A stretch of 64,000 nt of DNA from the NCBI RefSeq assembly GCF_036492835.1, contig NZ_AP025315.1:1-64000 (forward strand), in the 5' to 3' direction. Shown one piece after another: positions 1-64,000 of the stretch (positions are counted from its first letter, which is position 1; every line of letters begins with the position of its first letter). The notes below the pieces were generated by a model. That model did no database searches, had not been told where the DNA came from, and saw nothing but the letters and a program-made list of their open reading frames with translations. A program made the position numbers and the translations under genes. This DNA is from Fulvitalea axinellae. GTDB taxonomy: Bacteria; Bacteroidota; Bacteroidia; Cytophagales; Cyclobacteriaceae.

Positions 1-270
1 CAAGACGAAATTGGTTCTTTTGTCGTATAATTCGTAAGCGCCTGAACGTTCCTTGATAGGTGTAAATACAAGATCGACGTTTCCTTGTTGGTAAACCTTT
101 AGGCTGGCTTTGATTGTGCCGTTTTGTCGGTTGAGAATTGTGCATTTTTGCACTTTACCGCCACTGACCAAATATTCGCCATCGAGGATTTTTTGTGCCT
201 GAAGACAGGAAAGGCTACATAGTAAAAGTAATGTGAAAACAAGCGGGACTTTTAGAAAAAGATATTTCAT
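1..270 (-). CDS. Secreted protein, truncated by window edge
   Basis: The first 90 codons of a gene that runs off the left edge. It starts with ATG at 268-270 (reverse strand). Residues 1-26 form a typical signal peptide with a long hydrophobic stretch and a likely cleavage after LQA-Q. The remainder (KILDGEYLVSGGKVQK...) is a small beta-rich start that I do not recognise. It lies downstream of the same 21-bp dyad (374-394) that precedes the giant LRR genes, at 104-124 bases from its start, so it may be co-regulated with them. Function unknown. Confidence 0.7.
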   Translation of the reverse strand, partial: MKYLFLKVPLVFTLLLLCSLSCLQAQKILDGEYLVSGGKVQKCTILNRQNGTIKASLKVYQQGNVDLVFTPIKERSGAYELYDKRTNFVL

Positions 271-373
271 TACGTGTGATTAAAAGGGAGTGTTTGTTGG
301 TTTTGACATTTATTTGACTGTACAAACATCCGGATTTGACATATCACAAAGCTACATTGAGTCTGGATGCGGG

Positions 374-394
374 TAAATTACCCTCTTCGGGTAT
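374..394 (-). promoter_or_regulatory. Shared 21-bp dyad, putative operator
   Basis: Read on the minus strand: ATACCCGAAGA then GGGTAATTTA. The TACCC...GGGTA arms form a dyad with a short spacer. It lies 104-124 bases upstream of the secreted protein at 1-270. The same motif occurs four more times in the window, always next to this gene family. Regulator binding is inferred. Confidence 0.6.
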
Positions 395-455
395 AATGAG
401 GATATAGTCATGTTTTAACTATTATAATTGTCAATAAGTATATAGACGCTGATCC

Positions 456-490
456 AAAAAAAACGACGAGCCATAACATGACTCGCCGTT
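456..490 (-). terminator. Rho-independent terminator
   Basis: On the minus strand a 9-bp stem (AACGGCGAG / CTCGTCGTT, one G-T pair) with an extra CAT/ATG pairing near the loop is followed by eight T. It lies directly after the stop of the LRR gene at 517. An identical copy sits at 4743-4777. Confidence 0.8.
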
Positions 491-516
491 CTGAATAAAA
501 ATTTGTTTTGCAACGT

Positions 517-3500
517 TTACTGGCAATTCACAGCAAATTGTGCTCTATAATTATCTTTATGCCATTCGCTATAAATACCTGTGCGTGCATTTGCGCCATC
601 AGCGACTTCCTGAGAGGCAACCTTTATACAATGTAGCTCATTGTTTGACCAAGCTTTTAATACTTTCAAGTTCGTTAATCCTGAAATATCCAATGATTGA
701 AGGTTATTACCAACTAGGCTGATCTTTGTCAATTTATCGCCACTTGGCAAATTCACCACCTCTAGAGAATTCTGATATATTGACACTTCCACAAGGTTGG
801 ACAAGGAAGATATATCAAGATGCTTAACTTTAGTATTATTCATCGATATTTTTTCTAGCCCAGTCGCTTTTTCAATTCCCGCGCAACTTTCAATAGAACC
901 ACCATAGATCGTTATCTCCTTCATTTCCTCTAGAATTGGAATGAACACCTTTCCATCTTCACTGCGATCTAATTTGTTTTTTATTAATAATTTCTCAAAT
1001 GCGTTATCTGGAATACTCACAAAATAACTAGCTGGATTTGAATTAACGTGTACAAAATTATGGTGACTATCCAATTGCCATGAGACATATTTGCCCTTTC
1101 CCTTATTTGCTTCCATAGCTGAGGCCAAATCAGCCAACTTAATATAACTCAAGCTTTCGTTTGAGGTAACATAGAAGTTCTCAAGATTTTCGAGTGCCGA
1201 TATATCCAAAGACTGCAACTGATTCGTTTTCAGGTTCAGGTATTTCAAGGCCGTGTTCTTCGATAGGTCAATGGTACTAAGCTGACTGTTTTCGAAAGAC
1301 ACTGACTCCAGTTTGGTGTTGGCCGAGAGATCTACAGTCGCTATTTGATTACCTCTGGCGCTGAGTGTTTTCAAGGAAGTCATCGCTTCGATACCTTTTA
1401 GGCTTGTGATTCCTTTCGTGTTTATATCCAAATTCTCACGGTAATCGACATTGCTTTTCCGTACTTTTCCATCGGCGACGTTATCCCATCCGATACGAAT
1501 CAGTTCCTGTTCGAATCTCAAATCCGGAACATTGACAAATAAATCTGATGTTGTCGAACAGTCTGGCGTATAATGTTGTGACGCATCTTTATTCCAATCA
1601 GCATACTTTCCAGTACCATTTTTCGCCGCGTCGGCGGTGGCCTGGTCTTTTACCTGAATACAGCTCAGGTTTTCGTTTCCGTTAACATGGAATCTCGTCA
1701 GGTTTTCTAGTGTCGATATATCCAACGACTGCAACTGATTTCTTATTAGGTTCAGCTTTTTCAAGGCTGTATTCTTCGATAGGTCAATGGAAGTAAGCTT
1801 ATTGTCTAGTATATATAGGGTCTCCAATTTGGTACAGCTCGAAATATTAATGGAAGTAAGCTGATTGTATTCCAAGGACAGGAAAAACAAATCGACATTC
1901 GCCGAAAGATCAATGGAAGTAAGCTGATTATGTTCCAAAGACAGCCTCTCCAATTTGGTGTTGGCCGAGAGATCGACTGAAGTGATTTGATTGCCATTTG
2001 CTTTAAGGAGCACCAAGTTTGTCATGGCTTCAATACCTTTCAGACTCGTGATTCCTTTACTGTTTATCTCCAATCTATCACGGTATTTTACATTGCTTTT
2101 TAGTAATTTTCCATCGGCAACATCATCCCATCCGATACGGATCAATTCCTGTTCGAATTTCAAATCTGGAACTGAGACATAAAGGTGACTATTGCAATCC
2201 GTTGAAAATTGCTGGTGTTCGTCTTTATGCCAATTAGCGTCTACAGTATGGCTTGAAGCAATACCTATACAATCCAAATCAGCGTTTCCGATTACATATA
2301 CACTTGTTAGTTTTGTGTTAGCAGACAGGTCCAGCTCAGCTAATTTATTGTTATTCAAATTGACACTTGCCAGGTTGACATTCGCTGATAAATCTAATGA
2401 CTCCACTTTGCCATTGTTTATCACTAAGAACTTTAAAAGTGTATTATCACTAAGGTCAATAGTAGAAATGTTGGTACCTGTTGCTACAAAAAGCTTGAGT
2501 TGCGCATTATTACTTAGATCAATCTGTTCAATTGGGTTGCCCGAAATCCAAAAATATTCCAAAGCCGTAAAGTTTGAGACATCAAGACTCGTAAGCGAAG
2601 TGTTTGAGATGTTCAGCTCTCGAATATTTGCGTTCGCTCCCAATTTCACACTTGCTAGAGGATTACCTTGAATACGGATTTCTTTAAGCTTGGTATTCGC
2701 CGAAAGATCAATAGCCGTCGCACGGTTACTGCTTCCATTAAAGCGCATCAGCTCTTTGAAACCTTCAATACCAGTAAAATCGGATATGATCTTATTGCTG
2801 ACGCTCAACTCTGTCTTGTCTTCGATGTTAGCCGTTAATACTCGGGCATCAAGGACATCATCCCATCCTAAATTGATCAGCTCTTGTTCAAATCTTGCGT
2901 CTGGGATAGCGGTATAGTCGCTTGGCTTAGGCCCTGAGCAATCCACTGCAAATACATGCTGGGAGTCTTTTTGCCAATTAGCGTAATCTCCTTCGCCGTT
3001 ATTCATAGCGTCAGCGGTGGCTTGGTCTTTTACCAGAATACAGCTTAAGTTCTCATTTCCCGAAATATAAAAGCTCTTCAAATTCGACAGCGCAGAAATA
3101 TCCATATTCTCAAGCTTGTTCGACTTGAGATTCAAATATATTAACGCCTTATTGGCTGACAAATCGATCGTTTTCAATTGGCTTCCTTCGAAGGAAACGG
3201 TCTCCAACGCCGTATTTGACGAGGTATTGACTTCTGCGATGGCATTACCGCTCGCCGACAACGACTTTAAGGCTTTCATCGCCTCGATCCCTTTCAAACT
3301 TGTTATCCCTTTGTTAGAAATATCCAGACTTTCGATTTTGTCGATTTTCGATGTCAGAACTGTTCCGTCCTTTGTGTCATCCAAATTGAGACCGATCAGC
3401 GCCTGCTCAAATTTGGCGTCCGGAATGGCTGTATAGTCTTCTGGCTTAGGCCCTGAGCAATCCACTGTAAATTCATGTTCTGAGTCTTTCTGCCAATTGG

Positions 3501-4305
3501 CATACACCCCTTCGCCTTTATTCATGGCGTCGGCGGTGGCTTGGTCTTTTACCAGAATACAAACAAGATCCTCATTTCCCGAAACATAAAAATTCTTCAA
3601 TTTCGACAGCGCGGAAATATCCATACTCTCAAGCTCGTTCGACTTGAGATTCAGATATGTTAACGCCGTATTAGCCGATAAGTCAATCGATTTCAATTGG
3701 TTTCCTTCAAAGGAAACGGTATCGAGCGCTGTATTCGATGAAATATTTACTGCTGAGATGGCATTATCACTTGCAGAGAGTAATTTCAAAGCCGTGTTAT
3801 TCGAAAGGTCAATCGACTGAAGCTTGTTGCCCTTCAACTTTAAGTATTTCAGCTTTTTTGACTTGGAAACGTCTATTTTCTTAAGCTTGTTATCGTCTAG
3901 GGTAAGATCAACAAGCGACGCTTCTGGGGCAAAAGAAACCGAATCCAATCCGCATTTGCTTGCCGACAATTTTTTTATCGCCTTATTCTGGGAAAGGTCA
4001 AGATAACCGAGCGTATTAGAGGCAAGGTTTAACTCCTCAAGACTTGTAAACCCCTCGATTCCCTTTAAATCGGTGATACCTTTATTGCCTATATCCAGTT
4101 TTGTGACGGTCTTTGCGGTTTCGGTCAGGATTTTACCGTCTAACTTATTATCGTACTTTAAATCGATAAGGGCTTGCTCGAATTTACTGTCCGCGATTGC
4201 CGTCAACGCCGGCTCTTGATCGGGGCCATCATCCGAACTCTTGGAGCAAGAGCCCAAATATAGCACGGCTCCCAAAGCGATCGCACATGAAATTTTCTTT
4301 GTCAT
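517..4305 (-). CDS. Giant LRR surface lipoprotein, six modules (1262 aa)
   Basis: A predicted outer-membrane-anchored leucine-rich-repeat protein. Residues 1-20 are a lipoprotein signal with lipobox LGSC; the following SKSSDD is acidic, as in Bacteroidota lipoproteins exported to the cell surface. Six modules begin near residues 34, 290, 461, 707, 921 and 1094. Each opens with a conserved IPDxxFEQALI-like helix, then a D-D-x-x-D-G loop, a G-I-E-A/G-F/M segment and several ~21-residue repeats of the type SIDLSxNTxL. Most close with LxCI...W.KD...DC, suggesting one disulphide per module. There is no type IX C-terminal domain. Tandem duplicate of the gene at 4801-8541. Ligand unknown; adhesion or glycan/protein binding is a guess. 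The start is the lipoprotein signal Met; the shared dyad lies 59-79 bases upstream. Confidence 0.85.
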   Translation of the reverse strand: MTKKISCAIALGAVLYLGSCSKSSDDGPDQEPALTAIADSKFEQALIDLKYDNKLDGKILTETAKTVTKLDIGNKGITDLKGIEGFTSLEELNLASNTLGYLDLSQNKAIKKLSASKCGLDSVSFAPEASLVDLTLDDNKLKKIDVSKSKKLKYLKLKGNKLQSIDLSNNTALKLLSASDNAISAVNISSNTALDTVSFEGNQLKSIDLSANTALTYLNLKSNELESMDISALSKLKNFYVSGNEDLVCILVKDQATADAMNKGEGVYANWQKDSEHEFTVDCSGPKPEDYTAIPDAKFEQALIGLNLDDTKDGTVLTSKIDKIESLDISNKGITSLKGIEAMKALKSLSASGNAIAEVNTSSNTALETVSFEGSQLKTIDLSANKALIYLNLKSNKLENMDISALSNLKSFYISGNENLSCILVKDQATADAMNNGEGDYANWQKDSQHVFAVDCSGPKPSDYTAIPDARFEQELINLGWDDVLDARVLTANIEDKTELSVSNKIISDFTGIEGFKELMRFNGSSNRATAIDLSANTKLKEIRIQGNPLASVKLGANANIRELNISNTSLTSLDVSNFTALEYFWISGNPIEQIDLSNNAQLKLFVATGTNISTIDLSDNTLLKFLVINNGKVESLDLSANVNLASVNLNNNKLAELDLSANTKLTSVYVIGNADLDCIGIASSHTVDANWHKDEHQQFSTDCNSHLYVSVPDLKFEQELIRIGWDDVADGKLLKSNVKYRDRLEINSKGITSLKGIEAMTNLVLLKANGNQITSVDLSANTKLERLSLEHNQLTSIDLSANVDLFFLSLEYNQLTSINISSCTKLETLYILDNKLTSIDLSKNTALKKLNLIRNQLQSLDISTLENLTRFHVNGNENLSCIQVKDQATADAAKNGTGKYADWNKDASQHYTPDCSTTSDLFVNVPDLRFEQELIRIGWDNVADGKVRKSNVDYRENLDINTKGITSLKGIEAMTSLKTLSARGNQIATVDLSANTKLESVSFENSQLSTIDLSKNTALKYLNLKTNQLQSLDISALENLENFYVTSNESLSYIKLADLASAMEANKGKGKYVSWQLDSHHNFVHVNSNPASYFVSIPDNAFEKLLIKNKLDRSEDGKVFIPILEEMKEITIYGGSIESCAGIEKATGLEKISMNNTKVKHLDISSLSNLVEVSIYQNSLEVVNLPSGDKLTKISLVGNNLQSLDISGLTNLKVLKAWSNNELHCIKVASQEVADGANARTGIYSEWHKDNYRAQFAVNCQ

Positions 4306-4363
4306 GATAACTAGTGATTACTGAGTTTTAAACGTATAAAACTAGACATATGAAAATGCTTTA

Positions 4364-4384
4364 TAAATAACCCTGTTCGGGTAT
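4364..4384 (-). promoter_or_regulatory. Shared 21-bp dyad, putative operator
   Basis: Minus-strand form ATACCCGAACA then GGGTTATTTA, 59-79 bases upstream of the start codon of the LRR gene at 517-4305. Position relative to the start is almost the same as for the sister gene (58-78 bases), which suits a promoter-associated site. Confidence 0.6.
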
Positions 4385-4462
4385 TCTGGGGCGACACAGG
4401 CACTTATCCGGTTTCTAAAAAAAGCGAAGTAAAACCGGTTTGAGTATTTCTATCTCAAAACA

Positions 4463-4548
4463 CAAAAAACGGCGTCGATAATCGACGCCGTCAGGTAATT
4501 GTAAAAAAATAGAAAAGAGTACATACGTCTCGGTCAATACGTACTCTT
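4463..4548 (-). terminator. Duplicated double hairpin, relic terminator
   Basis: Copy of the double hairpin that follows the 1813-aa gene at 8691-8776. The inner hairpin has an 11-base perfect inverted repeat (ACGGCGTCGAT) with a T-rich minus-strand tail. The outer one (AAGAGTACATA / TACGTACTCTT) carries one mismatch. Here it follows only the relic 3' end at 4565-4577, so it has no gene of its own to terminate. Confidence 0.65.
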
Positions 4549-4564
4549 AAAATTTCAGTGTCTC

Positions 4565-4577
4565 TTAATCACAGTTT
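4565..4577 (-). pseudogene. Relic 3' end of the giant LRR gene
   Basis: The 13 bases TTAATCACAGTTT are identical to the last codons of the 1813-aa gene (8793-8805: Val/Asn-Cys-Asp-stop). They are followed by the same hairpins but preceded by unrelated sequence. They mark the breakpoint of the tandem duplication. Confidence 0.75.
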
Positions 4578-4660
4578 CCAAACTACTTTTTGACATTTAT
4601 TTGACTGTACAAACATCCGGATTTGACATATCACAAAGCTACATTGAGTCTGGATGCGGG

Positions 4661-4681
4661 TAAATTACCCTCTTCGGGTAT
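4661..4681 (-). promoter_or_regulatory. Orphan copy of shared dyad
   Basis: Identical to the dyad at 374-394, carried along by the tandem duplication. It sits beyond the terminator at 4743-4777 and about 355 bases upstream of the LRR gene starting at 4305, which has its own copy. It is probably a by-product of the duplication. Confidence 0.55.
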
Positions 4682-4742
4682 AATGAGGATATAGTCATGT
4701 TTTAACTATTATAATTGTCAATAAGTATATAGACGCTGATCC

Positions 4743-4777
4743 AAAAAAAACGACGAGCCATAACATGACTCGCCGTT
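4743..4777 (-). terminator. Rho-independent terminator
   Basis: Identical to the terminator at 456-490: 9-bp stem with an eight-T tail on the minus strand, 24 bases after the stop of the LRR gene at 4801. Confidence 0.8.
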
Positions 4778-4800
4778 CCTATTCATTGATCCAATGATTA

Positions 4801-7800
4801 TCAATTACATTCAGTAGAAAAATTAAGTCTTTGTGGATAGGTCCAATGAGAATAAGATGAATGGCGATTATTCAGTTTATTCGCTATATCTTGAGTAGGT
4901 ACCTTGATACAATTTAGGTTGGGGTTTCCATTCAATCTGACATCGCCAAAGTTCGCTGAATTCGGAGTAACCGAAAAGTCCAAGGTTGGTAATTTAGGGT
5001 TGTTCTCAATGTGTAGCGTATTTATATTGTTAACCTTCGGTAGCTTGAGTAAAGTCAAATTTTGAATGCCAGATATTTTAAGCGTTGTAAGTTTTGTATT
5101 CTCTGATAAATCAAGGGAAAAATCTTGACGTGATCCATATCCCCCATTTATAACAAGACTTGTAAGATTTTTCATTGCTTCAATGCCTTTCAAGTTGTCC
5201 AGATAAGAGGTCCGCATTTCAAATTTTGTTACCTTTTCCATAAGGGAGCGCATTAGTTTTCCATCCTCCTTATTGTCTATCCCTAATGCGACAAGATGTC
5301 TCTCAAAACTAGGTCCTGGAATATTAACAAATTGACTTTCAGGACTAGCATTTCCATGAATGAAATCTTGAGCCCAACTCAAAACCCATGAAGCGTATTT
5401 GCCTTTTCTAGAATGGGCCTCTTCCGCTACGGTTTGATTAGCTACTTTTATATAATTCCCTGGGTTCTCAGAAGCATTGAAGACAGTCAAATCAAGATTC
5501 GAAATGTCTATAATTTGTAATTGATTTTTCTTTATGTTCAAGGTTGTTACACTGGATGGCAAAGTAAGATTCGTCAATCTATTGACATCGGCCCGAACAT
5601 AAGTCACTTTTGTATTTGCGGACAAGTCAAGAGAAGTGAGCTGATTCTCCTGTAGTCTGACTGTCGTAAGCTTTGTATTTGCCGATAAATCAACTGAAGA
5701 CAACAGGTTACCCCCTGCGTCAAGATTGACTAGATTCACCATGGCTTCTATTCCCTGTAAGCTCTTGATTTTCTTGCTGTTTACATTAAGTGTAGTTACA
5801 GTTATCAACTTATTCTTTATCGCCTTTCCGTCTACCGTATTATCCAATCCACGACCAATTAAAGCTAGTTCAAAATCGCTATCAGGAATATTAACAAATA
5901 GATTGGGTTTAATGGCGCAGTCGATCGTAAAATAATGTTGATCGTCTTTTAGCCACGAACCGTAATTCCCAGAACCATTGTTTGCTGCGTCAGCGGTGGC
6001 TTGGTCTTTTACCAAAATGCAGCTCAAGCTTTCGTTGGAGGTAACATAAAAGTTTGCCAAGTTTTCGAGTGCTGACAGATCCAACGACTGCAACTGATTC
6101 GTTTTCAGGCTCAGGTATTTCAAGGCCGTGTTCTTCGACAGATCAATGGAAGTAAGTTTATTATCATCCAAAGACAGCGTTTCCAATTTGGTATTGGCCG
6201 AGAGATCTACAGCGGCTATTTGATTGCTCCTGGCGCTGAGTGTTTTCAAGGAAGTCATCGCTTCAATACCTTCCAAGCTGGCGATTCCTTTCGTGTTTAT
6301 CTCCAACTTCTCACGGTAACTGACGCTACTTTTCAGTAATTTTCCATCGGCAACATCATCCCATCCGATACGGATCAATTCCTGTTCGAATTTCAAATCT
6401 GGAACTGAGACATAAAGGTGACTATTGCAATCCGTTGAGAATTGCTGGTGTTCGTCTTTATTCCATTGACTGTCGATAGTTTGGCTGGAAGCTACAGTAA
6501 TGCAATCCAGATCCGGATTTCCATTGACATATACATGCGTCAATTTCGTATTGGCCGAAAGATCCAGCTCAGTTAATTTATTGTTCAGTATTTTAAACTT
6601 CGTCAGCTCCGTATTAGCAGAAACGTCGATTGACTCGAGCTTTCCGTTGTTCAATTCAAAATTCTGAAGTTGTGTATTCTTGCTTAGATCGACAGAAGAC
6701 AACGGATTATCTGAAGCGCCAAACTGTTTAAGCTTAACGTTCTTACTGATGTCAATCTGAGTAATGGCGTTATCGTTTATATATAAGTTTTCCAGTCCGG
6801 TTAGCGAGGATACATCCAAAGCCGTCAACTGATTATTTGAAAGAATCAGGTTACGCAAATTCGTATTCGCACCAAGTTTAATACTCGTCAGCGGACCGCC
6901 GTCAAAGTCAACCGTCTGGAGCGTTGTATTCGCCGACAGGTCGATGGACGTAGCCTTATGTCCGGAAATGGTGAAAGTAACCAAGGCTTTGAATGCTTCG
7001 ATTCCCGTAAAATCGGCAATATTCTTCTGCTCTTCAAGCTTAAACTCTGTCTTGTCTTCGATGTTAGCGGTCAGCACACGACCGTCTTTGGCGTCATCCC
7101 ATCCTAAATCGACCAAAACTTGCTCGAAGTTTCCATCGGGAATAGCGGTATAGTCTTCCGGCCTCGGCCCTGAGCAATTGGTGGTAAAAAAGTGCTTCGT
7201 ATCTTTCTGCCAGTTCGCGTAATCCCCCTCACCTTTGTTGATAGCGTCAGCGGTGGCTTGGTCTTTTACCAGAATACAGCTTAAGTTCTCATTTCCCGAA
7301 ATATAAAAGCTCTTCAAATTCGACAGCGCGGAAATATCCATATCCTCAAGCTTGTTCGACTTGAGATTCAGATATGTTAACGCCGTATTAGCTGACAAAT
7401 CGATCGTTTTCAATTGGCTTCCTTCGAAGGAAACGGTCTCCAACGCCGTATTTGACGAGATATTGACTTCTGCGATGGCATTACCGCTCGCCGACAACGA
7501 CTTTAAGGCTTTCATCGCCTCGATGCCTTTCAAACTTGTTATCCCTTTGTTAGAAATATCCAGACTTTCGATTTTGTCGATTTTCGATGTCAGAACTGTT
7601 CCGTCCTTTGTGTCATCCAAATTGAGACCGATCAGCGCCTGCTCAAATTTGGCGTCCGGAATGGCTGTATAGTCTTCCGGCTTAGGCCCTGAGCAATCCA
7701 CTGTAAATTCATGTTTTGAGTCTTTCTGCCAATTGGCATACACCCCTTCGCCTTTATTCATGGCGTCGGCGGTGGCTTGGTCTTTTACCAGAATACAAAC

Positions 7801-8541
7801 AAGATCCTCATTTCCCGAAACATAAAAATTCTTCAATTTCGATAGTGCGGAAATATCCATACTCTCAAGCTTGTTCGACTTGAGATTCAGATATGTTAAC
7901 GCCGTATTAGCCGATAAGTCAATCGATTTCAATTGGTTTCCTTCAAAGGAAACGGTGTCTAGCACTGTATTCGATGAAATATTTACTGCTGAGATGGCAT
8001 TATCACTTGCTGAGAGTAATTTCAAAGCCGTGTTATTCGAAAGGTCAATCGACTGAAGCTTGTTGCCCTTCAACTTTAAGTATTTCAGCTTTTTTGACTT
8101 GGAAACGTCTATTTTCTTAAGCTTGTTATCGTCTAGGGTAAGATCAACAAGCGACGCATCCGGGGCAAAAGAAACCGAATCCAATCCGCATTTGCTTGCC
8201 GACAATTTTTTTATCGCCTTATTCTGAGAAAGGTCAAGATAACCGAGCGTATTAGAGGCAAGGTTTAACTCCTCAAGACTTGTAAACCCCTCGATTCCCT
8301 TTAAATCGGTGATACCTTTATTGCCTATATCCAGTTTTGTGACGGTCTTTGCGGTTTCGGTCAGGATTTTACCGTCTAACTTATTATCGAACTTTAAATC
8401 GATAAGAGCTTGCTCGAATTTACTGTCCGCGATTGCCGTCAACGCCGGCTCTTGACCGGGGCCGTCATCCGAACTCTTGGAACAAGAGCCCAAATATAGC
8501 GCTGCTCCCAAAGCGATCGCACAGGTAATTTTCTTTGTCAT
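4801..8541 (-). CDS. Giant LRR surface lipoprotein, six modules (1246 aa)
   Basis: Tandem paralogue of the gene at 517-4305. It has the same lipoprotein signal (lipobox LGSC, then SKSSDD) and the first ~460 residues differ at only a handful of positions. Modules begin near residues 34, 290, 463, 710, 881 and 1071. Module 3 differs clearly from its counterpart, module 4 is again very similar, and modules 5-6 have diverged, with some repeats shortened. The last module (from 1071) has lost the regular IDLSxNT spacing and reads SLDLSENTKL...TLDFS. The opening D-D/N-x-x-D-G loop is present in all six. No C-terminal secretion domain, so surface display would rely on the lipid anchor. Likely expressed from its own promoter (dyad at 8599-8619) and ended by the terminator at 4743-4777. 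Confidence 0.85.
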   Translation of the reverse strand: MTKKITCAIALGAALYLGSCSKSSDDGPGQEPALTAIADSKFEQALIDLKFDNKLDGKILTETAKTVTKLDIGNKGITDLKGIEGFTSLEELNLASNTLGYLDLSQNKAIKKLSASKCGLDSVSFAPDASLVDLTLDDNKLKKIDVSKSKKLKYLKLKGNKLQSIDLSNNTALKLLSASDNAISAVNISSNTVLDTVSFEGNQLKSIDLSANTALTYLNLKSNKLESMDISALSKLKNFYVSGNEDLVCILVKDQATADAMNKGEGVYANWQKDSKHEFTVDCSGPKPEDYTAIPDAKFEQALIGLNLDDTKDGTVLTSKIDKIESLDISNKGITSLKGIEAMKALKSLSASGNAIAEVNISSNTALETVSFEGSQLKTIDLSANTALTYLNLKSNKLEDMDISALSNLKSFYISGNENLSCILVKDQATADAINKGEGDYANWQKDTKHFFTTNCSGPRPEDYTAIPDGNFEQVLVDLGWDDAKDGRVLTANIEDKTEFKLEEQKNIADFTGIEAFKALVTFTISGHKATSIDLSANTTLQTVDFDGGPLTSIKLGANTNLRNLILSNNQLTALDVSSLTGLENLYINDNAITQIDISKNVKLKQFGASDNPLSSVDLSKNTQLQNFELNNGKLESIDVSANTELTKFKILNNKLTELDLSANTKLTHVYVNGNPDLDCITVASSQTIDSQWNKDEHQQFSTDCNSHLYVSVPDLKFEQELIRIGWDDVADGKLLKSSVSYREKLEINTKGIASLEGIEAMTSLKTLSARSNQIAAVDLSANTKLETLSLDDNKLTSIDLSKNTALKYLSLKTNQLQSLDLSALENLANFYVTSNESLSCILVKDQATADAANNGSGNYGSWLKDDQHYFTIDCAIKPNLFVNIPDSDFELALIGRGLDNTVDGKAIKNKLITVTTLNVNSKKIKSLQGIEAMVNLVNLDAGGNLLSSVDLSANTKLTTVRLQENQLTSLDLSANTKVTYVRADVNRLTNLTLPSSVTTLNIKKNQLQIIDISNLDLTVFNASENPGNYIKVANQTVAEEAHSRKGKYASWVLSWAQDFIHGNASPESQFVNIPGPSFERHLVALGIDNKEDGKLMRSLMEKVTKFEMRTSYLDNLKGIEAMKNLTSLVINGGYGSRQDFSLDLSENTKLTTLKISGIQNLTLLKLPKVNNINTLHIENNPKLPTLDFSVTPNSANFGDVRLNGNPNLNCIKVPTQDIANKLNNRHSSYSHWTYPQRLNFSTECN

Positions 8542-8598
8542 GAGAACTAGTGATTATTGAATTTAAATAAACAAAACTAGACATATGAAAGTGCTTTG

Positions 8599-8619
8599 TA
8601 AATAACCCTGATTGGGTAT
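8599..8619 (-). promoter_or_regulatory. Shared 21-bp dyad, variant
   Basis: Minus-strand form ATACCCAATCA then GGGTTATTTA, 58-78 bases upstream of the LRR gene starting at 8541. It carries two changes in the spacer/inner arm relative to the copy at 4364-4384 while the outer ATACCC and GGGT are kept. Confidence 0.55.
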
Positions 8620-8690
8620 TCTGGAGCGATACAGGCACTTATCGGGTTTCGAAAAATGAAGTGAAACCGGTTTGAGTTTCTATCTCAAAA

Positions 8691-8776
8691 CAAAAAAACG
8701 GCGTCGATTATCGACGCCGTCAGGTAATTGTAAAAAATAGATAAGAGTACGTACGTCTCAATCAATACGTACTCTT
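8691..8776 (-). terminator. Double-hairpin terminator
   Basis: After the stop of the 1813-aa gene (8793) come two hairpins read on the minus strand: an 11-bp stem AAGAGTACGTA with a 12-base loop and a tail containing six T, then an 11-base perfect inverted repeat ACGGCGTCGAT (8698-8720) followed by a T-run. Tandem intrinsic terminators are the simplest reading. Confidence 0.75.
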
Positions 8777-8792
8777 AAAATTTCAGTGTCCC

Positions 8793-11700
8793 TTAATCAC
8801 AGTTTACAGAGAAAGTTTGATGATCGCCCTTAAACCAGAACACATAATCGCCTGTCTTGGCGTTAGCGCCGTCGGCGACGGTTTGGTTAGCGACCTTGAT
8901 ACAGGTTAGGCTCGGGATTTGGTCTGAATATAGAATTTCAAGCTTCAAGTTTTTTGAAAGATCAAGTTCACTCAACTGATTTCTATCGAGCGCCAAACTT
9001 GTTAAGTTCAGATTTTGAGATACATCCACCTGCGTTAATTTGTTGTTACTAAGACTGAGACTAAGCAGGGCTGTATTTTTGCTCGGATCGATAGCCGTCA
9101 CTTGGTTATGGCTAAGATCAAGTAATATGAGATTCGAATTTGATGAAAGATCAATCGTTTGTATTGAATTACCATAAATGTTCAGCCTTTTCAAGTTTGT
9201 AAAAGCCTGGATACCTGTCATGTCTTGGATCTCTTTATATTGCATCGTCAGTTTGGTTACTGCTTTAGCTGTTGCCGTCAGTATTCGTCCATCCTTTACA
9301 TCATCATGCCCCAGATCGATCAATGCCTGTTCAAAATTAGCGTCTGGAATGGCGGTGTAGTCAGCTGGATTCGGCGCGGAGCAGTCTACGGAAAAAGTTT
9401 GGTTGCTGCTTTTGTACCATTTATCATGAGGGAACTGTCCGGCATTAGCCTTGCTGGCGACGAATTGATTGGCAACCTTGATGCAAGACAGAGACTCATT
9501 AGCTTGGACGTTGACCTCGGAAAGAAATTGGTTATTTGAAACATCAAGTTCACTCAATTGATTATTCGTGACTAACAAATGTGTTAATTTTGAGACTTGG
9601 GATACATCCACCTCCGTCAACTGGTTATTAGGGAGATTGACATGGGTCAGGGTCGTGCTTTGAGGTAAGTCGATAGCCTTTAGTGGGCTATTCAAAACAT
9701 GAACTGCTTTGAGTTTCAAGTTCGATGTAAGGTCAAGTGATTGAATTGGGTTCTCTGTAAGTTGCAAAGTGTTCAACTTTGTAAAAGCCTGAATACCCGT
9801 CATGTCTTTGATCTCTTTTCTGATCAATACCATGCTAGTTACTTCATTAGCACTAGCTGTCAAAATATATCCGTCCTTCACGTCATCACTCCCCAATTCG
9901 ATCAAAGCCTGTTCGAAATTGGCATCTGGAATGGCGGTGTATAGAGATGGATCCGGCGCGTTGCAGTCCACAGAGAAACGCTGTGAGTCATCTTTGGTCC
10001 AATTTGTATATTGCCCCGTCTTTGCATTTGCCCCATCTGCAATTTCCTTAGTTGCGACTTTTACACAGGTTAATGACTCATTTTCAGCCACATGAACAAA
10101 AGTAAGCTTCGGATTATTAGAAATGTCAAGCTCTGTCAATTTGTTTCTCCCAACGGCAATAAAAGTCAATGCTGTATTATTCGAAAGGTCAATCGCTGAC
10201 AGCTGATTGCCATAAAAATTGGCTGAAGTAAGCGCCGTATTCTTACTAAGATCAATGGATTGGATTTGATTGATGCTAAGATCCAAACGCTCAAGTTTAG
10301 TGAGCATGGATACTTCTATCGTTGACAATTGATTGTTATCTACTTTAAGAGTCTTTAAGTTCAAGTTATGAGACAAATCGACTTGACTGATAGAATTGTG
10401 TGATGCGATTAGACTAGTTAGTGCCTTAAATGCATGAATTCCACTAAGACTCGTGATCTCTTTTCTGAACAGGTTCAGTTCTGTCACTTTCTCTGCTGTA
10501 CTCGTCAGGACTCTCCCATCTTTCACGTCGTCATGCCCCAGTTCGATCAAGGCCAACTCGAAGTTTTCGTCTGAAATAGCTGTGAAAAGAGACGGGTCCG
10601 GTGCGTTGCAGTCATGAGAGAATTTTTGGCTTTCGTCTTTCTTCCATCCCGAATACGCTCCCGTTCCTCCGTTGGCTTCGTTTACGTTCACGTCTCCGTT
10701 TACTTTCACGCAGGTAAGCGGGTTGTTGGTCACGTTAAGCGCCGAGATTTTCGACAATTTCGAAAGGTCAAGCTCTTCCAACTTGTTATCTTGGATAAAA
10801 AGCCCCTTCAACTCCACATTCTTCGACAAGTCGATTGATTGGAGTTTGTTCGACCAGATTGCAAGATCAGTCAAAGCCAGATTCTTCGACAAATCTAATG
10901 TAGTGAGATTGTTCATTCCCACATGAAGGCCTGTCAAGGCTGTATTTTGACTCAAGTTGAGGCTCTGAAAATCGCAATCAATCAATTCAAGCGATTTAAG
11001 CTTCACATTCTTTGAAAGATCAAGCGTTTGCAAAGCTGTACTTCCGGCTTGAAGTTCTTCCAAAAGTGTATTTTTACTCAAGTCCAATTCGGTGATTTGG
11101 CTTCCTACGCATACCAAAGTCTTCAAGCCTACAAATGCCTGAATTCCTGCTAAACTTTTTACGGCTTTTGGAATCGAGAGCTTATCGACTTCCGCAACGT
11201 TGGCGGTGAGTACGCGTCCGTCCTTTGTGTCGTCATGGCCCAAATCGATAAGAAGCTTTTCGAAGTTTTCGTCCGGGATGGCGGTGAAAAGAGACGGGTC
11301 CGGTGCGTCGCAGTCTGTAGAGAAACGTTGACGGGCATCTTTTTTCCAATTGCTATTTATGGTATGACTTGAGGCAATACCAATACAATGCAGGTCCGGG
11401 TTTCCGTTCACGAATACTTGCGTCAATTTCGTGTTAGCGGAAAGATCCAGCTCTGTCAGTTTATTATTGTTTACTTGAAGGCTCTGCAGATTCGTATTGG
11501 CCGAAAGATCCAAAGACTCAAGCTTACCATTGTAGATCCAAACGTTAATCAATTCTGGATTCTTACTCAAATCAACACTTGTCAAATCTGTACGGGCGCC
11601 CATGAATCGGCGGAGCTTCGTGTTTTTGCTCACGTCGATTTGAGCGATAGAGTTTCCGATAATCCACAAATCTTCCAAAGCGGTCAATGCCGAAACGTCG

Positions 11701-14234
11701 AGGCTCGTAAGCGAAGCGTTCGAAACGTTCAGCACACGCAATTTCGTGTTTGCACCTATTTTGATACTCGTCAACGGAGTGCTTTGGAGGTTGATATCTT
11801 CGAGCTGCGTATTTGCCGAAAGGTCAATAGTCGTCGCGCGGTTTCTGCTTCCCCCGAAGCGTACCAGCCCCTTGAAGCCTTCAATACCGGTGAAGTCGGA
11901 AATATTCAATTCAGTAAGGTTCAGCTCTTCCTTATCCTCAATATTTGAGGTTAACACGCGGTTGTCGGCGATATCGTCCCAGCCCAGATCGATCAAGGCC
12001 TTTTCGAAACTATCGTCCGGAATAGCTGTGAAAAGAGAAGGGTCCGGTGCGTCGCAGTCGTGGGAGAATTTTTGACTTTCGTCTTTTTTCCATTTCGAAT
12101 ACGCTCCCGTTCCTCCGTTGGCTTCGTTTACGTTCACGTCTCCGTGTACCTGCACGCAGGTAAGCGGGTTTTTGGTCACGTCAACTGCCGTGATTTTCGG
12201 CAATTTCGAAAGGTCAAGCTGTTCCAACTTGTTGTCCGAGATAAGAACCGCCTTCAACTCCACATTCTTCGACAAGTCGATTGATTGGATCTTAGTCGAC
12301 ACGATTGTAATATCAGTCAAAGCCGGATTATTCGACAAATCCAATGAAGTGAGGTCGTTCATTCCCACCGCAAGACCGGTCAAGGCCGTATTCTTACTCA
12401 GATCGAGACTCTTCAGGTTATTTTCTAACAACTCAAGTGATTTGAGCTTAACGTTCGTTGAAAGGTCAAGCGTTTGCAAAGCTGTGCTTCCGGCTTGGAG
12501 CTCTTCCAAGAGCGTATTTTTGCTCAAATCCAATTCGGTGATCTGAGTGCTAACGCATATCAAAGTCTTCAAGCCTACAAATGCCTGAATTCCATCCAAA
12601 CTTTTTACGGCTTTCGGAATCGAGAGCTTATCGACTTCCGCAACGTTGGCGGTGAGTACGCGTCCGTCCTTTGTGTCGTCATGGCCCAAATCGATAAGAA
12701 GCTTTTCGAAGTTTTCGTCAGGGATGGCGGTGAAAAGAGACGGGTCCGGGGCGTCGCAGTCATGGGAGAACTTTTGGCTTTCGTCTTTTTTCCATTCCGA
12801 ATACGCGCCTGTTCCTCCGTTGGCTTCGTTTACGTTCACGTCTCCGTGTACCTGCACGCAGCTAAGCGGGTTTTTGGTCACGTTAACTGCCGTGAGTTTC
12901 GGCAATTTCGAAAGGTCGAGCTGTTCCAACTTGTTGTCCGAGATAAGAACCGTCTTCAACTCCACATTCTTTGACAAGTCGATTGACTGGATCTTAGTCG
13001 ACACGATTGTAATATCAGTCAAGGCCGGATTATTCGACAAATCCAATGAAGTGAGGTCGTTCATTCCCACCGCAAGACCGGTCAAGGCCGTATTCTTACT
13101 CAGATCGAGACTCTTTAGGTTATTTTCTAACAACTCAAGTGATTTGAGCTTCACGTTCGTTGAAAGGTCAAGCGTTTGCAAAGCTGTGCTTCCGGCTTGG
13201 AGCTCTTCCAAGAGCGTATTTTTGCTCAAATCCAATTCGGTGATCTGAGTGCTAACGCATACCAAAGTCTTCAACCCTGTGAAAGCCTGTATCCCTTGTA
13301 AGCTTTTAACGTTTTGTGGAATGTTGAGCTCGTCGACTTCTGCTACGTTGGCGGTGAATATTTTTCCGTCTTTGGCTTTGTCCAGTTTCAAGTCGATCAG
13401 AAGCTGTTCGAAATTTTCATCAGGAATGGCGGTGAACGCTGTAGAACAGTCATCGGAAAAGACTTGTTTTTCGTCTCTCTTCCAATTAGAATATTTGCCA
13501 GTCCCATCATTAGCGGCCTTCGCTGCTTCAGCGTCTGAAACGCCAATACAGTCTAGGTCGGTATTGCCGCGTACATCCAGTTGGCTAAGTGCGGTATTGG
13601 CTGAGAGGTCAAGTGCGAGTAATTTGTTCTCGTTTACGTTCAGTCCTTTTAACGCGACATTTTTACTCAGCTCAAGTGCCGTGATCTTGTTTTTGGAAAT
13701 ATCGAGATCAGTCAGCTTGTTGTTTGCCGTAAGGCTGATGGCCGTGAGTTCATTGTCGGTGGCATTTAGACTCAACAAGGCCGTGTTCTTGCTCAAGTCT
13801 AAGTTTTTAAAGGAGTTGCCGCCCAAGTTGAGGCGCTCCAAAGACAGTGATTTCGTAAGGTTTATTTCGGTCAGGTCGTTGTCCGAAAGGTCAAGGTTCT
13901 TTAGCGCTGTATTTTTTGAAAGGTCTGTGGCGGTAAGCGCATTACCCGACACGTCGAGATTTTTTAAGGCCGTAAATCCCGCTATACCTGTGAGTTTGGC
14001 GATATTCTGATCTTTCAGAATTAAAGATTCGATCTTCTCGGCTTTCGACTTTAGAATCTTTCCGTCTAGAGCATCATCATGCTTTAGTCTAATAAGGGCT
14101 TGCTCAAATTTCTGATCATCAATCGCGATAAACTCCAACTCCGATACGGGGTCGTCTTTCTTATCGCTACAGGAGCCGACGATCATTCCGGCAAAAACCG
14201 AAGCCATTAATAAAGTGCGAAAACGAGTTCTCAT
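8793..14234 (-). CDS. Giant LRR surface lipoprotein, eight modules (1813 aa)
   Basis: The largest of the three LRR lipoproteins. The signal peptide ends in lipobox VGSC followed by SDKKDD. Eight modules begin near residues 34, 266, 500, 734, 981, 1215, 1430 and 1625. Each has an IPDxNFEQALIDLG-type helix, a D-D-x-x-D-G loop, four to eight LRR units (SLDLSKNTAL and similar) and a closing LxCxxV...DC pair. Modules 2 and 3 are near-identical at DNA level with a 702-base offset, and module 5 is a more diverged copy. This points to recent internal amplification. It is separated from the regulator genes at 14684 by a 449-base divergent region holding the shared dyad. Function probably adhesive or binding; no catalytic domain seen. 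Confidence 0.85.
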   Translation of the reverse strand: MRTRFRTLLMASVFAGMIVGSCSDKKDDPVSELEFIAIDDQKFEQALIRLKHDDALDGKILKSKAEKIESLILKDQNIAKLTGIAGFTALKNLDVSGNALTATDLSKNTALKNLDLSDNDLTEINLTKSLSLERLNLGGNSFKNLDLSKNTALLSLNATDNELTAISLTANNKLTDLDISKNKITALELSKNVALKGLNVNENKLLALDLSANTALSQLDVRGNTDLDCIGVSDAEAAKAANDGTGKYSNWKRDEKQVFSDDCSTAFTAIPDENFEQLLIDLKLDKAKDGKIFTANVAEVDELNIPQNVKSLQGIQAFTGLKTLVCVSTQITELDLSKNTLLEELQAGSTALQTLDLSTNVKLKSLELLENNLKSLDLSKNTALTGLAVGMNDLTSLDLSNNPALTDITIVSTKIQSIDLSKNVELKTVLISDNKLEQLDLSKLPKLTAVNVTKNPLSCVQVHGDVNVNEANGGTGAYSEWKKDESQKFSHDCDAPDPSLFTAIPDENFEKLLIDLGHDDTKDGRVLTANVAEVDKLSIPKAVKSLDGIQAFVGLKTLICVSTQITELDLSKNTLLEELQAGSTALQTLDLSTNVKLKSLELLENNLKSLDLSKNTALTGLAVGMNDLTSLDLSNNPALTDITIVSTKIQSIDLSKNVELKAVLISDNKLEQLDLSKLPKITAVDVTKNPLTCVQVHGDVNVNEANGGTGAYSKWKKDESQKFSHDCDAPDPSLFTAIPDDSFEKALIDLGWDDIADNRVLTSNIEDKEELNLTELNISDFTGIEGFKGLVRFGGSRNRATTIDLSANTQLEDINLQSTPLTSIKIGANTKLRVLNVSNASLTSLDVSALTALEDLWIIGNSIAQIDVSKNTKLRRFMGARTDLTSVDLSKNPELINVWIYNGKLESLDLSANTNLQSLQVNNNKLTELDLSANTKLTQVFVNGNPDLHCIGIASSHTINSNWKKDARQRFSTDCDAPDPSLFTAIPDENFEKLLIDLGHDDTKDGRVLTANVAEVDKLSIPKAVKSLAGIQAFVGLKTLVCVGSQITELDLSKNTLLEELQAGSTALQTLDLSKNVKLKSLELIDCDFQSLNLSQNTALTGLHVGMNNLTTLDLSKNLALTDLAIWSNKLQSIDLSKNVELKGLFIQDNKLEELDLSKLSKISALNVTNNPLTCVKVNGDVNVNEANGGTGAYSGWKKDESQKFSHDCNAPDPSLFTAISDENFELALIELGHDDVKDGRVLTSTAEKVTELNLFRKEITSLSGIHAFKALTSLIASHNSISQVDLSHNLNLKTLKVDNNQLSTIEVSMLTKLERLDLSINQIQSIDLSKNTALTSANFYGNQLSAIDLSNNTALTFIAVGRNKLTELDISNNPKLTFVHVAENESLTCVKVATKEIADGANAKTGQYTNWTKDDSQRFSVDCNAPDPSLYTAIPDANFEQALIELGSDDVKDGYILTASANEVTSMVLIRKEIKDMTGIQAFTKLNTLQLTENPIQSLDLTSNLKLKAVHVLNSPLKAIDLPQSTTLTHVNLPNNQLTEVDVSQVSKLTHLLVTNNQLSELDVSNNQFLSEVNVQANESLSCIKVANQFVASKANAGQFPHDKWYKSSNQTFSVDCSAPNPADYTAIPDANFEQALIDLGHDDVKDGRILTATAKAVTKLTMQYKEIQDMTGIQAFTNLKRLNIYGNSIQTIDLSSNSNLILLDLSHNQVTAIDPSKNTALLSLSLSNNKLTQVDVSQNLNLTSLALDRNQLSELDLSKNLKLEILYSDQIPSLTCIKVANQTVADGANAKTGDYVFWFKGDHQTFSVNCD
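12020..13440 (-). repeat. Internal 702-base direct repeats in LRR gene
   Basis: Within the 1813-aa gene, about 0.7 kb at 12020-12735 and at 12725-13440 align at an offset of 702 bases (for example GCTGTGCTTCCGGCTTGGAG at 12481 and 13183). A third, more diverged copy lies about 1.45 kb to the left (near 11035). The unit equals one 234-codon module. Confidence 0.75.
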
Positions 14235-14328
14235 AGGTAATTATTAGTTATGTGATTTACGCATTTTATAAGACGGGTAAACGCCCTATAAAATGTATAC
14301 ACAAAATTACCCCAGAACCCAACACGGA

Positions 14329-14349
14329 TAAATTACCCCTTTCGGGTAT
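14329..14349 (-). promoter_or_regulatory. Shared 21-bp dyad in divergent region
   Basis: Minus-strand form ATACCCGAAAG then GGGTAATTTA, 95-115 bases upstream of the 1813-aa gene and 335 bases before the LuxR-type regulator on the other strand. The right arm with its A-tract (AAATTACCCC on plus) recurs at 14304-14313, 26 bases away, so a second half-site is possible. The 14235-14683 region holds no gene. Confidence 0.6.
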
Positions 14350-14683
14350 TTTTTAGTCGAGAATCGACTCCTTAGGTTAGGTCATTCATTAAAAGCAAGA
14401 AGTGGAAAAGATATGTTTTTTCACCTATATATACAGGTTGTAATCACAAGACCTTACGCAATAATATAACCTTTGAAAGAAAAATAACTGAATGAGGTTT
14501 TGTGCTGATTTAATATCATATTCTTATATTTGAAATTCTCTTAATATGATAACAGGCTACTAATGCCTCCCTTGCGCCTTCAATCTTTTTTTATTATGCT
14601 AAAAGTGCGGGTTGGTCATTCGAAGTAGTATCAATTGTTGGCGAAGGCGGAGTTCGTTTACAGTTATATCGGAGGCACTTTAT

Positions 14684-15352
14684 ATGAAAAACATCAGTTT
14701 ATATAACATAAGTAAACAGATCATCAAAGAAGGGAAGAGCATTCAGGAAATCGGAGCGTACTTGCCTTGTTCATTGCACCTGAATAATCTGAACAATTTT
14801 GCCATTGTCGATTTTGACGAAAGCCTTCCGAAAAATCTTGGTATGAGTGACCGTGAAGTTTTGGACAGCACTTCAGACTTGATGACGAAGACTGTAGAGC
14901 CCGGTGATTTGGCTTACGCTGTACATGAGATGGAACATTATTTACGGAATGCGGATAGCCAACGGAACTTTGAGTTTGTTCAACGCGTTCATTTTCCTAT
15001 TACGGATTTCAAAGAAACGTATTTCACTTCTGGAATGCTTTTGCGTGACCAGTTACTCTGTGTAAGTATCCCTATCGGGTCATTAGAAATTTTCAATAAG
15101 GACATCAACAATATTTTTGAGGAAACTCAGTTCCTAAGAAATAACACTAAACGCTTTTCGAGCCTTTCCGCAAAAGAAATTCAAATAGGCGAATTGATGG
15201 CGCAAGGACGGACGACAGAAGAAGTTATGCTGAAAATGGGCATCACGAAAAATACGTTCAAGAAACACCGGACAAACATTTACAGAAAAATTGGCGTAAA
15301 GAATTATTTTGAGTTCTATCGGTTCGCCAAAGCATTTGATATGGATATATGA
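14684..15352 (+). CDS. LuxR-type transcription regulator
   Basis: About 222 aa. I chose the ATG at 14684 because GGAGG lies 9 bases upstream; the reading frame is open to 14612 but the extra residues look non-coding. The N-terminal ~145 residues form a PAS-like or novel sensing domain (YAVHEMEHYLRNAD...). The C-terminal ~60 residues are a LuxR/GerE helix-turn-helix: FSSLSAKEIQIGELMAQGRT, TEEVMLKMGITKNTFKKHR, NIYRKIGVKN. No receiver aspartate pattern. The stop overlaps the next gene by four bases (ATGA), so the two are translationally coupled. It is divergent from the LRR island and is the obvious candidate for its regulator, an inference from position. Confidence 0.8.
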   Translation: MKNISLYNISKQIIKEGKSIQEIGAYLPCSLHLNNLNNFAIVDFDESLPKNLGMSDREVLDSTSDLMTKTVEPGDLAYAVHEMEHYLRNADSQRNFEFVQRVHFPITDFKETYFTSGMLLRDQLLCVSIPIGSLEIFNKDINNIFEETQFLRNNTKRFSSLSAKEIQIGELMAQGRTTEEVMLKMGITKNTFKKHRTNIYRKIGVKNYFEFYRFAKAFDMDI

Positions 15353-16035
15353 GTAATGAAGCCCTAAAAGCGGAAATCCAAGAGCGCTTAGCCGATAAAA
15401 TGTCGGGAGAATCCATCTTTAGCAATGAAGAGCCTCTCGGTTTTTACCATGTGAATAGACAGGAAGACGCTTCGATTGTTTTCTTGGACGAGGAGGGTTG
15501 CAAACTCTACGGAAAAAGCCTTGAAGAGATAAAAGCGTTGGGTACTGGATTTTTATTAGAATGTATGCATCCCAACGATGTTGAACGCTGTATTCAAACC
15601 CTTAATGAATTCCGTGAACGTGATAATGAAAAAGAGATCCTTAGTTACTTTCAAAGAATTCGAACAGTAAGTTCTGATCATTACGAGCTGTACTTGACAA
15701 GTGTTCGTCTAAACAAAAAAGATAATACTTATTGCTGTATCACCTGCCCGATGCTCAGGGTATTGACTATCAAGAATCAAATAATTAAAAGTCTTGATAC
15801 GTATGAATATATCAAATCGCATATGAAAATCTTCAAGATGCTTTCAAAAAGAGAGGTTGAGATTTTGAGCTGGGTATGTACGGGTATGAGCGCTTTGGAA
15901 ATCGCTGAATGCCTTCACCTTTCACATCATACCGTAGAGAAACACAAGAAGAATATATTTGGCAAAACTGGATTTTCCAACAATAAAGAGTTGATGGAGT
16001 TTGCGTTGAATTTCAACCTTCTTGGTTTTGATTAA
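15349..16035 (+). CDS. PAS-LuxR-type transcription regulator
   Basis: 228 aa. Residues ~25-135 look like a PAS fold (GFYHVNRQEDASIVFLDEEG, then YGKSLEEIKALG and MHPNDVERC, as in PAS domains). Residues ~165-225 are a LuxR/GerE DNA-binding domain (LSKREVEILSWVCTGMSALE, then HLSHHTVEKHKKNIFGKTG). It begins within the stop of the previous gene. The pair share the same C-terminal organisation, so heteromeric or sequential action on the LRR promoters is conceivable but unproven. Confidence 0.8.
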   Translation: MSNEALKAEIQERLADKMSGESIFSNEEPLGFYHVNRQEDASIVFLDEEGCKLYGKSLEEIKALGTGFLLECMHPNDVERCIQTLNEFRERDNEKEILSYFQRIRTVSSDHYELYLTSVRLNKKDNTYCCITCPMLRVLTIKNQIIKSLDTYEYIKSHMKIFKMLSKREVEILSWVCTGMSALEIAECLHLSHHTVEKHKKNIFGKTGFSNNKELMEFALNFNLLGFD

Positions 16036-16092
16036 TGAATTATTTTTAGATTCAAGACTTTTTTGCCTTAACAAATTTAGCGTAACACTTAT

Positions 16093-16275
16093 GAGGCTGA
16101 GAGTTATATCCTGAATGCGGACGTTCAACGTCATATGGGATTTTTTCAACGGGATTCCAATCACGGGCTTTAGGGAGGAGACATCAGACGTTTTTCAAGC
16201 CTTTCGTAAAAAGAAATTCTTGTGGACGAACTAATCTTCTCTGCCCGTTTCTTCCAGCCGCTTAGGTTTTTGTAA
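16093..16275 (+). pseudogene. Decayed LuxR-type regulator remnant
   Basis: Frame-1 translation from 16093 gives EAESYILNADVQRHMGFFQR, a stop, then IRRFSSLS-stop-KEILVDELIF. These match two separate parts of the regulator at 14684: EMEHYLRNADSQRNFEFVQR and KRFSSLSAKEIQIGELMA. The stretch between the two parts has been deleted, and two in-frame stops are present. The rest of 16036-16507 shows no open frame. This looks like a former third regulator copy. Confidence 0.65.
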
Positions 16276-16507
16276 TAAAGATGACAAATATGGGAGATGT
16301 TGCGTTTTAACAAGATTTTCCGGGGGCATTCGTTTTGAGAGTATAGATCTAATGTTTTCATTATTAACTGATAAAAGGAATAGTGTAATGGTTGTTTTGG
16401 TTTTTAATTGTATTTTTCAATTGTAATCATGTCATTGTTTTTAGAGAAACCCAAGTGACCTAACCCCCTCCTTATAAAAGGCACTTACAGAGACACATAA
16501 AACCAGA

Positions 16508-17074
16508 ATGGAAAAGAAAATCGCTTTATTGGTAATTGATATGCAGAAAGGCTCATTTACGCCTAAAACGCCGAGATACGATACGGATGGTGTTGTTAGC
16601 CGAATAAATGAGTTAGCCAAGGTGTTTCGGGAGTTAGGCTATCCGGTGGTTTATATTCAACACGATGGAACTGGTACGGGCGAATTTGAGAAGAACACAA
16701 TTGATTGGGAGAATCTTGATGAGCTGGAAATAAAGCCCAATGATATCAGAATCGATAAGTATGCGAATGATGTTTTTTATAAATCAAGCCTACAAACCGA
16801 ATTATCTGAATTGAATATAAGCGAACTGTTTATCACGGGGTGCGCCACGGATTTTTGCGTGGAATCAACAGTACAGTCCGCACTTACCAGGGAGTATAAT
16901 ATAACCCTGATAGCCGATGGACATACTACAGGGGAGAGACCTAATCTGACTGCCAAGCAAGTGATTGACCATTATAATTGGGTTTGGCAGAATATGATTC
17001 CTACTAAAGGGCGGATAAAAGTGGAAAAGGCGGAAAAGGTTATTGACTCTTATAAGAAATTAGCAAGCTCTTAG
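16508..17074 (+). CDS. Isochorismatase-family cysteine hydrolase
   Basis: 188 aa, full length for the family. The family catalytic triad is visible: Asp11 (ALLVIDMQ), Lys84 (RIDKYANDVF) and Cys117 (GCATDFCVES), with the cis-peptide-type GCATD loop just before. Members hydrolyse isochorismate, nicotinamide, N-carbamoyl amides or similar; the sequence alone does not settle the substrate. It is a single gene, preceded by 470 bases of non-coding DNA and followed 67 bases later by the esterase gene. Cytoplasmic; no signal peptide. Confidence 0.85.
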   Translation: MEKKIALLVIDMQKGSFTPKTPRYDTDGVVSRINELAKVFRELGYPVVYIQHDGTGTGEFEKNTIDWENLDELEIKPNDIRIDKYANDVFYKSSLQTELSELNISELFITGCATDFCVESTVQSALTREYNITLIADGHTTGERPNLTAKQVIDHYNWVWQNMIPTKGRIKVEKAEKVIDSYKKLASS

Positions 17075-17141
17075 TCAGCGCCACCTATTACAAAATTTCA
17101 GACTAAGTTATAAGGTGTGGGTGTTTTAAAATCAAAGCATT

Positions 17142-18011
17142 ATGAAATCAAAAAAACGTTTTCCAGTAAAACAAGCTAAGTCGGCTGGCTTATTATTGTT
17201 GGTTTTTATCGCTTTCATGAGCTGTTCTCCAAAAGAGAAAACAATTGATAGTAAACCTTTAAATCTTAGTTTTTCTCAATACTCCGAGTTTGTCAAAGAC
17301 ACGTTTTATATTGATGTCCAATTACCGAAGACTTATTTTGAAGATTCAAGCAAAGCTTTTTCAGCGGTTTATCTTTTAGATGGTAATTTTTATACTCCAA
17401 TAGTCGCCCCCATACAGCATCAGTATGAGGAAACAGGACTACTTGATCCAAAAATTTTAATAAGTATAAGTTATAAAGATTTCAAATCAATGGATTCTTT
17501 GAGGGTTAGAGACTATCTCTATCCAAAATCTATAGCTTCGGATGGAATGGAGGCGCCAGGTGGCGGACAGAACTTTAAAAGTTACATTACTAATGAGTTA
17601 ATACCCATGATAGATGCTGAATTCCGAACTGGAAAGCATGATAGAACGTTAGTGGGGCATTCCTTCGGAGGTTATTTTGTTCTGTACGCCTTACACGACC
17701 AGTTGGAAAATAATGAAACCCATTTTAAGTCTTTTATCTCCGCTAGTCCTACTTTGTGGTACAATGACTTCTATTTAAATCGTTTACCTGAAGCGCTTCG
17801 TAAAAGGAATAAAAACCTAAACCTGTTTTTAACTGTAGGAGGCGATGAGCACCCTGAATGGTCTGTCAAGCCTGTAATCGATTTTTCCAACCAGATTAAA
17901 GAACAGGAGATAAAAGAGTTTAAATTCATAAACAGAGTTTATAATAACCTGGGCCATATGGACACAGGGCTGATATCATATATTAAAGGCTTACAAGAGT
18001 TGAAAAAATAA
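17142..18011 (+). CDS. Esterase-like alpha/beta hydrolase lipoprotein
   Basis: 289 aa, member of the putative esterase (esterase D / enterochelin esterase-like) group. Residues 1-28 are a lipoprotein signal with lipobox AFMSC. The nucleophile elbow is GHSFG (Ser174); His272 in NLGHMDT is the likely catalytic histidine, with an acid near Asp235/Glu236. Typical relatives hydrolyse ester bonds of siderophores, sugars or S-formylglutathione; a periplasmic or surface location makes siderophore or polysaccharide esters more likely than the last. Substrate not determinable. Confidence 0.8.
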   Translation: MKSKKRFPVKQAKSAGLLLLVFIAFMSCSPKEKTIDSKPLNLSFSQYSEFVKDTFYIDVQLPKTYFEDSSKAFSAVYLLDGNFYTPIVAPIQHQYEETGLLDPKILISISYKDFKSMDSLRVRDYLYPKSIASDGMEAPGGGQNFKSYITNELIPMIDAEFRTGKHDRTLVGHSFGGYFVLYALHDQLENNETHFKSFISASPTLWYNDFYLNRLPEALRKRNKNLNLFLTVGGDEHPEWSVKPVIDFSNQIKEQEIKEFKFINRVYNNLGHMDTGLISYIKGLQELKK

Positions 18012-18052
18012 GATCTGAAATTATCCGTAAAGTAGAGTTTGTGATGACAAAA

Positions 18053-18889
18053 TTAAGCCAATTCAAAAACCGTAATTTCAGGTCTCACATTAAACCGTAC
18101 TTGCCATGAATGGCCCAAAGCCCGGTTGATATACAACATCCTTCCATCGCCCAAATCAATTTCTCCGGCGCTATAGTTTTTATTACGGACTGGCAAAACC
18201 GGTGGCGGTAAGAAAGGCGGTTTGCATTGTCCGCCATGGGTGTGGCCGGAAAAAATCCAGCCTTTGTATCCTTTCCAAACGTTCAGGTCGCAAACGTCCG
18301 GGTTGTGACAAAGAACGATATTGGCTTTGTTTTCTTTATATGTTTTCAAGGCGTTGGCCGGTGAAAAATTTAATCCCCAGTAATCGTCAAATCCAATAAT
18401 GTTCAGTCCTTGAATATCGACACTTGTATTGCGCAACATCTGGATACCGGCAGTTTCTAATTGATTCCCTATTCGGTCTGCAACGTCTTGTTCCGCCCAA
18501 TTTTTACCATAATCATGGTTGCCGAATATCCCTACCGTTCCTAGCGATCCTCGAACGGCGTGTTTTAGTACTTTCTCGAGCTGACCAAACTGCTGTTCGT
18601 TTTCATAACTGACATAGTCGCCTGTATAAACCACTATATCTGGTTGGAGCTTTTGGGCTTGTTTGAATGCGTCAATTATATATCCGAAATCAAAACGATT
18701 ACCCACATGGATGTCGCTAATTTGCATAAGCTTCTTGCCTTTTAGCGACTCTGGCAGGTGTTTTATATGTATTTTTTTCTTTACAAACTCTAACCAAAAG
18801 GGCTCCACTTGCCAAGTGTATAATCCGGATACGGCCCCAATACCAATGGTTCCCCAGACAGATTTTCTGATGAATTTTCTTCTATTCAT
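18053..18889 (-). CDS. Calcineurin-like metallophosphoesterase
   Basis: 278 aa. An N-terminal RRKFIRK and one hydrophobic segment (residues ~10-25) indicate a membrane anchor or a Tat-like signal. All phosphoesterase motifs are present: Asp59-x-His61, Gly90-Asp91, Gly-Asn-His125-Asp126, His195 and GHTHGG (215-220). The layout is that of the YkuE/YaeI group. Members include UDP-2,3-diacylglucosamine hydrolases, so lipid A synthesis is one option. Convergent with the esterase gene, 41 bases apart. Confidence 0.85.
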   Translation of the reverse strand: MNRRKFIRKSVWGTIGIGAVSGLYTWQVEPFWLEFVKKKIHIKHLPESLKGKKLMQISDIHVGNRFDFGYIIDAFKQAQKLQPDIVVYTGDYVSYENEQQFGQLEKVLKHAVRGSLGTVGIFGNHDYGKNWAEQDVADRIGNQLETAGIQMLRNTSVDIQGLNIIGFDDYWGLNFSPANALKTYKENKANIVLCHNPDVCDLNVWKGYKGWIFSGHTHGGQCKPPFLPPPVLPVRNKNYSAGEIDLGDGRMLYINRALGHSWQVRFNVRPEITVFELA

Positions 18890-19849
18890 GTTGATGGTTA
18901 ATAATTATGTGGTCAGACTATGAAAAAAATTATGGATATAGCTTTCTTGAATTAACGATTTAAAATGTCAGACCAATATGACAGAATGAGTTTATTGCCG
19001 TTTAAAAACGGAATTTTCGAATTTATAGAATACAGTGTCCGATATATTCGGCTCCTCTTCGTTTCTGTATGAATCCCCTATATATCACTTTAAAGAGATT
19101 ACAAAAAGACAAGACAGAAAACGAATCCCGGAATCCGCAAGAAAACCACCCCAATATCCCTCCAAAAACAAACATCACGGGAAATGACCATCTCCAAAGT
19201 CAATTTCCATTAAAAAACGGGCTTAAACAGCCCTACAAGGCCGATAATCCATATTACAAGTGTAAATAAGCCACGGATCATGATGCTTAACGCCATAGAT
19301 AAAGATACTTTGATGATACTTTTCGCCCTATTAAAATATCAAAAATCAGGATATAAACACTTCAAATAACTCGAATAAGGTACATCGCAAAGCTAATGTC
19401 CCAACTTTTTAACCGACAGACAGCATATTTATAAATAAACAAAGAAGCCACCCCATAAGCATAGGGTTACTACGCTCTCATGAACTAAGCGTAGCAACTC
19501 ATAAGTGTCTTTGAAAAGCGTTTGTATTGCACATAATTTCTTTGAAAGAAAAAAAGATGAATAAAAAGTGACACCGGAACTTTCTAAGTGCAAAACGTTA
19601 GTGGTTTCAAGAAAAGTATATCCTGTTAAATAGTTTATGTTTCGGAAGAAGGAGTAAGTAATTGTTTTGTAGGGGAGTATGTTGTCTTTGAGCAGTCTCT
19701 TTACGCTTTTCTATTCACTTTGTACTACTTATCATATTTTTTTAAATGCTGATAAATAAGTCAGAGTGCATACGCAAACACAAAACAATCATTAAACAGC
19801 TAATCTTAGCTATTGATTGTCTTTTCATAAAGACAATTAAGCGTCAGAG
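18890..19849. other. 960-base region without a clear gene
   Basis: AT-rich region between the metallophosphoesterase and the hypothetical pair at 19850. Frames on the plus strand (for example 19069-19269) have low-complexity, lysine/asparagine-rich content and no ribosome binding site. On the minus strand 19210-19296 encodes a 28-residue hydrophobic peptide (MALSIMIRGL then FTLVIWIIGLVGLFKPVF) that could be a very small membrane protein. No tRNA or clear terminator was seen. Confidence 0.4.
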
Positions 19850-21100
19850 TCAATGAAAATTCGGAATAAACTCACGCCATTTTGCTGGAGAGATATCATA
19901 TTCTTTGCGAAGATCATTTAGTCCGAGCCCAATCCTGTGGGCGTGGATTCCGCCCCATGCTTTCAGGTCGGGTTCGTTAGCGTAGGATGACTCGGGGGGC
20001 ATATCTTCGGTACTGTGCCACATGCCGGAAAAATATAGATGATTCATCAGCGTTTCGGCCAGTCTTAAAAATACGGGCATTTCCACGTAAGTTTCGCCTT
20101 CCCGGATTTCTTTCGCCCCTTCGTCCACGTCAAGCCATTCGTCTATTTCTTTGTGTTTGAACTCTTTTACGTTGCCCAGTTCCAAACCTTCGGGGCTGGT
20201 GGCTTGCGGTATTTTGGTAGACGCTGGGCGCGGACGATAACTTTCCTCTGTTTTCGCCTCTAATTTGGCTATCCAATCTTCGCCATGGCGCAATGTGTCC
20301 GAGTCCATGCATTTCGGAGGCATTCCTAGCGTTAGGATTCCTCTTTGGTCTTCGCGCATGCCCATGGCTTTGGCCTCGGGGCCGGGCGGTACGGTGGACG
20401 TCCAATTGTGTGAGGGCTTAAGGCTTGGGTCCGGACAAAGGGCCACGGGCTGTTTGTAGCGGGTAAACAGTCCGCCTACCAGTGCCCTGCCCTTTTCGGA
20501 TTCCAGAAGGCGGGCGAAAGCCGATAACATACGCAGGCGGAAGCCCACCACCGACCCGCGCGTAGGGTCGGTGCCGGGGAAGTTGTTGATTTTAAACAGT
20601 TCGTGTCCTTCCGTCAGATATCGCCAGTACCTTTTCGAATCTTCGGAAGCGCGTTCGCGAAACGCTGCTGAGCCGTATTGAGGCACCCAAAGGTCGCGGC
20701 GGTCGGCGATGGTCAGGGCTATCATCTCTTCGTGTTCTTTCTGTATTTCGTCCATTAGGCTAAACATCGCCGCGGTTTTGTGCGGTTTGTCCCCTTCCCT
20801 GACCGGATTTTTCGTAAACCATTCGTGTGTATATTCCCTGAGTTTGCTGAGCATTCTCATCCGTGAATCCAAGTCTTCGGTTTTTGGCCCCAAAGGTGAT
20901 CTTGCGTAACGTTTGAGCAGATTGACAATTTCTTTGACGCAGGAGCGGTCTTTTCGGGCGACCTCCAGCGCCACTTCGTCGGGGCCATAAGCCGTTGAAA
21001 ACTGGTCGGCGGAAAAGAGAGCCTGCACGGGGCGTGACCGTCCGGCCCCTTCGTTTGGGGTGTTTGTCCTTGTCGTTCGGTGGGCGGTCCGGTAAAACAC
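19850..21100 (-). CDS. M91-like effector protein, degenerate active site (416 aa)
   Basis: Unannotated by name; paralogue of the next gene. The disordered Arg/Thr-rich start (1-22) leads into RPVQALFSADQF, the same motif type as in three other genes here. The middle contains SLMDEIQKEHEEMI and SAFARLLESEKGRALV, the latter like the ALxxLxxSxxGRxLL segment of M91/NleD-type peptidases. Near the C-terminus LRLAETLMNHLY sits where those enzymes have LAHELIHALH: the HExxH residues are absent. RIGLGLNDLRKEYDI resembles their IGL...IRxEHGL end. If the relation holds this is a pseudo-enzyme. GTG start, 13 bases after the stop of the preceding gene, so one operon. Confidence 0.6.
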   Translation of the reverse strand: MFYRTAHRTTRTNTPNEGAGRSRPVQALFSADQFSTAYGPDEVALEVARKDRSCVKEIVNLLKRYARSPLGPKTEDLDSRMRMLSKLREYTHEWFTKNPVREGDKPHKTAAMFSLMDEIQKEHEEMIALTIADRRDLWVPQYGSAAFRERASEDSKRYWRYLTEGHELFKINNFPGTDPTRGSVVGFRLRMLSAFARLLESEKGRALVGGLFTRYKQPVALCPDPSLKPSHNWTSTVPPGPEAKAMGMREDQRGILTLGMPPKCMDSDTLRHGEDWIAKLEAKTEESYRPRPASTKIPQATSPEGLELGNVKEFKHKEIDEWLDVDEGAKEIREGETYVEMPVFLRLAETLMNHLYFSGMWHSTEDMPPESSYANEPDLKAWGGIHAHRIGLGLNDLRKEYDISPAKWREFIPNFH

Positions 21101-21113
21101 TGCGTTGCCGGAG

Positions 21114-22394
21114 TTATACCTTATAAGAATTGCTCTTAAATTCCGGCCATTTGTATTCGGCTAGCTCGTGTTCTTTGCGGATCATATTGACACGCAAACC
21201 GATAGCGTGGCCAGTCTGGCTGTTCCATTCTTGCAGGTCGGGATTTTTTCGGTAGAATTCGGGAGGGGCTACGGGCATCCCGTGCGGCAGGTCCTCTTCT
21301 TTGTATAGGTTTCTGGCAAAAATTTCCGCGAGATTAATAAAAAACGGAGAGACGGTACGGCCACCCGTTTCCTCTACAAGTTTTGGAGGGCCTTCCACGT
21401 CTAGCCATTCGTTGATAGGGTCTAGGCCTTCGCCTTTTATTTCCGTCATATCGAAGCCCTCCGCCTGAAAGCGCGTTGATACCGGACGCGGACGATACTC
21501 TTCTTTGGTGTCGGCTTTCATCTCTTTGGTCCATTCAGTTGATTTCCTCATATATCTTGAGTCTTTTATTTCGTCGCCCACCGCATAATAGTCTACTCTT
21601 GGAGCGTCAGATTTTACTTTCAAATCCAAGGCGTAAGACGCGGCCCCGTGCGTATGCTTAAGCCTGTTGGTCACCACGTCTCCCGCTCCGCTGCGTATAG
21701 GATGGAGAATCGTAGGCCATTTCTTTTTTCGTAAGACATCCGTTATCAGTCCCCTGCCTTGGGGGCCTTCCATTAGGCGGGCCAAAGCGGACATTATCGA
21801 AACTCTGAATCCCAGCTTGCATTCGTGATGGGCGTAGCCTCCGTAGTTTGGGCCGATGGCCAAAAAAGGGTTGCCGTCGCGTAGCGCTCTCCACAGGCTT
21901 TGGACATCTTCGTCTGCTGTTCCTCCCGCGGGTTTGGCGTCGGGCGTCCATAACGGCATTTTTTCGGCTATGATAAACGTGACCATCTTTTCGTGTTCTT
22001 TCTGAATGTCGTCCATTAGGCGAAACATACTGAGCCAAGCGTGGTGGCCGGAAAAGCTTTCGTAATAAAAGGTGTAGTCGTGTTGCCATTTGTTAAACCA
22101 CGCGAAGACCATCCGTTTCAGGTCGTAAAGCAGGGCGAAACGTTCGTGCACGTCCTCTTCGGTTTCTCGTTCCACGGCATTGTAGCGGTTGAGCATCCGG
22201 CCGATTGGTTCCAGTATAGGGTCGTTAGCGTAGCCGTATTCGTCGTCTTTAGTCGGGAAAATCTGTTCGAAATCCTTACGGGTCATAAGTGCCTGTACGA
22301 CCGAGCCGGGAGGCATAACGGCTACGCCCGAAGCGCCTTGCGGCTTTCGGTTGCGGTATTCGTTCCGTTTTGGGCGCTCGTATTGGAAATCCAT
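21114..22394 (-). CDS. M91-like effector protein, degenerate active site (426 aa)
   Basis: First gene of a two-gene operon with its paralogue at 19850. A basic, probably unstructured start (MDFQYERPKRNEYRNRKP) precedes SVVQALMTRKDF. Conserved with the partner: RLMDDIQKEHEKM, GFRVSIMSALARLMEG then PQGRGL, EEYRPRPVSTRF, INEWLDVEG and a late FFINLAEIFARNLY. The last is the expected position of an HELIHA zinc motif but has Glu, Ile and Arg instead. It ends IGLRVNMIRKEHEL. The conservation of the degenerate region in both copies suggests a selected non-proteolytic role. Divergent from the radical SAM gene with 219 bases between starts. Confidence 0.6.
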   Translation of the reverse strand: MDFQYERPKRNEYRNRKPQGASGVAVMPPGSVVQALMTRKDFEQIFPTKDDEYGYANDPILEPIGRMLNRYNAVERETEEDVHERFALLYDLKRMVFAWFNKWQHDYTFYYESFSGHHAWLSMFRLMDDIQKEHEKMVTFIIAEKMPLWTPDAKPAGGTADEDVQSLWRALRDGNPFLAIGPNYGGYAHHECKLGFRVSIMSALARLMEGPQGRGLITDVLRKKKWPTILHPIRSGAGDVVTNRLKHTHGAASYALDLKVKSDAPRVDYYAVGDEIKDSRYMRKSTEWTKEMKADTKEEYRPRPVSTRFQAEGFDMTEIKGEGLDPINEWLDVEGPPKLVEETGGRTVSPFFINLAEIFARNLYKEEDLPHGMPVAPPEFYRKNPDLQEWNSQTGHAIGLRVNMIRKEHELAEYKWPEFKSNSYKV

Positions 22395-22613
22395 CAGGAA
22401 AAATATGGGCTTTTAGCTTAACTCGTCCTATCGCAATTGGTTTGTGGGGAAAGCAACCTGTTCTTAGTTTCGAAAACTGTCGTTTATTTGCCGGAGGAGG
22501 ACTAATTTTGTGTTCTGTTTGCCGTTTTCCGTATGCTATAGCCCATCTGTTAGCGGGTTGGTTTGCGGAAAATGTCGGCATATTCCGCATTGCGATAAAA
22601 GGAGAAAGATACA

Positions 22614-24821
22614 TTGAAGATACTGCTAATTACCCCGCCGCTTACACAACTGAATACGCCGTATCCGGCCACCGCCTTTTTGAAAGGCTTTCTGACCGAA
22701 AACGGTTACGATGTTCGTCAGGCCGATTTGGGTATCGAATTGGTGCTGAGGATATTCAAACCGGAGAATCTGTCGAAGATTTTCGGAATAGCGGAAGGGA
22801 AAAAGAACCTGAGTCCAAACGCCAAGAGGATACTTGCGCTGAAAGACGAGTATCTTGAGACTATAGACTCCGTGATCCGTTTTTTGCAGGGAAAGAACTC
22901 CACGCTAGCGCAAAGCATAGTCGATAACGATTATTTGCCCCGGGCGTCGCGCTTTTCCAATCTTCAGGAACTTGACTGGGCTTTCGGGACAATGGGCGCG
23001 CAGGATCACGGCAAGTATCTGGCGACTTTATATATAGAGGATCTCGGCGACTTGATTATCGAGGCTATCGATCCCGATTTCGGTTTTAGCCGATACGCCG
23101 AGCGTTTGGGACGGACGGCCTCTTCGTTTTCTCCTATTGAGGAAAAACTTAAAGGCGAGTTGTCCTTTCTCGATAAGTTGTTGTTGGAATGTCTGGACGC
23201 CCATATTCAGGAAGCGGAACCTGATATTGTCGGTTTTTCGGTTCCTTTTCCCGGCAATCTGTACGGAGCGTTTAAGTGCGGGCAGTATATCAAAAAGAAC
23301 TATCCGGAGGTCCGTATAATTATGGGCGGCGGTTATCCGAACACCGAGTTGCGCCGTTTGGAGGATGTCCGCGTTTTCGATTACTTGGATTTTATATGCC
23401 TAGACGACGGCGAAGGGCCATTGCTTGAGCTTTTCGATTATATAGGCAAAGGAGAACAGGACGATTCCCGCCTGCAGCGGACTTACAAACTGGACAAGCA
23501 AACGGGACAAATTCAATATTGCGACAATAAGCTGGCGAAGCAGATACCGCACTCCAAAGCCGGAACACCCGATTATTCAGACCTTCCCCTTTCGGATTAT
23601 CTGTCGATAATAGAGGTGGTGAACCCGATGCACCGGATGTGGAGTGACGGCCGGTGGAACAAGCTGATGGTGGCGCACGGGTGCTACTGGAAGAAATGTA
23701 CTTTTTGCGACGTAAATCTCGACTATATCGGCCGGTACGACCCTACGGACGCCAGCCAACTGGTGGACCGGATAGAGGCAATAGTAAAACAGACAGGCCA
23801 GAACGGTTTCCACTTTGTAGACGAGGCCGCTCCGCCCCTATTGCTTCGCGATTTGTCCATTGAGCTGTTGCGCCGTGGCGTAAAGATAAACTGGTGGACC
23901 AATGTGCGCTTTGAGAAAACCTTTTCTCCGGATTTGTGCAGACTTATGGTCGCGGCCGGTTGCGTGGCCATTACGGGCGGACTTGAGGTGGCTTCGGACC
24001 GTTTGCTGAAAAAAATGAAAAAGGGCGTGTCCATAGCGCAGGTGGCGCGCGTTACCCGCGATTTCACCCAAGCCGGGATTATGGTGCACGCGTACTTGAT
24101 GTACGGCTTCCCTACGCAGACGGAACAGGAAACGGTGGATTCTTTGGAAATTGTGCGTCAGCTGTTCGAGCACAATGTGATTCAGTCCGGCTTCTGGCAC
24201 CAATTCGCTATGACGGCGCATAGCCCCGTAGGCAAGAATCCGGAGGAATACGGCGTACACCGTTCGGGGCCGGAGTTTGAAGGTTTCGCCGAAAACGATT
24301 TGTACCACGAAGATCCGGAAGGTTGTGAGCACGAGCAATACGGCCCCGGCTTGAGCAAAGCCATCTTTAACTATATGCACGGCATGTGCACCGACTGGCC
24401 CGTGTACGAATGGTTCGAGTTCGATACGCCCGATACCACCGTCGTGCCCGATGTTATTGAACAAGCGCTTCAGGTATCGGAAAAGAAAGATGCCGAGTTG
24501 GAAAGCCACGGTATTTTGTGGTTGGGGAAAAAGCCCGTCTTCGAAAGCTATGCCGTAAGGAAAAGGGGAAAACGCCAGGAAAAAGGGAAATTGGTTTTCG
24601 CAAATAAAACCGCCGATTTGGAAGTGACGGGAGACAAGGCCGAAATAAAATGGCTTTTGCCTTATTTTGATATTATGGCTATTGGCGGCGAGCGCACGGT
24701 TCGTTTAAAGGAATTGAAAGAAGAATACGAAAATCGTTTTCAGAAACCTTTCGATCGCTTCCTGAACGGACAGACCTGGCGGACGCTTAGGAAAGAGGGA
24801 TTGTTGCTTCTGAGGATGTAA
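22614..24821 (+). CDS. B12-binding-domain radical SAM protein
   Basis: 735 aa. Starts at TTG (22614) with GGAG about 9 bases upstream. Residues 1-240 contain a Rossmann-like cobalamin-binding region (ILLITPPLTQLNTPYPAT at the start; DIVGFSVPF and IIMGGGYPN later). The iron-sulphur motif is HGCYWKKCTFCDVN, i.e. C-x4-C-x2-C. The TIM-barrel continues with GFHFVDEAAPP, TGGLEVASDRLL and VHAYLMYGFPTQT. Residues ~600-735 form a further C-terminal domain. Such proteins typically methylate or rearrange unactivated carbons; the substrate is unknown. It stands alone, beside the M91-like pair on the other strand. Confidence 0.8.
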   Translation: MKILLITPPLTQLNTPYPATAFLKGFLTENGYDVRQADLGIELVLRIFKPENLSKIFGIAEGKKNLSPNAKRILALKDEYLETIDSVIRFLQGKNSTLAQSIVDNDYLPRASRFSNLQELDWAFGTMGAQDHGKYLATLYIEDLGDLIIEAIDPDFGFSRYAERLGRTASSFSPIEEKLKGELSFLDKLLLECLDAHIQEAEPDIVGFSVPFPGNLYGAFKCGQYIKKNYPEVRIIMGGGYPNTELRRLEDVRVFDYLDFICLDDGEGPLLELFDYIGKGEQDDSRLQRTYKLDKQTGQIQYCDNKLAKQIPHSKAGTPDYSDLPLSDYLSIIEVVNPMHRMWSDGRWNKLMVAHGCYWKKCTFCDVNLDYIGRYDPTDASQLVDRIEAIVKQTGQNGFHFVDEAAPPLLLRDLSIELLRRGVKINWWTNVRFEKTFSPDLCRLMVAAGCVAITGGLEVASDRLLKKMKKGVSIAQVARVTRDFTQAGIMVHAYLMYGFPTQTEQETVDSLEIVRQLFEHNVIQSGFWHQFAMTAHSPVGKNPEEYGVHRSGPEFEGFAENDLYHEDPEGCEHEQYGPGLSKAIFNYMHGMCTDWPVYEWFEFDTPDTTVVPDVIEQALQVSEKKDAELESHGILWLGKKPVFESYAVRKRGKRQEKGKLVFANKTADLEVTGDKAEIKWLLPYFDIMAIGGERTVRLKELKEEYENRFQKPFDRFLNGQTWRTLRKEGLLLLRM

Positions 24822-24934
24822 GAGATTTATGATTCTTGGTGGGGGAAAAGTGATTTTATAAAGCTAAAAAATACAACTTAATTTTGCTTTGGTGCATCTT
24901 TATAGTGGTCGAAATTGAAATTAATTAAGTCACT

Positions 24935-25714
24935 ATGAGGCACTTTACAAAAATCATATTTATTGCGCTATTGCTTTTTTCGTGTGATACTGAGGATGAT
25001 TTAGGCTCGATAGATACGGCTATGAAATTCTCGCCAGTAGAGCATTATGAAATAAATAGAGAAGCCGGAGCCCCAAAATTGTATCTGCTCTTCGAGTCAG
25101 AGAAAGTGTTCCCTAATACTGGGTACAGTCTTAAGTCAGAAATTGATATTGAAGGAAATGAGTTGATGATTCGTTTTAAAGGAATATCAAAATCTGATTT
25201 TTCCCATGCGATGCCGTCAGCTGTGGAGATGCGTATAGAGCTGTCTGAAAATATAAGTAAACTAACACTGCTGAATGGGAATAAGACCGATCGATACAAA
25301 ATTGAAGTGACGGATAAAAAAGTGGTGGTAAGCCCTGAGAAGACTAGCTTTTCCTCGATAACACACGCTAGCACGTTTCGCTATCCTAAAAACAGTTTTG
25401 TATACCTATGCGGGACCAATTTGGACAATAAACATTTATATGAAGACTTCAAAAAAGTCCTTTCCGAGCTCCCCGGTATATCATATTATCAGTTTCAAGG
25501 ACCGGGACTTATTCCTTACCCAACCAAAGGAGACGGAAACTGGTACAATCCCGACGCGCTTTATTTTCAATATGAAAAGTTAGCTGATTTTGAAGAAGCG
25601 GGCGAGCGTTTGAGAGCCTTTACCAAAGAATATCTCAAACCTAATGACGGGGTTTCCATTTCGTTATACAGTTGGGATAATCGTTCTTACAGAAGCTGGA
25701 AGATGATGAATTGA
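24935..25714 (+). CDS. Hypothetical lipoprotein (259 aa)
   Basis: Not recognised. Residues 1-17 form a signal with lipobox LLFSC followed by DTEDD, an acidic stretch consistent with surface export. The mature part is mixed alpha/beta with no catalytic motif seen, and there are tyrosine/tryptophan-rich segments toward the end (GNWYNPDALYFQY, SWDNRSYRSWKMMN). Single gene followed by an intrinsic terminator. Confidence 0.65.
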   Translation: MRHFTKIIFIALLLFSCDTEDDLGSIDTAMKFSPVEHYEINREAGAPKLYLLFESEKVFPNTGYSLKSEIDIEGNELMIRFKGISKSDFSHAMPSAVEMRIELSENISKLTLLNGNKTDRYKIEVTDKKVVVSPEKTSFSSITHASTFRYPKNSFVYLCGTNLDNKHLYEDFKKVLSELPGISYYQFQGPGLIPYPTKGDGNWYNPDALYFQYEKLADFEEAGERLRAFTKEYLKPNDGVSISLYSWDNRSYRSWKMMN

Positions 25715-25734
25715 TATTCAATGACATAGAAATG

Positions 25735-25790
25735 TTATCCCCGCTTCCCTTTCCCGGAAATTGGTGATCAAGCGGGGATAATTCTTTTTG
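25735..25790 (+). terminator. Rho-independent terminator
   Basis: A perfect 12-bp stem TTATCCCCGCTT / AAGCGGGGATAA with a 23-base loop is followed by ATTCTTTTT. It lies just after the lipoprotein gene that ends at 25714. Confidence 0.75.
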
Positions 25791-25892
25791 GACTTTTCAT
25801 TTTCACCCTTTTCATACCGGACACTTAAGGAGCGACTCACAGTGACAATACGTAATACTAGATACCTAATACCCAAAAGAAAAACACTTTCC

Positions 25893-27770
25893 TCAAATAC
25901 CCCGTATTCCGATTATCCGGATCAGTAAGTCTTCGAATTCTTTAAAGTCTTTTTTGTCGGCGGGATCGGAAAATAATGGGGAGACCTCTTCTAAGGCTAC
26001 GAAATAAGCGTAACAATAATCGCTTTCCGGTTTGTAGTCGTCAAGGCCGTATACTCTCATAAAGCGCTGGAACAGGTTGGCCAACAGACTGCCGGTTTGC
26101 TCACGGACCCAAGCGTTATGGCGATCAATCGCAGGTTGGGCTTTGTCAAAATCGCATTCGGGGCCGATACACCCTACAACATTGGCATATATTACGGCAT
26201 AGGTCTCATTAAACGCTGTCAGTTCGCTACTGATCTCAGGAATATCGGACTCCAACGGCAAACGACTCATATTTTTATCCAAACGTGCCATAGCTTTACT
26301 GTATAAGGCTTGCGTTCTACGTTTGGGATGTGCTGACACGCGCAAAACGTGCTTCTGGCCGTTGCTGTCTTTAGCGTGCCTATCATAAAAGTTTTTGCCC
26401 TCGCCGTTACCGTACATTTGAAACCAATACAAGCCCCCTTCCGGACAGGATTCCAAGTTTCGAACTTCTGAATTTAGTTCCCGTAAATGCCGTTCGAGGT
26501 TTTGTTCCAACCCCTCCCTTTCAGACATAACTTCCGAAAACCTTTTTAACAAGGCATATTCCTTGGATCGGTCTTCCGGGATTTGTTCCGAACGGGTTTG
26601 GCAAAAATCAATCAGGGCTTCCCGGAGGCTTTCGCTAAGCTTGAGCATGCGGTGCATCGTGTCGGTAAACCACATCATGGTGTAGCTGAGCATGGTTTCG
26701 TTTTCGATGGTTACGGTATCCGTTCCGCTTTTGGCCACCACCGCGGCGTTATGCATATTCCAGTAGATTTTGCGGAGCGGTTCCACTTTCAGCGCTTCGA
26801 TTTCTGTTGGAGGCTTCCAATCCGCAAGTTTGGCCAAAACTCTTTTCAGGTATTTGTCAGGGGCCATGGTTCCCCTTCTTGCGCTACTTTCAATTATGCT
26901 TGGCGTGGCCCGATATGATTCTCCGGGTTTGGGTAACGTATACTCGTCATAGCCATAGGCTTGCTTTCTTCGGATAACCTCTTCCTTGCCGGGGTGAAAC
27001 ATTGAAGGCATGTTTTCATCCAGCCAGATTCTTCTGGACAGTCCGTCCAGATCAATCGCCGTATGGGCGTAGGTAGCCTGGTTAAAGGGGAAAACCAGAG
27101 AAGATACCTTTTCCGCGGATATATCAAAGCATGATTCGGACTCGCTATTGCCGTAAGGCGCTAGGATAACCGTCAGGAATTCGGCCATGTCGCCACCTAT
27201 CATCCTAAATGCGAATTTGCCACAATCTGAAGACATTTCGTTGATAGTGCGGACTATCTCGCCGTCAACGGTAGGCGCTACGGCCTGAAGCGTCCGTAAC
27301 GTTCCGTCTTTGTCAGGAACTGCCAATGCGGAATCCGGAAGAGCTTTAAAACCTATAGGGGAACCGTTGGTTTTTAACGCTTTGTTGCTCGCTTCTAATT
27401 GATCCTCGTTGGCGTAGAATAGTTTTGGTTTTCGGGTGTCTTCCAGTGCCAAATCACCATTGTCGCCCACTTTTAGGGCAGGAATATCCGCCCCGATATT
27501 TACAGGCGCTTCGACATGGTCGCCTGTAGCGATATCTTCCGAATGAAAATCTATAAGTTGGCCGGATCTGCCAAACCGGCGACTGATAAGCGCAGGATGG
27601 TTTAAAAATCCGCTACGGACATGTACCTGTTGCTCAAAAAGTGTAGATTCTGTCAACGGATAATATCCGCTAGGCTCCACGATACGGTAACCTTGGATTG
27701 GCAGGCGTGATGTTCCGTTTGACGAAAGGCCTTTTGTGCAATATTTTGGCTTGGAGACTTTTCGGAACAT
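25893..27770 (-). CDS. Large hypothetical protein with PIQ motif (625 aa)
   Basis: Not recognised. The basic start (MFRKVSKPKYCTKG) is followed by RLPIQGYRIVEPSG near residue 22, similar in place and sequence to the PVQ/VVQ/PIQ motif of three other large genes here. Residues ~30-290 look beta-rich, with a short GESYRATPS like the ESYRPRP/EEYRPRP of the M91-like pair. Residues ~320-625 are predicted helical, including HNAAVV and a long charged coiled-coil-like stretch (SEREGLEQNLERHLREL). No zinc-binding HExxH or other enzyme motif was seen. No signal peptide. Possibly a secreted cargo of a contractile injection system, which is inference. Confidence 0.55.
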   Translation of the reverse strand: MFRKVSKPKYCTKGLSSNGTSRLPIQGYRIVEPSGYYPLTESTLFEQQVHVRSGFLNHPALISRRFGRSGQLIDFHSEDIATGDHVEAPVNIGADIPALKVGDNGDLALEDTRKPKLFYANEDQLEASNKALKTNGSPIGFKALPDSALAVPDKDGTLRTLQAVAPTVDGEIVRTINEMSSDCGKFAFRMIGGDMAEFLTVILAPYGNSESESCFDISAEKVSSLVFPFNQATYAHTAIDLDGLSRRIWLDENMPSMFHPGKEEVIRRKQAYGYDEYTLPKPGESYRATPSIIESSARRGTMAPDKYLKRVLAKLADWKPPTEIEALKVEPLRKIYWNMHNAAVVAKSGTDTVTIENETMLSYTMMWFTDTMHRMLKLSESLREALIDFCQTRSEQIPEDRSKEYALLKRFSEVMSEREGLEQNLERHLRELNSEVRNLESCPEGGLYWFQMYGNGEGKNFYDRHAKDSNGQKHVLRVSAHPKRRTQALYSKAMARLDKNMSRLPLESDIPEISSELTAFNETYAVIYANVVGCIGPECDFDKAQPAIDRHNAWVREQTGSLLANLFQRFMRVYGLDDYKPESDYCYAYFVALEEVSPLFSDPADKKDFKEFEDLLIRIIGIRGI

Positions 27771-27904
27771 CGGGATTTACCTGACTGATAATATTAGTAG
27801 TTTTGATTGATTATCGGGATAGCATACATGATAACTTTTTATGTTAGTATCGGTTTTCCGCGTTGGCTCATAATAGAGCTAATTTGAATGATTGGCTTCG
27901 TTTA

Positions 27905-28288
27905 TTATTCTTTTCCCTCAAGGCTCACCCCTGCCCCACCTATTACTTTCCAAGTATCATCAAAAGACTTCCAGATTCTGATATACTTAAACTTTCCTTT
28001 TATCTCTTCCTCCAGAAAAGAGCCTTCAAGATCAATTTCAACAGATACGATAGCGCAATTTTTTATTAATCGGACTTGTTGATTGTTTGATGTGATGTTT
28101 TTGATATTCAAATTCCCAGACCGAAAATTAGACAAGTCCATCTCTTTAGTAACCGTTTGTCCTGTGGGTATTACAAAAAGAAGATCATCGTGCAAAAGGT
28201 AATCTAAAGTATTAATATCAGATTTGATCATTGCTTCAGCTAGTCGTCCCTCAAGTTCTATAATTTGAGTTTTGTCTATAGTTTCCAT
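27905..28288 (-). CDS. NTF2-like protein (DUF4440/SnoaL type)
   Basis: 127 aa, the usual length for this single-domain cone fold. Pattern: an N-terminal helix (LEGRLAEAMIKSDINTLDYL), LLHDDLLFVIPTG, a central strand pair (IVSVEIDLEGSF) and a final YIRIWKSFDDTWKVIGG, which is the typical ending of DUF4440 proteins. Such proteins are small ligand-binding or enzymatic domains of unassigned function. No signal peptide. Transcribed alone, toward the 625-aa gene. Confidence 0.75.
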   Translation of the reverse strand: METIDKTQIIELEGRLAEAMIKSDINTLDYLLHDDLLFVIPTGQTVTKEMDLSNFRSGNLNIKNITSNNQQVRLIKNCAIVSVEIDLEGSFLEEEIKGKFKYIRIWKSFDDTWKVIGGAGVSLEGKE

Positions 28289-28604
28289 ATTGTTTTGTTT
28301 CGTTTTGGGATGGTAGGTATGAAATAAAAAAAGACAACAAAGAGCTTTGCAGTTAATTAAATTCTGTAAAGTCTTAGTCCTTAGACAATCATATCGAATT
28401 GAATCTTAGAATCCAATTTCTAAGATTCATCCTTTATGTAACAAAAAGGCGGTCAATCAACTCATTTTATGAATGTTCAGATTGGACCGTCCGTTCTCCA
28501 CACTGAACAAGAAAGCCACACCATGATGTTGCTTCATATTTACACATCTCCGAATATGGTAAGTCATAATCTGTTTTATAGAATTTGATTGTCCAAGCTT
28601 TTTT

Positions 28605-28646
28605 ATGGATAAAAAATAAAGGCGGGGTATCCCCATCCCCGCCTTT
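28605..28646 (-). terminator. Orphan intrinsic terminator
   Basis: Perfect 10-bp GC-rich stem, nine-base loop and, on the minus strand, the tail TTTATTTTTTA. It would end a transcript entering from the right, but no protein gene is seen there before 29191, so it may end a small RNA. Confidence 0.5.
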
Positions 28647-29056
28647 CCCCACGCACAACAGCTATCCAAATATAATCACTTCAAACCTCATGGAGACTCT
28701 CTTATAACTAGCATAGTTGTGTTGCAATCCAACCAAAATCAGACGTTTTCCACTATTCTAAAATCATTTTGGACACATTTCAATATAGTGATTTATCCAA
28801 TAATAAAATTGATTTGAGACAGTGACAGAGGCCATACTTTGTGAATACCCTCTCTAACTTTGTAAAGAGGGTTGTTTATTTTGTAAAACTATATTCTCTG
28901 ATATCAAAGAAACATTCATCTACATAAAATTAGACTTTTTAGATTCGTACATATTTCTTTTTATCAGCTCATTATACATGGGAATTAAAGACTCCATATC
29001 AAAAAAAGACTTTTCTTTAATTAATAATATCTTTTTGTGAAAATTTCTCTTTTAAA

Positions 29057-29090
29057 TAATCATATCACATGTTTATGTGAATGATATTAT
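29057..29090. promoter_or_regulatory. Long imperfect dyad upstream of kinase
   Basis: ATAATCATATCACAT and ATGTGAATGATATTAT flank a short centre, with TCACAT/ATGTGA as perfect core. It lies about 100 bases before the histidine kinase start. A related, weaker CACAC...ATGTG arrangement is at 29123-29140. It may be an operator or a transcript hairpin. Confidence 0.4.
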
Positions 29091-29191
29091 TATTTTTAAG
29101 AATAAATACATGAAAATTCAATCACACGCATAATCATGTGCTTTATATATGTTTTTTGAGTGGAATAACGCTATAATCACTACAAAGGGCT

Positions 29192-30394
29192 ATGTTCTTG
29201 AAACACCTTAAACGTATTGTATATACTGGCTTTGACCAGAACTTACCTACCATTGAAAAGCGAAAAGTCCTTTGGTTTAACTTTGTTAGTTATTTTATCC
29301 TCTGTGTAGTAGCATTTTACTGTTTCAAAAACTATCTTCTGGGACAACCCGAATTTGCTACTGCGGAAGCATTCTTTCTTGTGTTTATAGTCTTTTCTAT
29401 TCACTCCCATGCCAAGAAGAGATACCAAATCGCACGTCTGACTATCTGTCTCGCATTATTATTTTTCCTGTTTTTACTAAATGTTTATTTATCCCCTAGC
29501 TTTCCCGGCAGGATTTACATCTATTACAACTTGGCGGTCATAATCCTTAGTGTCTTTCTTATTGATAATTCAAGAATCACACTATTTATTTGGTTTTGTA
29601 CTATCGCTCTTTGTTTAGCGCCACAATACCTATTTTCAAAAGAGCACTATCATTACAAAACCCATATACATACCGTCATTTTGTTCTCTTTCACATATTT
29701 CGCCATGAATTTTTATAAGGGCATTACGCTCCGTTACCAAAAGCAATTGGAGGAAAAAAACGAGGAAAACGAATTGTTGCTAGGCGAGGTGCACCATAGG
29801 GTGAAAAACAATTTACAGCTGATCACTAGCATGTTGCGACTAAGGGAAAGACAACTGACTTCCGATAAAGCGAAAAAACTTATTGGCGAGAGCCGAGAAC
29901 AAATCAAAGCCATAGCCACGGCCCACGAAAGCTTATATAAAAAAAATATGGGTGACCTGCTGGATATGAACGAGTACGTAAAGCAATTGGTAGCGGATAC
30001 CCGGGAAGCGTTGGGTGACACCGCTATTACTTGGAAAAGTCATATCGATATTGGAAGGTTGTTTCTGAATGCAGATACGGCCGTACCTATAGGGTTAATA
30101 TTAAATGAACTGATTACCAATAGCCTAAAATACGCTAAACCCATAAGACAAGAGGTTTTGCGAATCGAAGTCAAGGTTAGCGAAATTGATGGTCTAGTAC
30201 AGTTAACCTATAGCGATAACGGAACTCCCGCACCTGAAATGGCCGATGCCCTTGAAGCAGGTTCAAAGCGGGGTTTCGGAATGAAACTAATCCGATCTTT
30301 GTGCAGACAATTGGGCGCCGATGTAAATGTCAGCACAGAGAACGGTCTTGTCTATGATTTTATTTTTAATACCCAACAAACCGTTGAAGCATGA
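29192..30394 (+). CDS. Sensor histidine kinase, HisKA_2 type
   Basis: 400 aa. About six hydrophobic segments in residues 28-175 form a membrane domain without an obvious extracellular sensor. A short coiled coil (QKQLEEKNEENELL) leads to the phosphoacceptor motif EVHHRVKNNLQL (His201/202), typical of the HisKA_2 family. The ATPase domain follows, with LILNELITNSLKYA as N box, DNGTP and RGFGMKLI as G boxes. It overlaps the next gene by four bases (ATGA), forming a two-component pair. Confidence 0.88.
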   Translation: MFLKHLKRIVYTGFDQNLPTIEKRKVLWFNFVSYFILCVVAFYCFKNYLLGQPEFATAEAFFLVFIVFSIHSHAKKRYQIARLTICLALLFFLFLLNVYLSPSFPGRIYIYYNLAVIILSVFLIDNSRITLFIWFCTIALCLAPQYLFSKEHYHYKTHIHTVILFSFTYFAMNFYKGITLRYQKQLEEKNEENELLLGEVHHRVKNNLQLITSMLRLRERQLTSDKAKKLIGESREQIKAIATAHESLYKKNMGDLLDMNEYVKQLVADTREALGDTAITWKSHIDIGRLFLNADTAVPIGLILNELITNSLKYAKPIRQEVLRIEVKVSEIDGLVQLTYSDNGTPAPEMADALEAGSKRGFGMKLIRSLCRQLGADVNVSTENGLVYDFIFNTQQTVEA

Positions 30395-31119
30395 GCAAGG
30401 AAAAGGTATTGATTGTGGAAGATCAAGTATTAGTGGCCGAGGATATAGCCGAAGAGCTCGAAATACAAGGCTTTGGAATTCTTGGAATAGCCACATCCGC
30501 TCAGGAGGCTGTATCGATTATTGAGAAAGAAGTCCCTGACCTTGTGATATTGGATATTCGGATCAAAGGAGAGCTTAGCGGTATTGATTTGGCCCGGATT
30601 ATTTCCAAACGCTGGAAACTCCCTTTCATTTTCCTTTCCGCCAATACAAACGATATGGTTGTAAACGCGGCGTTGGAGACTTTACCGCATGCTTTCCTAT
30701 CAAAACCTTTCAGGGAAACAGAACTGCACACCGCCGTTGAAATTGCGTTACGTAAAGGAAACAAACAGAATAATGAAAGCGGAAACGACGATTCCATTTT
30801 TATAAAATTGAAAGAGGGTTTCCAAAAAATTAAACTCAACGATTTGCTTTATCTCCAAAGCGACGGCAGTTATACTCGCTTTCATATGGCAAATGGTAAA
30901 GAGTTCGTGATCAGTGTTAATTTAAAGAGGTCCGAGGCTATGGTTCCCAAAAAAGGCTTTGTTCGCATTCACCGATCATACGTGGTCAATGCTACAAGGG
31001 TTGAGTCTTTTGATTCCAAAAGCGTAAAACTTCCCAATGACATTGAATTGCCGATCAGTATACCTTCCGTCGAATTTATAGACGCAATGCGTATGGCGGG
31101 TGTCACATTCGGTTCGTGA
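30391..31119 (+). CDS. LytTR-family response regulator
   Basis: 242 aa. Residues 1-120 are a receiver domain with acidic residues E10/D11, phosphoacceptor Asp55 (LVILDIRIKG), FLSAN and the conserved Lys in FLSKPF. Residues ~130-240 are a LytTR DNA-binding domain (NDLLYLQSDGSYTRF, KKGFVRIHRSYVVN). Partner of the kinase whose stop it overlaps. Targets are unknown; LytTR regulators bind paired sites near promoters, and the dyads at 29057-29140 could be such sites for autoregulation. Confidence 0.9.
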   Translation: MSKEKVLIVEDQVLVAEDIAEELEIQGFGILGIATSAQEAVSIIEKEVPDLVILDIRIKGELSGIDLARIISKRWKLPFIFLSANTNDMVVNAALETLPHAFLSKPFRETELHTAVEIALRKGNKQNNESGNDDSIFIKLKEGFQKIKLNDLLYLQSDGSYTRFHMANGKEFVISVNLKRSEAMVPKKGFVRIHRSYVVNATRVESFDSKSVKLPNDIELPISIPSVEFIDAMRMAGVTFGS

Positions 31120-31174
31120 TAAATAAGAAAATGGTTTCCTCCAATTAAAATCGTTATACTTTTTATCCTTGGCT

Positions 31175-33061
31175 CTATTTTCTTCTTCGTTTCTTCTTTC
31201 CGCCACTTCCCCCACTGGCAATCGCAGGAACTGGGGCTGGAGTGGCTACGGCAGAAGGGCTGTCTAGTTTTTGCTCCAAGGCCTCAAACAGCGTCATTAT
31301 ATAAGTTATATTCTGTGGTACAGTCCCCTTAAGCGGTTCTTTGTGCGTTTTCACTTTCGGAATAGCGTCAAAATGGTGTCTGACCTCCATGCCAAACGTA
31401 TTCCATCCGTTGCGGTCCATGCCTAAGCTCTTTCGTATTACGGAATTGATAAGTGCCCAGAGATCTCGCGCTATATCAAGCTGTTCCTGTGTTTCCTTAA
31501 ATTTGTCTTTATGGTATTGGGGTAAACGTTTCATGCGGTCTACTCTGGTCATGTCATGCGGCAAAATAGCGTCGGCAGATACGCTATGGCTGTTTTCTAT
31601 CTGAATCATCAGGTAAAACACGTTCTTGAGGTCTTCATTTAGGCAGGTGTCGAGTTCCTGATGCAATTTGCTGATATGAAGAATCTGGGTAAGGATCATG
31701 GAGTAGAATTCCAGAGCCCTGATTTTGATGAAATAAACGCCCATAGTACTAAAAAAAAGCCCGATGGACATTCGGTAATAAGGGAGCATCATGGCTTTGT
31801 GATCTCCAATTCCCGGAGGGATAAAATGGTGTACGGCGACGGTTCTGATCTGCGAAGGGACAGGCCTTTCGGAAATATCTCCTATTTCGTCCATGCTGGC
31901 GTGTAGCAGTGGCATTCCCCGCATCTTGTTCATCGATCCGTCGTCCATCTTTTTTGTTTTGTTCCTTATCCGCTCAAAAACGCCTTCCGCTTTTTGCATC
32001 TTCTTTTTCATCAGATCAAGCTGAACTTTGGAAAGTTCGCCCAGCTTGTTCAGGAATGAGTTGTAAAGACTCATGGAGGTAGTGAGCGTAAGGTCATCCG
32101 CTGTGTCAAGGCCCAGGTCGTCGCCAATAAAATCGAAGTCCGGCACTTGCAGAAAATCTTCCCATTCCCTTCTGATAGCTTCCCTTCGTTGGTGTTCCTC
32201 TTCCGAAATCATAAAGCCCTCGTCGGTCATCACTCCCTTGTCTGCCTGCGACTCTTTTTTCACTGGCTTTGCCTTGGCTGGTCCGGATTTGCTTTGTTCC
32301 TCTAACCGTTTTTCATCTTCCAATTTGGCCGCGGCTATAAGTTCGTCCAGCTCTCGCATTTCGTCTTCGTGGCTTTGGCCTTTTTTCTTTTTCTTCTTCT
32401 TCTTTTTGCCAGGTTGTTCGTTTGGTGTTGCCGGTGTCGCCATTCCTTGAGCCCCTTCTGGAGTTGTTTCTAACTCTGGTTTTATTTCCGTTTCCGTATT
32501 GGTCGCTGTGGGGAGGCTGACTGAGCTCGGTTCAAAAAATTCCTGTTCCGCCCGTTCTTTGTTCGTACGTCCAAAACGGTCGGCGAATACTATTGGAAAA
32601 TGTGAGTTCCTTAGAAGTTTATCGATATGTTCAAGAGCGTTTTTCTCAAGTTCCCTTCTTGGATCGCCTCCCACCATGCGTCCACGACCGTTATCGTAAA
32701 ACGCTATTCGGGGACTTTTTTCCTGAATACTATAATGCGCCATGCTGAACTCTACGAATACCTCACGGCGATCTTTTGAAAAATGTGTGGATTCCAGATC
32801 TATGGTCAGGTGCGGATAGCCTTTTCCTCCCGGAAGAATAATGGCGTGGCGTGTGGGGGCAACATGGAACTTTGAAGAGCGATCTTTTTCAAGAGCCCGA
32901 GTCCATACACCTGCCGAAAAATTCATTTTCATCCTTTGGATGGGCGGTTCTTTCGAGATTGCGGACAGTTGTATCGGCGGTGGCGTTTTCAGCGTTGCCT
33001 TGGCGTGTACCTTCCGTTGCGCAGGTTTAGCGTTTTTGGGCAAGGGACGACGGATTCGCAT
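31175..33061 (-). CDS. Large hypothetical protein with PIQ motif and Lys-rich linker (628 aa)
   Basis: Not recognised. A basic, probably disordered start (MRIRRPLPKNAKPAQRKVHA) reaches PPIQRMKMNFSAGVW near residue 42, matching the PIQ/VVQ motif of the other large genes. Residues ~60-180 form an alpha/beta domain (HLTIDLESTHF, FPIVFADRFGRT). A lysine run (KKKKKKKK near residue 220) and a charged coiled coil separate it from a helical domain (~300-600) with VHHFIPPGIGDHKAM. The tail is GGSGGKKKRRRK. No signal peptide, no recognised catalytic motif. Convergent with the LytTR gene at 55 bases. Could be an injected effector; unproven. Confidence 0.55.
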   Translation of the reverse strand: MRIRRPLPKNAKPAQRKVHAKATLKTPPPIQLSAISKEPPIQRMKMNFSAGVWTRALEKDRSSKFHVAPTRHAIILPGGKGYPHLTIDLESTHFSKDRREVFVEFSMAHYSIQEKSPRIAFYDNGRGRMVGGDPRRELEKNALEHIDKLLRNSHFPIVFADRFGRTNKERAEQEFFEPSSVSLPTATNTETEIKPELETTPEGAQGMATPATPNEQPGKKKKKKKKKGQSHEDEMRELDELIAAAKLEDEKRLEEQSKSGPAKAKPVKKESQADKGVMTDEGFMISEEEHQRREAIRREWEDFLQVPDFDFIGDDLGLDTADDLTLTTSMSLYNSFLNKLGELSKVQLDLMKKKMQKAEGVFERIRNKTKKMDDGSMNKMRGMPLLHASMDEIGDISERPVPSQIRTVAVHHFIPPGIGDHKAMMLPYYRMSIGLFFSTMGVYFIKIRALEFYSMILTQILHISKLHQELDTCLNEDLKNVFYLMIQIENSHSVSADAILPHDMTRVDRMKRLPQYHKDKFKETQEQLDIARDLWALINSVIRKSLGMDRNGWNTFGMEVRHHFDAIPKVKTHKEPLKGTVPQNITYIMTLFEALEQKLDSPSAVATPAPVPAIASGGSGGKKKRRRK

Positions 33062-33164
33062 AAATGTTCCTCAGTGCTTTGGTCGGTAATCAAGAGTGAA
33101 TCTCGTTTTTCGCTTCAAAGATCTTTCCAAGCTGATTAGCTGTCAGTTTGGTGTGGTCTTCTTT

Positions 33165-33207
33165 TTTTAGAAAATAAAAGGCCGTGAAGAATGATCTTCA
33201 CGGCCTT
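33165..33207 (-). terminator. Rho-independent terminator
   Basis: A 13-bp perfect stem (AAGGCCGTGAAGA / TCTTCACGGCCTT, four-base loop at 33191-33194) is followed on the minus strand by TTTATTTTC. It lies 34 bases after the stop of the membrane protein gene at 33241. Confidence 0.85.
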
Positions 33208-33240
33208 GTTCTTTCGTCGTTTATTTGTCTTTACACAGAG

Positions 33241-34920
33241 TTATTTCTCAATATTCGCTTTTGCCGTGGCTTCGAAATAGCGTTCCAGTTTCTGTTGTCC
33301 TTCCGTTTTTTGGAGTTGGAATTCCAGATTATCGAAACTGTTGATATCTACTAGCTCGTTACCTCCGTCATCGTAGCTTACCTTTACCCTGTCGCCGACG
33401 GTGGTTATTGGGATTTCGTTGGAAATGGTGGAACCGCCTACGAATACCTTGTTTTCGAAACCTTTTAAAATCATATAATAGAACGTGTTTCCGTTCCGGG
33501 TATCGGCGCCTACCCTAACCACTTCGGTTTCGATTTCGAAGCTGGCCACATTTGAGCTGGTGGCTATAGCGTTTCCTTTGCCGTTTAGGACACCTTTGTA
33601 ATCGCGCAAAGCTTCTTTCACATTAGCGCCGACGCCAACGATACTGTAATCCTGTACGGATACCATAGCGATCATTTTCACAAGCCCAGCGTTATCTTTT
33701 AATGACATCACGTAAGTGGGAACATTATTTATATTATATGCGACGGGAAAAGAGGCTTCGTAGCCTTTTTCCTGAACTTTGCCCATAGCCGATTGCCGCG
33801 CTGCTTCTTCCGTAGCGCCAGTCAGCGGATACCAAGTCGTTTGTTTGGTGCGGGTATCCACCAAAGCGAAACCAACAGTTCCGTCATCAGCGCCAACCGA
33901 AGTGAGGCCGGTATACCAATACGATTTTCCGTTTGATCCATATACCAAAGTCAAACCGTCGGTTATAGTCAATTTTCCTTGGTTTGAAAAATTCCAATAA
34001 CCGTGAACATATTCGCCCCAGTCCTTGAGCTGTGAAGCGATAAAGTGTTCCGGCTGAATACGGTCGATCCAAGCCGGCGCTTTGTCTATATCAAAGTATT
34101 CCGTATCACCGGTTGCGGGATCCATAACGATTACCTTCTCGGCCTCATTACCCGAAAAACCGATTTTCTTTTTGTATCCGGTAATCACCCAATATGGCTT
34201 ACCGTTATCATCAATTTCGAAAGTAAAATCGGTAAGACCACGTGTAATGTTACCATCAAAATACGTATGACGATAAAGGTTATCGAAGAAATAAGCGTTC
34301 GGTTGGTATTTGATACGTACGGGAGCGCCACCAACGGTTCCTACCAAACGGACATCCCGTTCGTTATTGGCCGAGACCATTACATAACCGGGAGTACCGT
34401 CCCCATTACTCAGCCATTTGAAAAAACCGGAATGAAGCAAAGGTGCCACCCAATAAAGCTTACCGTTTACACTTTGGATCGAAAATTCCCCCAAATCGGT
34501 TTGGCTTCCCAAGGCCGGTTTTGAGCCGAGCATTTTATCGCCCAAACGGCGGGCCATTCCTTTGTCCACAATCCGGATATCTTCAGTCGATATTGGAGCG
34601 ATACGTTCGCTAAAATCTTTTCCCTCCTTTACTGTTCCGATCAGGTTCCGGTAGTCATCGCTATGGAACAATGCCCAAGAGGAAAATACATTTGCCAATA
34701 CCAGATATCCTGCGACTAGTCCCAAAAAAATAGGCAGTATTTTCGAATATTTGGAGTTTTCGTTAGCCCCTGATTTGGACAGAAAATATTGTATCCCCCC
34801 ACCGGAAACCAAGATCAAAATCGGAAACAGCATAAAGCCGTACGCTATGGTAGGAGTGGTGACATAAACAAAAAATAAGAGCATTAACAGCCCTCCAAGA
34901 TATATAAAGGCTTTTTTCAT
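33241..34920 (-). CDS. Hypothetical membrane protein (559 aa)
   Basis: Not recognised with confidence. Three hydrophobic segments (residues ~5-24, 26-46 and 65-87) anchor a large extracytoplasmic or cytosolic domain. That domain contains repeated strands with KLYWVAPLLHSGFF, KPYWVITGYKKK and KSYWYTGLTS, three related aromatic motifs that suggest an internal repeat (bladed or PepSY-like domain). The last ~80 residues look like an OB-type strand bundle (RVGADTRNGNTFYYMILKG). Single gene with its own terminator. Similar large proteins occur in other bacteria as uncharacterised membrane proteins. Confidence 0.65.
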   Translation of the reverse strand: MKKAFIYLGGLLMLLFFVYVTTPTIAYGFMLFPILILVSGGGIQYFLSKSGANENSKYSKILPIFLGLVAGYLVLANVFSSWALFHSDDYRNLIGTVKEGKDFSERIAPISTEDIRIVDKGMARRLGDKMLGSKPALGSQTDLGEFSIQSVNGKLYWVAPLLHSGFFKWLSNGDGTPGYVMVSANNERDVRLVGTVGGAPVRIKYQPNAYFFDNLYRHTYFDGNITRGLTDFTFEIDDNGKPYWVITGYKKKIGFSGNEAEKVIVMDPATGDTEYFDIDKAPAWIDRIQPEHFIASQLKDWGEYVHGYWNFSNQGKLTITDGLTLVYGSNGKSYWYTGLTSVGADDGTVGFALVDTRTKQTTWYPLTGATEEAARQSAMGKVQEKGYEASFPVAYNINNVPTYVMSLKDNAGLVKMIAMVSVQDYSIVGVGANVKEALRDYKGVLNGKGNAIATSSNVASFEIETEVVRVGADTRNGNTFYYMILKGFENKVFVGGSTISNEIPITTVGDRVKVSYDDGGNELVDINSFDNLEFQLQKTEGQQKLERYFEATAKANIEK

Positions 34921-35167
34921 ATTAAACGGTTTTTAGAAATAGGTCAAAAGTATGTGTCAATACGAGTCGATATTGTTCTGTATGGGAAGATAGTTGAAAA
35001 AATACTTTTTTAAAGATATAAATATGAGTAGTTATTCATTATGGGTAGTGAGTGGAATTAGTTTAAAGTCTAAAAATAAAATCAGTAGCACTGATAAAGA
35101 ACAAGGATCCCAAGACACTCAAGGCAAAAAATTTGGGAGAGCCTAAGCGTCCTGGGAATTGGTGAGA

Positions 35168-36484
35168 TCAGTGGTAAAAACTTTCAGAAAGCCTGAGCCC
35201 TTTTTTTGTTGCCGATTTGTAAAACGGGTTAATGGGAGCTATTAAAGCTTTGCTTATCGCTGTCCTTAGTTTACCGGCTTTGGCAGGCGACCCCATATTT
35301 AAAACCGGATTCGGGTCAAACTCCAATTCTGTCTGTTCAATATGACGTGCGACCTCTCTGCCAAGCAGTTGCTCCACGGCAAGCAGTCCCGCCTCATAAG
35401 AACCGACAGCGGGGCCTGCGGTAATGTATTTCCCGTCCATCACCACTTCTTTTTCGCTAATCCTGGCTCCTACAACAGGCAGGTATTTCAGCATATGGAA
35501 ATTAGTGGCGGCGGTACGGTTTTTCAGCTGGCCCGTTGCGCCTACCAGTAAAACGCCAGCGCATACGGAAATAACGCTTTTTGCTTTCGCTGACTGGTCC
35601 GCTACAAAAGCCAAAGTTTCCGGATCGGAACAGTATCCCGGTAATGAGGCACCGACAATAAACACATCGGCTTGAGGACAGTCTTTGAAGCTCGTGTCGG
35701 CCACCATCTTTGGGCCAACCAACCCCGCGACTTCACCTTCCTCCTTCCAGACATAGTGAATCTTAGCGTCGGGGATAGTACCGAAAACGTCTACCGCTCC
35801 CATAATATCGGGTATATATAGTCCGGATGGTGTAAAAACCACGACATTCAAGGGTTGTCTCTGGCCTGGAAAATCCGGCTTTTCGATAATGGTCCCTTTG
35901 GCGGGAGCCTCTCCATAACGGCAAACGGGGTCGTACTCCAATGTTAATTCGAATAAACTGGCGATCGCTTTGCCTCTGATTTTTTTCAACAATTCAAAAC
36001 CAGCTTCCATCATTCCCGTCGATGGCCCCGCAGTGTAAAACTTCCCGTCAATTACCGCCTTGCGTTTAGGCTCGGGAATTACACCATAGTCATGCAGAGC
36101 GTCAAGATGCCAATTATCCGTAGTCGCTTTCTTGCCACGCAAGAGTCCAAGTTTCGCCAAGGCCAGTACACCGTTTGAAATAGCCAGTACATATTTGGCG
36201 TCTTTTGCCTTGGCCTCAATAAAGTCCAATAACTCCCTATCATAAAGCCGATCATCGGGAATTTCCCCTATTATCAGTACATCCAGTTTGGGGCAGGTCT
36301 TAAATGTTGTGTTTGCGATCAGGGGAAAATCAGATTTGCCTTTTACTAATCCGGTTTTACGGCTGGCCAGATATACTTTGCTGGTCGGGAATGACCCTAA
36401 AATTGTTTCCGTTTCGATTATGTCCGCCGCCCGGAAACCCGGTACCAGCGCATAGCCGATCGTTAGTTTACTTACAATAGACAT
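35168..36484 (-). CDS. Tandem DJ-1/PfpI-family protein
   Basis: 438 aa from the ATG at 36484 (a GTG six bases further upstream is also in frame). Two class-I glutamine-amidotransferase-like domains: residues ~8-190 and ~215-400. The second has the nucleophile elbow VISVCAGVLL, with Cys as expected. The first has AISNGVLAL with Asn in place of Cys, so it is probably inactive or structural. Relatives include AraC-associated and isonitrile hydratase-like proteins. It is followed in the opposite sense of reading by the AraC regulator, 230 bases upstream on the same strand. Confidence 0.8.
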   Translation of the reverse strand: MSIVSKLTIGYALVPGFRAADIIETETILGSFPTSKVYLASRKTGLVKGKSDFPLIANTTFKTCPKLDVLIIGEIPDDRLYDRELLDFIEAKAKDAKYVLAISNGVLALAKLGLLRGKKATTDNWHLDALHDYGVIPEPKRKAVIDGKFYTAGPSTGMMEAGFELLKKIRGKAIASLFELTLEYDPVCRYGEAPAKGTIIEKPDFPGQRQPLNVVVFTPSGLYIPDIMGAVDVFGTIPDAKIHYVWKEEGEVAGLVGPKMVADTSFKDCPQADVFIVGASLPGYCSDPETLAFVADQSAKAKSVISVCAGVLLVGATGQLKNRTAATNFHMLKYLPVVGARISEKEVVMDGKYITAGPAVGSYEAGLLAVEQLLGREVARHIEQTELEFDPNPVLNMGSPAKAGKLRTAISKALIAPINPFYKSATKKGLRLSESFYH

Positions 36485-36713
36485 AAGCACAGTTAATTTA
36501 GAGTGTCTCGTTGTAAACAGCTTAGGGAAAAGTAGAAAGACTACATTGCCGATAAATTGGTTTTGAGCCGAAAACCGTTTAACGGCAAAGACTATGACCT
36601 AGAGGCCTTTCCTTATCACCCTTTGCTGTTTACGTTGCACTGCTTTTGTCATTAGCTGACCACACAAAGGTCGCTTTAGGCAATACTAAAAATCAGGACA
36701 ATCCGGGCGGAAT

Positions 36714-37610
36714 TCAGGATTTTGGTTCTTTGTTACGGAATTGCTTGGGCGTCAAACCTTCGTGTTTTTTAAAAAACCGGCTAAAATATGAAGAATCGTA
36801 TATCCCTACAGACTCCGCTATTCTTCCTACTGACAGGTTGGTTTGGCGCAACAGGTTTTTCGCCTTCAAAAGTCTCGCTTTATCAATCATCATCGTGGCT
36901 GTCATTCCTGTGACTTCTCTTACACAACGATTCAGGTAGTTTTGAGATACATTAAGGCGCTCGGCTAAATCCCGTAATGTAATCCCGTCTGCCAAGCTTT
37001 CTGAAAGTTGGTGTTTAAACGTATGGGTTAGCCTTGCAGCCGTCTTGTTTTCGGAGGAAAATCGAGAACCTGGAATACCGTTTAGCTCAAATAAAAGGGC
37101 AAGTAAATAGGCCTGGATTATTTCTTGGCTAGGGTATTCCGAATAATATTCATGATAAAGGCGTAAATAAATATTTTCGAAAAATCGGGCCCTGTCTTCA
37201 TCTAAAGTGAATTCCGAAGCGCTCCAAGTATCCAGTATATCCAGACAGTCCAAACGATTTCCGATATGTCCGGCCAACATATCCGGGTGGAAATGACAAG
37301 TATACCCCCGTATATCATCGTCCATAATTTCGACGGAAAACACTTTGTTGGCCTGGATTAGCAAAACATGTCCGGGTTTTACCTCAAAATGTTCGGAGCC
37401 TAACGTGATACAGAAAGTTCCGGCCGTGATATAAATCAGAGTGGCGCTTTTGACAACAGAAGGCCTTATTGGATAATCTACAAAGGGATTAATTTCTTCC
37501 AAACGGATACAAAAGAAATCACTTAACACCGGATTGATGTGTGATTTACCCTCACTCCTCAGATAAGCGTTTATTAACGATTCGGTATTATAAATTTTAG
37601 GATGTTCCAT
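36714..37610 (-). CDS. AraC-family transcription regulator
   Basis: 298 aa. The N-terminal ~140 residues form a cupin-like ligand domain (ITAGTFCITLGSEHFEVKPG). Residues ~195-295 carry the double helix-turn-helix: TLRDLAERLNVSQNYLNRCV and LSVGRIAESVGIYDSSYFSR then FFKKHEGLTPKQFR. It follows the PepSY gene on the same strand with a 59-base gap, and lies 230 bases before the DJ-1-like gene, so either cluster could be its target. Confidence 0.88.
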   Translation of the reverse strand: MEHPKIYNTESLINAYLRSEGKSHINPVLSDFFCIRLEEINPFVDYPIRPSVVKSATLIYITAGTFCITLGSEHFEVKPGHVLLIQANKVFSVEIMDDDIRGYTCHFHPDMLAGHIGNRLDCLDILDTWSASEFTLDEDRARFFENIYLRLYHEYYSEYPSQEIIQAYLLALLFELNGIPGSRFSSENKTAARLTHTFKHQLSESLADGITLRDLAERLNVSQNYLNRCVREVTGMTATMMIDKARLLKAKNLLRQTNLSVGRIAESVGIYDSSYFSRFFKKHEGLTPKQFRNKEPKS

Positions 37611-37669
37611 ATTAGAAGAAAACTAGCCTCCATTGGTTCTTTCTAAAGGCGTTAACGATAAAGGCGCAA

Positions 37670-39178
37670 TCAGGTTTTAACAAGCGATTCATCTTGTTTC
37701 ACACATTTATTGGGCTTGTTAGAATTGGATTTCCTTTCTCTTCGTCTAATTATTAATTGCCATAAAGCATGACAAGTCACAAAAAGAATAAATAAAACCA
37801 CTAGGGAAATAATCCCGTCTCGCCCCTTTTTTCCAAGGAAATCAAGCATATGGAACTTATGCAGAAAAGCGAAAGTAAAACCTTCCCTTCTATCGCTGTC
37901 ATTTATCCGGGCAGCAAGTTTACCTCGTTTGGTATCGATATAAAAAGTTGAATGACCAGCTGTTCGATATTGGAGCTTATAGACCGGTAACCGTTTATTG
38001 ACAAAACCGTATTCGCCACCGAATCGATTTACTAGTTCGATTGAAAGTAATTGATCCTTGGCAGGAGCACCGAAAGTCTCGGCCAAAAAGAGGGCATATG
38101 TCCGTGGCCCATCTGTTATCGGTTTACCGTCAGTAGTATTAAAGTACAAATATTCATTTTTCTTGGCTCTCTTATTTTTTGATACTGCAATTCGAAAAAA
38201 ACTTTTTCCTTTAAAACGAACGATATCGAATTGATCGGATTTACAACTATCGAGTAAATACAATAAATCAGATTTGATAGATTCAGAAGGAATAGAGGTT
38301 TTGTATTTACTTAAATGACGTAAATCGGGTGTGATTTTCATATAAGCGTGATAAAATCCACTATATGAAAACATAAGGAAAAACACGCTTGAGCTTAGAC
38401 CTAATAGACGATGTCGGGATCGTTTTTTTGACAATGAACTTTTGCCTTTTGTTGATCTGAATCGTCTCCATCCTATTCCGTAAATAAATAACCCGGAAAC
38501 CGAAACCAGAAACATTAATCCTGTAAAAATGAGTATTATCGGAATCCGGAGCCCCGAACCTATTAACCATTCCCATTTATGAAAAATATTGAAAAACCAT
38601 TTAAACACGCTTCGTTTTCGATCCGAAACAGTCCCTAAACTATCCGAAAGAGTATGGACATATACTTTCATATTATCCGCTCTTTGGAAAGAGATCTCAT
38701 AAACGGGTAAAAGCCTATTTATAATCGGATAATCGTTGCCGTATTTATCCACTCGCCTAACAGATTCAATTCCGGATACGGAATCAGCTATAAAATATCG
38801 GGCTAGTTGAATGGCGTATTTATTTTCGCCGTTAGATATTACAGTTCCTGTAGTCGCATCTATGTAAATAGACGAATCTCCCTCAATATGAATTTGATAA
38901 CATGTATTACCTTGAAGATTTACGAACCTTACGTTTGTAAAGTCTAAACTAGGGTTTGTCTTTATTATTTCTGACAAACCTATTATTCCATCAGTTGAAT
39001 GTCGGGAAACGTATATTCGTTTTGCAGGTTTGGTCGGGAAAAAATTGGCCATAAAGGGATGAGCCAAACCACTAAGACACCAAAGAATAACGGGGATAGA
39101 TCCCACAATAGCAAAGCGTCTGTGCCAACGATAAAACCACCCTAACCATACGGCCGGTTTCTTCTTTTTATCTTTCAT
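37670..39178 (-). CDS. PepSY-associated transmembrane protein
   Basis: 502 aa. Four membrane helices: residues ~20-45, ~210-235, ~262-285 and ~465-485, with histidines near them (FYRWHRRFA, KWFFNIFHKWEWL, RSRHRLLG, FAFLHKFHMLDF). Two PepSY-type periplasmic repeats (YIDATTGTVISNG..., YFNTTDGKPITDG..., FYIDTKRGKL). Such proteins accompany TonB receptors and are thought to reduce iron from siderophores or aid metal uptake. Gap of 102 bases to the TonB receptor gene upstream, same strand. Confidence 0.82.
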   Translation of the reverse strand: MKDKKKKPAVWLGWFYRWHRRFAIVGSIPVILWCLSGLAHPFMANFFPTKPAKRIYVSRHSTDGIIGLSEIIKTNPSLDFTNVRFVNLQGNTCYQIHIEGDSSIYIDATTGTVISNGENKYAIQLARYFIADSVSGIESVRRVDKYGNDYPIINRLLPVYEISFQRADNMKVYVHTLSDSLGTVSDRKRSVFKWFFNIFHKWEWLIGSGLRIPIILIFTGLMFLVSVSGLFIYGIGWRRFRSTKGKSSLSKKRSRHRLLGLSSSVFFLMFSYSGFYHAYMKITPDLRHLSKYKTSIPSESIKSDLLYLLDSCKSDQFDIVRFKGKSFFRIAVSKNKRAKKNEYLYFNTTDGKPITDGPRTYALFLAETFGAPAKDQLLSIELVNRFGGEYGFVNKRLPVYKLQYRTAGHSTFYIDTKRGKLAARINDSDRREGFTFAFLHKFHMLDFLGKKGRDGIISLVVLFILFVTCHALWQLIIRRRERKSNSNKPNKCVKQDESLVKT

Positions 39179-39280
39179 AATATTTTATTCGATAGGAAAG
39201 TTTAGGACGTACGGAACCATGCCCAAATTAGAGTATGGGGTTGGTTCCGTATTTTTCTAGAATGTGGGATAGGTGAAAAT

Positions 39281-41608
39281 TTACCGGTTCCCTCCGAATC
39301 GGTATTCTATTCCCACTAAGAAAGTTCGTGGGGCTCCTGGTGTGTATTTTTCACCCCAGCCACTGTTACTTACCCGCGTAGCGTATAGCTTGTCAGTTAA
39401 ATTTAGTAACTGAGCCCAAACAGAAATACGACCGAACCGACAGTTGCTGCGCAGGTTAAAAACATCATAACCTTTGTATTCGCTATTATTCGCATTATCG
39501 CTATAATATGGCCCTACGTGTTGCCATTCTATTAGCCAAGTCCAATTAGAATAAAAAGGCATTTTTTGTGTTACCGATAAATTGTTCACCCAACTTGGCG
39601 CGCCGGGCATATCGTTATCATCAAAATCTGATCGGATAACTTGGCCCTCTGTGTTAGATTTCGCCTCAAAATATTTCAAGTATTTGTGCTTTGAAATATT
39701 CCCGGAAAGCCTAATCTCCGTTAATGAAAATGGCTTATAACTTAGCCCATATTCAATCCCCATATGTTCGGTAGAGCCGGCGTTATTGTTGATAAAACCA
39801 CGAACCTCATCGTAAACACTTATAATCTCATCTTTGCCTCGCATCCAATAGAGACTAAGGTCTAGGCTTGCCTTTCCGTCCAAAAATTTCAACCATGTTC
39901 CTAATTCATAATTATTGAATCTGGCTGGGTTCAGATTCTGTTTTTCAGCCGTTTTTCTATAAATCTCATTAACGCTTGGAGGTATAAAACCTTGACTAAA
40001 ATTAGCGTACAGAATACGGTCGTTTCCGAAATCATAAGTAAGCCCGGCTCTTGGCGTTATTTTGCTTTGATGGTCATTGTCGTCACCAGAAATATTATCT
40101 CCAGCTTTTAGGTTATTATCGAATTGATACCCGAAATGATCGTACCTCAATCCCAACACTAGTTTAAGCTTATTGAGCGGACGGATATCCAATTGCGAAT
40201 ACAGCGCTTTGTTATTGATATCGGTTTCATAATCAAGCAAAGTGACATTAGGGCGAGTAAAGGACGTATAAATACCGTCTTCGTTTCGTGTGATATCGAT
40301 TCGTTCGGCGAAATATGTCATTGGTGAATAATCGATATTTCCGCCTATACGCAGAGTTGATTTTAAAGCCGGGAGTTTCTGCACGTGTTGTAGCCAGAAC
40401 ACGTAACTCTGAAAGTGATTTTCGTTCATTTCTCCCGTTGCTTTCAGCGGGTCTTGCCTATTATTTTTTATTCTATAGCTCGGGGTTTGATCACTTATAT
40501 TGTTACGATAAACAAAGGCCACACTTGTTTTTGAATAGGTACTCCACTGATGGTCTATTTGCAATCGTTGACGAAATGCTTTTGCTAATCTTTCAGTAAA
40601 CGTGTATAACGTTGAATACTCTTCACTTTCGAAATTTTCCTTATCTAATGATCCCGACATATCCGCCCGATAATCAATTATTGATGTGGTGGACCAAAGT
40701 TCGGTCTTGTCATTTAGGTCATAAGTTAGTTTAAGGCTTATTGCGTTTTTTTCCATATCACTATGATCGCGAACACCGTCAATTTGCCTAGCCACATAGC
40801 CCCCAAGCGCATACCCAAGCTTATTGTTTTTTCCGGATAGAGTAACATCACTACGATAAAATCCTCTATCACTAACACGGGCGGTAATATTCCCGTTAAA
40901 CTGGCCTTCGGGAGTAATCGTAATCATATTTATCGCCCCACCGACAGCTTCGCTTCCATAAATGGACGAAGCCGGCCCACGGAGAACTTCCACGGATTGG
41001 GTGATCGCCATATTCATTTCCAGTAAGGCATTATGGTTAAAATTACCCGTCGGCCGGATAGGCATTCCATCTTCCAGATACAGGAAAAGACTTTTGGTGG
41101 AAATCGGTTGACGGATACTCATCATATGCTGTTCGCCACCTAACGGACTCATATAAACGCCTGGAACAGAATTAAGCACCTCGTCAAGTCGGGACGGGCG
41201 ATATTGTTCCATTCGTTTCGGGCTTAGTGTACTTATAGCAGCCGGGACATCACTTCGTTTTTGCGCGTCACGGCTTGCGGTTACCACTAGGTCTTCAAGC
41301 TCTAAAGTCATGGGATTTAGCCTGATAGTTGCGCATTCATCCGCACGGATAGTCTGCGGTTTATAGCCTAAGCTTTGGATTTGAATGCGAGATGTTGACG
41401 AAGGAACTTCTAAGCGAAACCGACCTTGGTTATCCGAAACAGAACCTTTTGCCTTAGTACCTACTAGTGTGATTGTCGCTCCCACTATAGCTTCTTGATT
41501 GTTATAATCCAATATCCTGCCCTTGGCTGTATACTGCGCAAACGTCTCGTTTTTGCCTAAAACAACCAACAAATATATGATTCCAAAAAAGATAAAAACC
41601 TTTCTCAT
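39281..41608 (-). CDS. TonB-dependent outer-membrane receptor
   Basis: 775 aa. Signal peptide (residues 1-24, ends FAQ), then a carboxypeptidase-regulatory-like domain (~28-105: GRILDYNNQEAIVGATITLV, KGSVSDNQGRFRLEVP), a plug (~120-235: LDEVLNSVPGVYMS, VEVLRGPASSIYGSEAVGGA) and a 22-strand barrel to the C-terminal GIEYRFGGNR. LNNYELGTW, ANFSQGFIPPSVNE and KITPRAGLTYDF are typical of siderophore/metal receptors. Energised by TonB for uptake across the outer membrane. Clustered with the PepSY protein and the CGGQCYL protein, which points to a metal or metallophore as substrate; the ligand cannot be named. Confidence 0.9.
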   Translation of the reverse strand: MRKVFIFFGIIYLLVVLGKNETFAQYTAKGRILDYNNQEAIVGATITLVGTKAKGSVSDNQGRFRLEVPSSTSRIQIQSLGYKPQTIRADECATIRLNPMTLELEDLVVTASRDAQKRSDVPAAISTLSPKRMEQYRPSRLDEVLNSVPGVYMSPLGGEQHMMSIRQPISTKSLFLYLEDGMPIRPTGNFNHNALLEMNMAITQSVEVLRGPASSIYGSEAVGGAINMITITPEGQFNGNITARVSDRGFYRSDVTLSGKNNKLGYALGGYVARQIDGVRDHSDMEKNAISLKLTYDLNDKTELWSTTSIIDYRADMSGSLDKENFESEEYSTLYTFTERLAKAFRQRLQIDHQWSTYSKTSVAFVYRNNISDQTPSYRIKNNRQDPLKATGEMNENHFQSYVFWLQHVQKLPALKSTLRIGGNIDYSPMTYFAERIDITRNEDGIYTSFTRPNVTLLDYETDINNKALYSQLDIRPLNKLKLVLGLRYDHFGYQFDNNLKAGDNISGDDNDHQSKITPRAGLTYDFGNDRILYANFSQGFIPPSVNEIYRKTAEKQNLNPARFNNYELGTWLKFLDGKASLDLSLYWMRGKDEIISVYDEVRGFINNNAGSTEHMGIEYGLSYKPFSLTEIRLSGNISKHKYLKYFEAKSNTEGQVIRSDFDDNDMPGAPSWVNNLSVTQKMPFYSNWTWLIEWQHVGPYYSDNANNSEYKGYDVFNLRSNCRFGRISVWAQLLNLTDKLYATRVSNSGWGEKYTPGAPRTFLVGIEYRFGGNR

Positions 41609-41797
41609 CTTATTCTAATTCAGGTAAATATAGAGTATACTATTCCAGTCCTGATTTTGTGTTTTCAGGATAAATTAGGATATAAGTATTCAGAAACAAA
41701 AGTCTTATCCAATTAACTCCACGGAAAAGAACATAAGTATTCCATCTGTCCAAATAGTATGGACAAGCAAGTATACAGCATGTTTCTGGATTGAAGA

Positions 41798-42172
41798 TCA
41801 GATAAGGTTTTGGGGCGGTTTTAAAAAATCGGACAACGGCTCGGAATACGCCGGTTCCGTATATTTCGGATAGAACTTGTCAACACCTATTTCCGCTTTT
41901 GGTAAAGTTTCACCTTCCAGAAGCAGAGCCAAAGGATAATCTTTTATATTAAGACTCAAAGAAGCTTCCGCCGTCTCCGATTCCGATTGTCGCTCAATCT
42001 GTTTTCCCAAATAGCATTGGCCTCCGCAGATTGTAATCGGTTTTTCTTTATTAATACAAAGAAACTCTCGGATATAATCTTTCCTCAGCTCGAATTCGAT
42101 ATACGGAGCCAAAGGGCGAAGCATAGCCATGGAGTATAGAAAAAGGAATATGTACGAGAGTCCATTTCGCAT
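41798..42172 (-). CDS. Small CGGQCYL protein of a metal-uptake cluster
   Basis: 124 aa. One N-terminal hydrophobic segment (~5-20). The core EFELRKDYIREFLCINKEKP, then CGGQCYLGKQIE, matches a small Bacteroidota family (RDYIxxxLCxNKxxP...CxGxCYL) that I have seen beside TonB receptors; the Cys residues suggest metal binding. The C-terminal part is Pro/Glu rich. It is the first gene of the uptake cluster, 190 bases before the receptor. Confidence 0.7.
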   Translation of the reverse strand: MRNGLSYIFLFLYSMAMLRPLAPYIEFELRKDYIREFLCINKEKPITICGGQCYLGKQIERQSESETAEASLSLNIKDYPLALLLEGETLPKAEIGVDKFYPKYTEPAYSEPLSDFLKPPQNLI

Positions 42173-42764
42173 TTCGATGGCGAAGCTAAGGAATTATGCG
42201 ATTGAAACAAACAAAACATGACAATCAACATTTTTCAATCTAATTTTTATCAGACTTTGCTACGACACCTCCGTACTATAACTCTCTTATTACTTTCTGT
42301 TTAAACCTCCCAAATACGTTTTTTCAAGGGGCTTCCCAGGGCTAAAACATTGTCAACACTATTTCAATAGTTTACTTCCTTAATTTTCTTAAAAAAATGT
42401 TTCTTACGAAAACAAAATAGATTCGTTCAGGCTTTTTCCACTTTAGTTTCCTTTTTATTTCTCTAAAACTGAACTCACCCCCTGTCTGCTTGAGGAATGC
42501 ATCCGCACTAATCATCCTTCAAAAATTATAGTTTCCTTGATTTATCATATTTTAGAATCTGTCAGTAACTTTATCACTTTCCGCACTATTTGTTTTAAAA
42601 CGAAAGCGCACTACCTTCGCACGCGTGAACCCAATCTCATATATGTATACAACATAAAAACTAGCTCAAGAGAGCACTCAAGTCCCACAGATCAATACAA
42701 TTGACGGGGATGCGATTATTTTTTGTTTGAAACAACTCGGTTCGCACGTTAAAAGAACACAACC
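42173..42764. other. 592-base region without a gene
   Basis: AT-rich divergent region between the metal-uptake cluster and the sensor gene. No open frame with codon use like the neighbours, no tRNA, no clear inverted repeat. It must hold promoters for both sides but I cannot place them. Confidence 0.5.
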
Positions 42765-44708
42765 ATGAATAAAAAGGGCTTAGAAGGACCAAAACTCTAT
42801 TCTTTCAAAGCAGTAGCCACATCTTGGATCTCGACAGGGATATTAGCGGTGGTTATTATTGGTAACGCTTTTGGGTATTGGTATATAACAGACAATATAA
42901 AATCTCATATTATAAACCAAACTTTGCCTAGCCAAGGAAACTACCTAACCACTTCATTAGAAAAAGAATTCGGAACCTTTGAGCACTCTTTGTCAAGTTT
43001 TGTCTCCAACCCATATTTAGAACGTATTTTAACCAACAGGAAAGACTCTCTTAGACTAGAAAATATACAAATATTCATAAAAGAGTCTGAACAAGGAGTC
43101 AATCTGATCTCCAATCGGAAATTGGAAAAAGAGGAATCTTCTGTTTTGGCTAGCATACAACTTTTATTGAATGATACAGTGTATTCTTCTTCAGGACCGA
43201 AAAAAGTTGACACTGAAATTTTAAGCTCTTCCAACCTGTTTCTCTCAAAAAATAAAGTGCGACATTCTATTATCATGGATGATAATACTTTGCGCATACT
43301 GGAGCGGTTGGATCTAAATACAGGTGAAAAAGCCGTGGTCATCTTCGACATCAAGGGGTATGACTTTGACAAAAACATAGCCACCGCCGCCCATGAAGGT
43401 GACTGGATATATTTAATCAACGAAGAAGGCTTACTCTCTTATATGTTCGCCAAGGACCATAGAGGAATCTGGGATATCGATGAATATCGTTACCTTATTT
43501 CAAAGCCTTTTACGGAAATGCCTGGTTGCGGGGAATACCATTCTAAACAAAAGAAGGGGCTAAATTATTCGGGCGTTTATTCCATTCAAGGTGATGATCG
43601 ATACATCTTCTCCAAGGTAATGGAAAACGGCTGGGTTATGGTTATTACCAGTTCCGTTAATGAATCGATTTCGGAGGCGAAAGCCTCGGTTGGGATAGCG
43701 GCAGGAATTCAGTTACTTATAGGGCTTATCATCATCGTTATTACCGTAAGTCGCACAAGGACTATGACCGGTAATGTTGCCGCCTTATATAAGTTGGCGG
43801 ATTATATGGTTCAAGGGGATCCTAATAAATTGAAAGAACTAAATCTGGGATCAAGCGTAAAGGAATTCCACGAAATAAAACTATCGTTTGAAAAGATAGC
43901 GGATTCTTTTCTTTCGATGTGCCAGTTCTCTAATGATATTGGTAACGGAAATTACAAAACAGAATACTACTTCCACAAGAATAACGCATTAGGCAACTCT
44001 TTGCTCAAGATGAAAGAGTCGTTATTGCAGTACCAAACCCAAGACAAAAACCGCCGATGGATAACGGAGGGAATTGCGGACTTTTCGCATAAACTCCGGA
44101 AATACTCCGACAATATTGATAAGCTTAGCGATAATGTTTTACGTGATCTGGTCAAGTATATGGACGCCAACCAAGGGGCATTGTATACTGTATCGGAGAT
44201 AGAAGATGAGCCAAAACTTATAATGCGTTCATGCTATGCGTTTGGCAGAAAAAAATTCAGAAAATCTACTATTGCGTTTGGCGAAGGTTTGGCAGGACAA
44301 GCGTGCCTTGAAAAAGACATAATCCGCATGACCGAAGTTCCCGACGATTACGTCAATATAACATCGGGATTGGGACAAGCCCTGCCGAAAGCAATCCTTA
44401 TCGTACCTTTAATGATGGACGGCCAAGTATATGGTATAATAGAATTGGCCGGATTCAAAGTATTCGAAGAACACCATATCGAATTCATTAAAAAGCTTTC
44501 CGAAGCGATAGCGGGAACTCTTTCTTATTTGGAAGTAAACGAAAAAACAAAGAAGCTTTTAAAGGAAACAGAAGAGCAGGCAAAACAGATGGCCTCCCAA
44601 GAAGAGGAAATGCGCCAGAACATGGAAGAACTCTTGGCCACTCAAGAGCAAATGAATCGTATGCAAAAAGAAAACGAGCAAGATTTATTTACTCAAGAAG
44701 AAAAGTAA
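42765..44708 (+). CDS. Cache/HAMP/GAF-type sensor protein (647 aa)
   Basis: An inner-membrane sensor without a kinase domain. Helix 1 at residues ~18-38, a periplasmic Cache-like sensing region (~45-300: SGVYSIQGDDRYIFSKV, then GWVMVITSS), helix 2 (~303-325), HAMP-like linker (~330-385), a GAF domain (~430-590: GALYTVSEIEDEPKLIMRSC, GEGLAGQACLEKD, AILIVPLMMDGQVYGIIELA) and a coiled coil (~600-645: ETEEQAKQMASQEEEMRQNM). Proteins of this type are common in Cytophagales, often as fragments of chemoreceptor or kinase signalling. Followed by an intrinsic terminator. Confidence 0.75.
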   Translation: MNKKGLEGPKLYSFKAVATSWISTGILAVVIIGNAFGYWYITDNIKSHIINQTLPSQGNYLTTSLEKEFGTFEHSLSSFVSNPYLERILTNRKDSLRLENIQIFIKESEQGVNLISNRKLEKEESSVLASIQLLLNDTVYSSSGPKKVDTEILSSSNLFLSKNKVRHSIIMDDNTLRILERLDLNTGEKAVVIFDIKGYDFDKNIATAAHEGDWIYLINEEGLLSYMFAKDHRGIWDIDEYRYLISKPFTEMPGCGEYHSKQKKGLNYSGVYSIQGDDRYIFSKVMENGWVMVITSSVNESISEAKASVGIAAGIQLLIGLIIIVITVSRTRTMTGNVAALYKLADYMVQGDPNKLKELNLGSSVKEFHEIKLSFEKIADSFLSMCQFSNDIGNGNYKTEYYFHKNNALGNSLLKMKESLLQYQTQDKNRRWITEGIADFSHKLRKYSDNIDKLSDNVLRDLVKYMDANQGALYTVSEIEDEPKLIMRSCYAFGRKKFRKSTIAFGEGLAGQACLEKDIIRMTEVPDDYVNITSGLGQALPKAILIVPLMMDGQVYGIIELAGFKVFEEHHIEFIKKLSEAIAGTLSYLEVNEKTKKLLKETEEQAKQMASQEEEMRQNMEELLATQEQMNRMQKENEQDLFTQEEK

Positions 44709-44736
44709 TCCCAATACTTTGAGTACGTTTTTATAA

Positions 44737-44765
44737 AAAGCGGGGAATTCCCCGCTTTATTTTTT
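44737..44765 (+). terminator. Rho-independent terminator
   Basis: A palindromic stem AAAGCGGGGAATTCCCCGCTTT is followed by ATTTTTT on the plus strand, 28 bases after the sensor gene; A-rich DNA on the left would also allow use by the opposite strand. Confidence 0.85.
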
Positions 44766-44775
44766 AGTCCTTGAT

Positions 44776-45018
44776 TCAGCCTCCAAATGCCTTATAAAAT
44801 TCTTCGGTTAAAGCCTCTATTTCATCTTTTTTGTATTTTCTCGAAAAGTGAACAGGAACGGCTTCTTTTACACCACATTCTTTCATTATTTTCCCCGAGG
44901 CATCGGCGTAGCTATGGTAATTTTTTATAGCAAAATCCTTATCCTCTGTTTTATAACTGACCTTTCGCTCGCCTTTCCTATTGCAATTTTGGAAATTATA
45001 TGATAAGTGACCGATTTT
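44776..45018 (-). pseudogene. Truncated reading frame beside a transposase
   Basis: An open frame of ~75 codons on the minus strand ending at TGA (44776-44778): FQNCNRKGERKVSYKTEDKD, FAIKNYHSYADASGKIMKEC, then GVKEAVPVHFSRKYKKDEIE. It has no start codon and runs into the start of the transposase gene, so its 5' part was probably removed or displaced by the insertion. Protein family not recognised. No matching 5' part is visible right of the transposase. Confidence 0.45.
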
Positions 45019-45024
45019 TGAAAA

Positions 45025-46098
45025 ATGAAAAGGAGAGACGGATTTGAATTATACACGGATTATCTTATTGCCAGTCGAGGGCAAGCCACCTCAACAGGGC
45101 TCTCAGCATCTTTGGACAATCAGATTCCCCATGATTATTTCAGCGACCTCCTCAAGCAACCGGACATGGACCAAAAGGCTTTTTGGAAAGAGGTGAAGTC
45201 TTTCGCCAGGAGTATTGAGGGCGAAGAGGCGGTTTTGAGTATCGACGATTGCATTGTCCACAAGCCTCATTCCTCGGAAAACGACATCGTAGCTTATCAT
45301 TTCGACCATACTGTAGGCAAAGCGGTCAAAGGGATCAACTCCCTTAACTTTCTTCTGAGCAATACCGTGGAAGGACAAACGGTTAACTGTCCGGTCGCTT
45401 ATGAGATCGTCCACAAGACGGTGAAATACATAGACAAGAACGGGAAGGAAAAGCGTAAAAGCGAGAAAACGAAAAATGAGATGGTACTGGAAGTTTTACA
45501 CCGTCTAAACTTTCTGAACAAACTGGTTTTCAGGTACATTCTTTTCGATACGTGGTTCACCGCCAGCGATACGCTGAAGTATATTCATTACAAGCTCAAG
45601 AAGGTTTTCGTTTGCCCGCTGAAGAGCAACAGGAATATAGCAATGAGCGAAAAGGACAAAAACGAGGGCAAATTCATTCACGTTTCGGATGCGCCTATTG
45701 AAAGCGGTCAAGTGAAGCGGGTGTGGGTCAAGGGAGTTGATTTTCCTGTCACGCTCGCCAAACAAGTCTTTACAAACAGGGACCGGTCGACCGCGGAACA
45801 ATGGCTGGTTACCAACGGGGAGAACATGGCTTTCGAGGATATCGTAGCGATCTACCAAAAACGGTGGAAAGTCGAGGAGTTCCATAAGTCGCTCAAGCAA
45901 AACACGATGTTAGGCAAGTCTCCCACAAAGATGGAGATTACCCAATTGAACCACATCTTCGCTTCCATGATCGCCTACATAAAACTGGAAAAACTGAAGG
46001 TTAAGGAGAAGCTGAATCACTTTGCGATAAAATCAAAATTGTATTTGAAGATGATAAAGGCTGCCATGGAAGAACTTGACGCCTTGCGGTCGGCCTGA
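45025..46098 (+). CDS. IS4/IS701-type DDE transposase
   Basis: 357 aa, apparently complete. The catalytic residues fit a DDE enzyme: Asp in VLSIDDCIVH, Asp in YILFDTWFTA and Glu in YQKRWKVEEFHKSLKQN, the last being the Y-(2)-R-(3)-E-(6)-K signature of the IS4 superfamily. The opening LYTDYLIASRGQATSTGLSA resembles IS701-type starts. No terminal inverted repeats or target duplications could be identified by eye, so the limits of the element are undefined. Codons are more GC-rich than the flanking DNA. Confidence 0.85.
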   Translation: MKRRDGFELYTDYLIASRGQATSTGLSASLDNQIPHDYFSDLLKQPDMDQKAFWKEVKSFARSIEGEEAVLSIDDCIVHKPHSSENDIVAYHFDHTVGKAVKGINSLNFLLSNTVEGQTVNCPVAYEIVHKTVKYIDKNGKEKRKSEKTKNEMVLEVLHRLNFLNKLVFRYILFDTWFTASDTLKYIHYKLKKVFVCPLKSNRNIAMSEKDKNEGKFIHVSDAPIESGQVKRVWVKGVDFPVTLAKQVFTNRDRSTAEQWLVTNGENMAFEDIVAIYQKRWKVEEFHKSLKQNTMLGKSPTKMEITQLNHIFASMIAYIKLEKLKVKEKLNHFAIKSKLYLKMIKAAMEELDALRSA

Positions 46099-46115
46099 AA
46101 TATATTCATTAAGAA

Positions 46116-46142
46116 TCGCTCTCCCAAATGCAGGGAGAGCGA
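46116..46142 (-). terminator. Hairpin after MBL-fold gene
   Basis: Perfect 10-bp inverted repeat TCGCTCTCCC / GGGAGAGCGA with a seven-base loop, five bases past the stop of the gene at 46147 on the minus strand. No T-run, so it may stabilise or end the transcript. Confidence 0.55.
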
Positions 46143-46146
46143 AAGT

Positions 46147-46926
46147 TCAGTTATAAAACGATTCGATTAAAACCTTATCGCTACTTGAGAAGAGCGCTTT
46201 GATCTTGGAGTGGTTTTCTTCATTCGGAGCGTGGTCCATTTTTATCCCTAGCTTATACCCTCTTTTGATTTCCAAAAGATAAAAAAGCTCTTGGGCTTCG
46301 AATGCCTTTTCCCCTATTGTGATTTCTCTGTTCTTTTGATCATTCACAAAAGCTTCCTTTAATTCCCGGATCCAAGGACCGCCCCTGAATTTTCCGTTTT
46401 TGAGATTGATATTTACACTGTCGAATTCTTGGAAAAGATAAGCTACGGAAGGTGTTTTGTGATCCAAAATGGTAAAATGGACGGCAAAACGTTCGTTCGA
46501 AAATATTTGGCCCAAAGGCAAATCCAGATCAGGAAGCGTAATGGGTTCCCAATTTGGCGGAGCCAGAAGGGTCCTCTTTATTCCAGATTCGGATATTTCC
46601 CGTATTTCATATTCAACTGACCCCGCTTCGATCAAATTCCAAGTATAGGCAAGTAATTTGTGAGTAACACGCTCGGTGATATCTTGTGGACCACAAACCA
46701 CAATCCGTTTTTCAGTCCCTATCTGGTGGCGAATCAACGAATCAAAGTTCACAAAATGGTCAATATGAGCGTGACTTATGAAAATGGCTTCAGCGTCTTG
46801 ACAATCTTTTACCGTCAGACCCGAAGCATCACCGCATTCGCAGATATAATTTTTACTATGATTATCTAATGTTACCGAGACGCAGATATCTTCGTCTTGT
46901 CTACTTTTCAATTCGGCTTTAAACAT
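46147..46926 (-). CDS. Metallo-beta-lactamase-fold hydrolase
   Basis: 259 aa. The metal motif SHAHIDHF (HxHxDH) is at residues ~51-58 and His/Asp positions recur in FTILDHKTPS (~153) and KMDHAPNE (~228). The order and the closing HAPNEENHSKIKALF resemble RNase Z/ElaC-like members rather than lactamases. No signal peptide. The substrate, RNA or a small molecule, is not determined. Confidence 0.75.
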   Translation of the reverse strand: MFKAELKSRQDEDICVSVTLDNHSKNYICECGDASGLTVKDCQDAEAIFISHAHIDHFVNFDSLIRHQIGTEKRIVVCGPQDITERVTHKLLAYTWNLIEAGSVEYEIREISESGIKRTLLAPPNWEPITLPDLDLPLGQIFSNERFAVHFTILDHKTPSVAYLFQEFDSVNINLKNGKFRGGPWIRELKEAFVNDQKNREITIGEKAFEAQELFYLLEIKRGYKLGIKMDHAPNEENHSKIKALFSSSDKVLIESFYN

Positions 46927-47199
46927 ACATGGAAGTGTTACGATCTTTTGTTTAATAAATCAGATGCGATTATAATCGTCAAAAATGACTGTTAAAAATA
47001 GTCAATCCATAGCTGACAATATGAATATGCTATGAACAAAACCATTGAATCTATGCCTAAAGCAGAGAATTGTGATACAATGTGAATTTTCAACGTTCTC
47101 TTTTCAACAACAGGCGACTTACAGTGCCATTTTACGTCTCAAGCCTTTATTATAGCGCCTTCTGGCGTATCTTTGCCGAGATAAACCAGACGACGAATT

Positions 47200-48831
47200 A
47201 TGATTTCGGTAGACGCCTTAACCGTTGAGTTTAGCGGTTCGACTTTGTTCAGCGACATTTCCTTCGTGGTAAACGAAACGGACAAAATAGCCCTGATGGG
47301 TAAAAACGGGGCCGGAAAGTCCACCCTGATGAAGATTATCGCCGGTATTCAGAAACCTACCAAAGGCGGTATCTCGGCTCCCAAAGACGCCGTAATCGCA
47401 TATTTGCCTCAGCATTTGCTGATGGAAGACGACTGCACCGTAATGGAGGAAGCGTCGAAGGCTTTCGCTTCGGTGTTCGCCATGCGCGACGAGATGGAGG
47501 CTTTGAACAAAGAGCTCGAAACTCGTACCGATTATGAATCGGAAAGTTACATGAAGGTGATCGAGCGGGTTTCGGACCTTAGCGAAAAGTATTACGCCCT
47601 TGAGGAAGTGAACTACGAGGCCGAAGTGGAAAAGGCTTTGCTCGGGTTGGGTTTTGTGCGCGAAGATTTTCAGAAACCTACCAGCGCTTTCAGTGGCGGA
47701 TGGCGGATGCGTGTGGAGTTGGCCAAGATTCTACTTCAGAAGCCGGACCTGATCCTGATGGACGAACCGACCAACCACCTCGACATCGATTCGATTCAGT
47801 GGTTGGAAGATTTCTTGGTAAATCGTGCTAAGGCCGTAATCGTAATCTCGCACGACCGTGCTTTCGTAGATGCCGTTACCAACCGCACCATCGAGGTTAC
47901 TATGGGTAAGGCTTACGATTATAAAGTAAACTACTCGCATTATCTGGAACTTCGTAAAGAGCGCCGTGAGCAACAGCAAAAGGCTTATGACGAACAGCAG
48001 AAGTTTATAGCCGAGACACAGGCCTTTATCGAAAGGTTCAAAGGGACTTACTCCAAGACCTTGCAGGTGCAGTCAAGGGTTAAAATGCTCGAAAAGCTGG
48101 AACTAATAGAAGTGGACGAAATCGATACGTCGGCGTTGAAGTTGCGTTTTCCGCCCGCTCCGCATAGTGGAAAATATCCTGTCAGGGCCGTTGACGTAAG
48201 TAAGAGCTACGGAGACCATACCGTATTCAAAAACGCATCCGTGATTATCGAAAAGGGAGAGCGTGTTGCTTTTGTGGGTAAAAACGGCGCAGGTAAATCT
48301 ACTATGATCAAGGCGATCATGGGCGAGATCGGTTTTGAGGGCGAAATGGAAATTGTACCAAATGCCAGGATCGGCTATTTCGCGCAGAACCAAGCCTCCT
48401 TGCTTGACGAGAACCTTACCATATTCCAAACTGTAGACGACGCGGCCAAAGGAGAAATCCGTAACCAGATCAAGAATATTCTCGGCGCGTTCATGTTCGG
48501 TGGCGATATTTCCCAGAAAAAAGTCAAGGTGCTTTCCGGCGGGGAAAAAACCCGTTTGGCCATGATCAAACTCCTGCTGGAACCGGCCAATATCCTGATC
48601 CTTGACGAACCGACCAACCACCTCGATATGAAGACTAAGGACATCCTGAAGGAAGCCTTGCTCAAATTCGACGGAACATTGATCCTCGTCTCTCACGACC
48701 GGGACTTCCTCAGCGGTTTGGCCGACAAGGTATTCGAATTCGGGAACCAACGGATCCTTGAGCATTTCGAAGGCATCGACGATTTCTTGAAACACAAAAA
48801 GATGGAGAACCTGAGGGAAATCGAAAAGTAA
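47200..48831 (+). CDS. ABC-F ATPase (YbiT/EttA-like)
   Basis: 543 aa with two ABC domains and no membrane segment. Domain 1: Walker A GKNGAGKST (~34-42), signature FSGGWRMR, Walker B LILMDEPTNHLD. A charged linker (~240-300: KERREQQQKAYDEQQKFIAE) follows. Domain 2: Walker A GKNGAGKST, signature LSGGEKTR, ILILDEPTNHLD. ABC-F proteins act on the ribosome to resolve stalled translation or confer antibiotic protection; without the long C-terminal extension a housekeeping translation role is more likely. Ends in a strong terminator. Confidence 0.9.
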   Translation: MISVDALTVEFSGSTLFSDISFVVNETDKIALMGKNGAGKSTLMKIIAGIQKPTKGGISAPKDAVIAYLPQHLLMEDDCTVMEEASKAFASVFAMRDEMEALNKELETRTDYESESYMKVIERVSDLSEKYYALEEVNYEAEVEKALLGLGFVREDFQKPTSAFSGGWRMRVELAKILLQKPDLILMDEPTNHLDIDSIQWLEDFLVNRAKAVIVISHDRAFVDAVTNRTIEVTMGKAYDYKVNYSHYLELRKERREQQQKAYDEQQKFIAETQAFIERFKGTYSKTLQVQSRVKMLEKLELIEVDEIDTSALKLRFPPAPHSGKYPVRAVDVSKSYGDHTVFKNASVIIEKGERVAFVGKNGAGKSTMIKAIMGEIGFEGEMEIVPNARIGYFAQNQASLLDENLTIFQTVDDAAKGEIRNQIKNILGAFMFGGDISQKKVKVLSGGEKTRLAMIKLLLEPANILILDEPTNHLDMKTKDILKEALLKFDGTLILVSHDRDFLSGLADKVFEFGNQRILEHFEGIDDFLKHKKMENLREIEK

Positions 48832-48864
48832 TTTTCCCTGCTAATCCCATCTCAAATAAATTCT

Positions 48865-48898
48865 AAGGAAGCCTGTTTCGCACAGGCTTCCTTTTTTT
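48865..48898 (+). terminator. Rho-independent terminator
   Basis: Stem AAGGAAGCCTGT / ACAGGCTTCCTT with a short loop and a seven-T tail, 33 bases past the ABC-F stop. Confidence 0.9.
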
Positions 48899-49010
48899 GT
48901 TCCTTCCTTTTCACCACCGCCTACAACTAGACTAGAATCACAAACACCGAAACAAGAACCCGTACTGGTTAGTTCCAAAGCAAAACATTTATTTTAAAAG
49001 ATAATATAAT

Positions 49011-52000
49011 ATGTTTTCAAGGCTAACCGTACTGCTTCTGGCTTTTTTGGTTTGGGGCGTCACAAGTCTGTCGGCGCAGACCATCACCACCGTGGCGGGC
49101 AACGGTACCGGCGGTTTTTCAGGTGACGGCGGACCGGCCACATCGGCCGCAATGCACTCACCGTCGGGATTAGCCATCGATAGCCAAGGGAACATTTACT
49201 TCGCCGACCGACAAAACAACCGTATACGCAAAATAGCCACGGACGGAACCATTAGCACATTTGCCGGAGGAGGTTCCGCCTCCCAAGCCCAACAATACGG
49301 AGATGGCGGACAGGCCACAGACGCCAGCATACTTCTACCGTTCGAAATCGCTTTTAACAGCGCCGGTGAATTATATATCAGTGACCGAAGTCACGGAACC
49401 ATCCGAAAAGTGGCGACAGACGGAGTGATCACTTCCGTAGCCGGAATTTACGGGCAATTTGGCTATTCGGGAGACGGAGGCCCAGCCACTTCCGCCGAGA
49501 TTCATTTTCCTGAAGGCATAACTATTGACGGAGACGGAAACCTGATTATAAGCGACCTGAGTAACCACAGGATCCGGAAAGTGGATGGCAACGGTATTAT
49601 TAATACCATAGCTGGAACGGGAAGCGTAGGCGGAAACGGAGATGGAGGTCAGGCTACCGCTGCGCAATTGCACTTTCCGATAGGTGTAAAGGTAGATCAG
49701 AACGGAGTCATATTTATCACCGATAGCCGGAACCACAGAATACGGACTATCGGAACGGATGGCATAATTCGTACGGTAGCTGGCACTGGTTCCAACGGTT
49801 TCTCAGGGGATGGTAATGCGGCAACTTTAGCACAACTCTCCAATCCTCGTGATATAGCCGTGGCTCGTGACGGTACGCTATATATCGCTGACGCAGGGAA
49901 CTATCGTATCAGAGCCGTAGATCCTAACGGAGGGATAAGCACTATTGCCGGTGATGGGACCGACGCTTTTTCCGGGGATAATGGGTTAGCCGTCAATGCA
50001 CAAATCAGTGATGTATACTCCCTTGAGCTTGATGCAGAGGGCGATCTTTACATAGCCGACGAAGGCAATGATAGAGTCAGAAAAATAGACTTCGCAAGGC
50101 CCGATCTGAGGGTCCGCATTGATAACAATTATATAGATAGCGGCCATCAGATCGATTTTGGAGACGTGGATATTGACGCCCATAACCAAGTGACAGTACA
50201 CTTGGAGAATAATGGAGATGAAACTCTCACTATCTCCAGTAATGGAAACCACCCTCTTTTATTGTCAGGGGGTAGCCCAGATATGTTCAGGCTTCATCAA
50301 GGAACACTTTCCACTGTAATTGCCCCTGGCGGAAGCACATCCTTCCAAGTGGATTTTAGGCCAACAGACCACAGCGAACATCACGCTCACGTAACGATAC
50401 ACAGCGATGATTATTCCCATCCGTCATTCAGGCTAAACCTTCGTGGCCACGGAAGGCGCATCACTCCCACTCTTACATTCAACAACATAAACAAAACCTT
50501 CGGCGATTCGCATTTCAACCTACACAGCACTACCAATTCAGACAGCCCCGTAACATACTCCATTCACGGAGGAAACACAAACGCGATTAGTCTTTCGCAT
50601 TCGCACAACCAAAGGGTGGATATTCACGGAGCTGGAACCGTGACTATACGGGCCAGTGTAGCCCAAACGGATACTTACCACGCTCATCATACAGACGCCG
50701 TCTTACATATCGACAAAGCCACTCAGACGATCAGCAACGTCGCCAACCTGACCTTAACTTATTCCACCACCCCTACCCGGCTTACGGGCACGTCAAGTTC
50801 CGGCCACCAAGTGCATTATGGGGTTGTGGGTGGCGGTTCGCACTCGGTTACGGTAGGTGGGGAATTCCTACATACACAACATGTCGGAACGACTACCGTA
50901 AGGGCCGCGGTTCCCGAATCCGCTAACTTTCACGGCACTCACCAAGACTTTCAGGTAACAGTTCATAGAGCGAATGCTACGATCCAGAACTTCGCCAATT
51001 TTGAGGTTACTTACGGTGATAGCGGTCATAACCTTACCGCTACTTCCAACTCCGACAGCCCTGTCACTTACCATATTATAGGAGGGGCGGATGTCATCGC
51101 TTTGAACCATCATACGGTACATGCCCAGAAAGCCGGAACCGCCCATTTACTCGCCAGAGTCCATCAAACGAATCGGTATAATCATCATGAGCAGGTAGTG
51201 ACCGTTACCTCGCATAGGGCTAGCGCCACTATCCATAATTTCCCGGATGTTACCCTTACTTACGGGGGCCCAGCGCATACATTGAACGCCAATACGAATT
51301 CTGACGCTCCGATAGTATATGAAATCTTGGAAGGCGGTGATGTAATCTCTCTAGCCAATAATCAGATAACCGCCCTAAAAGACGGAGTGGCTAGAATTAG
51401 AGCTTCAGTGGCGCAAACGGACAGGTACACTCACCGTGCCCATACCTCAACGGTTACCGTTAACGGAGCTACAGCAACCATCAGCGGACCAGCGGGTCTG
51501 GACTTCACCTACGGCGATCCCGACTACTTTTTGCCTTATACCAGCAACTCGGACACTCCCGTACAATACCAACTTACGGACGGATACACGGGGGTGGAAC
51601 TGGACGGAGAAACGTTGGAGATTTTGCGTTACGGCAATGCCACATTGCGGGTATTCACACCAGCCACGGATCGTTATCAGGCATCCGAGCTACTGGTGCC
51701 TATCAGTGTTCAAAGAGCGCAGGCTACAATCCTAAACTGGACCGATAAGCCACATCTGGTATACGATGACACTCCCTTGCCTCTTGACGCTGGCTCGAAC
51801 TCTGATACTGGCGTAAAGTATACGATAATCTCGGGCGAAGATATTATAAGCTTAGGCAACCCCTCCTTTACTATGCTGAAGGCCGGACAAGCCGAGGTTC
51901 GGGCTTTTGTCCCGCAGACCGACCGCTACACTAGCGCTGGGCTTACGGTTACTTTCACAGTGGCCAAAGCTCCAACTGTATTCGGTAACTGGGATAATTT

Positions 52001-53966
52001 TGACCTGACTTACGATAACCAACCTCATATCCTGAGCCCGCAAAGCAACTCCGACGCCACACCGGATTTCTCAGTAACCGACGGGGACCAAATTGTCCAA
52101 ATAACCGGCGACGCACTGACTACCGTTAAAGCTGGCCAGGCTATGGTAAGGGCCTTGTACCCGGAAACAGACAGGTATTTGGCAATGGACAGCACCGTGA
52201 CGGTAACGGTCAACAAAGCGCCGGCGAGTATATTCTCCTGGGAAAACAGATTGTTGACTTACACTCCCGAATCCATCCAGCTGACAGCCGGCACAACCTC
52301 CAACGAACAAGTACAGTACGAAGTGCATCAAGGCTTTAACGTATTAAGTGTAAACGGCGATATTCTTAATACACTTGAAGCCGGCAGTGCCAGAGTAAGG
52401 GCTTTCGTCCCTCCTAATGACCGATACTTAGGAGCCGAAAGAATAGCGACTATAGTAGTGGAAAAGGCCGTACCCGAGATCAATGACTTCTCGGATATCA
52501 TATTAACCTATGGAGATACGGACCAAACGATAAACCCTACCACTAACTCCAACGGAGCGCTTTCCCTCGAACTAGCGGACGGCTCTGATGTGATCAATCT
52601 TAACAACAATACCATCGTTACCCTAAAAGCCGGGCAGGCAACGCTTAGGGCTTATACCCTAGAAACCGAACAGTACAAAGAGTATGAGAAGACGATAACT
52701 GTTACAGTAAACAGGGCCACCCCGAATATTACTAATTGGAACAATGTCGCTTTGGTTTATAGCCCGCAACCAGTCGAACTGGACGGTATGTCAGATTCGG
52801 ACGCCAGTCCAGAGTATGAGATAATCGCTGGGCAAGAGTTCGCCGACTTGGAAGGCGATAAGCTGACACCGCTTAAAGCCGGTGCGGTCACGGTACGTTT
52901 GAGTTTGGCCGAAACGGACCGCTATGCGGCTATCGATAGCGACGTAGTTTATGATATACGTAAATCGCCGGCACAGATAACGGGGGCGAACGATGTGACG
53001 CTACCCTATGGAAAAGACATGGTAGGGCTTAACCTAAATACCGACTCCGACGCCTCTTTTGTCTTTAGTATTGATGGGAATGATGACGTCATACGTATTC
53101 TGGATCACTCCATCGAGTTGCTGAACACCGGAACGGTGAACGTAACCGCCAGCCTTGCGGAAACAGATAAGTATCTCGCTGCCAGCGCCACTTTTACGGT
53201 GACGGTGATTAAGGCCACGGCCGATTTCGGAAACTTCGGTGACCGCACGATAATCTTCGGCGACCCTATGTTTTCCATTGCGCTTCAGACCGACTATGAT
53301 GGAGCCATTGATTACCAGTTGGTTTCCGGCGAGTCGGTTACGCTTCAGGGTTCTACCGTTATGGCGCTCACCTCCGGCCAAAGCGTGATAAGGGCCAGCG
53401 GACAAGGCACTCGTAATTATGAGCCGTTCAGCAAGACGGCCACCATTACCGTAGAGCGGGCCGATCCGTCTATCATGGATTTCAACGACCAAACTCGTAG
53501 CCTAAACGACGGAGGCTTTACGCTTATGGCTCATTCCAACTCTGACGGGGCCATAACTTATGAAATTGTAAGCGGAGACGGCAACGGAAGCCTAGAAGGA
53601 AATCAGGTGACCGTAACCGGTACGGGCGTCTTTTATATAAAAGCGTCAGTAGCCGAGACGGGCCGATTTAATTCGGGATTTAAGATAGCGGGCTTTACGA
53701 TTATGCCCGAATTACTTACCGTCGGGAATGTGGAACCGGCTTTGAGTGTGTTCCCTGTCCCGTCTTCCGACGGATACGTGAACGTTTCGGCCCGAAACAA
53801 TATAGAGATGCTACGGGTAGTTGACCTTGGCGGGCGGGTAGTATATGAGGCCGTATATGCCCAGCACCAAAAGAAAGAAGCCGAGCTGGAACTGCGCAAG
53901 GGCGTATACACCTTGTTGGTCTGGACCAAAGACGGGCGAAATGCCCGCAAGGTAATAGTCAAATGA
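49011..53966 (+). CDS. Giant secreted NHL/MBG-repeat protein, type IX substrate (1651 aa)
   Basis: Signal peptide (1-23, ends LSAQ). Six NHL repeats (~24-365; e.g. GLAIDSQGNIYFADRQNNRI) should form a beta-propeller. An anchor/ASPM-like beta domain (~367-485) leads to thirteen tandem Ig-like MBG repeats of ~85 aa (~485-1570), each with a TYGDxxxxL-type strand, a NSDxPVxYxI turn and a VRAxVxxTDRY strand. The C-terminal ~75 residues (VFPVPSSDGYVNVSARNN, LRKGVYTLLVWTKDG, RKVIVK) are a type IX secretion sorting domain, so the protein is exported and attached to the cell surface. A histidine-rich part covers roughly residues 375-810 (see findings). Single gene, probably a large adhesin or matrix protein. 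Confidence 0.88.
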   Translation: MFSRLTVLLLAFLVWGVTSLSAQTITTVAGNGTGGFSGDGGPATSAAMHSPSGLAIDSQGNIYFADRQNNRIRKIATDGTISTFAGGGSASQAQQYGDGGQATDASILLPFEIAFNSAGELYISDRSHGTIRKVATDGVITSVAGIYGQFGYSGDGGPATSAEIHFPEGITIDGDGNLIISDLSNHRIRKVDGNGIINTIAGTGSVGGNGDGGQATAAQLHFPIGVKVDQNGVIFITDSRNHRIRTIGTDGIIRTVAGTGSNGFSGDGNAATLAQLSNPRDIAVARDGTLYIADAGNYRIRAVDPNGGISTIAGDGTDAFSGDNGLAVNAQISDVYSLELDAEGDLYIADEGNDRVRKIDFARPDLRVRIDNNYIDSGHQIDFGDVDIDAHNQVTVHLENNGDETLTISSNGNHPLLLSGGSPDMFRLHQGTLSTVIAPGGSTSFQVDFRPTDHSEHHAHVTIHSDDYSHPSFRLNLRGHGRRITPTLTFNNINKTFGDSHFNLHSTTNSDSPVTYSIHGGNTNAISLSHSHNQRVDIHGAGTVTIRASVAQTDTYHAHHTDAVLHIDKATQTISNVANLTLTYSTTPTRLTGTSSSGHQVHYGVVGGGSHSVTVGGEFLHTQHVGTTTVRAAVPESANFHGTHQDFQVTVHRANATIQNFANFEVTYGDSGHNLTATSNSDSPVTYHIIGGADVIALNHHTVHAQKAGTAHLLARVHQTNRYNHHEQVVTVTSHRASATIHNFPDVTLTYGGPAHTLNANTNSDAPIVYEILEGGDVISLANNQITALKDGVARIRASVAQTDRYTHRAHTSTVTVNGATATISGPAGLDFTYGDPDYFLPYTSNSDTPVQYQLTDGYTGVELDGETLEILRYGNATLRVFTPATDRYQASELLVPISVQRAQATILNWTDKPHLVYDDTPLPLDAGSNSDTGVKYTIISGEDIISLGNPSFTMLKAGQAEVRAFVPQTDRYTSAGLTVTFTVAKAPTVFGNWDNFDLTYDNQPHILSPQSNSDATPDFSVTDGDQIVQITGDALTTVKAGQAMVRALYPETDRYLAMDSTVTVTVNKAPASIFSWENRLLTYTPESIQLTAGTTSNEQVQYEVHQGFNVLSVNGDILNTLEAGSARVRAFVPPNDRYLGAERIATIVVEKAVPEINDFSDIILTYGDTDQTINPTTNSNGALSLELADGSDVINLNNNTIVTLKAGQATLRAYTLETEQYKEYEKTITVTVNRATPNITNWNNVALVYSPQPVELDGMSDSDASPEYEIIAGQEFADLEGDKLTPLKAGAVTVRLSLAETDRYAAIDSDVVYDIRKSPAQITGANDVTLPYGKDMVGLNLNTDSDASFVFSIDGNDDVIRILDHSIELLNTGTVNVTASLAETDKYLAASATFTVTVIKATADFGNFGDRTIIFGDPMFSIALQTDYDGAIDYQLVSGESVTLQGSTVMALTSGQSVIRASGQGTRNYEPFSKTATITVERADPSIMDFNDQTRSLNDGGFTLMAHSNSDGAITYEIVSGDGNGSLEGNQVTVTGTGVFYIKASVAETGRFNSGFKIAGFTIMPELLTVGNVEPALSVFPVPSSDGYVNVSARNNIEMLRVVDLGGRVVYEAVYAQHQKKEAELELRKGVYTLLVWTKDGRNARKVIVK

Positions 53967-54072
53967 GTGCTACACCCTAAGAATAAACTCTGTGAATATA
54001 CCTGATAATACCAGAGTGCTCTGAGAAAACCGCCCCCTTACCGATACAAACAATACGACAAAAGATAAAGCG

Positions 54073-54813
54073 ATGATCCACTTCGAGAAAACAGGAACCG
54101 ACAACGTATACGCCTTCACTATTGACGGCAAAATAGATAAGGAAAGCCTGCGGGTATTCTACGAAGTATTGGAGAAGAAAAAGCAGGAAGGCCAAAGGAT
54201 AAAGTTGCTTGGAGAAGTCAAGGATATGGCTGGCTTTGACGATCTGGAAACTTTCGGGCTGTTGATGAAAACAAAGCTTAAGGCCCTGGATATGATCGAG
54301 CGTTACGCTATAGTGTCGGATCTGCCGTGGATTGACACAGCGGTGCCGATAGGTGACTTTCTGGCTCAGGGAATGAGTATCAAAAAATTTGCTTCGACGG
54401 AGCGTGGGGAAGCGCTGGAGTGGCTAAGGGAAAAACCCGCCGAGACGCTTTCCAGCATTGACCTGACTCATTTGATGGGTACGCGGATTTACACCTGCCG
54501 GCTATACGGAACCCTTACTAAAGATAAGATCACCGAACTGCAAAAGCTATTGAAAGATACGGCTAAAGGCGAAAAGATCAGCTTGCTGTGTGTAATCGAG
54601 CATTTCAAAGGAGTGGATAGCCTTACCTCTCTCATCAAAGGTTTCCAGACAGACTTGATGTCCGTGGGCCGAATAGATAAATGCGCCCTGCTAACCGACG
54701 CCCAATGGTTAGCCAAATTCGCCCCCGTGTACGGGCACCTGTTGCCGGGATTGGCGGTCAGAGCGTTTCACCTTGATGAAGAGGAAGTGGCGAAAGGTTG
54801 GTTAATGGAATAA
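54073..54813 (+). CDS. Tandem SpoIIAA-like protein
   Basis: 246 aa made of two SpoIIAA-like (STAS-related) domains, ~1-118 and ~125-246. Both have the same plan: an opening strand (VYAFTIDGKIDKESL; IYTCRLYGTLTKDKI), a KIxLLxxxxxFxGxD strand and loop (IKLLGEVKDMAGFDD; ISLLCVIEHFKGVDS), an IxRxAxxxDxxW segment (IERYAIVSDLPWID; IDKCALLTDAQWLA) and a final AxxWL-type helix. Such domains occur singly in many Bacteria with unknown role; a two-domain protein suggests internal duplication. Confidence 0.75.
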   Translation: MIHFEKTGTDNVYAFTIDGKIDKESLRVFYEVLEKKKQEGQRIKLLGEVKDMAGFDDLETFGLLMKTKLKALDMIERYAIVSDLPWIDTAVPIGDFLAQGMSIKKFASTERGEALEWLREKPAETLSSIDLTHLMGTRIYTCRLYGTLTKDKITELQKLLKDTAKGEKISLLCVIEHFKGVDSLTSLIKGFQTDLMSVGRIDKCALLTDAQWLAKFAPVYGHLLPGLAVRAFHLDEEEVAKGWLME

Positions 54814-54847
54814 GGGGATAATAGTTTTAAGATATAATGAAAGCAGA

Positions 54848-54890
54848 AAACTGGTACGATCAGGACACTTTGTACCAGTTTATTCATTTT
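54848..54890 (+). terminator. Intrinsic terminator
   Basis: A 10-bp stem AAACTGGTAC / GTACCAGTTT with a 14-base loop and a tail ATTCATTTT. It overlaps the stop of the convergent gene at 54880. Confidence 0.65.
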
Positions 54891-55566
54891 CATCAAGCTT
54901 GTCAAATCCCGCCTTTTCTCTACACTGAGCAACTATCCTGAGTAGATGATTTTTAATCTGTTCAATATAGCCGCAGTTAAAGGTCATATGCGTAATCGCT
55001 TCCAAGTAAGGTTGGGCGAATGAAATTCCTTCCAGATCCTTGGCTTTAGCCTGGACGAACTCCCTGATTATCGCATAGGTTTCTGCTTTGTCGGGTTGAG
55101 GGGTTGAGTGAACATCAACATTGGAAGCAAAATGGGCTTTGGATTCCCTTAACAGTGTTTCCATAGCTGTTTTAGCTTCTTCAAAAACTTCATCGTCTGG
55201 TATCGCAGCTTTCAACAGCTTAAAGTCTTTAAATTCCTGTTCCACTACACCAAGGTACTTTGGCATATATTCAGGATCATTGGGTTCATTGACAGGGTAA
55301 TATTTCGCAAACACCTCCCCCCGCTTCTCCTCCTCAGACCAAAACCTCTTTAGATGACGACGTAAACCTGTGGGAGCCTTACTCTGCCCTACCCATGTTT
55401 TCAAGGACTCGCTATCTCCCACATCAAGCCAGTCCTCTTCAGCAGCTATTGGGATTGCGGGAGGCATCTTTCCTAACGCTACTCCTTCCTCCTCCTTCTG
55501 CTGTTGTGGCTTACGCCTTCTCCGTTTCAGTCTCTCCAACATACCTACCCCTTCCCCCAGCGACAT
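54880..55566 (-). CDS. Hypothetical protein (228 aa)
   Basis: Not recognised. An Arg/Lys-rich start (LERLKRRRRKPQQQKEEEG) precedes a mainly helical body (SKAPTGLRRHLKRFWSEEEK, YLEAITHMTFNCGYIEQI). No signal peptide or catalytic motif. The basic disordered start recalls the large PIQ-motif proteins further left, but no PIQ motif is clear here. Single gene, convergent with the SpoIIAA-like gene. Confidence 0.55.
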   Translation of the reverse strand: MSLGEGVGMLERLKRRRRKPQQQKEEEGVALGKMPPAIPIAAEEDWLDVGDSESLKTWVGQSKAPTGLRRHLKRFWSEEEKRGEVFAKYYPVNEPNDPEYMPKYLGVVEQEFKDFKLLKAAIPDDEVFEEAKTAMETLLRESKAHFASNVDVHSTPQPDKAETYAIIREFVQAKAKDLEGISFAQPYLEAITHMTFNCGYIEQIKNHLLRIVAQCREKAGFDKLDENE

Positions 55567-55757
55567 CTAAAAGGCGGAATCGGCTATATAACTTTGGCTA
55601 TATGGGGATGTTCATTATTCCAAGTGAGGCCATATTATAACTATTTACGCATTTTTATACATCAATAACCGTCACTGTTACCCCTCTACGCTCTATGATA
55701 AGGCACTAAAGATTTAAAGCTGAATTATAATTAAAAAGTCTTTCACTTGGTACGGGA

Positions 55758-55788
55758 CAAAAAAACTTCGCATTAACATGCGGGAAGT
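55758..55788 (-). terminator. Intrinsic terminator
   Basis: On the minus strand a stem ACTTCCCGCAT / ATGCGAAGT (bulged) is followed by seven T. It follows the small gene at 55843. A second, perfect 10-bp inverted repeat (TACAGGCACG / CGTGCCTGTA) lies at 55803-55833, just before it. Confidence 0.7.
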
Positions 55789-55842
55789 ATCCATTATTAC
55801 AATACAGGCACGATAAATATTACCGTGCCTGTACATAAACCA

Positions 55843-56019
55843 TCAACAAATTTGTTCGATGAGGAAAGGGTAAAGCTGTCCAAACCTAGCCCTGACCCAC
55901 TTTTTAAATTCCTCTTGCTCCATATCATTCAGCCAGTTTAAAGACTTCATCAATTCTTTCTCAAACAGAAGAGCGTCATCGCTCACCGCTTTTAAAACAA
56001 CTTTCTGATGTTCTAACAT
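55843..56019 (-). CDS. Small hypothetical protein (58 aa)
   Basis: An open frame from ATG (56017-56019) to TGA (55843-55845): MLEHQKVVLKAVSDDALLFE, KELMKSLNWLNDMEQEEFKK, WVRARFGQLYPFLIEQIC. It is amphipathic and predicted helical, with conserved-looking Trp/Glu spacing, and is followed by two hairpins. It is too short for a 60-residue ORF cut-off and lies between two clear genes on the same strand. Family not recognised; size and charge fit a small regulatory or antitoxin-like protein but nothing supports that directly. Confidence 0.6.
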   Translation of the reverse strand: MLEHQKVVLKAVSDDALLFEKELMKSLNWLNDMEQEEFKKWVRARFGQLYPFLIEQIC

Positions 56020-56104
56020 GACTCTTTATTTCAGTTTTACTGTCTGTATTATATTAAACCATCATTTACGTTACCAAGAAAAAGGCAATTTATAGCCCCA
56101 TCCG

Positions 56105-56542
56105 CTACACAATTTCAATTAGGCGAGTCGGCTTTGGCTTGGCTTCTTCCCGCTTCGGCAAAACCACTTCCAATACTCCGCTATTGTATGTGGCGCTAAT
56201 ATCGTCTTCTTTGACCGAAGTCGGTAAGGTGAACGATCTGGAAAAGGATTGATAGCTGTACTCTGACCTCAAAACTGTCTCGCCTTCGCGTTGCTCATCT
56301 TTATCGGACGTTTCGCAGGAGATCGTTAGAAGGTTGTTGTTCAACTCCACATTGAAGTTTTCTCTCTCTAAACCAGGCGCGGCCATCGAGACCAAAAAAC
56401 GGTCGGAATCTTCTTTTACATTTACCGCAGGAACAGTGGTATTGGCACGGGAATGATTCCTGTTCGACCAATTAAACAACTCGTTGTCTAAGAAACGATC
56501 CACCAAGTCCGAGTAAGGGTTTGCTATTCTAACTAGTGTCAT
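56105..56542 (-). CDS. Small heat shock protein (Hsp20/alpha-crystallin)
   Basis: 145 aa, full length for the family. The alpha-crystallin domain spans ~35-130 (VPAVNVKEDSDRFLVSMAAP, GLERENFNVELNNNLLTISC, YSYQSFSRSFTLPTSVKEDD), with the conserved A-x-x-x-x-G-V-L motif (ATYNSGVLEVVLPK) and a C-terminal RLIEIV in place of IxI. An ATP-independent holdase that binds unfolding proteins in the cytoplasm. Confidence 0.93.
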   Translation of the reverse strand: MTLVRIANPYSDLVDRFLDNELFNWSNRNHSRANTTVPAVNVKEDSDRFLVSMAAPGLERENFNVELNNNLLTISCETSDKDEQREGETVLRSEYSYQSFSRSFTLPTSVKEDDISATYNSGVLEVVLPKREEAKPKPTRLIEIV

Positions 56543-56847
56543 GATGAATAATTTTATTGGTTAAACAAAAGTTTCATCTTGTGTATTGCAAACAGAAAAC
56601 CAAAGTTCAATTTCTGTAAAATTGTCACAATCAAGCCTTTGCCATTATCCTAACACAGAAAAATTGTCACTTTGTAGAGTCAGAATGTCATTATAAAGCT
56701 TAGAATTCAAAGTATGTCGGTCAATCTTCTTTTATGAAGATCATTTTACCAGATATAGGATCTCAATCTTTCAAACCTGAAACCACCGATATATATTGAA
56801 TTAGCCTTCACCACTTTTAAAACAACGTTTAGCGGGCTCCACTCATA

Positions 56848-57047
56848 ATACCCTAGTCATGCACTACCCGATACTCTCGTATAGGGGTGTCTTATACTAG
56901 GGTATAAGGGTATAGCCATACGAGAGTATAACATACCTTGAGACGAGCGTATAAGGTACCCCAAGACTAGGGTATAGCGGCCTACTTACACTACCGTATC
57001 AGTATACAGTTATACGGTAGTGTGGGTAAGTCGCTATACTACCGTAT
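56848..57047. repeat. Nine-unit array of ATACNNNNGTAT, period 23-24 bp
   Basis: Units begin at 56848, 56871, 56894, 56918, 56941, 56964, 56988, 57012 and 57036, with steps of 23 or 24 bases. The first 12 bases of each fit A-N-A-C-N4-G-T-N-N, six of them A-N-A-C-N4-G-T-A-T. Four-base cores: CCTA, TCTC, TAGG, GAGA, GAGC, TAGG, TACC, GGTA, TACC. Cores are complementary between units (1 with 3 and 6; 2 with 4; 7 and 9 with 8), so single strands could pair into several alternative stems. The last stem (57012 with 57038) is followed by AGTTTTTT. No protein frame. I know no family of this design. Confidence 0.75.
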
Positions 57048-57067
57048 AGTTTTTTGATAGCAACAAA

Positions 57068-57096
57068 TTAAAAAGACCCGCTTTTCGGCGGGCCTT
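57068..57096 (-). terminator. Rho-independent terminator
   Basis: On the minus strand AAGGCCCGC / GCGGGTCTT with a short loop is followed by TTTTT. It lies 25 bases past the stop of the HU-like gene at 57122. Confidence 0.8.
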
Positions 57097-57121
57097 ACAT
57101 CAAAACGGAGTGTGTACTGCA

Positions 57122-57820
57122 TCAAGAAACCGTCAGGTCATGCTCATAGCGTGCTTTGCGGATATTCTTGTTACTGGCAGGTAATGTCCGGACTTCCAAC
57201 GCATACTTACCCGCTGGCAATTCAGGCAGTAACGCCATCAAACGTTGAGGCCTGTTTTCGAGGTAGCGTAAGACCGTGAATTCGTGGCCGTCTTCAGACA
57301 AAAGGTACAGCCCGCATTCGGGATTTTCCGCATCCACCTTCAGGCGGTTGCCTTTTACGGTTATTATTCCTGATGAATTGATCGTATCATCAGACACACC
57401 GGTATTGCCGTTTTCCACAGTTTTGATACGTGCGTCGGTACTTTGGCTTTCTGTCTTGATCATCGAGATTTTCTGTAGAACTTCTTTGACTTCGTTCGGA
57501 GGTTGCATACGAAGTTTAAGTGTGTGGCGCTCTGGATCGAAGGTGTCATCTTCGCCCTCAAATACCCCTGAGATGGAATAAGATACATTAACCAAAGGCA
57601 AGCGTACTCCTTCGCCTTGGCTGATGAGGTCTTTGACTACTTCATGGTACTCGTTAAGTACGGCCAGAATATCAGTACGGGTGGTAGTGGAACCACGTTT
57701 TACCATCTCGGACACTACAGAATCCAGATCATGTGACTTGGCTATGTCTACTTGAGCGATCTGGTCGTTGGGGTTTTCGGCTGTAAGTTTGTTTTCCCTT
57801 AGATAATATTTTAAGCTCAT
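57122..57820 (-). CDS. HU-like DNA-binding protein with C-terminal domain
   Basis: 232 aa, Bacteroidota-type HU-like protein. Residues ~1-125 fit the HU-related DNA-binding domain (IDxxAKSHDLDSVVSEMVKR, then GVRLPLVNVSYSISGVFEGE). Residues ~135-232 form an Ig-like C-terminal domain of DUF4469 type (GIITVKGNRLKVDAENPECG, LYLLSEDGHEF). Such proteins bind DNA and occur in many copies in this phylum. The repeat array lies just past its terminator. Confidence 0.75.
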   Translation of the reverse strand: MSLKYYLRENKLTAENPNDQIAQVDIAKSHDLDSVVSEMVKRGSTTTRTDILAVLNEYHEVVKDLISQGEGVRLPLVNVSYSISGVFEGEDDTFDPERHTLKLRMQPPNEVKEVLQKISMIKTESQSTDARIKTVENGNTGVSDDTINSSGIITVKGNRLKVDAENPECGLYLLSEDGHEFTVLRYLENRPQRLMALLPELPAGKYALEVRTLPASNKNIRKARYEHDLTVS

Positions 57821-57950
57821 GATTAATTGGGTTTAGGTGTTTGTTAGTATGATTTTGTATTGTATCCGATATTAATTTAAGGGAAGGATCATTAGGTTTC
57901 CGGGCAGAAACAGGGACAATCTTACGTGTTGGACTAAGCTTTGGGCAACA

Positions 57951-57974
57951 AAAAAACCCGGCAATTTGCCGGGT
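57951..57974 (-). terminator. Rho-independent terminator
   Basis: Stem AACCCGGCAA / TTGCCGGGTT with seven T on the minus strand, 46 bases past the stop of the porin gene. A further short inverted repeat AAGGCC / GGCCTT lies at 57991-58006. Confidence 0.9.
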
Positions 57975-58019
57975 TAAGGATTACGGAACCAAGGCCCCAT
58001 GGCCTTGACTTATATAGAC

Positions 58020-59300
58020 TTATTTCTTAGAGTAGAAGATAGTCGGGTTGATATTGATCATCAGCCAAGCCCAGTTTTGGGTCTCGTCAGCGTCACCGCC
58101 TTTGAGTACTTCCATTGAGTCAGAAGCGAACATCTGCGAGTAACCACCCACGATTTTGATGTCTTTAGAAAGCGTGTAAGCGAATGTCAAGTCCACTTCA
58201 GAACCGAGACCGGCGTCTTGCTTAACGTTTTCAGTATTGTACAAGTCAGCGCTAGAAGCGAAGTAGTGGTAAGTAAGCTTAGTGCTAAGCTTCTCGTTCA
58301 CTTTAAACGTTGGTCCGAAGTAGATGTCCTGAAGACCCACGCTTCCAACATGGTTGCCTACGTAGAAGTAGTCCATAAAACCGTTGAACTTGTGGTTTGT
58401 ACCGAAGATCGGAGTGAAGCTTTTGAAGTCGTCCGACTCGGCGCCTCCTTTGTTTGAGTCCATTCCAGAGAGGTGCTCAAAACCACCGTGCAATCCGAAT
58501 ACGTCAGACACCTTGTAGTCGGCGCGAAGGGCGAACTGGTTGGCGCTTACATCATGGACATTATTGCCTCTCATGATCTCACCGGTCTGCAAATATGCCG
58601 ACGCCGCCAATTTAAGATCGCCTACGGCGTACTTACCGTTCAGACCAAAAGTCTGCATGTACTTAGTGCTAGGCTCGTTAGCTGGATTAGTAGGGTCATC
58701 AGTCTTTTTGCCGACGTTCAATAACAAAGCGGTCAGGTTCAGGTCACCGAGGTCTTTCGAGAACCAAGCCATGTGCAGATCCTTGTAATCGTTAAACATT
58801 GGATCGGAAGTGTCGTTGTAGGCACCGCCCAAGTGCATCTGGAAGCCTTCAGCCTTGTATTTGAACAACAAGGCATCGTGCCAACGGCCCTGCTGCGCCC
58901 AATCGAGCCCGCCGAGTACACGCTGATCATCATACGAAAGCGCTTGGCGACCAATCTTAAAGGCAAATTTGTCGTTGAACGCATATTCCGCCCAAGCCTG
59001 CGCAATCGAAGTCTTAGCGCCATCGCCTTTTACGGCCGTCTTGGTATCGCCCCACATACGGACATCCTGCAAAGAGATACCGATCTTGAGGTTTTCGTTC
59101 GTGAAGTTGAAGTTAAGACGAGTACGTTGCGAAACGCCGAAAACGCCTTCCACATCCTTCGCCTGAAGTCCTTTAACGCCGTTGCCAAATTCCGCACGCG
59201 GACGGATTTGCGCGTCAATCTTAATCTCCTGCGCTTTGGTCTCACTGGCGAGTCCAAGGCCCAAGAAGGCTAAAAAGAGAAGTGATATACGTTTTTTCAT
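58020..59300 (-). CDS. Outer-membrane porin, alginate-export type
   Basis: 426 aa from the ATG at 59300. The frame is open further upstream, but only this Met leads straight into a signal peptide (KKRISLLFLAFLGLGLASET, ends KAQ). The mature protein is strand-rich with typical family segments: AQIRPRAEFGNGVKG, SQRTRLNFNFTNENLKIGIS, KIGRQALSYDDQRVLGGLDW and AQQGRWHDALLFKY. It probably forms a porin in the outer membrane. As the last gene of the nitrite-reductase cluster it may admit nitrite or small anions; this is from position only. Confidence 0.82.
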   Translation of the reverse strand: MKKRISLLFLAFLGLGLASETKAQEIKIDAQIRPRAEFGNGVKGLQAKDVEGVFGVSQRTRLNFNFTNENLKIGISLQDVRMWGDTKTAVKGDGAKTSIAQAWAEYAFNDKFAFKIGRQALSYDDQRVLGGLDWAQQGRWHDALLFKYKAEGFQMHLGGAYNDTSDPMFNDYKDLHMAWFSKDLGDLNLTALLLNVGKKTDDPTNPANEPSTKYMQTFGLNGKYAVGDLKLAASAYLQTGEIMRGNNVHDVSANQFALRADYKVSDVFGLHGGFEHLSGMDSNKGGAESDDFKSFTPIFGTNHKFNGFMDYFYVGNHVGSVGLQDIYFGPTFKVNEKLSTKLTYHYFASSADLYNTENVKQDAGLGSEVDLTFAYTLSKDIKIVGGYSQMFASDSMEVLKGGDADETQNWAWLMININPTIFYSKK

Positions 59301-59388
59301 ATCCGTTAGACAGTTAGTATTCTTTTCGAAAAATGGTAGGCAGACGATCACGCCCGTTTATTAATATCGCCCCTACCACAGTGCTAAA

Positions 59389-60183
59389 TTATTGCGTATA
59401 AGTGTGCACGCTCGTTTGTGCCGAAGGCATATAGTTAACCCCGAACCAGCAAGCCAAAAGTACTACGAAAGCCAAGGCCAATGTCCACATAGCGGCAGTC
59501 TCCTTTTTCGGGTGATGACTGCGGTAATGGATATAGCTAAGGTAGGCGATCCAAGTAAGGAAGGCCCAAGTCTCTTTCGGGTCCCAAGTCCAGTAATGGC
59601 CCCAAGCCTCTTTTGCCCAAAGTGCTCCGAAAAGCAAGCCCAAAGTCAAGAAGGCGAAGCCGATATACACGAGGTTGTCGGCCATAGGCAACAACTCGAG
59701 GCTCTTTCCACGCTTCCACAAACCGCGGACCGCCACTATGGAAGAGGCGCCCAACATAGCGTAAGCGAAGATGTAAACGATAACGTGCGGCACAAACCAC
59801 GGGCTCCGCAAAGCGGGCATCAGGGTTTTGTTGTGTGTCTCCGGATTCAGGAAGTTAATGCCAAGGAACATGATAGCAAGTCCGAGGCTATAAGCCAGAA
59901 TCCAGTCATATTTCCAGCGTCGGTATGTTCCCCAGCCGATTATGGGCAGGAAGAACGCGTACCAAAGCCGGGTTTCGCCGAGCGTCCGTAATGGAGGACG
60001 GTCGAGGTTAATCCAGAATCCAGCGATAAAGACAGTCATCAGGACTATTCCAGCCAAAATGAAGCCCTCACCGGCCAGTTTTCGCTTGGAATGATTCGCC
60101 GAAGCGTAGACCAGTCCTAATCCGGCAAGCCAAAGGAGTGATGATATGCCGGCGAAGTACGGAAAGGTTTCCCAAGTCATCAT
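59389..60183 (-). CDS. ccsA: Cytochrome c assembly protein CcsA/CcmC-like
   Basis: 264 aa, integral membrane protein with about eight hydrophobic segments. The tryptophan-rich haem-handling motif is WGHYWTWDPKETWAFLTW. Conserved histidines: VPHVIVYIF and YLSYIHYRSHH. With the ResB-like protein just upstream it forms the system II cytochrome c synthetase that exports haem and attaches it to CXXCH motifs. The two nitrite reductase subunits here require this machinery. Confidence 0.88.
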   Translation of the reverse strand: MMTWETFPYFAGISSLLWLAGLGLVYASANHSKRKLAGEGFILAGIVLMTVFIAGFWINLDRPPLRTLGETRLWYAFFLPIIGWGTYRRWKYDWILAYSLGLAIMFLGINFLNPETHNKTLMPALRSPWFVPHVIVYIFAYAMLGASSIVAVRGLWKRGKSLELLPMADNLVYIGFAFLTLGLLFGALWAKEAWGHYWTWDPKETWAFLTWIAYLSYIHYRSHHPKKETAAMWTLALAFVVLLACWFGVNYMPSAQTSVHTYTQ

Positions 60184-60280
60184 AATGTCAGTTTTTGGTT
60201 ATGGGTAATACTTTATGGTATTAGGCATCTGGTATTCAACAGGCAATGTGTGCCTGTCACCGAATACTTAATACTAGCGA

Positions 60281-61585
60281 CTAAGCGGCCTCTTTTTCCA
60301 AAGGCTTATCTACGGCTTTCTTGACAGCGTTTCCTACTTTCTCCCCGATTCCTTTTCCTACCCAAAGGATATACAAGGATCCGAAGATCATCATAAACAC
60401 TCCGAAATACACAACGGGCAACCAAGGGTCGCGCACCAGTTCGACTACACTGAGATTGGACCATTTGCCCATCTGAGAATTGTAGCTAAGCTGGTAGAGT
60501 TTCCATCCGTCTATAGCGTAAGGGCTGTTCACCTCTACGGTAGCTTCGGTCTCTTTTCCGTCGGGGGTCATTATCTTGAGCTCGGAACTGAATTTCTTCG
60601 GCTCCGGAGCGGTCATTACCACCGAGTATTCATCACTGAGTGTCATGGCCTCGGGCATCATCATGAAACTCCCGCAGGAGATCCAAGCCTCACTTGCCTT
60701 GCCGTCTGGTCCGGTAATGCTCACTAGAGCTGCCGGTCCGGCTCCCACTTCATTTACCCTTTCGTAACGGTCGCCTACACGTTTGGCCGAAGGCAGATAC
60801 TTGAGCACCTTCACGGTGTTGTCCAGCAATTTTCCTTCGATTCCCTCGTGTTCGATCAACACCATATGCGGAGCCCCACTTGGACGAAGTTTTCCGTCCT
60901 TGTTGTCCACAATGGCCACTTTGGGGCGGTACTGCTCGATGTTGAAATCCTCAAGCTTGAGGGCCAACGGCATTTCGTACATATTCCCCTCAATGTCCGT
61001 GGCTCTCCATTCGGGTTTCCCCTCATAAAGGTCCATGGTAAGCCTGATCAGATCGCCACTGCCGAGCATGGCCGCCAGCAATGTGATCCACAAACCGAGG
61101 TGGTTAAGAAGGTATCCGAAGTTGTTCTTGCGAACGGGGTAAATTCTTTTGAGAGAGGCAAAGCCAAGGGTCAGCATAAAAAAGCCCATGGCGAAGAGAA
61201 ACGGCCAGGAAGTCGTCATCTGGTTTAGTCCGAAACGGGCTACCAGTCCTCCTTCTTCGGCGGGAACGCCTTGGGGCAAAATGCCCAAAATCACTACCAA
61301 TATGCCCATAAGAGCCGTGGACGTGATGGCGGCGGGAACGCCTGAAAGCCATTTGATAATCGGGTTTTTGCGCCACCTGAAATATACCAGCGCCACGAAT
61401 GCCGTAAATCCAAGTCCTACAAAGAGGTTGGTTGGCCAGCGCAAAGCGAAATCAGTCGAAGTATTCGCGGAAATCCCCTCCAGCATAAAGCCGGTGACCA
61501 AGAGGCCAAAGGACACTACAAAGCCTTCACGGTAGGCCCATGGGAAGGACCATAACGGGCGACGTTGCTTAGTTGCGGTACCCAT
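60281..61585 (-). CDS. ccsB: ResB/CcsB-like cytochrome c biogenesis protein
   Basis: 434 aa. Four membrane segments: ~25-45, ~52-70, ~80-104 and the 125-145 region, plus one near the C-terminus (~390-415, PWLPVVYFGVFMMIFGSLYI). Between them lies a large soluble part (~190-385) with SPYAIDGWKLYQLSYNSQ, as in ResB proteins. The LNHLGLWITLLAAMLGSGD segment also fits. It works with CcsA to deliver reduced haem to apocytochromes. Gap of 97 bases to ccsA on the same strand; a 10-bp hairpin precedes it after nrfA. Confidence 0.85.
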   Translation of the reverse strand: MGTATKQRRPLWSFPWAYREGFVVSFGLLVTGFMLEGISANTSTDFALRWPTNLFVGLGFTAFVALVYFRWRKNPIIKWLSGVPAAITSTALMGILVVILGILPQGVPAEEGGLVARFGLNQMTTSWPFLFAMGFFMLTLGFASLKRIYPVRKNNFGYLLNHLGLWITLLAAMLGSGDLIRLTMDLYEGKPEWRATDIEGNMYEMPLALKLEDFNIEQYRPKVAIVDNKDGKLRPSGAPHMVLIEHEGIEGKLLDNTVKVLKYLPSAKRVGDRYERVNEVGAGPAALVSITGPDGKASEAWISCGSFMMMPEAMTLSDEYSVVMTAPEPKKFSSELKIMTPDGKETEATVEVNSPYAIDGWKLYQLSYNSQMGKWSNLSVVELVRDPWLPVVYFGVFMMIFGSLYILWVGKGIGEKVGNAVKKAVDKPLEKEAA

Positions 61586-61623
61586 AGTTAGTTTTGGTTG
61601 ATTGTTGATGGTTTGGGAACAAA

Positions 61624-61648
61624 GAGAGCGGGATCGCGTCCCGCTCTC
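61624..61648 (-). promoter_or_regulatory. Intercistronic hairpin between nrfA and ccsB
   Basis: Perfect 10-bp inverted repeat GAGAGCGGGA / TCCCGCTCTC with a five-base loop, only three T on the minus strand. A second weak one (CAGAC / GTCTG) is nearby. It could end or attenuate the transcript after nrfA, giving more NrfHA than maturation protein. Confidence 0.5.
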
Positions 61649-61726
61649 CGAATATTACCGCCAGACGGAAATCTGTCTGACAGTGAGGTTTATTTTTCAG
61701 TCACTTAATTAACGTCGTAAAAGCGA

Positions 61727-63286
61727 TTAGATTTTCTCAGTATCGTGCTCGAAGTGAGGAATCTGGTCACCACCTTCTACACGTGGCTGGAGCTTGCTGT
61801 GACGCTCTTCGGCTTTCTTGATCCATTCAGGTACCAAAGTCTTGAGGAAACGGTCTTTTGTCTCTCTCATTTTGTCAGGATCAAGTCCGATAGCGCGCTG
61901 CGCTTTCTCTTTAGTAGAGATGTCCGGAATCTCAACCTCGCCGATGAAACCTTTGGTAGCCAAGAGGCGAGCCAGCAACATACGGGCTTCCTGAGCCTTG
62001 TCAAGTGAGGATCCCAATACGCGAGTCATCTCAACAGGAGCGTGAGCAGACGCACCGTGCGAAGCTACAGCGTAATCCCATCTCCACTGAGCGTGACGGA
62101 TCAACTTCAGAATCGGCTTCATTTCCGCTTCAGTAGCTCCGAGTTCCCAAGCTTTACCAGCTTCGTAGTGAGCTTTAACGATCAACGGCTCTACGCGCAT
62201 CTTAAGATCGTCTACACGGTCTTGGTTAGCGTAAACATTAGACTTGAGTTCCTCAGCATCTTCACGGTGACAAACCTGGCAAGACTTGTCGATCTTAGCC
62301 AATGGGCTGTTGATCTGGTGGTCAGTGAATTTAACTCCGCCTTCAGAAGTGTAAGGCATGTGGCAGTCGGCGCAAGAAACACCGCGCTGTCCGTGGATAC
62401 CCATCTTGTAGATTTCGTAACCTGGGTGTTGCGCTTTCAACATCGGAGCACGGCTGATTTTGTGAGTCCAGTCTTTGAATTCGAGGTTGTCGTAGTAACG
62501 CTCCATGTCCTCAACGGTCTGGCCTTCTTTCCATGGGAAAGTCAAGTACTTTCCTTTGCTCTTGTCGCTACCGTCGAAGTAGTACTCTACGTGACACTGG
62601 GCGCAAACCAAAGAACGCATCTCCTGATTCGTCGCTTTGTTGATGTCTTTACCCATTGCCTTCATACCTTCGATCAAAGCAGGACGGCTGATGCGGAGGT
62701 CCATAGTCTTAGAGTCGTGGCAGTCACCGCAACCGATAGGGTTAACTACTTCAGAACCTTTGCTGGCCCACTTTCCTTTGTAGAATTCGGCTACGCCCTT
62801 CTCGTTCATCAAACGAGGAACGTCCGGAGACTTACAAGTCCAGCAAGTGCTAGGCATCGGTCCGTCATTAGGTCCCGTAGGGGCACCCGTACGCTGAATT
62901 TCCTGAAGGTCGGTGATTGCGTAGTAGTGACCACGTGGTGTGTTATATTCCTTAGAGAAGCCATAACCCGCCCACAGAATCACAAGGTTAGGGTTCTTTT
63001 CGAGCATGTCCTCACGGGCGCTGCTCATGTGCTTACTCTTAAAGGTTGTGTCTTCAGTGGCTTTCCAAGACTCGTATTCACGAGGGTAAGCCTTTCCCCA
63101 AACGCTGTTACGCGGGTCAAACTGATCGATTTCACGGTTTGGCGCATAAGCCACAGTGGCCTCAGCACGGCGTTCGGTTACTTCCGACGCGAAAAGACCG
63201 AGAACGAAAACGATTCCCATCGTCCCCAGAAAAAGTACCCAGCCAAGCCAAGGTTTCTCTTTTATTTTGTCGCTAATACTGCTCAT
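61727..63286 (-). CDS. nrfA: Ammonia-forming cytochrome c nitrite reductase, NrfA
   Basis: 519 aa. It reduces nitrite to ammonium with six electrons in the periplasm. Five haem motifs: CWTCK (148-152, the Lys-ligated catalytic haem), CGDCH (186-190), CAQCH (228-232), CADCH (305-309) and CQVCH (336-340). The Glu in CHVEYYF is the conserved calcium/active-site residue, and His298 (GIHGQRG) is conserved too. An N-terminal hydrophobic segment (~16-34) serves as signal or membrane anchor. It follows nrfH on the same strand with a 52-base gap. Confidence 0.97.
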   Translation of the reverse strand: MSSISDKIKEKPWLGWVLFLGTMGIVFVLGLFASEVTERRAEATVAYAPNREIDQFDPRNSVWGKAYPREYESWKATEDTTFKSKHMSSAREDMLEKNPNLVILWAGYGFSKEYNTPRGHYYAITDLQEIQRTGAPTGPNDGPMPSTCWTCKSPDVPRLMNEKGVAEFYKGKWASKGSEVVNPIGCGDCHDSKTMDLRISRPALIEGMKAMGKDINKATNQEMRSLVCAQCHVEYYFDGSDKSKGKYLTFPWKEGQTVEDMERYYDNLEFKDWTHKISRAPMLKAQHPGYEIYKMGIHGQRGVSCADCHMPYTSEGGVKFTDHQINSPLAKIDKSCQVCHREDAEELKSNVYANQDRVDDLKMRVEPLIVKAHYEAGKAWELGATEAEMKPILKLIRHAQWRWDYAVASHGASAHAPVEMTRVLGSSLDKAQEARMLLARLLATKGFIGEVEIPDISTKEKAQRAIGLDPDKMRETKDRFLKTLVPEWIKKAEERHSKLQPRVEGGDQIPHFEHDTEKI

Positions 63287-63338
63287 AGTAGGCTATAATA
63301 TAATGTTGTAGATATCTTCCTCTTTCTGTTGTTTAGGC

Positions 63339-63941
63339 TTATTTCCCTTCGTCGTCCATTGCGTCTTTCAGCCATTCCGGTACCGGAGATTCCGGTAGCG
63401 GCGCCCGGGCAAACGGAGTAGACGATTGGCTATTCACCCTTCCGTGGGGCACCTCGCGGTGACAATCCCAGCAGAGTTTGCCTTCTCCGTGTTTCTTCTC
63501 AGGGACGTTGATCTTCAAAGTCCCGACTGGCTCGTTCAGCCTTTCGTGGCAACGCTTGCAGTTGTTCTGTACCACTTCCTGACCAGCCTCGTGGATGCGG
63601 ATCACTTGCGGCTCCATCCTCAAGGTGAACATCGTCGCATGCCTCAGGCCGTCTTTGGCCTTGAAGTAATACTTGTTGGCGACGTTGTCGTGAGGTACGT
63701 GACAATCGTTACACGTAGCGTTTTCCCTGTGCGAACTGTGTTTCCAAGTGGAGTACTGCGGCGTCATGATATGACAGTTGACGCAGGCCTTCGGATCGTC
63801 CGATAGGTAAGCCACCGCATTGGAAATGTACAGGACGTAGCCACCCAACCCAGCGAATATCCCGAGCAGAACAAGCACAGGTAATTGCCAGCGTTTGGGC
63901 GGTAGGATTTTCCTAATAATCTTCCTCATAGAAAAAGTCAT
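63339..63941 (-). CDS. nrfH: Cytochrome c nitrite reductase small subunit, NrfH
   Basis: 200 aa, NapC/NirT family tetrahaem quinol dehydrogenase. One membrane helix (~20-42), then four haem motifs: CVNCH (53-57, followed by IM, the family ligand pattern), CNDCH (77-81), CKRCH (128-132) and CWDCH (157-161). It takes electrons from menaquinol and passes them to NrfA. An alternative start is the internal Met5 (63929), giving 196 aa. First gene of the cluster; the promoter must lie in the last ~60 bases of the window or beyond. Confidence 0.95.
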   Translation of the reverse strand: MTFSMRKIIRKILPPKRWQLPVLVLLGIFAGLGGYVLYISNAVAYLSDDPKACVNCHIMTPQYSTWKHSSHRENATCNDCHVPHDNVANKYYFKAKDGLRHATMFTLRMEPQVIRIHEAGQEVVQNNCKRCHERLNEPVGTLKINVPEKKHGEGKLCWDCHREVPHGRVNSQSSTPFARAPLPESPVPEWLKDAMDDEGK

Positions 63942-64000
63942 TTATTTGTCCCGAAATCTGTGACCGAACCCTCAATTTTCGGCCATTTTGGTATTTTCTG

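Follow-up and report, generated by a model that had tools for sequence, protein, structure and literature searches.

Nine short, near-palindromic units stand in phase in an intergenic gap of the Fulvitalea axinellae genome. What kind of element is such a row? A preliminary description of the window (the whole 64,000-nucleotide stretch of DNA analysed here) offered three answers: phased protein-binding sites, a structured RNA with switching stems, or sites of a site-specific recombinase. Of those, binding sites appear to be the best supported, given that dyads are kept while spacers have diverged and that arrays of Bacteroides lack compensatory changes. A fourth possibility, a repeat without present function, has to be weighed alongside them.

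Results

A phased row of dyads beside an HU-type gene

The array comprises nine 12-bp units (56848-57047) of the formula ANAC-N4-GTNT, in which the dyad-symmetric half-sites ANAC and GTNT flank a variable 4-bp core (Table 1). Successive units start 23, 23, 24, 23, 23, 24, 24 and 24 bp apart, in agreement with the 23-24 base steps first reported for them. The row occupies part of the 579-bp gap 56543-57121 between hsp20 and the HU-HIG gene, which is where the preliminary description had placed it, and overlaps none of the listed open reading frames of at least 60 aa. Among the five window neighbours scanned, there is no recombinase, replication, repressor or HxlR gene. Sigma-70-like sites are close to chance level, at three against 1.9. 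Upstream of hsp20, the direct repeat AAAATTGTCAC occurs at 56618-56628 and 56660-56670 of the window, 42 bp apart.

Table 1. Features of the window array, its neighbours and the other arrays of the genome
Feature	Position	Strand	Remarks
Unit 1, ATACCCTAGTCA	56848..56859	.	Right arm degenerate
Unit 2, ATACTCTCGTAT	56871..56882	.	
Unit 3, ATACTAGGGTAT	56894..56905	.	
Unit 4, ATACGAGAGTAT	56918..56929	.	
Unit 5, AGACGAGCGTAT	56941..56952	.	
Unit 6, AGACTAGGGTAT	56964..56975	.	
Unit 7, ACACTACCGTAT	56988..56999	.	
Unit 8, ATACGGTAGTGT	57012..57023	.	
Unit 9, ATACTACCGTAT	57036..57047	.	
Imperfect long inverted repeat, units 1-6	56848..56975	+	Arms 58 nt, 72% complementary
Second inverted repeat, units 7-8 with flanks	56972..57039	+	Arms 28 nt, 86% complementary
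Six-T run after unit 9	57050..57055	+	Terminator-like with units 8/9
Terminator-like hairpin 3' of the HU-HIG gene, outside the array	57073..57096	-	
Gene for HU-type DNA-binding protein, neighbour	57122..57820	-	PF14848 (HU-HIG), PF18291, DUF4469
hsp20 (alpha-crystallin) gene, neighbour	56105..56542	-	
Second clear array (L010)	C1:1202214-1202423		Same period as window array
Third, degenerate array	C1:2533524		Found by model search

In the shuffle test that the preliminary description had proposed, the array stood well apart from chance. The longest chain of A.AC....GT motifs at 23/24 steps counts nine in the window and at most two in 200 whole-window dinucleotide shuffles; when the gap 56543-57121 was shuffled 5000 times, the chain never exceeded two. 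Single motifs are not more frequent in the window than chance would have them (114 against a shuffle mean of 101). The non-random property is the phasing of the motifs, not their number.

The cores are complementary between units, as had been noticed early on: eight of the nine have an exact reverse-complement partner, in three classes (CCTA/TAGG, TCTC/GAGA and TACC/GGTA), GAGC being left without one, and three complementary classes arose in about 1e-4 of trials with shuffled cores. Since each arm nearly mirrors the other, a complementary core also amounts to the same unit in the opposite orientation. The arms had been called constant as well as palindromic. Their near-palindromy holds, whereas their constancy does not: column 2 reads T6/G2/C1, column 11 reads A7/C1/G1, and unit 1 ends in GTCA rather than GTAT.

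Columns 1, 3, 4, 9 and 10 are identical in all nine units and column 12 in eight. When the units are aligned over 23 columns, these six dyad columns, which were picked post hoc after the array had been seen, hold 1 mismatch in 54 cells, compared with 72 in 153 for the other 17 columns; when the mismatches were scattered at random 20,000 times, six columns as clean never arose. The array is thus not an evenly decaying tandem repeat, which bears out the earlier remark that it is no plain tandem repeat, and the preferential keeping of its dyad columns is the chief internal argument for constraint.

Sister arrays in the same genome

A genome-wide model search of the kind suggested in the preliminary description, with 150 of 187 first-look candidates scored, yielded one clear and one degenerate array beyond that of the window (Table 1); the exact two-unit pattern matches only the window array and one other pair in this genome. 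A further candidate at C1:4015006 was discarded as a lone pair inside an apparent aldehyde dehydrogenase gene. The second clear array, L010, lies between genes for an HflX-like GTPase and a thiamine-diphosphate enzyme-like protein (names taken from the translations). The three arrays of the genome share no flanks, with no flank-to-flank match below E 0.3. The spacing, whose conservation the earlier account had made a point of, recurs in L010 and in the Reichenbachiella and Bacteroides arrays described below.

L010 is more homogeneous than the window array, with 0 mismatches in 48 dyad cells and 31 in 136 others. Its best-six-columns test is not significant (p 0.38); it has 12 clean columns, a count never reached at random. 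The two clear arrays can be aligned over their full length, and their unit-by-unit homology was considered and rejected: outside the fixed columns, units in register are no more identical than units out of register, so descent unit by unit is not claimed. The ninth L010 unit runs into a separate dispersed repeat, which is about 100 bp long by eye (L010:2410-2510, starting TAAGTACATCCAGTAAAATAGTTTATG), abuts the array and has about 20 matches in the genome (L020-L027, L029-L041).

Arrays and paired sites in the family

The relatives compared are family-level, none being of the same genus as the window's organism. A three-unit covariance model, run at E up to 0.5 with strict filters that may have missed weak arrays, matched 12 of 391 family genomes, the own genome included. 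Clear arrays are present in 1 of the 390 others, inferred to be Reichenbachiella versicolor, which has two at a 23-bp step; both end in a GGTACC hairpin and are more homogeneous at the hairpin end. In these arrays (L075:8189-8480, L076:6820-7310), units are near-identical by the hairpin and degenerate on the opposite side, as though each row had grown from one side. In the remaining ten matched family genomes, no array was seen. BLAST of the window array found no match at E <= 0.01 in 38 other relatives, and none among phages and plasmids.

The weak matches bring in a candidate binder. At 11 of 12 weak-match loci of the ten relatives there are two ATAC-N4-GTAT sites 18 bp apart, the twelfth having a single site, and 7 of the 10 loci searched for an HxlR-like KW.LPI motif have a readable one. 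Both findings would suit a window array that serves as an operator array of an HxlR-type regulator, or as a decoy for one. However, none of the four HxlR genes found in the own genome (E <= 1e-8; loci of about 3.3 kb) has an AYAC....GTRT site, on which ground HxlR was rejected as the binder; moreover, the neighbours scanned do not include an HxlR gene, and the sites of the relatives are spaced by 18 bp rather than 23/24. We consider this reading very unlikely. Several of the 18-bp palindrome pairs (L057-L062, L064-L066, L070, L072) have mutually complementary cores.

Arrays in Bacteroides

In Bacteroides sp. 519 (G405), ACACCCGGGTGT occurs 51 times and its reversed control not once. The 50 copies listed form 18 clusters, with all 32 within-cluster intervals being multiples of 23; extended at multiples of 23 only, 17 clusters comprise five units and one comprises three. 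Over 85 units, columns 1, 3, 5, 8, 10 and 12 are invariant, and columns 2 and 11 vary as they do in the window. None of the 35 core mismatches falls at mirrored positions, and there is no compensated pair. Outer bases do not pair within units (91/170 against 92 in shuffles), nor do spacers across the array (0.41 against a control of 0.43); for nested outer bases, pairing is slightly higher than in the control (0.64 against 0.54).

One array is flanked by the same pair of genes in sp. 519 and in sp. 51 (proteins 84% and 67% identical); no second gap common to both species was found when 18 loci of sp. 519 were compared with 8 of sp. 51. The dyads of this array are kept, sp. 51 has three units where sp. 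519 has five, and otherwise the gap can barely be aligned. Together, the lack of pairing or compensation and the keeping of dyads at an orthologous gap favour a DNA-level site and disfavour base-pairing as the selected trait. The strongest support for taking the dyads as putative binding sites lies outside the window, in these Bacteroides arrays.

The 20 neighbouring proteins scanned at the sp. 519 arrays have no Pfam family in more than two of them; a BT4734-like N-terminal domain is found in two (L174, L177), and thiG-like and thiE-like genes flank one array. At L163:1032-1427, an HU-HIG gene is located 46 bp from an array, to be compared with the HU-type gene beside the window array, although this may be chance. 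By eye, in several copies of L163-L180, the unit flanks carry degenerate 22-23 bp repeats (approximately TGCTTATTGCTTTTGTTTGGA), which run toward the dyads from the left side and are inverted on the other.

The period in wider searches

A search of genome_contigs for three AYAC....GTRT motifs at step 23 gave 85 stretches, with about 0.06 expected in random sequence by our estimate; since the pattern itself fixes AYAC/GTRT and the 23-bp step, the sharing of both by arrays of other genomes is partly by choice. The 80 loci examined fall to RUG10619 (17), Bacteroides sp. 51 (8), Bacteroides sp. 519 (4), Treponema (7), other Bacteroidota (37) and other phyla (7). By a mechanical call, 13 of them lie inside an open reading frame; among the rest with both neighbours, 16 gaps are convergent, 26 co-oriented and 10 divergent. 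Spacers look unrelated in 28 of the 80 loci, and many others are plain minisatellites. The 17 RUG10619 loci have 3-9 units, with 58 steps of 23 and 8 of 22, nested in a larger dispersed repeat whose flanks are mostly shared.

Is 23 bp a special period? The same three-unit pattern in viral_contigs gave 5, 5, 1, 2 and 4 stretches at steps 21, 22, 23, 24 and 25, so that the other steps match more often than 23, and the idea was dropped. Ten of these 17 viral stretches come close to plain tandem repeats, their first two spacers being alike to 83% or more. When 395 Bacteroidota genomes were searched in an unbiased way for two units with gaps of 2-30, six genomes had matches, at steps 16, 23, 24, 29, 38 and 42; the eight pairs outside the own genome are not above expectation (about 13 by chance, an estimate). 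These controls imply that the 85 stretches include ordinary minisatellites. Steps other than 23 bp also occur, and arrays are rare; between the array of the window and its counterparts in other genera, we hence claim analogy and not common descent. Another Bacteroidota genome (G566:C1:1741240-1741377) has a three-pair array of ACACNNNNGTGT at exact 42-bp steps, and four viral contigs (L187, L191, L194, L195) have rows of palindromes that step by 21-22 bp and have diverged spacers; these may be operator arrays.

Folding of the array

Could the row act as RNA? A structured plus-strand RNA (a small RNA or an attenuator), whose stems switch unit 8 between units 7 and 9 and which ends at the T-run, would account for several features. 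The plus strand has a fold z-score of -7.73 and forms two main hairpins; unit 8 can pair with unit 7 (12/12 matches) or with unit 9 (11/12), the 8/9 stem and the T-run together being terminator-like; and wobble pairs outnumber A-C mismatches in the plus-strand arms (6 against 3). Nested partner units agree at 42 of 48 positions, more than units in other orders do (permutation p 0.008; for the spacers, p 0.06), although it was the fold that supplied the nesting, and the agreement fits a hairpin or an inverted duplication equally well. On the other hand, the minus strand folds almost equally (z-score -6.31), as palindromic units would. L010 folds better on the strand opposite to that of the window array (-102.3 against -79.8), has 7 wobble pairs against 10 A-C mismatches on the plus strand, and is not followed by a matching T-run; over both arrays, such pair counts single out no strand consistently. 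Rfam gave no match at the family cut-off within 56300-57400 (the highest score being 20 bits, where 78 are required), and no likely plus-strand target gene lies downstream, as the plus-strand reading frames listed up to 62 kb all overlap longer ones on the minus strand. The absence of compensatory pairs in the Bacteroides arrays points the same way. Despite good folds and a T-run, switching stems thus fare poorly among the options originally listed, and we regard an RNA as improbable. We take the hairpins to be a secondary consequence of units that are near-palindromic and inverted.

Discussion

What, then, might the dyads be kept for? We hold with moderate confidence, on grounds of sequence comparison, that they are phased sites for a putative dimeric DNA-binding protein, carried by an intergenic repeat. 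We envision a minisatellite-like intergenic row of nine dyad-symmetric sites about 2.2 helical turns apart, each of which would most likely be bound by one dimer of a sequence-specific protein. Neighbouring sites would be close enough for cooperative assembly, and their spacing might serve the contact between neighbours. Conceivably, the row originated by duplication, partly inverted, of a single unit. It resembles a loose class of intergenic repeats built from units of about 23 bp, of which BrickBuilt, discussed below, is the described case. Two observations weigh against binding sites: the nested matching of the window units, which a hairpin or an inverted duplication would suit too, and the slight nested pairing in sp. 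519.

The main rival of the binding-site reading is that a MITE or minisatellite left a neutral remnant here, which owes its palindromes to its origin and was spread by transposition or template switching; BrickBuilt provides a precedent. Such a remnant would be at home in three intergenic places with different neighbours in one genome, and it sits well with the variable unit number and mostly shared flanks in RUG10619 and with a likeness between the window array and L010 that is equal in and out of register; inverted copying of units would even yield the complementary cores. It does not as readily explain why dyad columns are far more conserved than spacers, both in the window and in the 85 Bacteroides units, or why dyads are kept at one orthologous Bacteroides gap. 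Nor do the three arrays of the own genome have matching flanks, and no good IS5-type end lies nearby (at best 4/12 mismatches at the window array and 3/12 at the other two). We consider a neutral remnant somewhat unlikely, albeit to be taken seriously. Sites of a recombinase with core-directed pairing would match the near-palindromic arms and the variable, mutually complementary 4-bp cores. Yet this last of the original options finds little support, as no recombinase is encoded among the five neighbours and the units look too close together for strand exchange between neighbours; it is the least probable of all the readings weighed here.

If the dyads are binding sites, they could have a more general role. 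The arrays might be previously unrecognised nucleoprotein platforms: chromosomal sets of dyads at a fixed step of about 23 bp, along which a dimeric protein that evolves fast would form a short helical filament, in the service of chromosome organisation or insulation rather than of a regulon. This speculative extension, which we think unlikely as it stands, leans on the near-constant unit number in sp. 519, the orthologous place and the mostly unrelated neighbours. It would make the window array a nine-site member, and BrickBuilt a homogenised member, of the set. A corollary of the binding-site reading is that protein sites kept across species beside mostly unrelated genes would constitute a recurrent, unstudied DNA-protein system and not junk.

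Comparison with known systems

Several known systems share single aspects of the array. BOX elements of pneumococcus consist of end modules and a variable number of middle modules, which are longer; the RUG10619 elements follow the same module plan, whereas the window array shares no end modules with its sisters. Iteron and multi-operator arrays are phased at about two helical turns, as are the sites in the window, but no replication or repressor gene is found among the five window neighbours, and the viral arrays have steps of 21-22 bp. REPs are dispersed intergenic palindromes of 20-40 bp with GTAG or CGTC tags, regularly spaced in BIMEs (PMC2817692, PMC3733652). The window array resembles them as a dispersed intergenic palindrome and differs, as far as those accounts go, in being built from a 12-bp dyad at a fixed 23-24 bp. 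Searches of the open-licence literature brought up no description of such phased dyads; the nearest described arrays are the minisatellite inside a MITE of one oral species.

This MITE, BrickBuilt of Porphyromonas gingivalis, is made of tandem, always intergenic 23-nt units that vary in number, and has a limited host range (Klein 2015, PMC4596501). In strain ATCC 33277 it is present in 19 copies, with predicted long stem loops and bidirectional promoter activity, and its leader and tail carry IS5-type terminal inverted repeats (PMC4596501). The window array is likewise tandem at 23-24 steps, intergenic and predicted to form long stem loops; it too occurs in several copies with a limited host range, and unit number varies in the arrays of other genomes. 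The published 23-nt consensus, which itself holds 12-bp dyads in other registers, agrees with the window units at 12.0 of 23 positions in dyad register (null mean 10.0; 5/500), and the window array is the sole standout among four arrays tested. There are differences as well. The units of the window have diverged so that only the dyad columns persist, and a contrast of dyad and free spacer is not described in the accessible part of the BrickBuilt paper, which mentions dyad symmetry in passing and uses 'palindrom' 0 times (PMC4596501). Leader and tail are not shared between the three arrays of our genome, terminal repeats of IS5 type are matched only as stated above, and the reported 19 copies compare with two clear arrays and one degenerate array here (150/187 candidates scored). 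Since these tests of leader and tail, terminal repeats and copy number failed, we do not class the window array as a BrickBuilt member. Our best reading, drawn from analogy, is that it may work like the core of a BrickBuilt repeat.
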